41,925 bases of DNA from Flavobacteriales bacterium (GTDB taxonomy: Bacteria; Bacteroidota; Bacteroidia; Flavobacteriales; BACL11), in assembly GCA_018647945.1 (NCBI GenBank), contig JABGSE010000019.1, positions 1-41,925 on the forward strand, in the 5' to 3' direction. The notes below the pieces were generated by a model that was not told the origin of the DNA, did not search any database, and saw only the letters and a program-made list of their open reading frames with translations. The position numbers were made by a program, and so were the translations under genes. Within the stretch, counting starts at the first letter, position 1. Every line of letters starts with the position of its first letter. This document shows positions 1 through 41,925 of the stretch, in pieces.

Positions 1-606
1 AATCCATTAACAGATGAAATACAAAAGGAGATCACAGAACTATCTATTAATTCGGACAAGAAAATAATTGCTTTACTTCCTGGAAGTAGGAAGCGAGAAA
101 TAGAGATGAATTTACCTATAATGTTATCTGTTATTCCTCATTTTCTGGACTATCAATTTGTAATTGCTTCAACAGATAATATGTATGAATTATGTAGTAA
201 GATTTCAAAAAATAAAGATGTAAAAATCATAAAAGAACAGACTTATTCTGTACTTAAAAGTTCCGAGATTGCATTAGTTACTTCTGGCACTGCAACACTA
301 GAAACAGCATTTTTTAATATCCCTCAATTGGTATGTTATAAAACAGATTTTTTAACATATAACTTAGCTAAGTTATTTGTAAAGTTAAAGTGGATTTCTC
401 TCGTAAATATTATTATGGATAAAGAAGTTATATCTGAATTTATTCAGGATAGAATGACAAATAAAAATCTAAAAAAAGAGATGGATTATTTACTCTCTAA
501 AAAGGGAAGAACAAAACTTTTATCAGAATATAAAGAGTTATCATTGGTTTTAAAATCAGAAAGGGTATCTGAAAAAATATCAAATTTTATATTGCAAAAT
601 ATTTAA
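1..606 (+). CDS. lpxB: Lipid-A-disaccharide synthase LpxB, C-terminal part (cut by window start)
   Basis: The reading frame is open from base 1, so this is the last 201 residues of a gene that begins outside the window. LpxB joins UDP-2,3-diacylglucosamine and lipid X to make the lipid A disaccharide at the inner membrane. Visible family features are the LLPGSRKREI motif near the window start (glycosyltransferase family 19) and the TSGTATLETAFFNIPQLVCYK segment, the nucleotide-sugar binding region of the C-terminal half. The first internal ATG (base 106) is only a methionine inside the domain, not a start. Its TAA stop shares the palindrome TTAA with the stop of uvrB on the other strand, so the two genes converge with a 4-base overlap. 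Confidence 0.93.
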   Translation, partial: NPLTDEIQKEITELSINSDKKIIALLPGSRKREIEMNLPIMLSVIPHFLDYQFVIASTDNMYELCSKISKNKDVKIIKEQTYSVLKSSEIALVTSGTATLETAFFNIPQLVCYKTDFLTYNLAKLFVKLKWISLVNIIMDKEVISEFIQDRMTNKNLKKEMDYLLSKKGRTKLLSEYKELSLVLKSERVSEKISNFILQNI

Positions 607-2585
607 CTTTTCTTTTTAAGTTTTTCTAGTTCAACAAGTTCATCTCTCAACCTAGCCGCTTCAATAAAATTCAGGTTTGTTGCAGCTCTTTCCATTTCGG
701 TTTTTGTTAATTTTATCATTTTCTTAATCTGTTTTTCATCCATCTTACTTGTTATTGGGTCACTAACTTTAGTAACAGAATACGGATTTAAACTATCCTC
801 TATTTCACTATCAATTTTCTTTACAATTGCTTTAGGAGTAATATTGTGTTTTTTATTGTGTTGAATCTGTTTTTCTCTTCTTCTATTGGTTTCATTAATA
901 GTTCTTTGCATGGAATTTGTAGTTCTATCTGCATACATAATAACAAGTCCGTTCAGGTTTCTGGCCGCTCTTCCAGCGGTTTGCGTAAGAGCTCTTTCTG
1001 ATCTCAAAAAACCTTCTTTATCAGCATCTAAAATTGCTACCAAGCTTACTTCTGGTAAATCCAATCCTTCTCTTAGGAGATTTACTCCAATTAAAACATC
1101 AAATACCCCTTCTCTGAGTCCATGGATTATTTCTATTCTCTCTAGTGTTTCTACATCTGAATGTATGTATCGGCATTTTACAGAATATTTTGTAAGGTAT
1201 TTGGTGAGTTCTTCCGCCATTCTTTTGGTGAGAGTGGTTACCAAAACTCTTTCTTTCTTTTCAATTCTCATTCTGATTTCATCTAGTAAGTCATCAATTT
1301 GATTTTTGCTTTTCCTGATTTCTATTTTCGGATCTATAAGCCCGGTTGGCCTGATAATTTGCTCTACTATCACTCCATCACTTTTTTCCAATTCATAATC
1401 TGATGGAGTAGCACTCATATAGATAACTTGATTGTTTATGAGTTCAAATTCATCAAATTTCAGAGGCCTATTATCCATTGCTGATGGTAGACGGAAACCA
1501 TATTCTACCAAATTCTCTTTTCTAGACCTATCTCCACCATACATTGCCCTTACTTGAGGAAGTGTTACATGAGATTCATCAATTACAGTCATAAAATCTT
1601 TAGGAAAATAATCTAAAAGGCAAAATGGTCTACTTCCTTCTGCTCTACCATCAAAATACCTTGAATAGTTTTCGATTCCTGAGCAATATCCTAATTCTTT
1701 TATCATTTCCAAATCAAAATTTACTCTCTCTTCTAATCTTTTTGCTTCCTGATTCTGACCTAATTTACCAAATTCTTCTAATCGTAAAACCAAATCGTCC
1801 TGAATATCCTTTATGGAATTTTGTACTCTGTCTTTTGAGGCCACAAATATATTGGCCGGAAACACTTTTATGTAATCTACTTTCTCAATTCTTTTTGATG
1901 AAATGGGATCTATTACTTCTAATTCTTCAATTTCATTTCCCCAAAAACATATTCTGTAAGCAATATCCGAATAAGCAGGAAAAACATCTACAGTATCTCC
2001 TTTTACTCGGAAGTTTCCCCTTTCAAAATTGGCAGAAGTTCGGGTGTACAATGCTATTACAAAGGATTGTAACAATTTGTTAATTGAAATTTTATCTCCA
2101 ATATTAAGTTCTACTATTCCATTGTTAAAATCTTCCGGATTTCCGATACCATAAATACAAGAAACAGAGGAGACCACAATAATATCTTTTCTTCCTGAAA
2201 GGAGAGAGGAAGTAGTATTTAATCGGAGTTTTTCTATTTCCTTATTTATAGTTAAATCTTTTTCAATATATGTTCCTGTAGCTGGTAAGTAAGCTTCTGG
2301 TTGGTAATAATCGTAATAGGAAACAAAATATTCTACAGCATTATTAGGGAAAAATTGCTTGAACTCGGAGTAAAGTTGTGCCGCTAAAGTTTTGTTATGA
2401 CTCAATACCAAAGTTGGTCGGTTTACTTCCTGTATTACATTTGCTATTGTAAATGTTTTTCCGGAGCCAGTTACCCCAAGTAAGGTCTGATAGTCGTCTA
2501 AATTATAAAGTCCGTTTACAAGCTTTTTAATTGCTTGTGGCTGATCTCCCGTAGGAGAGTAATCAGAAGCTAATTCAAAATCCAT
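603..2585 (-). CDS. uvrB: UvrABC system protein B (excision nuclease helicase subunit)
   Basis: UvrB is the damage-verification helicase of nucleotide excision repair; it is loaded by UvrA and then recruits UvrC. The 660-residue length is normal. In order one sees Walker A GVTGSGKT (37-44), the beta-hairpin region around YYDYYQPEAYLP, the DEAH-like motif in VIDESHVTLPQVRAMYGG, helicase motifs V/VI (GVNLLREGLDLPEVSLVAILDADKEGFLRS, then QTAGRAARN), and a C-terminal UVR domain (about 622-656) that contacts UvrC. The ATG at 2585 gives the conserved MDFELASDYSPTGDQPQAI start. It lies 3 bases after the stop of the DUF349 gene, so it is probably co-transcribed from upstream. No SOS-box-like site was identified. 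Confidence 0.97.
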   Translation of the reverse strand: MDFELASDYSPTGDQPQAIKKLVNGLYNLDDYQTLLGVTGSGKTFTIANVIQEVNRPTLVLSHNKTLAAQLYSEFKQFFPNNAVEYFVSYYDYYQPEAYLPATGTYIEKDLTINKEIEKLRLNTTSSLLSGRKDIIVVSSVSCIYGIGNPEDFNNGIVELNIGDKISINKLLQSFVIALYTRTSANFERGNFRVKGDTVDVFPAYSDIAYRICFWGNEIEELEVIDPISSKRIEKVDYIKVFPANIFVASKDRVQNSIKDIQDDLVLRLEEFGKLGQNQEAKRLEERVNFDLEMIKELGYCSGIENYSRYFDGRAEGSRPFCLLDYFPKDFMTVIDESHVTLPQVRAMYGGDRSRKENLVEYGFRLPSAMDNRPLKFDEFELINNQVIYMSATPSDYELEKSDGVIVEQIIRPTGLIDPKIEIRKSKNQIDDLLDEIRMRIEKKERVLVTTLTKRMAEELTKYLTKYSVKCRYIHSDVETLERIEIIHGLREGVFDVLIGVNLLREGLDLPEVSLVAILDADKEGFLRSERALTQTAGRAARNLNGLVIMYADRTTNSMQRTINETNRRREKQIQHNKKHNITPKAIVKKIDSEIEDSLNPYSVTKVSDPITSKMDEKQIKKMIKLTKTEMERAATNLNFIEAARLRDELVELEKLKKKS

Positions 2586-2588
2586 TTT

Positions 2589-4364
2589 CTAGATTTTGTT
2601 AATTAGAGTCAACTTTTTCTTTAACTTCTCAATTTCTAATTTTGAGTTTTCAATTTTCTTTTCTACTTCCTTTTTTAAAGATTCTGTTCCTTTCCCTTTA
2701 CCAAAAAATGAAATATTATTTTCGTATTGAAGTATTGATTTGTGGATTTGATCAATTTTTTTTCTGATAAAATCTTTTTCAGAATTCAATTGCTTTAGAT
2801 TTCCTTTTAGAGAGTCAACTTTAAGTTGGAATTGTATTTTTTCTTTTTCTGAATTATCAACCTTTAATTTTTTGTAAAAAGAAGATATAACATTACTAAA
2901 CTCATCATTTATTTTAATTGATTTTATAGGGACATGACCTAGAGAGTTCCATTTTACAGAGAATTCCTTTAACTGAATAATATCTTTTTTTGCGTCTTCA
3001 GTAATTTTAAACTTCTTCACATTTTTCAACAAAGCATTTTTCGATATTAAGTTTTTATCTCTTTGTTTATTTATTTCTTTGTAATGTTTTTTTCGGGCAT
3101 TAAAAAAAGTATCACAAGATTTCCTGAACCTTTTCCAAACATCACTTGATAAGTTATTTGGAACAAATGGAGTTTTTTTCCAATCATCTTGTAATTTTAT
3201 AAATTGCTTTGATGAGTTTTCCCAATCTGTTGAACTTTGTAAGTTTTCTGCTTTTTTTGCAATGTCAATTTTAACTTGCAAATTATTACTATTTTCATCT
3301 TTTCTGTTCTTGTAAAAATCATTTTTATTTTGATTGAAAATATTTATTGATTCCCTATAAGTGCTCCATGCAATTTTATTATCTTTTTTATCTATAGGAG
3401 AGGAGTTTTTCCAATCTGACATTAAAATTTGTAATTCCTTTATTCTATTTTGCCAATCAGTATGAGTGTTTGATTCACCCAAAGATAACTTATTTATCTT
3501 TTTACAGATTTCATTTTTTTTGTGAAGATTTTTTTTGAACATATCCTTCTTTTTTAGGAAATACTCATTTTTCTTTTTGTTTATTTTTTTTGTAGTAATT
3601 TGGAATATCTCCCAGATCTCCTCTCTTTTCTCCCTCTCTACAGGACCAACATTTTTCCAATGTTCGTGTAATTCTTGTAAACTATCAAACATTTTATTTA
3701 TTGACTTTTCAGAAAGTAATGCTTCTGCTTTTTCACAAATTCTTGTTTTTTCTTCCAAATTTCTTTTAAAATCTAAATCTCTTAAATCCTTATTTATTTT
3801 GATATAGTCATAAAATAATTCCACATGATGATGGTAGGATTGCCACAAATTATTGTTTTCAGAAAGAGGAACATTTCCTGTTTCTCTCCATTTTTTCTGT
3901 AATTCTCCTAATTTTTCGAAAGTAGTTTTTATTGATTCTTCTTGTTTTGATAACTCATCAATTTCCTCAATAATTTTCTTTTTTATTATGAAGTTTTTTT
4001 GTTCTTCAACCTCTCTATTTTTTCTGTAATCAGCTTTTAATTTTCTGAATTTATTATTTCCAGATTTAAACTTTATTTCTAAAGGATGAAGTGGATTAAT
4101 TTTTTCTTCCACAACTTCTTCTTCTGTTTTATTTTCTTCTTTTAGATGTAAATCATGTAACTTTTTGTAGAAACTAATTTTTAATTCGTCAATTTGCTTT
4201 GAAACAGAATAAGGTTTTGAAGTGTTAATAATCTCTTCTTGTTTCTCAACTAACTCTTCTAGAGATAAGTCATCAAAATTAAGTTTGACTTCCTTATTTT
4301 CTGTTTCAGATATAGTGACATCTAACTCTTTACTGTCCAATTCTTTTTCCTTTTCGTTTAACAT
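2589..4364 (-). CDS. DUF349 repeat protein
   Basis: A 591-residue, lysine- and glutamate-rich cytoplasmic protein built of five tandem DUF349 repeats. Each carries a conserved tryptophan followed by a short V/P-containing turn and a second aromatic helix: W159 (WRETGNVP), W236 (WKNVGPV), W318 (WKNSSPI), W395 (WKKTPFVP) and W472 (WNSLGHVP), spaced 77, 82, 77 and 77 residues. The first 90 residues are acidic and low-complexity; residues about 495-591 look like a coiled coil. The molecular function of the family is unknown. In Bacteroidota it commonly sits near aroE, as it does here. There is no signal peptide. The gene is followed by uvrB after 3 bases and has its own candidate promoter in the 33-base gap behind aroE. 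Confidence 0.88.
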   Translation of the reverse strand: MLNEKEKELDSKELDVTISETENKEVKLNFDDLSLEELVEKQEEIINTSKPYSVSKQIDELKISFYKKLHDLHLKEENKTEEEVVEEKINPLHPLEIKFKSGNNKFRKLKADYRKNREVEEQKNFIIKKKIIEEIDELSKQEESIKTTFEKLGELQKKWRETGNVPLSENNNLWQSYHHHVELFYDYIKINKDLRDLDFKRNLEEKTRICEKAEALLSEKSINKMFDSLQELHEHWKNVGPVEREKREEIWEIFQITTKKINKKKNEYFLKKKDMFKKNLHKKNEICKKINKLSLGESNTHTDWQNRIKELQILMSDWKNSSPIDKKDNKIAWSTYRESINIFNQNKNDFYKNRKDENSNNLQVKIDIAKKAENLQSSTDWENSSKQFIKLQDDWKKTPFVPNNLSSDVWKRFRKSCDTFFNARKKHYKEINKQRDKNLISKNALLKNVKKFKITEDAKKDIIQLKEFSVKWNSLGHVPIKSIKINDEFSNVISSFYKKLKVDNSEKEKIQFQLKVDSLKGNLKQLNSEKDFIRKKIDQIHKSILQYENNISFFGKGKGTESLKKEVEKKIENSKLEIEKLKKKLTLINKI

Positions 4365-4384
4365 TTCTGTGGTTTTTTATAGTA

Positions 4385-4392
4385 CAAATCTA
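4385..4392 (-). promoter_or_regulatory. Candidate promoter -7 element for DUF349-uvrB
   Basis: The minus strand reads TAGATTTG, an exact match to the Bacteroidota -7 consensus TAnnTTTG, ending 20 bases before the DUF349 start codon. A TTG lies 24 bases upstream of it, just outside the usual 17-23 spacing. It would let DUF349 and uvrB be transcribed without the upstream aroE genes. Confidence 0.45.
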
Positions 4393-4397
4393 CAAAA

Positions 4398-5123
4398 TTA
4401 TATAATATCAGAATTCCAAATTCGCCATGATTCTTCAGCTTGTAAATAAAGCATTGATTCACCATTTTTTATTTCACAATTATTCCTAATTCCATAGGAT
4501 AAAAAAGTACTTACTTTAGGATTGTATACTAAATCGAAAAGTAAATGTTTCGAATTGAGAAATTGATATGGAATATTAGGTAATTCTGATGTTTTAGGAT
4601 AAGTACCTAAAGGTGTAGTATTGATAATTATATCAGAACTCTCCATTATCTCTTTATCGATATTATGATAGTCAAAATAAGTATTTCTACTTACTATTTT
4701 ATAATTTACATTTAATTTACTCAAAACAAACTGAATTGCTTTTGACGCTCCTCCATTTCCAAGAATTAAAGCTGTTTTTCTGTTTTTCAGAATAGGAGTT
4801 ATACTTTTTTCAAAACCAATAATATCTGTGTTAAATCCATGTAATTTTCCATCAATAATCTTAATTGTATTTACTGCTCCAATTTCTTTAGCATCCTCCG
4901 AAATAAAGTCTAAAAAAGGAGTTACAGAGCTTTTGTAAGGGATTGTTATATTTAATCCTGAAACATTATTTGTTTTTATTAGATATTTAATTTTAGAGAT
5001 ATCATTTATTTCAAAATTAAGATATTGGCAATCCGAAATATTTTCTTTGTAAAACTTTTCTTGAAAATATTCTTGTGAAAAAGAATGAGAAAGGGTTTTT
5101 CCAATCAGTCCAAAGGTTTTCAT
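4398..5123 (-). CDS. aroE: Shikimate dehydrogenase (NADP+)
   Basis: AroE reduces 3-dehydroshikimate to shikimate with NADPH in aromatic amino acid synthesis. The 241-residue protein is slightly short for the family but has all the landmarks: the substrate-binding SHSFSQ (12-17), the catalytic lysine K64 in NITIPYKS, N98/D100 in HGFNTDIIGF (the catalytic K/D pair), the glycine-rich NADP loop GNGGAS (122-127), INTTPLGTYP, and the C-terminal NGESMLYLQAEESWRIW segment. The start overlaps the stop of the upstream gene by one base (TAATG), indicating translational coupling within the comA operon. Confidence 0.96.
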   Translation of the reverse strand: MKTFGLIGKTLSHSFSQEYFQEKFYKENISDCQYLNFEINDISKIKYLIKTNNVSGLNITIPYKSSVTPFLDFISEDAKEIGAVNTIKIIDGKLHGFNTDIIGFEKSITPILKNRKTALILGNGGASKAIQFVLSKLNVNYKIVSRNTYFDYHNIDKEIMESSDIIINTTPLGTYPKTSELPNIPYQFLNSKHLLFDLVYNPKVSTFLSYGIRNNCEIKNGESMLYLQAEESWRIWNSDII

Positions 5124-5599
5124 TATACCTTTTTAAGTAAAAAATTTAAAGCTTCAATTCCAGAAACGGATAAAATAGTAACAATAATTCCTGAAATCAT
5201 GACTCCTAAAACAACTGATAAAAACGCTTTCTTTTTAGGGATATTGAAAAGCCAAGCTGCCAAACTTCCTGTGTACGCTCCTGTTATTGGAAGTGGAATC
5301 ATTACAAAAATCATGAGTCCCCAAAATCCCCATTTCTCAATTTTCCCTTCTAATTTATTTCTTGTTTTAACAACAATTTTGTCAAACAGTTTTTTATAAA
5401 GATTTAAATTTAGAAACAAAGGATGTAAAAACTCTAAGAAGAGATATACAATAGGAAAAGCTAAAATATTTACTGACACACAAACAAAGTATGCGACAAA
5501 AGGGTTTACATCATTATAGATAGCGTATGGAATCCCTCCTCTAAGTTCAGAAATAGGTAAAATACTCCATAAGATTGCTTCAAAAATTGGGTTATTCAT
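5123..5599 (-). CDS. Small multidrug export family membrane protein (COG2426-like)
   Basis: A 158-residue integral membrane protein with about four hydrophobic segments. The motif LPISELRGGIPYAI near the N-terminus, a central SVNILAFPIVYLFLEFL helix, and GFWGLMIFVMIPLPITGAYTGSLAAWL are typical of the family annotated as small multidrug export protein (Sm_multidrug_ex). That name comes from weak early evidence; the real substrate is unknown. The P-x-T-G-A re-entrant segment recalls the DedA/SNARE-associated fold, so phospholipid or ion transport is an alternative. The ATG directly abuts the stop of the comA-like gene, and its own stop overlaps the aroE start. Confidence 0.82.
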   Translation of the reverse strand: MNNPIFEAILWSILPISELRGGIPYAIYNDVNPFVAYFVCVSVNILAFPIVYLFLEFLHPLFLNLNLYKKLFDKIVVKTRNKLEGKIEKWGFWGLMIFVMIPLPITGAYTGSLAAWLFNIPKKKAFLSVVLGVMISGIIVTILSVSGIEALNFLLKKV

Positions 5600-6364
5600 T
5601 TATGATTTTTTTAAGTAGTCAAAGAAAGTATCTCCTCTGAGTCCAATTCTTAAGGTTTCTAGTGGTATTACTTCATCCCAAGAAATGTTACCTAAATTTA
5701 CATTAGGACCTAAAAGTTTAATAAACCAAACTTGCTGTGGTTTTTTTGGAGCTTCCCACAATATTTTTTCTGTTGGAATTTGTGTTAAAATTTCATCAAT
5801 TAAGTCAGATCTTACCTCGCCACCGCTTCTGTAAATACCTACATTTCCCCCTTCCCTGGCCTCTGCAATTACTTTCCAGGCACCAGCATCTAATTCTTTT
5901 TGCATTAACTCAATCCATTTGTAAGGAGCTATTAATTTTTTTTCATCTTTTGATCCTACTTCAGAAACCACTAAAAATTCTTCTGCCAAATCTGAAATAT
6001 ACTTACATTTTTTAACATGTTCTAATTCAATCGATCCATCAGAAACTTCACACATTGAAAGGTTCCATTTTCTGAGTAAATCCTTGAATTCTTCATACAT
6101 ATCTCTAATGATGAAAGCTTCAAATAATGTTCCTCCCAAATATACCATTAAGCCTGCATCCTGATAAAGTTTTATTTTAGTTTCAATATGAGGAGAAATA
6201 GCAGAAGTTCCAAAACCAAGTTTTACAATATCGGTATGTGGTCCGCACATATCAATAAAATTCTTAGTGTCATTAATGCTCAATCCCTTATCCATCATCA
6301 TGGTAAGTCCATGTTCTCTAGGTTTTTTCTCTCTATTTGGTATGTCTGTTAAAAAGAAGTTCAT
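5600..6364 (-). CDS. comA: Phosphosulfolactate synthase-like protein (ComA family)
   Basis: ComA-family TIM-barrel enzymes add sulfite to phosphoenolpyruvate to give phosphosulfolactate, first known from archaeal coenzyme M synthesis. The protein shows the family pattern: KPREHGLTMMMDKGLS, DIVKLGFGTS, GGTLFEAF, CEVSDGS, VVSEVGSKDEK, WKVIAEAREGGNVG and ILWEAPKKPQQVWFI. Bacteroidota lack coenzyme M, so the product is probably used otherwise, for example as a cysteate or sulfonate precursor; that is inference. I chose the ATG at 6364 (254 residues, MNFFLTDIP...), which matches where the domain begins and leaves a short leader after the -7 element. An ATG at 6382 (260 residues) would be nearly leaderless; a longer TTG form from 6445 would include the promoter. 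No comB or comC homologue is in the window. Confidence 0.85.
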   Translation of the reverse strand: MNFFLTDIPNREKKPREHGLTMMMDKGLSINDTKNFIDMCGPHTDIVKLGFGTSAISPHIETKIKLYQDAGLMVYLGGTLFEAFIIRDMYEEFKDLLRKWNLSMCEVSDGSIELEHVKKCKYISDLAEEFLVVSEVGSKDEKKLIAPYKWIELMQKELDAGAWKVIAEAREGGNVGIYRSGGEVRSDLIDEILTQIPTEKILWEAPKKPQQVWFIKLLGPNVNLGNISWDEVIPLETLRIGLRGDTFFDYLKKS

Positions 6365-6387
6365 ATCGTTATTATTTTTCATTAATG

Positions 6388-6395
6388 CAAAGATA
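6388..6395 (-). promoter_or_regulatory. Candidate promoter -7 element for the comA-uvrB operon
   Basis: The minus strand reads TATCTTTG, an exact TAnnTTTG. It ends 23 bases before the chosen comA start (6364) and only 5 before the alternative ATG at 6382. No TTG lies at the expected -33 distance. Confidence 0.45.
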
Positions 6396-6415
6396 GCAGA
6401 ATTTAGATTATTTCT

Positions 6416-6423
6416 TAGTTTTG
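6416..6423 (+). promoter_or_regulatory. Candidate promoter -7 element for glmM
   Basis: TAGTTTTG matches TAnnTTTG exactly and ends 26 bases before the glmM ATG. It points away from the comA element 20 bases to its left, so the two operons share one short divergent control region (6365-6449). Confidence 0.45.
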
Positions 6424-6449
6424 TATCGTTAAAATACAAATACAATTAT

Positions 6450-7838
6450 ATGACATTAATTAAGTCTATTTCAGGAATAAGAGGTACAATTGGAGGGGAA
6501 GTTGGAGATTCACTTTCTCCTTTAGATATTGTTAGATTCACCGCTTCTTACGCAAGTTTTATAAAAAAACAAGGTAGTAATTCGGATACTATTATAATTG
6601 GTAGAGATGCCAGAATTTCAGGGGAAATGGTAAGTAATATTGTATCTGGAACCTTAATAAGTTACGGATTTAATGTATTAGATATTGGACTTTCTACTAC
6701 ACCTACGGTAGAAGTTGCGGTACAATTACATAAAAGTGCAGGTGGAATTATCTTAACCGCTAGTCATAATCCGAAACAATGGAACGCCTTAAAATTATTA
6801 AATGAGAAAGGTGAATTTTTATCCGCAAAAGATGGAGAGGAGATATTAGAAGTAGCGGAAAATGAAAGTTTTTCTTTTGAAGAAGTAGACAATTTAGGAA
6901 CTTACATATTTGATAATAGCTTTAACGCAAAACATATTGAACAGGTATTAAATTTGAAACTAGTAGATGTAGAATTAGTGAAATCTGCAGGATTTAAGGT
7001 AGTGGTAGATGCTGTAAATTCAACAGGAGGTTTTATGATTCCTAATTTGTTAGAGAAAATGGGAGTGGAGTGCGTTAAATTATATTGTGAACCAAATGGA
7101 GAATTTCCCCATAACCCGGAACCATTACCAGAAAACTTAACAGAAATATCAAAATTGGTAGTAGAACAAAAAGCTGATTTCGGAATAGTGGTAGACCCAG
7201 ATGTAGATAGATTAGCAATGGTTTGTGAAGATGGAAGTATGTTTGGAGAAGAATATACTTTAGTTGCAATATCTGATTTTGTTTTGAGTAAAACTCCAGG
7301 AAATACGGTTTCCAATCTTTCTTCTACAAGAGCGTTGTCAGATTTAACCAATAAACACAATGGAAGTTATGTAGCTTCTGCAGTAGGAGAAGTGAATGTA
7401 GTAGAAAAGATGAAAGAAACCAATGCTATTATTGGAGGAGAAGGAAACGGAGGAATTATCTATCCGGAATTACATTACGGAAGAGATGCTCTTGTAGGGA
7501 TAGCTTTGTTTTTAACTCAACTAGCAGAGAGAAAAATGTCGGCTAAACAGTTGAGAGATAGTTATCCAAACTATTTCATCTCTAAAAACAAGATACAGTT
7601 AACTCCAAAAATAACACAGGAATATGTAGATATTATACTTTCTACTTTGGAGGAGAAATATAAAAACGAAAAAATAACTATAATTGACGGGCTAAAAATT
7701 GACTTTAAAGAAGGTTGGGTTCATCTGAGGAAATCGAATACAGAACCAATAATAAGAATATATGCTGAAAGTGAAGGAGAAGAAAAAGCAAACTCCTTAG
7801 CGCAGAAAATGATAAACGAAATAAAAGAATTAATTTAA
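6450..7838 (+). CDS. glmM: Phosphoglucosamine mutase (alpha-D-phosphohexomutase family)
   Basis: The enzyme moves phosphate between the 6 and 1 positions of a hexose; in GlmM this makes glucosamine-1-phosphate for UDP-GlcNAc, peptidoglycan and lipid A. The four family loops are present: the phosphoserine loop TASHNP with catalytic S105, the metal site DPDVDRLAM, the sugar-binding loop GGEGNGG, and the phosphate-binding RKSNTEPIIRIYAE near the C-terminus. The length of 462 residues is normal. I chose the ATG at 6450 (MTLIKSISGIRGT), because the longer frame from 6267 runs back through comA and its promoter. A phosphomannomutase role cannot be excluded from motifs alone. The stop overlaps the next start by one base (TAATG). 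Confidence 0.92.
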   Translation: MTLIKSISGIRGTIGGEVGDSLSPLDIVRFTASYASFIKKQGSNSDTIIIGRDARISGEMVSNIVSGTLISYGFNVLDIGLSTTPTVEVAVQLHKSAGGIILTASHNPKQWNALKLLNEKGEFLSAKDGEEILEVAENESFSFEEVDNLGTYIFDNSFNAKHIEQVLNLKLVDVELVKSAGFKVVVDAVNSTGGFMIPNLLEKMGVECVKLYCEPNGEFPHNPEPLPENLTEISKLVVEQKADFGIVVDPDVDRLAMVCEDGSMFGEEYTLVAISDFVLSKTPGNTVSNLSSTRALSDLTNKHNGSYVASAVGEVNVVEKMKETNAIIGGEGNGGIIYPELHYGRDALVGIALFLTQLAERKMSAKQLRDSYPNYFISKNKIQLTPKITQEYVDIILSTLEEKYKNEKITIIDGLKIDFKEGWVHLRKSNTEPIIRIYAESEGEEKANSLAQKMINEIKELI

Positions 7839-8974
7839 TGAGTAAAAGAGTATTTTTAGATAATGCAGCCACTACACCAATGGCTCCTGAAATAATTGAC
7901 ATGATAAGCGAAATGATGAAAACACATTTTGCCAACCCTTCTTCTGTGCATTCGTATGGTAGAGAGTCAAAAATTGTAGTAGAAAGCGCAAGAAAAACAA
8001 TAGCCAATATTTTAAACACTTCACCAGGGAGTATCTTTTTCACTTCTGGAGGAACGGAAGCCGATAATATGGCGATTTTATGTGCTATAAACGATCATAA
8101 AATAACACATGCTATAACTTCTAAGTTATCGCATCATGCGGTTTTGTATCCTTTAGAGGATTTGGCTGCAGAAGGGAAAATAAAACTTACCTACATTGAT
8201 ACAGATGAAAACGGAACGGTTTCTCTTTCTCATTTGGAGCAGTTGTTAGAAGATAACGAAAGAACTTTTGTTTCTATAATGCATGCTAATAATGAGATTG
8301 GAACCATACAAGATATAAAATCGATTGGAGATATTTGCAAGAAATACAATGCTATTTTTCATTCGGATACCGTGCAAACTATGGCTCATTTCCCTTTTAA
8401 CATGCAAGAACTAAATGTTGACTTTATGGCTGCGTCTGCACATAAATTTCACGGACCAAAAGGAGTAGGATTTGTTTACATTTCGGAAAACATACAGATA
8501 AAACCACTGCTTAGAGGGGGAGGACAAGAACGAAATATGAGAGCGGGTACCGAAAATATTTACGGTATAGCCGCTATGGCTAAAGCTATGGAAATGGCTT
8601 ACGAACATTTGGAGAAAGAAACCATTTACATAAAGGGATTGAAAAAGTACATGATGGAGAAACTGCAGTCGGAGATAGAGGATGTTCAGTTTTATGGTAA
8701 ATGTACTGATTTAGATGATAGTTTATATACAGTACTTAGTTGTAACTTCCCTGAAAGAGACGATTCAGAAATGTTAATGTTTAATCTTGATATTTTGGGA
8801 GTTGCTTGTAGTGGTGGATCTGCTTGTAGTTCTGGAAGTAGTAAAGGGTCTCATGTGTTAACTTCTATTGTTCCAGATTCTATGAGGCCAGGAGTCCGTT
8901 TTTCATTTAGTAAATACAATACTAAAGAAGATATTGATTTTGCTATAGATAAGTTGAAAGAGTTATTTTCCTAA
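7838..8974 (+). CDS. Cysteine desulfurase (NifS/IscS family)
   Basis: This PLP enzyme takes sulfur from cysteine as a persulfide for Fe-S clusters, tRNA thiolation and other uses. The 378-residue protein shows the N-terminal DNAATTP, GGTEADN (71-77), the conserved HANNEIGT, the PLP-binding lysine K203 in SAHKFHGPKG, and the persulfide cysteine C330 in GSACSSGSSKGSHVL. The long loop after the cysteine makes it a group I (NifS/IscS) enzyme, not SufS. No iscU, iscR or suf gene is adjacent; the neighbour is glmM, with which it is translationally coupled. The route that receives the sulfur cannot be told from here, so I give no symbol. Confidence 0.93.
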   Translation: MSKRVFLDNAATTPMAPEIIDMISEMMKTHFANPSSVHSYGRESKIVVESARKTIANILNTSPGSIFFTSGGTEADNMAILCAINDHKITHAITSKLSHHAVLYPLEDLAAEGKIKLTYIDTDENGTVSLSHLEQLLEDNERTFVSIMHANNEIGTIQDIKSIGDICKKYNAIFHSDTVQTMAHFPFNMQELNVDFMAASAHKFHGPKGVGFVYISENIQIKPLLRGGGQERNMRAGTENIYGIAAMAKAMEMAYEHLEKETIYIKGLKKYMMEKLQSEIEDVQFYGKCTDLDDSLYTVLSCNFPERDDSEMLMFNLDILGVACSGGSACSSGSSKGSHVLTSIVPDSMRPGVRFSFSKYNTKEDIDFAIDKLKELFS

Positions 8975-9004
8975 TCGTTCTTGTTTTATAGATGTAAAAC
9001 CTAG

Positions 9005-9025
9005 ATACTATGCTTAGCATAGTAT
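9005..9025. terminator. Inverted repeat, possible terminator after the cysteine desulfurase gene
   Basis: Perfect 9-base arms ATACTATGC / GCATAGTAT are separated by TTA, 30 bases after the stop codon. A short TTTAAATTT tract follows instead of a clean T run, so this could be a weak intrinsic terminator, or an operator for the LRR gene, whose candidate -7 element begins 17 bases further on. Confidence 0.5.
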
Positions 9026-9041
9026 TTAAATTTGTATTATA

Positions 9042-9049
9042 TAATTTTG
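9042..9049 (+). promoter_or_regulatory. Candidate promoter -7 element for the LRR gene
   Basis: TAATTTTG matches TAnnTTTG exactly and ends 29 bases before the ATG at 9079. No TTG is found at the -33 distance; the 9005-9025 palindrome occupies that place. Confidence 0.45.
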
Positions 9050-9078
9050 TCGTATTTACAATCAATACATATTAAATT

Positions 9079-10116
9079 ATGAAAAAACTACTACTTTTAC
9101 TTTGTTTGCCAATTTTTACTTTTGCTCAGCAAACCTATGTTCCTGATGATAATTTTGAACAAGAATTAATTGATCTTGGCATAGATCCAGACACAATCCT
9201 TAATGATTATGTACCTACAGTAAATATTAATGTAATTGATACATTAGACCTTTCTTTTTTAGGGATAAGTGATTTAACTGGAATAGAAGATTTCACATCT
9301 TTAGTTGGTATAGAGTGTAATAATAACAATCTTACTTCCTTAGATTTAAGTAACAATACAAATTTAACATATGTATATTGTTCGTATAACAATCTTACTT
9401 CCTTAGATATTAGTTCGTCTCCTAATCTTGGATATTTAATTTGTTCTGACAATCAATTAACCTCCTTAGTTCTTACTAATAATTCATCTATTTTTCAATT
9501 CAGATGTGAAAATAATAATTTATCTACTCTAGATCTTTCTACTGTTTCCGTTACCTTTGATTTAGATTGTTCTTTTAATCAACTTACATCATTAGATCTT
9601 AGTGGGTGTTATAATTTATTTACACTTAATTGTTCTAATAACCTTTTAGATTCTTTGGATGTTAGTATGCTCACTTCACTATTTGGTTTGTTTTGTTCGG
9701 AGAATAATATAAAGGAGTTAGATGTAAGTAATAATATATTTCTGATTGGATTATATTGCGATAAGAATCAATTACATACTTTAGATATAAGTCATGGAAA
9801 TCTACAGAATGTATCACATGATGGTTGGTCGTATATGTTTGATGTAAGAACAAACCCATTAAATTGCATTAAAGTTGCTGCAACTGACCTTAATTGGGCT
9901 AATAGTAATTTAGATTACCCAGCATACATTAATAATACTATGTACTTTTCTGATAGTTGCATTCCTCCACCTGTTAATATTACAGAAGTAGTTTCTACTA
10001 AAAAACTAATAAAAATTATTGATGTTTTAGGTAGAAAGACAAAAGAGTTAAAGAATATCCCTTTATTCTATATTTATGATGATAGTTCGGTAGAAAAGAA
10101 GATTATTTTCGAGTAA
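9079..10116 (+). CDS. Secreted leucine-rich repeat protein with type IX secretion C-terminal signal
   Basis: A 345-residue exported protein. Residues 1-17 are a Sec signal peptide (MKKLLLLLCLPIFTFAQ). A cap domain (18-74) includes YVPDDNFEQELIDLG and SDLTGIEDF, commonly found ahead of Bacteroidota LRR arrays. Eight 21-residue repeats follow (75-242), ending with a cap containing NPLNCIKV and FSDSC. The last 40 or so residues, KLIKIIDVLGRKTKEL then PLFYIYDDSSVEKKIIFE, resemble the type A sorting signal of the type IX secretion system in a short marine form. I infer that it is delivered to the cell surface or released; the ligand is unknown. The 3' end overlaps the convergent nhaC gene by 14 bases. 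Confidence 0.87.
   Translation: MKKLLLLLCLPIFTFAQQTYVPDDNFEQELIDLGIDPDTILNDYVPTVNINVIDTLDLSFLGISDLTGIEDFTSLVGIECNNNNLTSLDLSNNTNLTYVYCSYNNLTSLDISSSPNLGYLICSDNQLTSLVLTNNSSIFQFRCENNNLSTLDLSTVSVTFDLDCSFNQLTSLDLSGCYNLFTLNCSNNLLDSLDVSMLTSLFGLFCSENNIKELDVSNNIFLIGLYCDKNQLHTLDISHGNLQNVSHDGWSYMFDVRTNPLNCIKVAATDLNWANSNLDYPAYINNTMYFSDSCIPPPVNITEVVSTKKLIKIIDVLGRKTKELKNIPLFYIYDDSSVEKKIIFE
9301..9804 (+). repeat. Eight 21-residue leucine-rich repeats (63-base coding units)
   Basis: The repeat consensus is LxxLxCsxNqLtsLDlSnnxx, with a cysteine at position 6 of every unit. The units are L75, L96, L117, I138, T159, L180, L201 and L222, with no insertion. The DNA repeats have diverged except for the segment encoding NNLTSLD, which is nearly identical in units 1 and 2 (around 9328 and 9391). 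Confidence 0.85.
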
Positions 10117-11563
10117 GCTTCTTAATCTTTATACCTAAATATGCATAAGCTATAGTCATAATAGGAGAGATAAGATTAAAGAAACAATAAGGTAAATATG
10201 CAAAAGTAGCAACTCCTAATACTGCAGATTGTGTAGCTCCACAAGTGTTCCAAGGAACCAAAACAGAGGTTACTGTTCCAGAATCTTCTAAAGTTCTACT
10301 TAAGTTTTCAGGGGCTAATCCTTTTTCCTTGTAGGTATCAGCAAACATTCTACCAGGAACAACAATACTTATATATTGATCAGAAGCTGTAATATTGAAG
10401 AAGATACATGTACCTGTAGTTGTAGCAACTAAACTTCCTGTAGAAGTAGCGTATTTTATTATCGGTTCTGAAATTCTTTTAAGTATCCCTGTACCTTCTA
10501 GTATACCTCCAAAAATCATAGCGCAAATAATAAGCCAGATTGTATTTAACATTCCAGAAATTCCAGAACTTGAAAGTAAATCATTTATTTGATCACTATT
10601 GGTAATTATAGAAACATCAGTACTCATAGATTTAATAACTGCTGTAAAAGAGGACTGAAAATTTAAACTACTACTTTCAGAAACCTCCATAATTATATTA
10701 GGCTGAAATATAATAGCAAAAAACCCTCCTAAAATACTTCCCACAAGTAAAGCCGGGATTGCTGGGATTTTCTTAATAATTAGTAAAATAACAAATACAG
10801 GAACTAAAAATAACAAAGGAGTAATATTGAAAGAGGTAGATAAAGCATTTAATAAACCATCAATATCTTGTTCTCCAACTGTTCTTAAATTAAAACCGAT
10901 AATTAAAAATATAACTAAAGTGATAATAAAGGAAGGTATAGTTGTATACATCATATATCGAATGTGTGTAAATAAATCTGTTCCTGCCATTGCAGGAGCT
11001 AGATTTGTAGTATCCGACAAAGGAGACATCTTATCTCCAAAATAAGCTCCAGAAATAATAGCTCCGCCAATTAAACCTATTATTCTTAGATCTTCATGTC
11101 CTGTTGTCATCCCCTCTTCAATTAAAAGCGCTCGACCTATTCCGAGTAAAGCAACTCCAATTGTGGCAATGGTAGTCCAAGAACTTCCGGTTGACACACT
11201 TACAATTGCAGTAATAATTGCTGCAGCAAAAAGGAATATCTCTGGACTTAAAACTTGTAATCCATAGTAAATCATTGCTGGCACTATACCTGAAATTAAC
11301 CATGTTCCAGCCAAAGAACCTATTAGTAATAATATAAAAATTGCTGGTGTAACCGATTTTAAACTTTTACTTATTCCTTTAAGTATATCTTTCCAGTTGC
11401 TTCCATATAAAATACCGATAATAACAGCTAAGGCCCCTGAAAATAATAAAGCTAATTGATTTGGTCCATTTAAAGTGTCCTCAAATATAGAGATATTTAA
11501 AGCTATTAATCCTATTAAAACTATCATAGGAATTAATGCTATTAAATAAGGAGTTTTTTTCAT
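10103..11563 (-). CDS. NhaC-family transporter (Na+/H+ antiporter superfamily)
   Basis: A 486-residue membrane protein with about ten to twelve hydrophobic segments. The signature region STGSSWTTIATIGVALLGIG is followed by GAIISGAYFGDKMSPLSDTTNLAPAMAGTDLFTHI and, near the end, SDQYISIVVPGRMF and VLVPWNTCGATQSAVLGV, all typical of NhaC (Na_H_antiporter family). The family contains true Na+/H+ antiporters but also solute exchangers such as MleN, and the predicted methionine transporter MetT. Because its ATG overlaps the stop of a methionine/cystathionine-type lyase by one base (TAATG), an amino acid substrate is plausible here. A GTG-initiated form from 11590 was rejected since it lies inside that lyase. 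The 3' end overlaps the LRR gene. Confidence 0.88.
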   Translation of the reverse strand: MKKTPYLIALIPMIVLIGLIALNISIFEDTLNGPNQLALLFSGALAVIIGILYGSNWKDILKGISKSLKSVTPAIFILLLIGSLAGTWLISGIVPAMIYYGLQVLSPEIFLFAAAIITAIVSVSTGSSWTTIATIGVALLGIGRALLIEEGMTTGHEDLRIIGLIGGAIISGAYFGDKMSPLSDTTNLAPAMAGTDLFTHIRYMMYTTIPSFIITLVIFLIIGFNLRTVGEQDIDGLLNALSTSFNITPLLFLVPVFVILLIIKKIPAIPALLVGSILGGFFAIIFQPNIIMEVSESSSLNFQSSFTAVIKSMSTDVSIITNSDQINDLLSSSGISGMLNTIWLIICAMIFGGILEGTGILKRISEPIIKYATSTGSLVATTTGTCIFFNITASDQYISIVVPGRMFADTYKEKGLAPENLSRTLEDSGTVTSVLVPWNTCGATQSAVLGVATFAYLPYCFFNLISPIMTIAYAYLGIKIKKLTRK

Positions 11564-12765
11564 TATAGTACTCCAACTTTTTTCATACACTCAACCATAG
11601 TGTGGTAAGTTCTTTCTATATCGTCATCTAGTCCTATAGAAATACGAACTAGTCCATCTGAAATACCCATTTCTTCTCTTTCTTCCTCAGGTATTTCAGA
11701 TGAAGTAGATAAACCTGGAGCAGAAAATAAAGTTTTGTAAAAGCCTAAACTTACCGCTAAATAACCTAAGTTATTGTTTTGCATTTTTTCCATCAACTGG
11801 TTTGCTTTTTCTTTTGTTTTAGCATCAATCACTAACATACCACCAAAACCAAAACCTTCATTCATTTGGTTTTTCATTAGTTCGTGCTGAGGGTGGTTCT
11901 CTAATCCAGGATAAATAACTCTCAATCCATCTTTTTGAAAAGCATTTGCTAAATACATTGCATTTTCAGAGTGTTTCTTTATTCTTAAATGAAGTGTTCT
12001 TAAATTCTTTAGGATAGAAGCCGCTCTCATAGAATCCATAACTGGCCCTAATAACATAGAGCTACCAGTGTTTACATCAATCATACTTCCAATAAATTCT
12101 TCATCCGAACAGACAACTCCACCAACTGTGTCAGAAGTACCATTAATAAATTTTGTAAGGGAATGTATTACTACATCTGCTCCTAATTTTGCTGGTGAAA
12201 AAACAAGTGGAGTAAAGGTATTATCTACCACCAATTTTATACCATGTTTTTTAGATAGTTTAGAAATAGATTCAATATCAGAAACTTCCAACAAAGGATT
12301 ACTCATTGTCTCACAATAGATAACTTTTGTTTTATCTGTAATTGCATCTTCAATTTTTTTGGTATTTGTAGTATTTACAAAAGTAGTTTTTATGTTAAAT
12401 TTAGGTAGATAGTTCTTCATAAAAGCATAAGTACCTCCATAAATTGTTCTACTACTAATTATTTCATCTCCCGAGTCACAAATTTGTAAAAGGGTAGGAG
12501 TAATAGCTCCCATTCCTGAAGCCGCTAAAATAGCACCCTTCATGTATTCCATTCCGGCAAGCGCTTGCCCTAAGTAAGATGTAGTTGGGTTTGTATGTCT
12601 GGAATACAGATAACACCCCTCTCTAACCCCCTCAAACACTTCTCCCATGGTTTTACCGGCAAGGTATGTAAAGGTAGAAGAATCCGCAATGGAAGGGTTT
12701 ACACCCCCGTATTCACCAAAAAATTGTAAATCTTGAATGCTGTCAGCTGGTTTATTTTCCTTCAT
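11563..12765 (-). CDS. PLP-dependent sulfur amino acid lyase (Cys/Met metabolism family, methionine gamma-lyase-like)
   Basis: A 400-residue fold-type I PLP enzyme of the cystathionine gamma-synthase / methionine gamma-lyase family. Visible motifs are YSRHTNPTTSYLGQALAGME, the PLP-stacking tyrosine in RTIYGGTYAF, the VVDNTFTPLVFSPAKLGAD aspartate region, and the PLP lysine in HSLTKFINGTSDTVGG. In characterised methionine gamma-lyases the YGGT position is YGCT with a catalytic cysteine; here it is glycine, so the reaction may be cystathionine or O-acylhomoserine chemistry or a broader lyase. The start is the ATG at 12765, preceded directly by AAGGA; a longer frame from 12849 is an artefact of the wzc tail repeat. 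It follows wzc by 7 bases and is coupled to the NhaC-family gene. Confidence 0.86.
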   Translation of the reverse strand: MKENKPADSIQDLQFFGEYGGVNPSIADSSTFTYLAGKTMGEVFEGVREGCYLYSRHTNPTTSYLGQALAGMEYMKGAILAASGMGAITPTLLQICDSGDEIISSRTIYGGTYAFMKNYLPKFNIKTTFVNTTNTKKIEDAITDKTKVIYCETMSNPLLEVSDIESISKLSKKHGIKLVVDNTFTPLVFSPAKLGADVVIHSLTKFINGTSDTVGGVVCSDEEFIGSMIDVNTGSSMLLGPVMDSMRAASILKNLRTLHLRIKKHSENAMYLANAFQKDGLRVIYPGLENHPQHELMKNQMNEGFGFGGMLVIDAKTKEKANQLMEKMQNNNLGYLAVSLGFYKTLFSAPGLSTSSEIPEEEREEMGISDGLVRISIGLDDDIERTYHTMVECMKKVGVL

Positions 12766-12772
12766 TCCTTTT

Positions 12773-15178
12773 TTATTCGTAATATCCGTAACCACTAGTT
12801 CCATAACCGTATCCATATCCATATCCATAACCATAAGATGATGAGGCAATTATGTAATCGTTAATAATAATATTTGGATTATTAACCTGATTAGTAATAT
12901 GTAGATTGTTAATCATGTTTAACATGTTTTTCTTTGTGTGATTATGACGAACAACATATAAATTAATATCAGAGTATCTCATGGTAATTACACCATCTGT
13001 TACCAACCCTACAGGAGGAGTATCAATTATAATATATTCAAATTGTTCTTTTAATTCTTCCATTAACTTTTTCATTCTTTTACTATTTAAGAGCTCGGCA
13101 GGATTTGGAGGAATAGGCCCAGAAGGGATAACCTTTAGGTTTTCAATTTCTGAACTGTGCAGTATATCATTTAGTTCACATTTATTAATCAGATATGTAC
13201 TTAATCCAACTTTATTTTCAATATTAAAATTTTCATGTGTTTTTGGTTTTCTTAAATCACCACCTAATAAAACAGTTTTGTATCCGGCGGCGGCCATTAC
13301 AAGAGCTAAATTAGTTGAACAAAATGTTTTTCCTTCAGAACCTATAGAAGATGTAACAGTTATTACTTTGTTCTTCTTCTCAGTGGCTAGGTATTGTATA
13401 TTTGTTCTTAATGAACGGAAAGATTCTGATAAAACTGATTTAGGATTCTTAATTAAAACAAGCTGATCCGATTGGTCAGAGTGTCCTATTATTCCTAATA
13501 TAGGAATGTTTGTAGTTTTTTCTAAATCCGATTTACTTCTTACAGTTTCAGTAAAGAAATCTCTTAAAGAAATGATTGTTACAGGAATTCCTAACCCAAT
13601 TATTAAAGCTATAATATAATTTAATTTATTCATTGGAGAAAGCGGTGTTTCACTATCTAATCTTGATTCATCAATAATTTTATGATCTGATTCTGTTCCT
13701 GCTCTTGCTGTTTCTGTTTCTTTTAGTTTCTGGATTAGATAATTATATACTTGAACACTTTGAGAATGATTTCTTTCTAGTTTTACATATTCTTGTTCAG
13801 AATCGGGTAATTTATCTATCTCATTATCAATTTCTGATACTCTTGATTTTAAATTTCTTTCTGTATATTTTGTAGAAGAAATCAAGTTTTTTACATTTTC
13901 TACAATGCTTTTTTTGGTGTAAGATATCTGAGAAACTACATCTTGATATTTTGGATTCTTTTCGGTTGTAGAAAGTTGTAGTTTCTCTTTTTCAGAATTT
14001 AATTTTATAAGTTGAGAAATTAATGCGTTTAATTCTGGGCTTGTAATTCCCATTGAAGTAGGAGAAATGATATTATCAGTATCTTCAGAGTTACTTACAT
14101 AATTTAATAATTCATTGTAATAGGATAAATGAATTTGACATTCATATAAATCATTCTCATTTTTTTGTTTTTGAAAGAAAGCTCCATAATCCTTATCAAT
14201 AATATTTAGATTTGAGTTTTTCTCTTTAAATATCTTAAGTTCTTCTTCAATCAAATCTAAAGTATCTTTAATTTTTGAAATCTGTTTATCAATAAAATGA
14301 ATAGTATTGGTTGCCATCCTACTTTTCTCTTCTAATCCTTGTTTCAAATAAAGATCTGTAAGAACGTTAAGATAGTCAATATTTTTTTTGATTGCAAATC
14401 CTTTAATATTGAGTCTTAGAATTGAACCTTCCTTACTGACGGGAGTAATATTTAAATCATTTACATATTGTTTTGTAAGGTCATATAATGAGTGAATGAT
14501 AAAGGAATATGAATTTTCTGAAATTGTATTTGAAATTTCATTAAAAATTTCTGTTTTCTCTATTTTGAAGGATATAAACTGATTCTCAATTTGTTTGTTA
14601 AATTGATGTATTTCCTTGTAGTTGAATGTTGCTAGTTCGTTATTATTTTTTTTATTTATTTTTACATCATATGTAATATGGTCATCACAAGAAAAAGATA
14701 ATTCAAATTCATTATCATTTATTATATTTATAAAAAACTTTACTGAAGGTAACTGAAGGTGAGTAGAATCAATTTTGACTACAAAAGGATTTCTTTTATA
14801 ACTACTTACTGTCTGTATTGTTCCATGTTGAAAGTAAGATATTCCTATGTCTTGTTTTCTAATTGTTTTTTCAGCTAAGGAGTATGAACCGAGTATAGTT
14901 TTTTCATTTTCCAAATTTGTTTTTACTGAAAACAATTCCATACCTTCAATTATATTTTCTGCACCAAGTTGAGAATTGTTGTCGTCTCTTATTAAAATAG
15001 TAGTAGATACACTATATTTTTTTTTAGTGTATCTGTTATATAAAAAAGCAATAAAAAAACAAAAGAGTATTGATAGGATAAAGTAATACCAATAACGAGA
15101 AAACTTTTGGAGTAATAATTTAATATCAATTGTTTCCTCATTTTGAGGATTTTCAGGATTGTTTGTAGATTCTGTCAT
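12773..15178 (-). CDS. wzc: Polysaccharide co-polymerase / tyrosine autokinase (Wzc type)
   Basis: Wzc proteins control capsule or exopolysaccharide chain length and export through cycles of tyrosine autophosphorylation. The 801-residue protein has the full layout: a first membrane helix (about 30-50), a periplasmic Wzz region with coiled coils (about 260-490), a GNVR-like segment EYVKLERNHSQSVQVYNYLIQKL, a second helix (about 530-550), and a cytoplasmic BY-kinase with Walker A GSEGKT (about 612-617), Walker A' LLGGDLRKPK and Walker B YIIIDTPPVGLVTDG. It ends in a tyrosine cluster (YG repeated six times, then TSGYGYYE), the likely autophosphorylation tail. It follows wza after 4 bases. No glycosyltransferase or flippase gene lies nearby. 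Confidence 0.93.
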   Translation of the reverse strand: MTESTNNPENPQNEETIDIKLLLQKFSRYWYYFILSILFCFFIAFLYNRYTKKKYSVSTTILIRDDNNSQLGAENIIEGMELFSVKTNLENEKTILGSYSLAEKTIRKQDIGISYFQHGTIQTVSSYKRNPFVVKIDSTHLQLPSVKFFINIINDNEFELSFSCDDHITYDVKINKKNNNELATFNYKEIHQFNKQIENQFISFKIEKTEIFNEISNTISENSYSFIIHSLYDLTKQYVNDLNITPVSKEGSILRLNIKGFAIKKNIDYLNVLTDLYLKQGLEEKSRMATNTIHFIDKQISKIKDTLDLIEEELKIFKEKNSNLNIIDKDYGAFFQKQKNENDLYECQIHLSYYNELLNYVSNSEDTDNIISPTSMGITSPELNALISQLIKLNSEKEKLQLSTTEKNPKYQDVVSQISYTKKSIVENVKNLISSTKYTERNLKSRVSEIDNEIDKLPDSEQEYVKLERNHSQSVQVYNYLIQKLKETETARAGTESDHKIIDESRLDSETPLSPMNKLNYIIALIIGLGIPVTIISLRDFFTETVRSKSDLEKTTNIPILGIIGHSDQSDQLVLIKNPKSVLSESFRSLRTNIQYLATEKKNKVITVTSSIGSEGKTFCSTNLALVMAAAGYKTVLLGGDLRKPKTHENFNIENKVGLSTYLINKCELNDILHSSEIENLKVIPSGPIPPNPAELLNSKRMKKLMEELKEQFEYIIIDTPPVGLVTDGVITMRYSDINLYVVRHNHTKKNMLNMINNLHITNQVNNPNIIINDYIIASSSYGYGYGYGYGYGTSGYGYYE
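12801..12836 (-). repeat. Hexanucleotide tandem repeat encoding the (Tyr-Gly)6 tail of Wzc
   Basis: Six consecutive 6-base units on the plus strand (CCATAA, CCGTAT, CCATAT, CCATAT, CCATAA, CCATAA) encode YG dipeptides on the minus strand. Changes in copy number would stay in frame and alter the number of phosphorylatable tyrosines. Confidence 0.75.
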
Positions 15179-15182
15179 ATTT

Positions 15183-15962
15183 TTATTCGGTAAATTTCAG
15201 ATAAACATTTACGATTACTGCAACTGTAGTAAGGGCAGAAAGCAATAATTGTGATTGTGATTTTCGGAACCCTCTGTATTTTAAGGGTTCAATATAGATA
15301 AGGTCGTTGTTTCGTAAGTAGTAAAAATCAGAAGAAATAATATTCTGATTGGTTAAATCAATATTGTAAGTTGTTTTCTTATTATTATGAGTTCTGATTA
15401 ATTTAACTTTTTGCAAATTTCCATAATCAGTTATTCCTCCTGAAAGAGCAAGTGCTTCAAAAATTGAAATATTATTTTTGTATATAGGATAAGTATTTGG
15501 TTTGTAAATTTCTCCTAAAACAGTTATATTGAAATTACCTAGTTTCACTATTACTGTTGCATCTTTCAAATATGCATCTACCTTTTTTTCAATTGATTTT
15601 TTTGCTTCATCAATTGTTTGATTCAAAACAAATACATCTCCAATATATGGTATTTCTATTAATCCTTCCTGATTAATAGCGAAGCCATTTAAATAAATAT
15701 TTGCGGAGGTAATAGATGAATTTGCAGAATTAACATTATTATCTACATTAAAAAAATTGGTTGTAGCTTCATCAAAACTTAATACCTTTACTACTAAAAT
15801 GTCACCAATTTCAAGATAATGAGCTGGTGGAATAGGGTTTACATTCCATTCATTATCTGTAGTGCCATTTAAATAAGTAATTTTTTTCATAGGTGTGCAC
15901 GAAAAAAAGATAGTAAATAGTATAAGTGTTTTGAAAAATGTTCGGAATAAATTTCTAATCAT
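15183..15962 (-). CDS. wza: Outer-membrane polysaccharide export lipoprotein (Wza type)
   Basis: A 259-residue lipoprotein: the signal MIRNLFRTFFKTLILFTIFFSC gives a lipidated cysteine at residue 22. The Poly_export (PES) domain follows (HYLEIGDILVVKVLSFDE; AINQEGLIEIPYIGDVFVLNQTIDEA; AYLKDATVIVKLGNFNITVLGEI), then a SLBB domain (PNTYPIYKNNISIFEALALSGGITDYGNLQKVKLIR) and a C-terminal hydrophobic helix. Such proteins form the outer-membrane exit pore for capsule or exopolysaccharide, docking onto Wzc. The ATG at 15962 places the lipobox correctly; the longer TTG frame to 15992 would start at the edge of the promoter. It is first in the operon wza-wzc-lyase-nhaC. Confidence 0.92.
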   Translation of the reverse strand: MIRNLFRTFFKTLILFTIFFSCTPMKKITYLNGTTDNEWNVNPIPPAHYLEIGDILVVKVLSFDEATTNFFNVDNNVNSANSSITSANIYLNGFAINQEGLIEIPYIGDVFVLNQTIDEAKKSIEKKVDAYLKDATVIVKLGNFNITVLGEIYKPNTYPIYKNNISIFEALALSGGITDYGNLQKVKLIRTHNNKKTTYNIDLTNQNIISSDFYYLRNNDLIYIEPLKYRGFRKSQSQLLLSALTTVAVIVNVYLKFTE

Positions 15963-15981
15963 GGGTTTTTTTATTAAGAAG

Positions 15982-15989
15982 CAAATATA
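15982..15989 (-). promoter_or_regulatory. Candidate promoter -7 element for the wza operon
   Basis: The minus strand reads TATATTTG, an exact TAnnTTTG, 19 bases before the wza ATG and within the 53-base gap behind maf. No TTG is found at -33. Confidence 0.45.
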
Positions 15990-16015
15990 CAAAAGGAAAA
16001 GGAAAAATATCCGAA

Positions 16016-16588
16016 TTAGAAGTTTCTAATTTTTTCGTAGAGTTTTGATGAAGGTAACCCTACAACATTTGTATACGATCCTTCAATTCTTGAAATTGAA
16101 ACCAAACCTAGCCATTCCTGTATTCCGTAAGATCCTGCTTTGTCAAATGGCTTGTATTTTTCAATATAAAAATCAATCATTTTGATGCTGAGTTCTGAAA
16201 AATAAACGATTGTTTTTTCAGAGAACGCTTCTGATTTTCTTAATGACGTTAAACAGACAGAAGTTATTACCTCATGATTAGAGTTTGATAAAGTTTGTAA
16301 CATTTTTTTTGCTTCTGTTTTATTTTTAGGTTTTCCTAAAATCATATTATTTTTAATTACTACCGTGTCAGCTGTTATAAGTAACTCTTCATCAGATAGA
16401 GAATTGAAGAGATTTTCAGATTTTTGTTGTGCTAAAAATACAGATACTTTTTTTGTCTTAAGGTTTTTTGGGAATATCTCATCTTTTTCAGATGTTCGAA
16501 TTGTAAAATCAATCCCCATATTTTCTAATATTTCTTTTCTTCTTGGGGAAGATGATCCTAATATTAAGTTGTAATTTGTTATTTTCAT
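16016..16588 (-). CDS. maf: Maf-family nucleoside triphosphate pyrophosphatase
   Basis: Maf proteins hydrolyse (d)NTPs, often dTTP/UTP or modified nucleotides, to the monophosphate and pyrophosphate. The 190-residue protein has the N-terminal SSSPRR (12-17), the conserved ADTVV with the catalytic aspartate, GKPKNKTEAKKML, DKAGSYGIQEWLG and EGSYTNVVGLP. These match the YhdE-type (dTTPase/UTPase) subgroup. The ATG overlaps the ubiA-like stop by 4 bases (ATGA), so it is the last gene of the DUF2520-ubiA-maf unit. Confidence 0.93.
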   Translation of the reverse strand: MKITNYNLILGSSSPRRKEILENMGIDFTIRTSEKDEIFPKNLKTKKVSVFLAQQKSENLFNSLSDEELLITADTVVIKNNMILGKPKNKTEAKKMLQTLSNSNHEVITSVCLTSLRKSEAFSEKTIVYFSELSIKMIDFYIEKYKPFDKAGSYGIQEWLGLVSISRIEGSYTNVVGLPSSKLYEKIRNF

Positions 16589-17481
16589 TTAAATAAATAG
16601 TAAAACAGAGGAATAGAGAAGATTCCTAAAATCATAATAAACTTTAATAATTGACTTATTTTACTGAAATCCTGTTTTTTATCAGATTTAACAATTTTAT
16701 ATATTGTGTAAATTATGAGGAGAAATAGGTTAATACTATAAATTAATATAATCAGATTATTGTCTTCAAAAATTTCTAAAAACCATTCAATTAAAGGATA
16801 CAAAACGATTAATAAAAGGATTGAAACTATCCATTTTGTCTTATTTAAACTAAGTGTAAATGCCATATTCTTAGAATTCATTAATTTATCTCCTTCAATA
16901 TCTTCTAAATCCTTTATTATTTCTCTTGATAAAGTCAAAAAGAAAGAGAAGAAGACAAAAGTAATTGTTACGTAAAATCTTTCATGATTAAAACTTACTG
17001 AACTATAATCACTAAATAAAAATACATTGTATATATATAGGGATGTTAGGATAGATACAGTCAAATTTCCAAATAATAATATATGCTTATACCTTCTTGA
17101 ATACCACCACAACACATAAATAGTTGATAAGAAAATTAGAAGTAAGTAGTAATTATTAACCAAACAAACTAGATAAAGAGAAAGTAAAATTGCAATTGAA
17201 TTAAAAAGGTAATACCAGAAAATTGCATGTCTACTGGAAATATGATTTCCAATAATTACTTTATCTTTTTTGTTTATCAAATCAGATTTTACATCAAATA
17301 TATCATTGATTATATATCCTGCAGCGGTGATTAAAAATGTAATAATAGCCAATAAATAAAATTGTAAATTACCATTATTTTCAAATACAAAATAGTGTAA
17401 TAAAAACTGAATAAGAAATAAAATTAAAAGGTTATTAATTCTGATTAATCTAAGAAAATGAGTAAATTTATTGATTGTCAT
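16585..17481 (-). CDS. UbiA-family prenyltransferase
   Basis: A 298-residue polytopic membrane protein, about eight to nine helices, with both aspartate-rich motifs: N59-D60-x-x-D63-x-x-x-D67 in INDIFDVKSDLIN, and D191-x-x-D194-x-x-x-D198 in KDLEDIEGDK. UbiA enzymes transfer a prenyl chain to an acceptor using Mg2+ bound by these motifs. In flavobacteria the homologue beside Maf and DUF2520 is usually annotated as geranylgeranylglycerol-phosphate geranylgeranyltransferase, an archaeal-lipid-type assignment that to my knowledge is not proven; menaquinone or heme prenyltransferases are alternatives. It overlaps DUF2520 by 14 bases and maf by 4. Confidence 0.85.
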   Translation of the reverse strand: MTINKFTHFLRLIRINNLLILFLIQFLLHYFVFENNGNLQFYLLAIITFLITAAGYIINDIFDVKSDLINKKDKVIIGNHISSRHAIFWYYLFNSIAILLSLYLVCLVNNYYLLLIFLSTIYVLWWYSRRYKHILLFGNLTVSILTSLYIYNVFLFSDYSSVSFNHERFYVTITFVFFSFFLTLSREIIKDLEDIEGDKLMNSKNMAFTLSLNKTKWIVSILLLIVLYPLIEWFLEIFEDNNLIILIYSINLFLLIIYTIYKIVKSDKKQDFSKISQLLKFIMILGIFSIPLFYYLFK

Positions 17482-18235
17482 TTTTTAGTTTAATAATATT
17501 ATTCGTAATTTGTTTATAGATTTGTTTCAATTCTTCACTATTCAAACTGTCAATCTGATTTTTTATTACTTTATAGTCCTTTCTAATGGCGGGGCCAGTT
17601 TGGACGGAATTAGGTGAATTGGTTTTTATTTTCTCAAATGTTTGCAAAATAAGTGGCTTTAGCATTTCAAAATCTAAATCATTTTCTTTCATTATTTTTT
17701 CCGAAATACTTAGCATGTGGTTGCTGAAATTACAGGCAAAAACAGCTGCCAAATGAAGTTTCTTTCTTTTTTCAGTACTTAATAAGTGAACAGAATTAGA
17801 AATTTTATGAGCAATTTTAGTCAGTTTCTTTTCAAATTCCTTATTTTCTGATTCTATACAAAAAGGAACATCAGTTAAATTCATTGGAATAAATTTACTG
17901 AAAGTCTGTAATGGATAGAGAATTCCTGTTTCCTGTTTATCCTTAAAAACATCTAGCCCAATACTTCCTGATGTATGAACAATAGGAGAGTTACTAAGAT
18001 TAAGATTCTCAATGACCACTTCTAGAAAATCATCTTTTACAGAAACAATTATTAAATCAACATCTTCAATTTCATTCAAATTAATAGTCCATCTACAATT
18101 TAATTTGGAGGCAAGTTTCTTTGCTTTTTCCTCAGTTTTACTCCAAATTTGCTTAACAGAAATCCCATTTTTTTGGAATTCTAAAGATAGTTGTGTGCCA
18201 ACATTTCCCGCTCCAATAAAAGATATTGTTTTCAT
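17468..18235 (-). CDS. Rossmann-fold oxidoreductase with DUF2520 domain
   Basis: A 255-residue protein with an N-terminal NAD(P)-binding fold: GAGNVG (8-13), VDLIIVSVKDD, and a SPIVHTSGSIGLDVF turn as in F420-dependent NADP reductase and prephenate or pyrroline-carboxylate dehydrogenase relatives. The C-terminal helical DUF2520 part contains KLHLAAVFACNFSNHM and TGPAIRKD. The substrate is unknown. It heads the three-gene operon with the UbiA-like and Maf proteins, an arrangement I recall from other flavobacteria (often with a HAD phosphatase, absent here). It is transcribed away from ccsBA through a 68-base divergent region. Confidence 0.85.
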   Translation of the reverse strand: MKTISFIGAGNVGTQLSLEFQKNGISVKQIWSKTEEKAKKLASKLNCRWTINLNEIEDVDLIIVSVKDDFLEVVIENLNLSNSPIVHTSGSIGLDVFKDKQETGILYPLQTFSKFIPMNLTDVPFCIESENKEFEKKLTKIAHKISNSVHLLSTEKRKKLHLAAVFACNFSNHMLSISEKIMKENDLDFEMLKPLILQTFEKIKTNSPNSVQTGPAIRKDYKVIKNQIDSLNSEELKQIYKQITNNIIKLKNDNQ

Positions 18236-18271
18236 TTATTAATTATAGTTTTTATCTAATCAAATTGAAAA

Positions 18272-18279
18272 CAAAGTTA
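18272..18279 (-). promoter_or_regulatory. Candidate promoter -7 element for the DUF2520 operon
   Basis: The minus strand reads TAACTTTG, an exact TAnnTTTG, 36 bases before the DUF2520 ATG. It directly abuts the divergent ccsBA element with no base in between. Confidence 0.45.
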
Positions 18280-18287
18280 TAATTTTG
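18280..18287 (+). promoter_or_regulatory. Candidate promoter -7 element for ccsBA
   Basis: TAATTTTG, an exact TAnnTTTG, ends 16 bases before the ccsBA ATG. With its neighbour it forms CAAAGTTATAATTTTG, two -7 elements back to back. Confidence 0.48.
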
Positions 18288-18303
18288 CACAAATTAAAAT
18301 ACT

Positions 18304-21300
18304 ATGATAAACAGAATTGTTAAATTTATTACTTCAATGAAGTTTGCAACGCTTCTCATCTTCCTATTTGCTCTTTCTATAGGGCATGCAACTTTTATTG
18401 AGAATGATTTTGGTACTGTGTCTTCAAAAGCATATATTTTTAATACTTGGTGGTTTGAGATGATGCTTATTCTTCTTTGTTGTAGTTTGTTTCTAAATAT
18501 GTTTAAATATAATGTATTCCGAAAAGAGAAAATGGCAACTTTAATGTTTCATCTTTCATTTGTATTAATTTTACTTGGAGCGGGGATTACAAGGTATACA
18601 GGATATGAAGGGATGATGAAGATATATGAAGGAGAGAGTGAAAATACATTTATCTCTGATGATGTATTTCTTCAAATTAAAGTTCATGATAATGTAAATG
18701 AATACAAATTAGATAAGAAATTATTCCTTTCAGGTATCACAAAACGATTTGACAAAACTCCTATATTAAAACATCTTAAACTCCCACTTCTTCCTTCAAA
18801 TTATTTTTCTGTTTCATCTAGTGGATTATCCGAAAAATTTACAATTGAATATTCCGACTTTCTTCCAAATGTAAAAGATTCATTAGTTGAAAAGAATGTA
18901 ATAAGATTTAGTATTAAATCAAAAAACCCTGAATTAACTTCAGAAAGTGGAACAAATATTGCTATAAATGAAATGATTACTAAAAGTATCACTTCTGAAG
19001 AAAGTATTGTCTTCAAAGAAGTTGAATTTACTTTAAATAATCCTAAAGATGGCTCTCTTAATTTTCAATCAGAAAATGGAATATTTAAATGCAATGCTCC
19101 TTCAGAATTATCAGTAATGAGTATGCCTCCTGATGGAAAAGGTGCTACAACTTATATGAAGGGAGAAGGTTTTGAGATTTCTGGAACAACTTTAATCACA
19201 ATTGATTCTTTGAGATTTGTAATTTTTGATATTGATTATGATGGTGAAACAACTTTATACAGTAGTTCCAATATCATGAAGGATAATGACGATAGATTTG
19301 AGAGAGGAATTGATGCTTTGCAATTAAAAGTGAAAGTAGGGGATGAGACAAAAGAAGTGTCTTTATTTGGAAAAAAAGGGACAAATGGAGGTAGTAGTAT
19401 TTTTAACTTAGGAGATTTGTATTTCACTTTATCGTATGGACCAAAATATTATGATGTGCCTTTCAGTATAAGGTTAGAAGACGCTATAGTAGATAGATAT
19501 CCTGGAACTGAAAATGCTTCTTCATATGCGTCAGAAGTTACAGTAATAGATGGGGAGAATATTTTTCCATTCAAAATTTATATGAATAATATTTTAAGTC
19601 ACAGAGGATTTAGGTTTTACCAATCAAATATTGATATGGAAAATGAAAGTTGGACTGGACTTTCTGTAAACCATGATAGATGGGGTACAATAGTAACTTA
19701 TTTAGGATACGGAATGCTTATTCTAGGAATCATATTAGTGTTCTTTTTTAAGCAAACTCGTTTTAGACAATTAACACAGAAAATGAAAAAACTAAAAAAC
19801 AAAACCTTACTAGTTATTTTATGTTTGTTTTCAAATTCATTATTCTCTCAGAATATTGATATTGACTCATTAATTTCAAAGAATCCAATTTCAATAGAAC
19901 ATGCCGATAAGTTTTCACGAATACTAGTGCAGGATAATGGTGGTAGAATAAAACCGATAAGCACATTGTCTTCAGAGTATATCAGAAAAATAAGCAGAAA
20001 AAGTTCTTTATTTGGAATGAACCCAAGTCAAGTATTATTAGGAATGATGTCTAATCCGGAAGTGTGGAGTAAGATTCCTATGATTAAAGTTACTCATGAA
20101 GAAATATTAGATCTTGTGAACTCAAATGAAAACAGAGTTGCTTTTCATCTATTTTTTAATGATAAACAGGATTATTTATTATCCGATTTAGTGAATGAAG
20201 CAAATTTGGTAATTCCATCAAAAAGAGGGAAATTACACAAAGATATTATTAAAGTTGATGAGAGAGTAAACATTGCTTATTCAATTTTAAATACCAAGTA
20301 CTTTGGAGAAACATTGAAGATGTTTCCAATAAAAGATGACATTGGAAATAAATGGGATTACAAAATTGATATTCCCCACGATCAACTTTCAGATTCCTTA
20401 AAAGGATTTAGTATGATGAATACTTATCTTTCTTCTGTTTACTCCTCAACTTTAAACAATGATTGGAAAATGAGTGATAAGATTCTGGAGATAATGAGTA
20501 AATATCAATACGATCATGGTTCTCAAGTGATTCCTGCAAATTATAAAATTGAAATGGAGGTTTGGTACAATAAACTCAATGTGTTTTCAAATCTGTTTAT
20601 GTACTATTTTACGGTAGGGTTTATTTTACTAATCTTACTTTTTGTTGAGATGTTTTATAAAAATATGATTGTAAAATTTCTGATAAAACTTTTTATAAGT
20701 TTGGTATTGATAGGTTTCGCTGTTCATGTTTCAGGGTTAATTTCTAGATGGATTATTTCAGGACATGCTCCATGGAGTGACGGATATGAATCCATGATTT
20801 ACATAGCTTTCGCTACGCTTTTATCAGGAGTTATATTTATGAGAAAATCTCCTATATCACTTGCGGCTACAGCGCTTGTCTCATCAATGATATTAATGGT
20901 AGCTCATCTTAATTGGTTGGACCCAGAAATTACGAATCTTGTACCTGTTTTAAATTCTTATTGGCTAATGATACATGTTTCCTTAATTACAGCTTCTTAC
21001 GGATTTTTGGCTTTGGGGGCTTTACTCGGATTTCTTTCACTTTGGATTATGATTTTCACAACAGATAATAACAAAAATAAATTGAAAGAAAAAATAGAGG
21101 AACTCACAATTATAAATGAAAAAACAATTACAATAGGATTGTTTATGCTTGCAATTGGAACATTTTTAGGTGGTATTTGGGCAAATGAATCATGGGGAAG
21201 ATATTGGGGATGGGATCCAAAAGAAACTTGGGCACTTGTAAGTGTGTTGGTTTATGCTTTTATTTTACATATGCGTTTTATCCCTGCTCTCAGAGGGAAA

Positions 21301-21501
21301 TACATCTTTAACTTAATGACATTGATTGGAATTTCCTCCATTGTAATGACTTATTTTGGTGTTAACTATTATCTTTCAGGATTACATTCTTATGCGGCGG
21401 GAGATCCAATGCCAATTCCTGTGTTCATTTATTATTTTGTAGGAATTGTAATACTGACTGGAATTTTGGCTAAAATTAGAAATAATAAAAATAAGATATG
21501 A
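18304..21501 (+). CDS. ccsBA: Fused CcsB-CcsA (System II) cytochrome c heme lyase
   Basis: A 1065-residue membrane protein that exports heme and attaches it to apocytochrome c. The N-terminal ResB/CcsB half has helices at about 10-30, 45-68 and 78-97, a large periplasmic domain, and another helix near 465-485. A second hydrophobic, signal-like stretch (KTLLVILCLFSNSLFSQ, about 500-516) and a second periplasmic region follow. The C-terminal CcsA half begins near 765 and has several helices, H821 in ISGHAPWSDGYESM, the tryptophan-rich heme-handling motif (WANESWGRYWGWDPKETW, from about 960), and a last histidine in SGLHSYAAGDPMP. Fused forms are common in Bacteroidota. The stop overlaps the bshB1 start by 4 bases (ATGA). 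Confidence 0.94.
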   Translation: MINRIVKFITSMKFATLLIFLFALSIGHATFIENDFGTVSSKAYIFNTWWFEMMLILLCCSLFLNMFKYNVFRKEKMATLMFHLSFVLILLGAGITRYTGYEGMMKIYEGESENTFISDDVFLQIKVHDNVNEYKLDKKLFLSGITKRFDKTPILKHLKLPLLPSNYFSVSSSGLSEKFTIEYSDFLPNVKDSLVEKNVIRFSIKSKNPELTSESGTNIAINEMITKSITSEESIVFKEVEFTLNNPKDGSLNFQSENGIFKCNAPSELSVMSMPPDGKGATTYMKGEGFEISGTTLITIDSLRFVIFDIDYDGETTLYSSSNIMKDNDDRFERGIDALQLKVKVGDETKEVSLFGKKGTNGGSSIFNLGDLYFTLSYGPKYYDVPFSIRLEDAIVDRYPGTENASSYASEVTVIDGENIFPFKIYMNNILSHRGFRFYQSNIDMENESWTGLSVNHDRWGTIVTYLGYGMLILGIILVFFFKQTRFRQLTQKMKKLKNKTLLVILCLFSNSLFSQNIDIDSLISKNPISIEHADKFSRILVQDNGGRIKPISTLSSEYIRKISRKSSLFGMNPSQVLLGMMSNPEVWSKIPMIKVTHEEILDLVNSNENRVAFHLFFNDKQDYLLSDLVNEANLVIPSKRGKLHKDIIKVDERVNIAYSILNTKYFGETLKMFPIKDDIGNKWDYKIDIPHDQLSDSLKGFSMMNTYLSSVYSSTLNNDWKMSDKILEIMSKYQYDHGSQVIPANYKIEMEVWYNKLNVFSNLFMYYFTVGFILLILLFVEMFYKNMIVKFLIKLFISLVLIGFAVHVSGLISRWIISGHAPWSDGYESMIYIAFATLLSGVIFMRKSPISLAATALVSSMILMVAHLNWLDPEITNLVPVLNSYWLMIHVSLITASYGFLALGALLGFLSLWIMIFTTDNNKNKLKEKIEELTIINEKTITIGLFMLAIGTFLGGIWANESWGRYWGWDPKETWALVSVLVYAFILHMRFIPALRGKYIFNLMTLIGISSIVMTYFGVNYYLSGLHSYAAGDPMPIPVFIYYFVGIVILTGILAKIRNNKNKI

Positions 21502-22199
21502 AATTAGATATTTTAGTTTTTGGAGCTCATCCTGATGATGTAGAATTAGGATGTGCTGGAACAATATTAAATCAGATAAAAAATGGTTTAAAGGTTGGTA
21601 TTATTGATTTAACTAGAGGCGAGCTTGGAACAAGAGGAACTTCTGAAACCAGAACAGAGGAAACAAAAAACGCTACTAAAATATTAGGAGTTACCATTAG
21701 AGAAAATATGGGATTTAAAGATGGATTTTTTCAGAATGATGAAAGTCATAAATTAGAATTAATAAAAAAAATAAGACAATACAGACCTGATATTGTTATT
21801 ACAAATGCACCTTTAGATAGACATCCTGACCATAGGAGATCTTCTGACCTTACAATTGACTCTTGTTTCCTTTCTGGATTAGAAAAGATTGAAACAGGAC
21901 AAGATGTATGGAGACCAAAACACATTTATCATTACATACAATTTAATACTATTTTACCAGATTTCGTAGTAGATATAACAGATGAAATGGAACAAAAAAT
22001 AGAGTCAATTTTGTGTTATAAAACACAATTTTATAATCCTGAATCTGAAGAAACAGAAACTATTATTTCCTCTAAAGATTTCTTGGAAAGTGTTAAGTAC
22101 AGAGCGAAAGATTTAGGAAGACAATCTGATTGTAAATATGCAGAAGGATTTATAACAAATCAAACTCTAAAGGTTGAGTCACTAAAGGATTTAATCTAG
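21498..22199 (+). CDS. bshB1: Bacillithiol biosynthesis deacetylase BshB1
   Basis: BshB1 removes the acetyl group from GlcNAc-malate to give GlcN-malate, the second step in making the thiol bacillithiol. The 233-residue LmbE-like (PIG-L) protein has the zinc and catalytic motifs AHPDDVE (10-16) and HPDH (109-112), as well as DLTRGELGTRGT, typical of the BshB1 branch, and the C-terminal CKYAEGF. The ATGA overlap with ccsBA suggests co-expression. bshA and bshC are not in the window. The 3' end overlaps the convergent copper ATPase gene by 9 bases. Confidence 0.92.
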   Translation: MKLDILVFGAHPDDVELGCAGTILNQIKNGLKVGIIDLTRGELGTRGTSETRTEETKNATKILGVTIRENMGFKDGFFQNDESHKLELIKKIRQYRPDIVITNAPLDRHPDHRRSSDLTIDSCFLSGLEKIETGQDVWRPKHIYHYIQFNTILPDFVVDITDEMEQKIESILCYKTQFYNPESEETETIISSKDFLESVKYRAKDLGRQSDCKYAEGFITNQTLKVESLKDLI

Positions 22200-24293
22200 T
22201 TTTTTGTATTTCAGTCTTATTGAATTTCCAATCACAATTACATCCGAGAAAGCCATAAATAATGCTCCCCACATAGGATTTAAATATCCCATAGCGGCAA
22301 TTGGAATTGCTACAACATTGTAGGCAAAAGCCCAAAATAAGTTTTGTTTTATTGTTAGAAAAGTATGTTTCCCAATTGAAAGTGCTTTTGGTAATTGTTC
22401 TAAATTATTTTTATTGAGTAAAATAACATCAGCCGATTGAATTGCTACTCCAGTTGCACCTCCTAAAGAAATGCCAATTGTAGCTTTTGATAGGGAAGGA
22501 GCGTCATTTATTCCATCACCAATCATTGCCACATTCTCAGTTTCGGATAATTGAATTATTTTTTCAAGCTTTTCTTCTGGTAATTGTTCGGAATAAATAT
22601 TTTTAAAAGGGATTATATCAGAGACACTTTCACATTTTTCTTTTTTATCACCACTAATTAATGCTGTAGTTATCTCACTGTTATTAATTTTTTCAATTAT
22701 AGTTTTTGTATTTTCTTTTAACTCATCTTTAATAATAATCGTAGCAATTAATTTTTTATTTTTTGTGATGTATAAATCATGTGCGGAAGAAGGTATTTCC
22801 TCTAAAATCCTATCTGAACCAATTGAATAACTATCTCCATTAATATTAGCAGATACTCCAATTCCTTTATCCTCTTTTACATTAGATAAAGTTAGTTCTG
22901 ATGCAAATTCTTTCAATTCAATTAGTAAGGAGTTTGCAATTGGATGAGAGGAGTGTTTCTCTAAATTGTAAACAATATTTTTAATTTCATATTCTACTCC
23001 CTCTAATATTGAGAATTCTTTTATTTTAAATTTTCCAGTTGTAATTGTTCCTGTTTTATCAAATAAAATATGAGAAACAGATGCAAGTTTTTCCAATGTG
23101 TCACCACCTTTTATCAGAATTCCATTTTTTGCTGCTCTACCAATTCCAACCATTACTGCAGTAGGAGTCGCTAATCCCATAGCACAAGGACAAGAAATAA
23201 CTAAAACTGCAATTGACCTTAAAAAGGAGTCAACTAATGTTATAGAAAATAAATAGTATGAAAACAAGAAAGTGCATAATGAAATACCTAAAACAATTGG
23301 AACAAATATTGAACTGACTTTATCTCCTAATTTTTGTATTTTTGGTTTGTTGTTTTGAGCGTCTTTTACCAGTTCAATAATTTGAGATAAAAGTGTATCG
23401 GAACCAACATTTGTAGATTTAACTCTAATATTTCCTGAAAGTAATATTGTTCCTCCAATTACATTGTCATTTTCCTCTTTTACAACAGGAATACTTTCTC
23501 CTGTTATCATGGACTCATCTATTGTACAATCTCCACTAATTATCACTCCATCTACTGCAATTTTATCCCCAGAGTTTACAATCAGAATATCTCCAACTTC
23601 TATATCTTCAAAATTAACTTCTATAATCTTATTGTCTCTTTCCACCTTAGCTTTTGTATTTTGAATATCGGAAAGATCTTTAATAGAAGTGGTAGTCTGT
23701 TTTACACTTCTATGTTCTAAAACATTACCTAATAAAACCAATGTAATAATAGTAGCAGAAGTTTCGAAAAACAAAAATTTATGAGCTAAATCGTCACCTT
23801 GATGAAGATACCAACCATAAATACTGTAAAAGAAAGCCGCTGAACTTCCTATAGTAATTAGCACATCCATATTTAATGATCTACTTTTTATGGAGCCGAG
23901 AGCACTTTTACCAAAAAACCATGTTCCAACTAAATAAACAGGCAAACAAAGTGCAAATTGAACCAGTGGATTTTGTAGAAAATGATTTTCAGAAAGGAAC
24001 ATATGCATAAATAGTGGAAGGGTAAATACCAAACAAAAAATAAATAATAATTCTTGTGTTGAATATTTATCTTCTTTTTCAGTATTATTTACTTTATATC
24101 CTAATTCTTGAATTAGTTTTTTTACTTCATCTTTTGTAAATTTCTCTGATTTAAATGTAGCTTCATTTGTGGAAAAATTAACATTAATTTTTTCCACTCC
24201 TTTAGATGTGAGATGTTTCTTAATTCCGGATGCACAGTTTGCGCAAGTCATACCACTAATCTTTAAATTTTGTTTGATATTTTTACTTTCCAT
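22191..24293 (-). CDS. copA: Copper-transporting P1B-type ATPase
   Basis: A 700-residue heavy-metal P-type ATPase exporting Cu+ (or loading it into cuproenzymes). It has one N-terminal HMA domain with GMTCANC (14-20), membrane helices, the actuator motif TGES, the membrane CPC metal site (about 366-368), the phosphorylated aspartate in DKTGT (about 412), the HP motif in HSSHPIA, and the hinge MIGDGINDAP. The last helices contain AYNVVAIPIAAMG and MAFSDVIVIGNS; the asparagine of YN and the MxxS pattern support Cu+, although the second serine of the usual MxxSS is aspartate. There is no regulator or chaperone gene next door. The start ATG lies 8 bases after a candidate -7 element, so the mRNA may be almost leaderless. 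Confidence 0.94.
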   Translation of the reverse strand: MESKNIKQNLKISGMTCANCASGIKKHLTSKGVEKINVNFSTNEATFKSEKFTKDEVKKLIQELGYKVNNTEKEDKYSTQELLFIFCLVFTLPLFMHMFLSENHFLQNPLVQFALCLPVYLVGTWFFGKSALGSIKSRSLNMDVLITIGSSAAFFYSIYGWYLHQGDDLAHKFLFFETSATIITLVLLGNVLEHRSVKQTTTSIKDLSDIQNTKAKVERDNKIIEVNFEDIEVGDILIVNSGDKIAVDGVIISGDCTIDESMITGESIPVVKEENDNVIGGTILLSGNIRVKSTNVGSDTLLSQIIELVKDAQNNKPKIQKLGDKVSSIFVPIVLGISLCTFLFSYYLFSITLVDSFLRSIAVLVISCPCAMGLATPTAVMVGIGRAAKNGILIKGGDTLEKLASVSHILFDKTGTITTGKFKIKEFSILEGVEYEIKNIVYNLEKHSSHPIANSLLIELKEFASELTLSNVKEDKGIGVSANINGDSYSIGSDRILEEIPSSAHDLYITKNKKLIATIIIKDELKENTKTIIEKINNSEITTALISGDKKEKCESVSDIIPFKNIYSEQLPEEKLEKIIQLSETENVAMIGDGINDAPSLSKATIGISLGGATGVAIQSADVILLNKNNLEQLPKALSIGKHTFLTIKQNLFWAFAYNVVAIPIAAMGYLNPMWGALFMAFSDVIVIGNSIRLKYKKLD

Positions 24294-24301
24294 ATAGTTT
24301 A

Positions 24302-24309
24302 CAAACTTA
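24302..24309 (-). promoter_or_regulatory. Candidate promoter -7 element for copA
   Basis: The minus strand reads TAAGTTTG, an exact TAnnTTTG, 8 bases before the copA ATG. The next in-frame methionine (residue 15) is inside the metal-binding GMTCANC, so the start cannot lie further in. Confidence 0.42.
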
Positions 24310-24329
24310 GTAAAGATTTATTTTGAAAG

Positions 24330-24361
24330 TTGCTATTTTTTATAAGTAAATTTTATATTTG
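24330..24361 (+). promoter_or_regulatory. Promoter of tRNA-His (-33 TTG and -7 TATATTTG)
   Basis: TTG at 24330-24332, a 21-base spacer, then TATATTTG at 24354-24361. This is the only promoter in the window with both elements at the consensus spacing (17-23). The tRNA begins 13 bases later. Confidence 0.6.
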
Positions 24362-24374
24362 CAATCTCAAAAAT

Positions 24375-24449
24375 GGTGATTGTAGCTCAGTTGGTTAGAG
24401 CACTGGTTTGTGGTGCCGGGGGTCGTGGGTTCGAATCCCATCAGTCACC
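24375..24449 (+). tRNA. tRNA-His (anticodon GTG)
   Basis: A full cloverleaf can be folded: acceptor GTGATTG / CAGTCAC, D-arm GCTC...GAGC, anticodon stem CTGGT / GCCGG around TTGTGGT (anticodon GTG), and T-arm GTGGG-TTCGAAT-CCCAT. The extra 5' G (24375, position -1) opposite discriminator C (24449) is the identity feature of histidine tRNA. CCA is not encoded (the next bases are CAT), so it must be added after transcription. Confidence 0.96.
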
Positions 24450-24459
24450 CATTTAAAAG

Positions 24460-24490
24460 AAAAAGGAGTTGATTAATCAACTCCTTTTTT
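24460..24490. terminator. Bidirectional intrinsic terminator
   Basis: A perfect inverted repeat with 15-base arms (24460-24474 and 24475-24489): A5-GGAGTTGATT and its complement ending in T6. It lies between tRNA-His and the stop of the thioredoxin-like gene on the other strand and has A/T tracts on both sides, so it can serve both directions. Confidence 0.88.
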
Positions 24491-24491
24491 A

Positions 24492-24995
24492 TTAGTTTAT
24501 TATTTTATTAAGACTTCTAAGTAATTGAGGTTTAGATTGTATCCCAGGAAGAACTTTAATCTTTTGAAATTTACTGTTAAATATGACAATTGATGGAGTA
24601 GTTGAAACATCTTTATTATTTTGTTTAAATGACGCTACTTCAGCGTAGAAATCATGTCTCCAATCATGTCTTCCAGAGGATTCAGGTTGTTGATTAGTAT
24701 ATTTTTTTCCATTATATTCAATTGTATCTTTAGTTCTTGAATCTATTTTTACAGGAAGAAAATTATTATTTATTAGATTAATAATATTTATATCGTTAAG
24801 AGTTTCTTTTTGCATCTTCTCACAATATTCGCAATTATGTTTATAGAAGTAAATTAATATTTTCTGATTATATTTTTCCGAATATTCTTTTGCATTTTCT
24901 AAAGAAATCCAATTGATTGTACTCTTCTTGTTATTTCCCTGGGAGAAAACAAGAAAAGGTAAAAAAAGAAGAGATAAAAGGATAGTTCTTCTCAT
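24492..24995 (-). CDS. Exported thioredoxin-like protein (CEYC)
   Basis: A 167-residue protein with a signal peptide (MRRTILLSLLFLPFLVFSQG) and a thioredoxin fold: ILIYFYKHNCEYCEKMQ with the redox pair C55/C58, the strand FLPVKID, an insert of about 30 residues rich in polar residues and two histidines (around GRHDWRHDF), and the cis-proline TTPSIVIF. It probably acts in the periplasm or at the outer face as a reductase or isomerase. It resembles the family of DsbD-gamma-like thioredoxins (Thioredoxin_7). It lies 1 base after the stop of a second thioredoxin-like gene, so the two form a pair; substrates are unknown. Confidence 0.85.
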   Translation of the reverse strand: MRRTILLSLLFLPFLVFSQGNNKKSTINWISLENAKEYSEKYNQKILIYFYKHNCEYCEKMQKETLNDINIINLINNNFLPVKIDSRTKDTIEYNGKKYTNQQPESSGRHDWRHDFYAEVASFKQNNKDVSTTPSIVIFNSKFQKIKVLPGIQSKPQLLRSLNKIIN

Positions 24996-24996
24996 T

Positions 24997-25461
24997 CTAT
25001 TTTTTCTTTAATATCTGATTTGCAGCTGCAATCCATTTTGATGGTCCTCCAGCAACATAACCTGTAGAACCTATTTTTGTTAAATTAACTTGACCATCAG
25101 ATTTTTCAGGTTGAACAAACCAAACTGTTGGATATCCTCTAACTCCAAACATTTGTTGTAAACTCCTATTTTGTTTTTGTAATTCAGCTGACAGTTTTGT
25201 TTTTCTAGGGAAATCAATTTCAACTAAAATAACATTTTCTTTTGCCCATTTTGCGAATTCTGGTTTTGCAAATACTTCTCTAACCAATTTTTTGCACCAA
25301 CCACACCAATCACTACCAGTAAAGAATAATAGAATGGGTTTCCCTGTTTTTTCAGATAATTCAATTGATTTGTTCATATCAGTATTCCAATCTACTGAAT
25401 TGTGCTGAGAGAAAGAGTTTAGTGAAAATGTAACGATAAGTAAAAAGATTAATTTTTTCAT
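24997..25461 (-). CDS. Exported thioredoxin-like protein (CGWC)
   Basis: A 154-residue protein with signal peptide MKKLIFLLIVTFSLNSFSQ and a thioredoxin domain: KPILLFFTGSDWCGWCKKL with C53/C56, VILVEIDFPRK, and the cis-proline in VRGYPTVWF. The SDWCGWC form is typical of Bacteroidota periplasmic thioredoxin_7 proteins related to the DsbD C-terminal domain. It is first of the two-gene thioredoxin pair and follows the POT transporter gene after 28 bases with no terminator in between. It may serve oxidative folding, or cytochrome c assembly with ccsBA nearby; that link is inference. Confidence 0.87.
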   Translation of the reverse strand: MKKLIFLLIVTFSLNSFSQHNSVDWNTDMNKSIELSEKTGKPILLFFTGSDWCGWCKKLVREVFAKPEFAKWAKENVILVEIDFPRKTKLSAELQKQNRSLQQMFGVRGYPTVWFVQPEKSDGQVNLTKIGSTGYVAGGPSKWIAAANQILKKK

Positions 25462-25489
25462 AGTTTTTATTTATTTAATATTTAATTTT

Positions 25490-27127
25490 TTAATGTACTC
25501 CGTTCATCCATTTTTTAAGAACTGGAGATAATATAAACGCTAAAATAGCTACTCCTATTGCAACAACCCCAACTTGTGTAAAAACAGATGTGTAGTTTAA
25601 TAAGGAATTGACGCCTTCTATTGTAGAATCTGTAGTGGCTCCAGCAAATCCGGTCACTTTTTCAATAATTGTTGTCATAAATCCTGGTTCAGGAACATCT
25701 TCTGATCCAGAGATAGTAGCGTTTGCAATAAATTTGGAAATATAATGAGCGAATGAAGAAGACAGGAAATAAACTCCCATCATAAATGCAGTCATTTTTT
25801 TAGGAGAAAGTTCTGTTACCTTACTAAGTCCAATAGGAGAGATAAATAATTCTCCTGTTGTCATTAAAAAGTAACCTAACATTAAAAATAGAAAGGGAGT
25901 TTTACCAGCATCATCCATAAACTGAGCGCTCATAGCAAACACTAAGAACCCTAATCCTAATTGTAAGATCCCTAAAGCGAATTTTATTGGTGTTGTAGGG
26001 TTTTTCTGTGCTTTAGCAAGAGCTACCCACATAAGTGAGAAAGGAATTGCTAAAAACATAATATATCCTGGGTTAATCGCGTTTGTTTGAGAAGCGTTCA
26101 TTAATACAAGATTTACATTTCTTTCTGCAAATAAAGTTATTGCTGTTCCTGCAAGTTCAAAGAACGACCAAAATACAGTGATAAACAATGTTAACACTAA
26201 AACCGTTATTAATCGGAAATTTTCTATTCTAGAAAAATCCATCATATTTTTAGCTATAATTGCTAATATAATAATTAATAAACCTATAAGTATAGATGAA
26301 TGAAGATGCAGTTCTCCAATTACTTCAAAAGCATTAAACTTTACTAAAAATGCAGAAAGCGGAACCATTAATAAAGCAATCAGATAAAAGAAATAATCAG
26401 TTCTTAATCCATACATTTTCTTATTTCTATATTCCTCTGGCTGTTCTCCATTATTTCCAAAAACCCCATCTTCTATTCCTCTCCAAAAGAATATTAATCC
26501 TATTAACATACCAATTCCAGCAGCCCCAAAACCATAATGCCACCCCCAATCTTCGCTCATACCTAGATATCCACAAGCTAATGGAGCTAAAAATGCACCT
26601 ATATTAATTCCCATATAGAAGATTGTAAAACCAGAATCTCTTCTTTTATCTCCATCATCGTATAAACGACCAACCATTGTAGAAATGTTCGGTTTAAAAA
26701 AACCATTTCCCACAATAAGTAAAGCTAAAGCAGTGTAGAAGAATAATCCATTAATATCTTGTATAGGGAGTCCAAACATACCATTAGTAAAATCTTCTGC
26801 ATCAAAATAGAAAGCCATAAAGAAATGTCCTAATGCCATTAATATACCACCTAGTATAATGGATTTCTTAAATCCTATAAATTTATCAGCTATCATACCT
26901 CCAATAACAGGAGTAGCATAAACTAATGAACCATATGCAGCAAAAATACCAATCGACATTTCTTCTCTTGCGGCTTCATCTTTTATATATAGAAAAAATT
27001 CATTTACCATATATAGAGTTAATAAAGCACGCATTCCATAATATGAGAATCTTTCCCAAAGTTCTGCAAAAAATAAATAAAATAGACCTTTTGGGTGTCC
27101 TAATAATTCATGATTGTTATTTTTCAT
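25490..27127 (-). CDS. POT-family proton-dependent oligopeptide transporter
   Basis: A 545-residue major facilitator that imports di- and tripeptides with protons. The N-terminal ExxERF motif (E22-L-W-E-R-F27, then SYYGMRALLTLYM) couples proton and peptide binding; GGMIADKFIGFKKSIILGGILMALGH is the MFS loop 2-3 motif, and FTIFYMGINIGAFLAPLACGYLG is the PTR2 signature. About 14 hydrophobic segments are visible. A loop of about 50 residues near the C-terminus (VPEPGFMTTIIEKVTGFAG) is polar. No TAnnTTTG element was found in the 165-base upstream gap that it shares with bamD. Confidence 0.93.
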   Translation of the reverse strand: MKNNNHELLGHPKGLFYLFFAELWERFSYYGMRALLTLYMVNEFFLYIKDEAAREEMSIGIFAAYGSLVYATPVIGGMIADKFIGFKKSIILGGILMALGHFFMAFYFDAEDFTNGMFGLPIQDINGLFFYTALALLIVGNGFFKPNISTMVGRLYDDGDKRRDSGFTIFYMGINIGAFLAPLACGYLGMSEDWGWHYGFGAAGIGMLIGLIFFWRGIEDGVFGNNGEQPEEYRNKKMYGLRTDYFFYLIALLMVPLSAFLVKFNAFEVIGELHLHSSILIGLLIIILAIIAKNMMDFSRIENFRLITVLVLTLFITVFWSFFELAGTAITLFAERNVNLVLMNASQTNAINPGYIMFLAIPFSLMWVALAKAQKNPTTPIKFALGILQLGLGFLVFAMSAQFMDDAGKTPFLFLMLGYFLMTTGELFISPIGLSKVTELSPKKMTAFMMGVYFLSSSFAHYISKFIANATISGSEDVPEPGFMTTIIEKVTGFAGATTDSTIEGVNSLLNYTSVFTQVGVVAIGVAILAFILSPVLKKWMNGVH

Positions 27128-27267
27128 AATTGATTTAAAATTTTGATTGCCGAAAATAGTAATAATAAATGAATTTCAAAGAGATTGATTTATAAATACA
27201 ATAATAGATATGTTTTGTTGTTATTTTTACATCAAAAAATAAATTAGGTTTCATAATAAATTAGCTT

Positions 27268-27275
27268 TAAATTTG
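27268..27275 (+). promoter_or_regulatory. Candidate promoter -7 element for the bamD operon
   Basis: TAAATTTG matches TAnnTTTG exactly and ends 17 bases before the bamD ATG. The rest of the gap (27128-27267) is AT-rich; I see no RNA gene, terminator or clear promoter for the divergent POT gene in it. Confidence 0.45.
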
Positions 27276-27292
27276 CCAAATATTTATATCAA

Positions 27293-28090
27293 ATGAAAAA
27301 ACAAACGCTATTCATCCCCTTATTATTCATTCTACTTTCATGTGGAGAATACCAAAAAGTATTAAAAAGTACAGATGTAAACTACAAGTATGTAAAGGCT
27401 GTAGAATATTATGAAAATGAAGATTTTGCAAGAGCAATGCCTCTTTTTAACGAACTCTCTACATCTATGAGAGGATCCAAAAAGGCAGAAGCTGTAAGTT
27501 ATTATTTTGCATATTGCCATTATAATAATGGAGATCTTTTAATGTCTTCTTATTTATTTAAAAATTATGTGACAACATACCCTAACGGACTGCATGTGGA
27601 AGATTGCTTATTTATGAGTGCATATTGTATATATATGGAATCTCCTATATACTCATTGGATGCAACCAATACAAGAAAAGCAATTGGTGAGTTTCAGATT
27701 TTTATCAATAAATATCCAAATAGTTCCAAAGTAAAAGAGTGCAATCAATTAATAGATGAACTGAGAAGTAAAATTTCCCATAAAGCATTCGAAAATGCAA
27801 AACAATATTACACTACAGAAAATTATAAAGCCGCAATTTTATCATTAAATAATGTCCTTATTGATTTCCCCGGGAATAAATATAGAGAAAAGATTCACTT
27901 TCTTATTCTGAAATCTTCTTATCAATTAGCTATTAATAGTATTTCTACAAAAATTGAAGAAAGATTAAATAACACTTTAGATGCTTATTTAGTTTTTAAC
28001 GATAATTACCCAGAAAGTGAACACTCAAAACAAGCAGAAAAAATACAATTAGATACAAAACAATCATTAAAAAAAATAAATAAACAATAA
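27293..28090 (+). CDS. bamD: Outer membrane assembly lipoprotein BamD
   Basis: BamD is the essential lipoprotein partner of BamA in inserting outer-membrane beta-barrels. The 265-residue protein has a lipobox signal (LFILLSC, lipidated C17) and TPR-like repeats: YKYVKAVEYYENEDFARAMPLFNELS, AVSYYFAYCHYNNGDLLMSSYLFKNYVTTYP, AIGEFQIFINKYPNSSKVKECN, then AKQYYTTENYKAAILSLNNVLIDFPG. It is first in the cluster bamD-rpoZ-coaBC-porD-recN, with rpoZ only 5 bases downstream; this order is conserved in flavobacteria as far as I recall. Confidence 0.93.
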   Translation: MKKQTLFIPLLFILLSCGEYQKVLKSTDVNYKYVKAVEYYENEDFARAMPLFNELSTSMRGSKKAEAVSYYFAYCHYNNGDLLMSSYLFKNYVTTYPNGLHVEDCLFMSAYCIYMESPIYSLDATNTRKAIGEFQIFINKYPNSSKVKECNQLIDELRSKISHKAFENAKQYYTTENYKAAILSLNNVLIDFPGNKYREKIHFLILKSSYQLAINSISTKIEERLNNTLDAYLVFNDNYPESEHSKQAEKIQLDTKQSLKKINKQ

Positions 28091-28095
28091 ATAAA

Positions 28096-28446
28096 ATGGA
28101 TTACAAAAAAACAGGAGCAGAAAAATCAACAGTTACAAGAGATCTTATTGATTTAGGATTGAAAACAGGTAATATTTTTAAATCTTTATCGGTTGTTGCG
28201 AAAAGAAGTTCTCAAATTAATTCTGAAATGAAAAATGAATTGTTAAATAAACTTGAAGAATTTGCTACAAATAACGAGCAATTGGAAGAGGTTTTCGAAA
28301 ATACTGAGCAAATTGCAGTTTCAAAATATTATGAAAGGTTACCAAAACCATGGGCGATTGCTTTAAAAGAATTAATGGAAGAAGAAATTTATATTCAAAA
28401 TCGTGTGGAAGAGGAAAAACCTACCGATAAAAATACAGATGATTAA
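28096..28446 (+). CDS. rpoZ: RNA polymerase omega subunit (Rpb6/RpoZ-like)
   Basis: A 116-residue protein matching the Bacteroidota form of RNA polymerase omega, which helps fold and keep beta-prime in the core enzyme. Visible are VTRDLIDLGLKTGNIFKSLSVVAKRSSQI, the conserved helix of the Rpb6 fold, followed by a helical region and an acidic tail (EEEKPTDKNTDD). It lies in the usual place between bamD and coaBC. The last 8 bases overlap the start of coaBC. Confidence 0.87.
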   Translation: MDYKKTGAEKSTVTRDLIDLGLKTGNIFKSLSVVAKRSSQINSEMKNELLNKLEEFATNNEQLEEVFENTEQIAVSKYYERLPKPWAIALKELMEEEIYIQNRVEEEKPTDKNTDD

Positions 28447-29638
28447 AGGAAAAAAAGTTTTATTAGGAGTCACTGCAAGTATTGCCGCATACAAATCGGC
28501 ATTCATTGTAAGATTACTTAAAAAACTAGGAGCTTCAGTTAGAGTAATTCAAACTGGGGCTTCTTTGGATTTTGTAACTCCCTTAACTCTCTCCACTTTG
28601 TCCGAAAATAAAGTTCTTACCTCAATTATTGATAAGGAAACTGATGAGTGGAATAACCATGTAGATTTGGCTTTGTGGGCTGATTTTATGATTATTGCGC
28701 CAGTAACTGCAAAAACAATGTCGAAAATGGTAGAAGGAAATTGTGATAATTTACTTTTATCCACTTATCTTTCTGCAAAATGTCCAGTATATTTTGCTCC
28801 AGCTATGGATTTGGATATGTATAAACATCCTTCAACAAAACATAATATTGAAAAATTGCAAGAGTTTGGAAACAAGTTTATTCCGGCTGTACATGGAGAA
28901 CTTGCAAGTGGATTGATAGGTGAAGGTAGAATGGCTGAGCCAGACGAGATCATTGAATTTATTATTAACGATTTAAATGAAGCTAAAGTTCTTTATGATA
29001 AAACTTGCATGGTTACAGCAGGGCCAACTCACGAAAATATTGATCCTATAAGATATATTGGGAATCGTTCTTCTGGGAAAATGGGAATGGCTATTGCAGA
29101 GGAATTAGCAGAAAGAGGAGCGGATGTTAGTTTGATAATGGGACCTTCAAGTCAGACGACTATTCATCCAAATATAAAACAGATAAATGTAAACACTGCT
29201 GATGAGATGTTTACTCAAGTACAGAAATATTTTCTAAATTCAGATATTTCTGTTTTTTCTGCAGCCGTTTCAGATTATAAGCCAAAAAAAGTGTTTACTG
29301 AAAAAATAAAAAAGAAAGATGAAAATTGGATTATTGATTTAGAAAAGAACAAGGATATTCTCTCTGAAATGGGAAATAAAAAAAATGAAAATCAATTTGT
29401 TGTGGGATTTTCTTTAGAAACAGAAAATGAAATTGAGAATGCAAAACAAAAATTACAAAACAAAAATTTAGATTTAATTATTTTAAATTCTACAAAAGAT
29501 AAGGGCGCTACATTTAGTCATGACACAAATAAAATCAGTATTATTGACAAAGATTTTAATATTGAAAATTTTCAGTTGAAAGATAAAATAGATGTAGCAA
29601 AAGATATTGTTGATGCAATTGTTAAAAACATAAATTAA
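28439..29638 (+). CDS. coaBC: Bifunctional phosphopantothenoylcysteine decarboxylase / phosphopantothenate-cysteine ligase
   Basis: CoaBC (Dfp) makes 4'-phosphopantetheine from phosphopantothenate and cysteine in CoA synthesis. The 399-residue protein has the flavin-binding CoaC half (LLGVTASIAAYKS; active-site H74 in NNHVDLALWAD; APAMDLDMY at 120-127; SGLIGEGRM at 157-165) and the CoaB half (TAGPTHENIDPIRYIGNRSSGKMG; SAAVSDYKPKK; GFSLET). Two hallmark positions of E. coli Dfp differ: PAMN is PAMD (D124), and the flap cysteine of ACG is serine (S157). The ATG at 28439 gives the usual MIKGKKVLLGV start; a longer form from 28403 would run further into rpoZ. Confidence 0.94.
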   Translation: MIKGKKVLLGVTASIAAYKSAFIVRLLKKLGASVRVIQTGASLDFVTPLTLSTLSENKVLTSIIDKETDEWNNHVDLALWADFMIIAPVTAKTMSKMVEGNCDNLLLSTYLSAKCPVYFAPAMDLDMYKHPSTKHNIEKLQEFGNKFIPAVHGELASGLIGEGRMAEPDEIIEFIINDLNEAKVLYDKTCMVTAGPTHENIDPIRYIGNRSSGKMGMAIAEELAERGADVSLIMGPSSQTTIHPNIKQINVNTADEMFTQVQKYFLNSDISVFSAAVSDYKPKKVFTEKIKKKDENWIIDLEKNKDILSEMGNKKNENQFVVGFSLETENEIENAKQKLQNKNLDLIILNSTKDKGATFSHDTNKISIIDKDFNIENFQLKDKIDVAKDIVDAIVKNIN

Positions 29639-29641
29639 GAA

Positions 29642-30547
29642 ATGAAAAAATCAGTTTTATTTATATTAGTTTTAATCAGTTTTTCTGCAGATTCTCAGGA
29701 GTTACTTTGTAATGTTCAAGTAAATTCTAATCAGGTACAAACATCCGATAGGAAAATATTTCAAACTTTACAAACTGCTATTTATGAGTTTGTAAATAAT
29801 ACGGAATGGACCAATACTGTTATTAATAATGAAGAGAGAATTGAATGTACTATCCTTATAAATATAAAAGAGAGAATTTCATCTGATGAGTTTAAGGCTT
29901 CTATTCAAATTCAGAGCACTCGCCCAATTTACGGAACATCCTACAAATCTACTTTATTCAATTATATCGACAATAATTTCAGATTTAAATATTTAGAATT
30001 TCAGGCTTTAGAGTATTCCGAAAGTACACATTTATCCAATCTTACTTCTGTTTTGGCATTTTATGTAAATATTATTTTAGGTCTGGATTTCGATACTTAT
30101 TCAGAATACGGAGGAATGGAGTATTTTGTAAAAGCTCAGACCATTGTAAATAATTGTCAAAATACTGCGGAAATTGGATGGAAAGCTTTTGAAAATGATA
30201 AGAATAGATATTGGATGGCTCACGATTTTTTGGAGTCCCGTTACATTAAAGTACATGAAGTAATGTACCGTTATCACAGATTGGGAATGGATAAATTAGG
30301 AGAAGAACCAGATGACGCCAGATTTGAGATAACAGAATCTTTGGAAGAATTAAGAAAAGTGTATCGTGAAAATCCTTCTGCTTTTATATTGAAACTATTT
30401 TTTGACGCTAAATCGAATGAAATAATTAAAATCTATTCGGAAGCTTATCCTAATGAGCAAGCTAGAATTATAAAAACATTAGTTGAAATTGATCCAACAA
30501 ATTCTTCAAAATACCAAGTCATAACAAAAAGTTCTGAAGGGAGATAA
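29642..30547 (+). CDS. porD: DUF4835 family protein (PorD, type IX secretion)
   Basis: A 301-residue exported protein with signal peptide MKKSVLFILVLISFSADSQ. The body shows the DUF4835 pattern: FQTLQTAIYEFVNNTEWT, STRPIYGTSYKSTLFNYIDNNFRFKY, LAFYVNIILGLDFDTYSEYGG, NRYWMAHDFLESRYIKVHEVMYRYHRLGMDKL. In current annotation this family is named PorD and linked to the type IX secretion system; that link comes from the family, not from this sequence. It fits with the T9SS-type signal on the LRR protein at 9079-10116. It sits between coaBC (3-base gap) and recN (no gap). Confidence 0.85.
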   Translation: MKKSVLFILVLISFSADSQELLCNVQVNSNQVQTSDRKIFQTLQTAIYEFVNNTEWTNTVINNEERIECTILINIKERISSDEFKASIQIQSTRPIYGTSYKSTLFNYIDNNFRFKYLEFQALEYSESTHLSNLTSVLAFYVNIILGLDFDTYSEYGGMEYFVKAQTIVNNCQNTAEIGWKAFENDKNRYWMAHDFLESRYIKVHEVMYRYHRLGMDKLGEEPDDARFEITESLEELRKVYRENPSAFILKLFFDAKSNEIIKIYSEAYPNEQARIIKTLVEIDPTNSSKYQVITKSSEGR

Positions 30548-32197
30548 ATGATAAAACAACTTTTAATAAAGAATTATGCTCTTATTGAAAATATTTCTTT
30601 TCAATTAAAAAGTGGATTTTCAGTAGTTTCTGGAGAAACTGGAGCGGGGAAATCTATTATGCTGGACGCTATTTCCTTATTATGTGGAAAAAGAGCAGAT
30701 AAATCTTCATTATTCAATAAAGATAATAAATGTGTAATTGAGGGAGTTTTTATTTTTGAATCTGAAAATAAAAATCTTTTTGAACTGAAAAATTTAGATT
30801 TTGATATTGAGACAATTATTAGGAGAGAGATTGCAATAAACGGAAAAAGTAGGGCATTTATAAACGACACTCCGGTTTCCTTGTCAGACTTAAAAGAGAT
30901 AACTTCACAAGTTGTGGAGATTTATGCTCAACATCAATCTATATCGTTAAAAGAAGAAAAGAAACAACTTCAAATTATTGATTCGTTTGCTAAAAATGAT
31001 GAATTGAAAAAAGATTATTTATTGAAGTACTCTCAATACAATACACTTTTAAGAGAAATAAAAAACTTTGAAATTCAGGGTAAAATATCAAATTCTGAAA
31101 TTGATTTTATTACTTTTCAAATTAAAGAATTGGAAGAATCATTTTTGAAAGAGAATGAAAAAGAGGAATTAGAAGAATCTCTGAAAATACTGGAAAATGC
31201 GGAGGACATTACAGAAGTGTTAAATGTTTCAGATCAATTACTGAATTCAGAAAATTCTGTTCTATCTTTTTTATCAGAAATTGAAGCTCAGTTGAATAAA
31301 ATTAATAATTTTTCTTCCGAAATATCTTTAATTGCTGAACGAATTTCTTCTGTCAGAATAGAGTTAGATGATATACAATCAGAAATAAAAAGTATTAATA
31401 GTTTAGTTGAAGTTAAACCTCATCAATTATCAGAATGTAATAACAGACTAAATCAGTTAAATACACTACTTTTAAAACACAAAAAAAATGATGTCTCAGA
31501 GTTGATTGTTGTGTTGTCAGAATTTAAAGATAAAGTAAAAATATCTTATGCTTTTGACAAGTTGATTTCTGAAAAAGAGGAGGAATTAAAAATAAAAAAG
31601 GACTTATTGATTAAATCGTCTTTTAACTTAAGAAAATCTAGATTAAAATCTATTCCAATATTTTCTGATTTACTAGTTAGTAATTTAAAAAAACTTGGAA
31701 TTAAAGATGCTAAATTTGAAATAGACTTAACTGAAAAAGAGGATTTTTCTATTTCTGGAAATGATTTAATAAACTTTTTGTTTTCTGCCAACAGAGGAAG
31801 TAATTTAAATTCAATTTCTAAAGTAGCTTCTGGTGGAGAGCTTTCCCGATTAATGTTGAGTATTTCGTATTTATGTAGTGACAATAACAAGGTAAATTGT
31901 CTCATTTTTGATGAAATTGATAGTGGAGTTTCTGGTGAAATAGCTGATTTAATGGCTGAAATGATGTTGAAAATGAGTGAAAATTGCCAAATTATTTCCA
32001 TCACGCATTTACCTCAAATAGCATCAAAATCTGACTCTCATTTATTGGTTTATAAAGATGTGGTTAACAATTCAACCATTTCCAAAATAAAGGAATTAAA
32101 AACAGAGGAAAGAATCAGTGAAATTGCAAAAATGTTGAGTGGTAAAAAAGTTTCAGAAAGTGCAATTGAAAATGCTAAACAATTGTTAAATCTTTAA
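30548..32197 (+). CDS. recN: DNA repair protein RecN
   Basis: RecN is an SMC-like ATPase acting in double-strand break repair. The 549-residue protein has an N-terminal ATP-binding half with Walker A GETGAGKS (29-36), a long coiled-coil middle (about 150-370, glutamate- and lysine-rich), and a C-terminal half with the ABC signature VASGGELSR and Walker B CLIFDEIDSGVSGEIA followed by SITHLPQIAS. The ATG follows the porD stop directly (TAAATG), so it is co-transcribed with the bamD cluster; no separate SOS-type promoter was identified. Confidence 0.96.
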   Translation: MIKQLLIKNYALIENISFQLKSGFSVVSGETGAGKSIMLDAISLLCGKRADKSSLFNKDNKCVIEGVFIFESENKNLFELKNLDFDIETIIRREIAINGKSRAFINDTPVSLSDLKEITSQVVEIYAQHQSISLKEEKKQLQIIDSFAKNDELKKDYLLKYSQYNTLLREIKNFEIQGKISNSEIDFITFQIKELEESFLKENEKEELEESLKILENAEDITEVLNVSDQLLNSENSVLSFLSEIEAQLNKINNFSSEISLIAERISSVRIELDDIQSEIKSINSLVEVKPHQLSECNNRLNQLNTLLLKHKKNDVSELIVVLSEFKDKVKISYAFDKLISEKEEELKIKKDLLIKSSFNLRKSRLKSIPIFSDLLVSNLKKLGIKDAKFEIDLTEKEDFSISGNDLINFLFSANRGSNLNSISKVASGGELSRLMLSISYLCSDNNKVNCLIFDEIDSGVSGEIADLMAEMMLKMSENCQIISITHLPQIASKSDSHLLVYKDVVNNSTISKIKELKTEERISEIAKMLSGKKVSESAIENAKQLLNL

Positions 32198-32199
32198 TA

Positions 32200-32207
32200 T
32201 ATATTTG
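32200..32207 (+). promoter_or_regulatory. Candidate promoter -7 element for fabI
   Basis: TATATTTG matches TAnnTTTG exactly, begins 3 bases after the recN stop and ends 21 bases before the fabI ATG. Confidence 0.48.
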
Positions 32208-32228
32208 TAATCTAAAATTAAATAAAAA

Positions 32229-33062
32229 ATGGCTAACGGAATATTAAAAGGAAAAAGAGGAATTATTTTTGGAGCATTAGATAGTAAATCTATTGCTTGG
32301 AAGGTAGCGGAAGCTGCGTATGCAGAAGGAGCGGAAATTGTATTGACAAATGCTCCTATTGCACTGAGAATGGGTACAATTAATGAATTAGCAGAAAAGA
32401 TTGGAGCAAAAGTAATTCCAGCTGACGCTACTTCAATGGATGATTTAAAAGCATTGTATGAAGGAGCTATAGATCATTTGGGTGGAAAAATTGATTTTGT
32501 TTTGCATTCAATCGGTATGTCTGTTAATGTAAGGAAAGGAAAAAAATATTATGAGCAAAATTATGATTGGACAATGAAAGGTTATGATGTTTCGGCACTT
32601 TCTTTTCATAAAACAATGCAAGCGGCATGGGAGTTAGACGCTTTAAATAAGTGGGGTTCTGTTATTGGACTTTCCTATATTGCAGCTCAAAGAGTTTTTC
32701 ATACTTACAACGATATGGCTGACAATAAAGCTATGTTAGAGTCAATTGCCAGAAGTTTCGGATATCATTATGGTTTAAGAAAAAAAGTGAGGGTAAATAC
32801 TATTTCTCAATCTCCTACCGATACTACTGCAGGTAGTGGGGTGGCTGGTTTTGATGGTTTCTATCGTTTTGCTAATGATTTATCTCCTTTAGGAAACGCT
32901 ACTTCTGAAGAATGTGCAGATTATTGTATTTCTTTATTTTCTAATTATACCAGAAAAGTAACAATGCAAAATTTATTTCATGATGGAGGATTTTCGTTTA
33001 CAGGAATGAGTGAAACCGCTATGAATACCTATCTGAAAATGATGGATGATGAAAAGAAGTAA
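32229..33062 (+). CDS. fabI: Enoyl-[acyl-carrier-protein] reductase FabI
   Basis: FabI performs the last reduction in each cycle of fatty acid elongation with NADH. The 277-residue short-chain dehydrogenase has the FabI-type cofactor loop IIFGALDSKSIAW (in place of GxxxGxG), HSIGMSVN, GLSYIAAQRVFHTYND with catalytic Y160 and K167 (Y-x6-K spacing diagnostic of FabI), and ISQSPTDTTAGSGVAGF. It is close to the known Bacteroidota FabI form. The next gene, a methyltransferase, begins 3 bases after the stop. Confidence 0.94.
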   Translation: MANGILKGKRGIIFGALDSKSIAWKVAEAAYAEGAEIVLTNAPIALRMGTINELAEKIGAKVIPADATSMDDLKALYEGAIDHLGGKIDFVLHSIGMSVNVRKGKKYYEQNYDWTMKGYDVSALSFHKTMQAAWELDALNKWGSVIGLSYIAAQRVFHTYNDMADNKAMLESIARSFGYHYGLRKKVRVNTISQSPTDTTAGSGVAGFDGFYRFANDLSPLGNATSEECADYCISLFSNYTRKVTMQNLFHDGGFSFTGMSETAMNTYLKMMDDEKK

Positions 33063-33065
33063 ATA

Positions 33066-33872
33066 ATGCTTTATAAAATTACCTATTATATCTTTAAACT
33101 GTTTCCAAGATTAAAGAGATGGTTTTGGAAAAAGTGGTATACTATTTTTGCTAATAAAGTTTCAAATCCTGATTTACGATTTATGAATTATGGATATTAT
33201 TCTGATGATTTAAATATAGAATTAAGTGCAGAAGAAGAGAAAGACAGGTATTCCATTCATTTATATCATCATGTTGCTTCTCAAATTAATTTAACAGGAT
33301 TAAAAGTTTTAGAAGTTGGTTCTGGTAGAGGAGGTGGATGTTCGTATGTTAGCAGATACTTGAAGCCATCTGAAATGTATGGAATTGATATTTCTCCTTC
33401 AGCAGTAGATATTTGTAATAATATTTATAATATTGATAATTTAACTTTTAAAGTGGGTGATTCCGAAAATTTACCTTTTGAAGACAATACTTTTGATGCG
33501 GTAATAAATGTAGAATCTTCACATTGTTACGCTTCAATGGATAAATTTATTCAGGAAGTCTCTAGAGTGTTGAAGCCAAATGCTTATTTTCTTTTTTGTG
33601 ATTTAAGAAGGGATATTTATATTCAGGAAATGATGGATTCAATAAACTCTAATGGATTGAAATTAATTTCTAAAACTAATATTTCAACCAATATAATTGA
33701 AGCGACAATTAGAATGTCTACAGATAGAAAAGAATCAATTAATAAACTAAAATCTGGTTGGTTCAGAAATGTTTTAGAATCTTTTGCAGCTGTAGAAGGG
33801 AGTAAAGTTCATCAATCATTTGAAGATGGATATCTTCATTATATTAGTGCTTATTTTAAAAATAAAAAATAA
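33066..33872 (+). CDS. Class I SAM-dependent methyltransferase
   Basis: A 268-residue methyltransferase with motif I VLEVGSGRGGG (82-91), the acidic residue of motif II in MYGIDIS, GDSENLPFEDNTFDAVINVES (motifs III/IV), and FIQEVSRVLKPNAYFLFCDLR. The N-terminus is basic and aromatic (YYIFKLFPRLKRWFWKKWYTIF), suggesting an amphipathic membrane-contacting helix before the FMNYGYY segment. That layout recalls methyltransferases acting on lipids or polyketides, such as the mycobacterial phthiotriol type, but the substrate is unknown. Coupling to fabI fits a lipid role; this is inference. A strong terminator follows. Confidence 0.85.
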   Translation: MLYKITYYIFKLFPRLKRWFWKKWYTIFANKVSNPDLRFMNYGYYSDDLNIELSAEEEKDRYSIHLYHHVASQINLTGLKVLEVGSGRGGGCSYVSRYLKPSEMYGIDISPSAVDICNNIYNIDNLTFKVGDSENLPFEDNTFDAVINVESSHCYASMDKFIQEVSRVLKPNAYFLFCDLRRDIYIQEMMDSINSNGLKLISKTNISTNIIEATIRMSTDRKESINKLKSGWFRNVLESFAAVEGSKVHQSFEDGYLHYISAYFKNKK

Positions 33873-33877
33873 ATTAT

Positions 33878-33907
33878 AAAAAGGGAGAGTTAATCTCCCC
33901 TTTTTTT
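33878..33907 (+). terminator. Intrinsic terminator of the fabI-methyltransferase unit
   Basis: Stem GGGAGA (33883-33888) / TCTCCC (33894-33899) with loop GTTAA, flanked by an A tract and followed by C and seven T (33901-33907). Its last T is also the first base of the next promoter element. Confidence 0.85.
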
Positions 33908-33914
33908 AATTTTG
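33907..33914 (+). promoter_or_regulatory. Candidate promoter -7 element for the sulfotransferase-like gene
   Basis: TAATTTTG matches TAnnTTTG exactly and ends 5 bases before the ATG at 33920. The -33 region would fall within the preceding terminator stem and holds no TTG. If it is real, the mRNA would begin at or very near the start codon. Confidence 0.42.
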
Positions 33915-33919
33915 GCCAC

Positions 33920-34636
33920 ATGAATAAGATAATTTGTTTGTGGTCATGTCCCAGAAATGTTTCTACTGCTTTAATGTATTCTTTTGCTCAAAGAAAAGAT
34001 ACTAAAGTTTTTGATGAAGCTTTGTATGCTCATTATCTGAAAAGTTCAGGAGCTATTCATCCTGGAAGAGAAGATGTTTTATTGTCTCAAGAAAATAATG
34101 GAAATAAAGTGGTGAAAAATGTAATTCTTAAAAAAAGAGAATTTATCTCATTTCATAAGTTAATGACTCATTTTTTGATAAATATTAATACTGATTTTTT
34201 ATCTGAAGTAATAAATGTTATTTTTATCAGAAATCCAAAAGAAATTATTTTTTCATATTCAAAAGTTATTCCAAATCCTACAATGGATGACATTGGAGTT
34301 GAGAAACAATATAAATTGTATTTGGAACTAGAGAAAAATGGACAGATTCCAATTGTTTTGGATTCTAAATATTTATTGCGAAATCCAGAATTAATATTGA
34401 AAAAACTATGTTCTTTACTTAATATTTCATTTGATAGTAAGATGTTAAAATGGGAGAGAGGAACTAAAGAAGAAGATGGTACTTGGGCGAAATATTGGTA
34501 TGAAAATGTTCATAATTCCACCTCTTTTTTGCCTTATACTGAAAAAGAAATTATTTTAGAAAATAGTAATTTGGAGTTACACGAAAAATGTAAAACTTAT
34601 TATAAATTTTTAACTAATAAATCAATTAAAATATGA
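33920..34636 (+). CDS. Sulfotransferase-fold protein paired with an aminotransferase
   Basis: A 238-residue soluble P-loop protein. Residues 8-18 (WSCPRNVSTAL) match the 5'-phosphosulfate loop of PAPS sulfotransferases, and R104-S112 (RNPKEIIFS) matches the 3'-phosphate loop, so it probably binds PAPS or a similar nucleotide. The rest (HPGRED, VVKNVILKKREFISFHKLMTH, ERGTKEEDGTWAKYWYENVHNSTSF) resembles small sulfotransferase-like proteins encoded beside class IV aminotransferases in various bacteria. The acceptor is unknown; loss of transferase activity cannot be excluded. The start is fixed by the P-loop near the N-terminus. The stop overlaps the aminotransferase ATG by 4 bases (ATGA). Confidence 0.75.
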   Translation: MNKIICLWSCPRNVSTALMYSFAQRKDTKVFDEALYAHYLKSSGAIHPGREDVLLSQENNGNKVVKNVILKKREFISFHKLMTHFLININTDFLSEVINVIFIRNPKEIIFSYSKVIPNPTMDDIGVEKQYKLYLELEKNGQIPIVLDSKYLLRNPELILKKLCSLLNISFDSKMLKWERGTKEEDGTWAKYWYENVHNSTSFLPYTEKEIILENSNLELHEKCKTYYKFLTNKSIKI

Positions 34637-35529
34637 TACAACAATTTGATGAAAGAAATCGAGATATTAAAGTTTGGATAAATGGAGAATTATTTCACAG
34701 AGATGAAGCAAAAGTCTCTGTATTTGATAGTGTGGTGCAAGGAGGAGATTCTGTATGGGAAGGAATTAGAGTGTATGATGGGAGATTATTTTGTTTGGAT
34801 AAACATCTGAATAGATTGATGGAATCTGCAAAAAGTATGGATTTTAAACGAATTCCTTCTGTTGATGAAGTTAAAACAGCAATTTTTGACACCTTAAAAT
34901 CAAATGGAATGAGGAAAGATACTCACATAAGATTGACTCTAACAAGAGGAGAGAAAATAACTTCTGGAATGAATCCAGAATTGAATCAGTTTGGTTGTAC
35001 ATTAATTGTTCTGGCGGAATGGAAATCTTCTATTTATTCTGGTAAGGATCTGACTTTAGTCACTTCAAATATTAGGAGAAATTCACCACTTTGCTTGGAT
35101 TCTAAAATACATCATAATAATTTAATTAATAATATTTTGGCGAAAATTGAGGCAAATCATGCAGGAGTAGATGATGCTATAATGCTAGATTTAAACGGTT
35201 TTGTTGCAGAAACTAATGCTACTAATATTTTTATGATTAAAAACAAGATTGTCTACACTCCATTTCCTACCGCTTGTTTACCAGGAATTACAAGAAGTTT
35301 AATAATTAAACTTTGCCATAAAAACAATATCCCAATTATTGAAAAAGATATTTCAGTAACTGAACTATACAATGCAGATGAAGTATTTACAACAGGAACA
35401 ATGGGAGAGCTTGCTAGAGTAGTAGAAATAGATAAAAGAAAAATAGAAAATATAGGGAATATACTTGAAAAATTACAAAATATTTTCAGAGAACTGACAG
35501 AAAAAGAAGGGGAGAGATTACCCCTCTAA
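34633..35529 (+). CDS. Class IV PLP aminotransferase (branched-chain/D-amino acid type)
   Basis: A 298-residue fold-type IV enzyme related to IlvE, D-amino acid transaminase and aminodeoxychorismate lyase. It has the N-terminal VWINGELFHRDEAKVSVFDS and QGGDSVWEGIRVYDGRLFCLDKHLNRL, the probable PLP lysine K158 in LDSKIHHNNLINNILAK, the class signature FVAETNATNIFMI with E193, TACLPGITR, and FTTGTMGELARVVEID, whose TGT turn holds the cofactor phosphate. Motifs do not decide the substrate. Translational coupling to a sulfotransferase-like protein argues for a special pathway, not general leucine/isoleucine/valine synthesis. Its end overlaps convergent clpC by 12 bases. Confidence 0.85.
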   Translation: MIQQFDERNRDIKVWINGELFHRDEAKVSVFDSVVQGGDSVWEGIRVYDGRLFCLDKHLNRLMESAKSMDFKRIPSVDEVKTAIFDTLKSNGMRKDTHIRLTLTRGEKITSGMNPELNQFGCTLIVLAEWKSSIYSGKDLTLVTSNIRRNSPLCLDSKIHHNNLINNILAKIEANHAGVDDAIMLDLNGFVAETNATNIFMIKNKIVYTPFPTACLPGITRSLIIKLCHKNNIPIIEKDISVTELYNADEVFTTGTMGELARVVEIDKRKIENIGNILEKLQNIFRELTEKEGERLPL

Positions 35530-38067
35530 TTTATCTTTTTCTTTTTTATTTTCTGTTCTTTTTTTCGTTTTGGATACTTTTTTTATTGTTAAAGCGGTTT
35601 TGTCTTTATTTAAGCTGACTTTAATATTATCTCCATCTCCAATTTTACTATTAATTATTTCTTCCGCTAAAGGATCTTCAAAATATTTCTGGATAGCTCT
35701 TTTTAGGGGTCTTGCTCCAAAATTTACATCAAATCCTTTGTCTGCTATAAAGTCTTTTGCTTGTTCAGATATTTTGACTTTATATCCAATTTCTTCAATT
35801 CTTTTCAGGATATCATCCATTTCAATATCAATAATTTTATTGATATCTTCTTTTGAAAGATTATTGAAAATAATGATATCGTCAATTCTATTTAGAAATT
35901 CAGGTGCAAAACTCTTTTTTAGGGATTTCTGTATAATACCCTTAGAATAAGAGTCCATATCATTTTTTCTAGAAGAAGTATTAAACCCAACTCCTTGTCC
36001 AAAATCTTTCAATTGTTTGGAACCAATATTAGAAGTCATAATAATGATAGTGTTTTTGAAACTTACTTTTCTTCCCATGCTATCGGTTAATTGTCCATCA
36101 TCCAAAGCTTGAAGTAGAATGTTGAAAACATCAGGGTGGGCTTTTTCTATTTCATCTAAAAGAATAACAGAATAAGGTTTTCTTCTTACTTTTTCAGTCA
36201 ATTGTCCTCCTTCTTCATATCCAACATATCCTGGAGGAGCTCCAATTAATCTGGAAACAGAAAATTTTTCCATGTATTCACTCATGTCAATTCTGATTAA
36301 AGAATCAGTTGAGTCAAACATTTCTTCAGTTAGGGCTTTTGCTAGTTGTGTTTTTCCAACTCCTGTAGCTCCCAAAAATATAAATGAACCTATAGGTTTA
36401 TTTGGATCTTTTAGTCCTACACGGTTTCTTCTTATTGCTTTTACAATTTTTTCTACCGCTTCATCTTGCCCAATTATTTTTGATTTTAATTTTTTTGGTA
36501 TTTCAATAAGTTTATTGCACTCCTGAGTAGCTATTCTTTGAACCGGGATTCCAGTCATCATAGCAATAACATCAGCAACATTTTCTTCATTTACAATTTC
36601 CTTTTTACTTTTTAATTGAGTTTGCCAAACATCTTTTGCATGTTTCAATTTCGACTCAATATTTTTCTCTCTATCTCTTATATTGGCAGCGTCTTCAAAT
36701 TTTTGCTTTTCTATTGCCTGCAGTTTTTCTTTTTTTGTTTCTTCAAGTTCACCTTCTAAATCGGTTATGTTTTTAGGAACCTCAATATTTGTAATATGAA
36801 CTCTTGATCCAGCTTCATCCATTGCGTCAATAGCTTTGTCTGGTAAAAATCGGTCGTTCATATATCTATTAGATAGACTTACGCAAGCTTCTAAAGCCTC
36901 ATCTGTATAGTCAACATTATGGTGTTCTTCATATCGGTCTTTTATATTCTGTAGTATCTCTATTGTCTCTTCAGGGGTAGTTGGTTCAACAATTACTTTT
37001 TGAAACCTTCTTTCTAATGCTCCATCCTTTTCAATATTTTGTCTGTATTCATCAAGGGTAGTAGCTCCAATACATTGTAGTTCTCCTCTAGCAAGAGCAG
37101 GTTTAAACATGTTAGAGGCATCCAAAGATCCGGACGCTCCTCCAGCTCCAACTAGTGTGTGTATTTCGTCAATGAATAAAATAATATCAGGATTATCGTT
37201 TAATTCTGAGATAATTCCTTTCATTCTTTCCTCAAACTGTCCTCTGTATTTTGTTCCTGCAACAAGAGCTGCTAAATCAAGCATCACTATCTTTTTATTA
37301 AAGAGTATTCGGGAGACTTTTCTTTGTACAATTCTCAGGGCTAATCCTTCTGCAATAGCAGATTTACCAACTCCAGGCTCACCAATTAAAATTGGGTTAT
37401 TTTTCTTTCTCCTGCTTAAAATTTGAGAAACCCTTTCAATTTCTTTATGTCTTCCTACTATTGGGTCTAATCTTCCTTCAATTGCCATTAAAGTTAAGTT
37501 TCTTCCAAAATTATCTAGAGTTGGAGTTTTACTTCTCCTAGTAGATTTCTTTTGAGGAAGGTCCTGATCTTCAAATAAATCGTCATCATTTGTTTGGTCA
37601 TCATCTTCAGGAGTGTCATCAAATTTATTTTGAATATCAAGATATGATTCCAATACTTTTTCGTAGTCAATTCTTAATTTTTTTAAAGTAGTAGAAACAA
37701 TATTATTTTTATCTTTTAAAATTGAAAGTAGTACATGAATTGTTTTCACTTCTTTATCATTCACCTCATTAAGTTCCATAATTGACTTCTGTAGTATTTT
37801 TTCTGCTTGTTTACTAATATTTTGGTTTTTCGCATTGTAATTTACAAATTTTTTCTCGTCAATAGAAACAACTTCTTCAATTATTTTTCTCAAATCATTC
37901 TTGTCTAACCCTAAAATGTTCAACACCTGTATTGCGGAACCTTCTCCTTCTCTTATAATTCCTAGTATCAAATGCTCTACTCCTATACTGTCGTCTCCTA
38001 ACCTTAAAGCTTCTTCTTTTACGTGTTCTAAAACCAATCTCATTCTTTCCGAAAAATTTCCATTCAT
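35518..38067 (-). CDS. clpC: ATP-dependent Clp protease ATPase subunit ClpC
   Basis: ClpC unfolds proteins and feeds them to ClpP. The 849-residue protein has two N-terminal Clp_N repeats (about 1-150), an acidic linker (150-170), a first AAA+ domain with Walker A GEPGVGKS (229-236) and LFIDEIHTLVGAG, a short middle coil with a UVR motif (LQAIEKQKFEDAANIRDREK, about 449-468) typical of ClpC and not of ClpB, and a second AAA+ domain with Walker A GATGVGKT (566-573), RLIGAPPGYVGYEEGG and LLDEIEKAHPDVFN. The GVGF tripeptide in DFGQGVGFN is the ClpP-docking loop. A lysine-rich tail ends it. I found no TAnnTTTG or CtsR-type operator upstream. Confidence 0.95.
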   Translation of the reverse strand: MNGNFSERMRLVLEHVKEEALRLGDDSIGVEHLILGIIREGEGSAIQVLNILGLDKNDLRKIIEEVVSIDEKKFVNYNAKNQNISKQAEKILQKSIMELNEVNDKEVKTIHVLLSILKDKNNIVSTTLKKLRIDYEKVLESYLDIQNKFDDTPEDDDQTNDDDLFEDQDLPQKKSTRRSKTPTLDNFGRNLTLMAIEGRLDPIVGRHKEIERVSQILSRRKKNNPILIGEPGVGKSAIAEGLALRIVQRKVSRILFNKKIVMLDLAALVAGTKYRGQFEERMKGIISELNDNPDIILFIDEIHTLVGAGGASGSLDASNMFKPALARGELQCIGATTLDEYRQNIEKDGALERRFQKVIVEPTTPEETIEILQNIKDRYEEHHNVDYTDEALEACVSLSNRYMNDRFLPDKAIDAMDEAGSRVHITNIEVPKNITDLEGELEETKKEKLQAIEKQKFEDAANIRDREKNIESKLKHAKDVWQTQLKSKKEIVNEENVADVIAMMTGIPVQRIATQECNKLIEIPKKLKSKIIGQDEAVEKIVKAIRRNRVGLKDPNKPIGSFIFLGATGVGKTQLAKALTEEMFDSTDSLIRIDMSEYMEKFSVSRLIGAPPGYVGYEEGGQLTEKVRRKPYSVILLDEIEKAHPDVFNILLQALDDGQLTDSMGRKVSFKNTIIIMTSNIGSKQLKDFGQGVGFNTSSRKNDMDSYSKGIIQKSLKKSFAPEFLNRIDDIIIFNNLSKEDINKIIDIEMDDILKRIEEIGYKVKISEQAKDFIADKGFDVNFGARPLKRAIQKYFEDPLAEEIINSKIGDGDNIKVSLNKDKTALTIKKVSKTKKRTENKKEKDKLEG

Positions 38068-38253
38068 AATAGTTGTTTTTAATCATTAATATTTCACTGC
38101 AATAATTAGTTATTTTTTGGATATGTAATCTGAGACAGGATTTTGTTTTTTCAACAAAAATTGTTCATAACTTACACGGATATTATAACTGTATATTCTG
38201 TCTTAAAATACGGAAATTTCGTTTATTTGTTTCTTTAATAAAAAACTATAAAA
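38068..38253. other. Divergent clpC/gyrA intergenic region
   Basis: 186 AT-rich bases. There is a 7-base hairpin (TTTTGTT / AACAAAA, 38141-38159, loop TTTTC) and a one-mismatch -7 candidate for gyrA, TTTATTTG at 38222-38229, 24 bases before the ATG. No exact TAnnTTTG occurs on either strand, and no RNA gene is recognised. Confidence 0.4.
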
Positions 38254-40851
38254 ATGTCAGAAGGAGAAAAGATTATTCCTATTAATATTGAGGAAGAAAT
38301 GAAGTCAAAGTACATTGATTATTCAATGTCAGTTATTGTGTCGAGAGCTTTACCAGACGTGAGAGATGGATTAAAGCCAGTTCACAGAAGAATTTTATTT
38401 GGAATGCATGAGTTAGGAATTAGATCTTCTTCCTCTTATAAAAAATCAGCCAGAATTGTAGGGGAGGTGCTTGGTAAGTTTCATCCTCATGGTGATACTG
38501 CTGTTTATGACGCAATGGTTCGTATGGCGCAAGAATGGTCCATGCGGTACCAATTAGTTGATGGGCAAGGTAACTTTGGTTCTATTGACGGAGATAACCC
38601 TGCTGCAATGAGATATACTGAGGCTAGAATGAAGAAAACAGCAGAAGATTTACTTGCAGATATTGATAAAGATACAATTGACTGGCAAAATAATTTTGAT
38701 GACTCTTTAAAAGAGCCAACTGTTTTACCATCAAGATTACCAAATTTACTACTAAATGGAGGGACGGGAATCGCAGTAGGTATGGCTACAAATATGCCTC
38801 CTCATAACCTTACTGAAGTTGTTGATGGTACAATTGCTTATATTGAGAAAAGAGGGGAGATTGAAATTTCTGAATTAATGCAACATGTAAAAGCTCCTGA
38901 TTTCCCAACCGGAGGAACTATTTATGGATATGACGGGGTTCGTTCTGCTTTCGAAACAGGAAGAGGTAGAGTAGTGGTAAGAGGTAAAGTAAGATTTGAA
39001 GAAGCTGGACAAAGGGAAAGAATTATAGTAGATGAAATTCCTTTTATGGTAAACAAATCGGATATGATTAAGAAAACTGCCGATTTAGTAAATAGTAAAA
39101 AAATTGAAGGTATCTCTGATATTAGAGATGAGTCGGACAGAACGGGCATGAGAATAGTTTACGAGCTAAAAAGAGATGCTATTCCAAACATTGTTCTGAA
39201 TAAATTATACAAATACACTCAGTTACAATCCTCTTTCAGTGTCAATAACATTGCTCTTGTAAAAGGGAGACCAAAACTTTTAAATCTGAAACAAATTATT
39301 GGTCACTTTGTAGATCACAGGCATGAGGTTTTGGTAAGGAAAACTAAATTTGAACTTCTTCAAGCAGAAAAAAGAGCTCATATTTTAGAAGGTTTATTAA
39401 TTGCTTTGGACAATTTAGATGCGATTATAAAATTAATTAGAGCTTCTCAGACTCCAGAAGAAGCGAAAAACGGATTAATGTCTAATTTTTCTTTATCTGA
39501 AATTCAAGCAAAAGCAATTCTGGACTTAAGGTTACAAAAACTTACAGGACTAGAAAGAGATAAGATAAAAGAAGAACATGCTGAGTTAATGGGAAGAATT
39601 AAAGGATTACAAGAAATTCTTTCTAATGAAGACTTAAGATACTCTTTACTTGTAGAGGACTTAAAAGAGGTAAGAGAGAAATATGGTGATGAAAGAAGAT
39701 CGAATATTGAATATTCTTCTTCTGAAGTAAGTATAGAAGATATGATACCAAATGATGAAGTTTTAATTACTATTTCTCATTTAGGATATATTAAAAGAAC
39801 TTCTCTTTCTGAATACAGATCACAAGGTAGAGGAGGAGTAGGAAGCAAAGGAGCTACAACTAGAGATCAGGATTTTGTGGAAGAAATGATAATGGCAAAT
39901 AATCATGATTATATGCTTTTCTTTACTGAGCAAGGAAAATGTTTCTGGTTAAAAGTTTATGAAATTCCAGAAGGAAGTAAAACTTCTAAAGGTAGAGCAA
40001 TACAAAACCTAATAAATATACCATCTGATGACAAAGTAATGGCTTACATTAATACAAAAGACCTGAAAGATGAAGAGTATATTAATGAAAATTATATTGT
40101 AATGTGTACTAAAAAAGGTCAAATTAAAAAGACATCTTTAGAACAATATTCAAGACCAAGAACAAACGGAATTAATGCCATAACAATTAGAGAGGGTGAT
40201 CAGTTATTAGAAGCAAAAATGACTAACGGTGAATCTCAAATAATGATGGCAGTTAAATCAGGAAAATGCATTCGATTTGAAGAAGAAAAAGTAAGGTCAA
40301 TGGGTAGAACCGCTTCTGGTGTGAGAGGTATAAGATTAAAAGATGATAATGATGAGGTAATAGGAATGATTTGCGTAAACGATATGGAATCGAGCGTTTT
40401 AGTTGTTGCGGAAAACGGGTATGGTAAGAGGTCTTCAATTGAACAATACAGAATTACAAATAGAGGTGGTAAGGGTGTTAAAACCATAAACATTACTGAA
40501 AAAACTGGTAATCTGATTGAACTTAAAAATGTTACTGATGAAGATGATTTAATGGTTATTAATAAATCTGGAATTACTATCAGAATTGGAGTAGACACTT
40601 TAAGAGAAATGGGTAGAGCAACTCAAGGTGTTAAAATTATTAAATTAAGAGATAATGATTCTATTGCATCTGTTGCTAAAGTTTCTAAATTTAAGCAAGA
40701 GGAAGAAATTGCAGAATTTGATGAAGAGGGAAATCCAATCATATCTGAAGAAGTATCTGAAAATGAGATGGAAAATACTTCAGATTCTTCTGAAAATACA
40801 GAGGAAAATCGAGAAAATAATAACGAAATAAATACAGAAAATGAAGAATAA
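38254..40851 (+). CDS. gyrA: DNA gyrase subunit A
   Basis: GyrA is the DNA-breaking subunit of gyrase, which introduces negative supercoils. The 865-residue protein has the N-terminal [29 protein letters not shown], the quinolone-determining region [17 protein letters not shown] (T82 and D86 at the resistance positions), the catalytic tyrosine Y121 in AAMRYTEAR, and a C-terminal beta-pinwheel with six blades, whose GyrA box QGRGGVG separates it from topoisomerase IV. An acidic glutamate- and asparagine-rich tail (about 810-865) closes the protein. Its last 11 bases overlap the start of the next gene in another frame. Confidence 0.97.
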
Positions 40852-41925
40852 ATTATTATTAGCACTGATTTTTATAAGTGCTTCAGTTTTTGCTCAGGAA
40901 ATTACTGAGCCAACATTAATTAAGAATTGTGGTAGTGGAGAGTTGGATATTTCCTATCAAAAGTGGGAGTTACCTAATGGGTTAACTGTTTTGATTCATG
41001 AAGATCATTCTGATCCAATTGTTCAAGTTCATGTAACTTATCATGTAGGGTCTAACAGGGAAAGTGCTGGTAAGTCTGGGTTTGCACACTTTTTTGAACA
41101 TATGATGTTTCAAGGAAGTGAAAATGTTCCAGACGAAAAGCATTTTAAGATTGTAAGTGATGCTGGAGGTGATATGAATGGAAATACTACCTATGATAGA
41201 ACAGTTTATTTTCAGACAGTTCCATCTAATTATTTGGAGACAGCACTTTGGTTAGAATCTGACAGAATGGGATTTCTTCTAGACGCGGTGACTTCTGAAA
41301 AATTTGAAAACCAAAGAGATGCGGTTACAAATGAAAAATTTCAAAATCAGATTAATCAACCTTATGGATTGAGTTATGAGATTTTGGGTCAGAATTTATA
41401 CCCTCCATCTCATCCGTACAATTGGCCTGTTATTGGATATGTAGATGATTTAGAGAGAGCTGACCTTGAAGACCTAAAAAATTTCTTTTTGAGATGGTAC
41501 GGTCCTAATAATGCTATTTTAACAATTGCTGGAGATGTTAATTCTGCAGAGGTTATGAAAATGGTGAATAAATATTTTGGAACAATTAAAAAAGGACCAA
41601 ATGTTAGAGATTTAAGACCAAATATACCTAGATTAACACAAGATATATATTGCGGCTATACCGACAATATATATCTGCCAATGACTCAGATAGTTTTTCC
41701 AACAGTACCAAACTATCATAAAGATGAAGCGGCTTTAGATATTTTATCGTCATTAATGGGAGAGGGGAGTAATTCTGTTTTCTATAAGAATTTTGTAAAG
41801 TCTGAGAAAGCAATACAAGTTGGAGTACAACATCCTTGTAGAGAGCTTTCTGGTGAATTCCAATTTATAGTTGTGTCTTATCCAAAATGGGGAGAAGATC
41901 AGAATCTGTATTTTAATGAAATTGA
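40841..41925 (+). CDS. Zinc metallopeptidase, M16 family (cut by window end)
   Basis: An open frame starts at the ATG at 40841 and runs past the window end (361 codons seen). It begins with a signal peptide ([19 protein letters not shown]). The inverted zinc motif HxxEH is H83-F-F-E86-H87 in [14 protein letters not shown], with the likely third ligand E165 in NEKFQNQ, 78 residues after H87 as usual for M16. Other conserved parts are [26 protein letters not shown] and LTIAGDV. It is probably a periplasmic or outer-membrane peptidase like other exported M16B/M16A enzymes of Bacteroidota. It overlaps gyrA by 11 bases, suggesting coupled translation. Confidence 0.93.

Follow-up and report, generated by a model that had tools for sequence, protein, structure and literature searches.

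The window, i.e., the whole stretch of 41,925 nucleotides analysed here, corresponds to contig C43 in a genome of 1.62 Mb, which is split into 99 contigs and 97.8% complete. It carries, on the reverse strand at positions 5600..6382, a comA-like gene of the (R)-2-phospho-3-sulfolactate synthase family, assigned from its Pfam domain (PF02679), PDB matches, fold and conserved residues. The open frame spans positions 5600-6445, with ATG 6382 or ATG 6364 as the probable start, and the product would accordingly have 260 or 254 amino acid residues. The genes that follow, all on the reverse strand and separated by gaps of 0-33 bases or overlapping by one base, code for a membrane protein of 158 amino acid residues (5123..5599, PF06695, 134.9 bits), the shikimate dehydrogenase AroE (4398..5123, PF08501, 72.6 bits; TIGR00507, 179.2 bits, the cut-off of 200.2 not being reached), a DUF349 protein (2589..4364, PF03993, 235.5 bits in five stretches) and UvrB (603..2585, NF003673, 1020.9 bits, over the cut-off). 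Gene order and families are those of the original prediction, in which comA heads an operon with a membrane protein, aroE, DUF349 and uvrB. Divergently upstream of comA lies a phosphohexomutase gene (TIGR03990, 517.9 bits, over the cut-off), and the promoter of the operon would sit in the 67 intergenic bases (6383..6449, from the open reading frame coordinates) between the two. Elsewhere in the window, positions 1-606 (forward strand) encode the C-terminal part of LpxB, the lipid-A-disaccharide synthase (113 bits), whose gene is truncated where the contig ends. The product of positions 9079-10116 (forward strand), which has a leucine-rich-repeat match, has a C-terminal tail that resembles that of the product encoded at positions 3923-4540 (reverse strand) of locus L132, on contig C69 of the same genome; by eye, both contain DVLGR and YDD...EKKI, possibly a secretion tail.

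PF02679 is the one Pfam domain of the ComA product (288.7 bits versus a cut-off of 25.2). Residues 16-251 match positions 2-243 of the 243 of the profile, so that the whole domain is present, and no other PF02679 match was obtained in the genome. The score against TIGR03849, the archaeal ComA equivalog of NCBIfam, was 255 bits and thus fell short of the 280 bits set as its cut-off. A sequence search of the PDB retrieved the Bacillus subtilis protein (1U83, E 4.6e-56, 40.2% identity over 249 columns) and the Methanocaldococcus jannaschii ComA (1QWG, E 1.1e-46, 41.6% identity over 231 columns), the only other significant matches being chains near 1QWG. The same two structures came first and second in a PDB fold search with an AlphaFold2 model built from 37 sequences (pLDDT 84.5): 1U83 with E 4e-24 and 1QWG with E 6e-24, with TM values, normalised by target, of 0.94 and 0.88, respectively. 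Among the matches listed, the closest relatives are metagenome-assembled genomes annotated as Flavobacteriales or Cryomorphaceae, and in the ComA tree, in which rows L087 and L090 are on very long branches and probably in a wrong frame, the rows of the same class are all on one side of a branch (99/94).

Conservation was counted in an alignment (A1) of 37 Bacteroidota rows, with L087 and L090 translated at the coordinates given by the search. 1U83 and 1QWG are identical in 101 columns, 69 of which are kept in the window's ComA. Forty-six columns with polar, charged or aromatic residues are identical in both solved enzymes, and at 22 of these, all polar or charged, every one of the 37 Bacteroidota rows has the same residue (in M. 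jannaschii numbering, Asp20, Asp40, Lys43, Thr48, Lys60, Thr76, Glu79, Glu103, Ser105, Glu133, Lys137, Glu168, Arg170, Glu171, Glu205, Lys209, Asn224, Asn227, Glu237, Arg240, Arg244 and Asp246). Lys137 is presumably catalytic. The other 24 columns vary among the Bacteroidota rows, and the window's protein keeps seven and changes 17. A loss of ComA residues in the alignment would have spoken against a ComA-like enzyme, and the 22 shared polar and charged residues are intact; together with the Pfam score, the about 40% identity to both solved enzymes and the same predicted fold, this upholds the assignment. Judged by its sequence, the gene is an intact, real member of the ComA family, and its product looks like a genuine phosphosulfolactate synthase, its catalytic activity being predicted.

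The proximity of comA and aroE was surveyed in the window and in the 80 top-scoring relatives from a total of at least 590, a biased set of 81 loci. Since aroE is encoded on the same strand as comA, with zero to two open reading frames in between, in 81 of 81 loci, the link is not a matter of chance. In 69 of the 80 loci from relatives, comA follows a TPR gene, an arrangement not seen in the window. In the phylum sample, searched with in-class aroE queries, aroE was observed at most 1.5 kb from comA in 10 of 15 same-class loci and in none of the 15 loci from other classes. Given these other-class loci without a nearby aroE, we attribute no metabolic meaning to the adjacency. Use of PEP as a common denominator of ComA and AroE, hinted at in the original prediction, was rejected, while the conserved adjacency itself stands; AroE itself is not known to use PEP. 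None of the conserved operon partners is known to act in a sulfolactate pathway.

The position between comA and aroE is occupied, in the 81 loci, by a gene of a DUF368 cluster (64 loci), a DedA-type gene (two loci) or a PF06695 gene (two loci, namely the window and L002, which is closest to it), and is empty in 13. One gene of the DUF368 cluster was tested (L003, 8766-9665) and matched PF04018, Undecaprenyl phosphate translocase-like, with 270 bits; one DedA-type gene was tested and matched PF09335 with 77.7 bits, the other clustering with it and being assigned by eye. The gene at positions 8811-9464 of L062 is an example of the DedA type. The product of 5123..5599 matched PF06695 alone, with no DUF368 or DedA assignment, and the profile search gave no DUF368 (PF04018) match in the window's genome. 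Its structure model was too poor to be used (pLDDT 43.6). DUF368 and DedA proteins are described as candidate C55-P translocases (PMC9876793) and PF06695 as a distant homologue of DedA (PMC7818093). The sharing of one slot by three families makes the PF06695 protein a candidate too, and on this and on its homology to DedA it is probably an undecaprenyl-phosphate translocase.

We were able to identify a comB homologue elsewhere in the same genome, on contig C69 (29115-29783; PF04029, 238 bits versus a cut-off of 26.4, E 4.9e-71). Its product reaches none of the NCBIfam ComB cut-offs listed and matches, in the PDB, proteins named probable 2-phosphosulfolactate phosphatase. The gene is directly behind gcvT, which it overlaps by four bases (locus L132, 7513-9311), and is unlinked to comA. 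A gcvT gene is likewise at most 0.7 kb from comB in all 16 further ComB loci examined, which, being the best-scoring ones, are a biased set. The original prediction, that neither comB nor comC is beside comA, describes the locus correctly, but the missing next step that it implied does not hold. The puzzle of a ComA without ComB largely dissolves, because the homologue is on C69; a search of the genome for both later enzymes, as had been proposed, thus yielded a ComB and, for PF02615, the family of the ComC sulfolactate dehydrogenase, no match.

The pairing of ComA and ComB was observed throughout a phylum sample of 247 genomes, in which the lists of the two proteins were compared by hand. ComA was detected over the cut-off in 64 genomes (a 65th match, in G019, was below it) and ComB in 134, and ComB is present in all 64 ComA-positive genomes versus 70 of the 183 ComA-negative ones (Fisher p 1e-21, with genomes counted individually and kinship ignored). 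Leaving out the window's genome, 23 genomes of the same class or order have ComA, and precisely these 23 have ComB. Seven genomes (G003, G008, G033, G081, G151, G195 and G199) have an additional ComA gene that is full or nearly so. PF04029 without ComA in 70 of 183 genomes indicates that the ComB family may act on other substrates; it is the pairing with ComA that points to 2-phosphosulfolactate as the probable substrate of the C69 protein.

Regarding later steps, the original prediction had considered cysteate for capnines. SulA, the cysteate-acyl transferase (CFAT), in which a lysine replaces the alanine of SPT, was not found in the window's genome; the best match to a SulA query (199 bits, 36% identity) is a gene on contig C96 for glycine C-acetyltransferase (TIGR01822, 697.9 bits, over the cut-off), the sole alpha-oxoamine synthase found to belong to this genome, and the sole further match, on C31, had 18 bits. 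The profile search did not retrieve the cysteate synthase TIGR03844 from this genome; TIGR03844 was also rejected as a general probe for cysteate synthases, since it misses genomes with the CapA type. Capnine synthesis was rejected for the window's genome, in which no SulA was found.

Using ComB as a proxy for ComA, we searched the window's own family (f1; 37 genomes including the window's, many of them incomplete) and 23 other genomes of the same order. Of the 37 family members, 27 have ComB over the cut-off and four, all of genus g131, have SulA, while SulA was detected in 19 of the 23 others; within the window's own genus the counts are six of six for ComB and none of six for SulA, the five other genomes being 79-98% complete. 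PF02615 was detected in one of the 60 genomes searched, the window's among them. ComB, and to judge from the pairing ComA as well, has thus been retained in genomes that lack SulA, although in the window's genome, 97.8% complete in 99 contigs, single absences may be gaps.

For many relatives, on the other hand, the proposal of cysteate for capnines does fit. An alpha-oxoamine synthase in a band of 275-313 bits is present in 23 of 23 ComA-positive genomes of the same class and in eight of eight ComA-negative genomes of the same order, and this band turned out to be SulA, 10 of the 23 ComA-positive genomes having been checked against SulA. One band gene from a ComA-positive genome has the SulA lysine motif and matches the SulA/CFAT structures 7U7H (605 bits) and 28EH (602 bits), and one from a ComA-negative genome gave 575 and 699 bits, respectively. 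PF02615 is present in 21 of the 23 same-class ComA-positive genomes, versus none of the eight ComA-negative genomes of the same order and none of four TIGR03844-positive ones; in other classes of the phylum it was observed in three of 14 ComA-positive genomes tested. For the one PF02615 gene tested, the best NCBIfam model was L-sulfolactate dehydrogenase, with 263.6 bits, well below the cut-off of 500.

The neighbourhood of SulA, inspected in 34 genomes, differs with the ComB status, a pattern that had first emerged in 16 of these genomes. A CysK-like gene at most 2 kb from SulA was observed in six of seven genomes without ComA and ComB and in three of six known only to be without ComB, but in none of 21 ComB-positive genomes, 10 of which are known to be ComA-positive and four of which (G049, G271, G296 and G301) have a contig end at most 1.5 kb from SulA on one side. 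One of these CysK-like genes is the CapA cysteate synthase (NF053679, 632 bits, cut-off 600). A CapA-type gene beside SulA is thus seen in nine of 13 ComB-negative versus none of 21 ComB-positive genomes (Fisher p 1.4e-5, kinship ignored), and in the four remaining SulA-bearing ComB-negative genomes CapA is not beside SulA either. Locus L190 (5134-7495) and similar loci in genomes of the same order are examples of CapA near SulA. This co-occurrence and gene order suggests that ComA and ComB, with or without ComC, take the place of CapA as the source of cysteate in these relatives, and in many related bacteria the ComA-ComB pair may feed sulfonolipid synthesis. Eight genomes of the same order with ComB over the cut-off and SulA are all without PF02615, which means that another dehydrogenase would be needed there if ComA and ComB give cysteate. 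Our search of the literature yielded no paper joining "phosphosulfolactate" and "sulfonolipid".

For the window's organism, which has the ComB-family phosphatase that the pathway calls for, we consider it rather probable that ComA and the unlinked ComB make sulfolactate as the end product. ComA would condense PEP with sulfite, its presumed second substrate, to (R)-2-phospho-3-sulfolactate, and dephosphorylation by the C69 phosphatase would yield (R)-3-sulfolactate. This is most likely the last step of the pathway in this Flavobacteriales lineage with small genomes, where sulfolactate might be retained as a solute or leave the cell, by analogy with the spores of B. subtilis. An end product at this point is the simplest reading because ComB is kept where SulA is missing, and it agrees with a genome in which no SulA and no ComC-family gene was found. 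Weighing against a ComA-ComB pathway are the unlinked genes, the scores of ComA below the TIGR03849 cut-off and of ComB below the NCBIfam cut-offs, and the change in 17 of 46 columns. A sulfolactate dehydrogenase of another family, moreover, could extend the pathway beyond sulfolactate. Should it do so with the help of an aminotransferase, ComA and ComB would feed cysteate here too, for a product other than capnine; the eight ComB- and SulA-bearing genomes of the same order without PF02615 call for just such a dehydrogenase if they make cysteate, but with no SulA match in the window's genome and no consumer of cysteate found (SulA alone was looked for), we regard this extension as unlikely. 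That capnine-type sulfonolipids are made after all, SulA and ComC having been lost in assembly gaps, draws on the presence of SulA in four of 37 family members and 19 of 23 other genomes of the order, and is made very improbable by five further genomes of the genus, 79-98% complete, that show no SulA, as well as by the completeness of the window's own (97.8%).

A departure from phosphosulfolactate synthesis altogether also has to be weighed. The plant relative HSA32 has reportedly been proposed to have another role, and the score below the TIGR03849 cut-off, the separation from comB and the conserved place beside aroE instead would all suit a ComA-family protein with a changed function. The 22 shared polar and charged residues that are kept and the strict co-occurrence with ComB argue for the original function, and we hold such a change to be improbable. 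Xanthobacter-type synthesis of coenzyme M, a bacterial pathway, also begins with a ComA homologue and needs no ComB; nevertheless, the recurrent neighbours of comA are of other kinds and ComB does co-occur, so a first step of that pathway is scarcely credible here. Sulfolactate as an end product can be placed in a broader picture, in which CapA, encoded beside SulA, and the unlinked ComA, ComB and, where present, ComC, leading from PEP and sulfite via sulfolactate and sulfopyruvate, would be interchangeable sources of cysteate for sulfonolipids in Bacteroidota, while the window's lineage, in whose family hardly any member has SulA, would have kept ComA and ComB and now make sulfolactate itself, and PF06695 would be a third translocase family. 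We put this combined picture forward tentatively, as somewhat short of probable.

As a rule, comA is interpreted as a gene for coenzyme M synthesis; in Bacteroidota it is part of a widespread and strictly paired ComA-ComB set. If the pathway proposed for the window is correct, small-genome Flavobacteriales, which we assume to be marine, would be a bacterial source of a sulfonate used by other bacteria. If, in relatives with SulA, the pair takes over from cysteate synthase, it would supply the opening step towards sulfonolipids in lineages whose SulA has no CapA beside it.

Compared with known systems, the window's ComA shares family, fold and the 22 polar and charged residues with M. jannaschii ComA (1QWG). 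Archaeal ComA serves coenzyme M, whereas here no later coenzyme M gene is beside comA. The B. subtilis YitD/YitC pair (1U83) is alike in combining ComA with ComB and in its expected product, sulfolactate, but yitCD form one sporulation operon, whereas comA (with aroE) and comB (with gcvT) are here in separate conserved neighbourhoods. The yitCD genes were inferred to make phosphosulfolactate, and sulfolactate is given as 5% of the dry weight of B. subtilis spores, according to PMC517825. The CapA-SulA module (NF053679; SulA 7U7H/28EH) is likewise a sulfonate-making route of Bacteroidota, and the CapA and ComA-ComB routes may both provide cysteate in different lineages. The module differs in that it starts from L-phosphoserine, as described in PMC11211663, and ComA from PEP, in that SulA was not found in the window's genome, and in that CapA beside SulA was seen in ComB-negative genomes alone. 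The window's pathway is of a known kind, with a new member in this organism, where it most likely serves to make sulfolactate.
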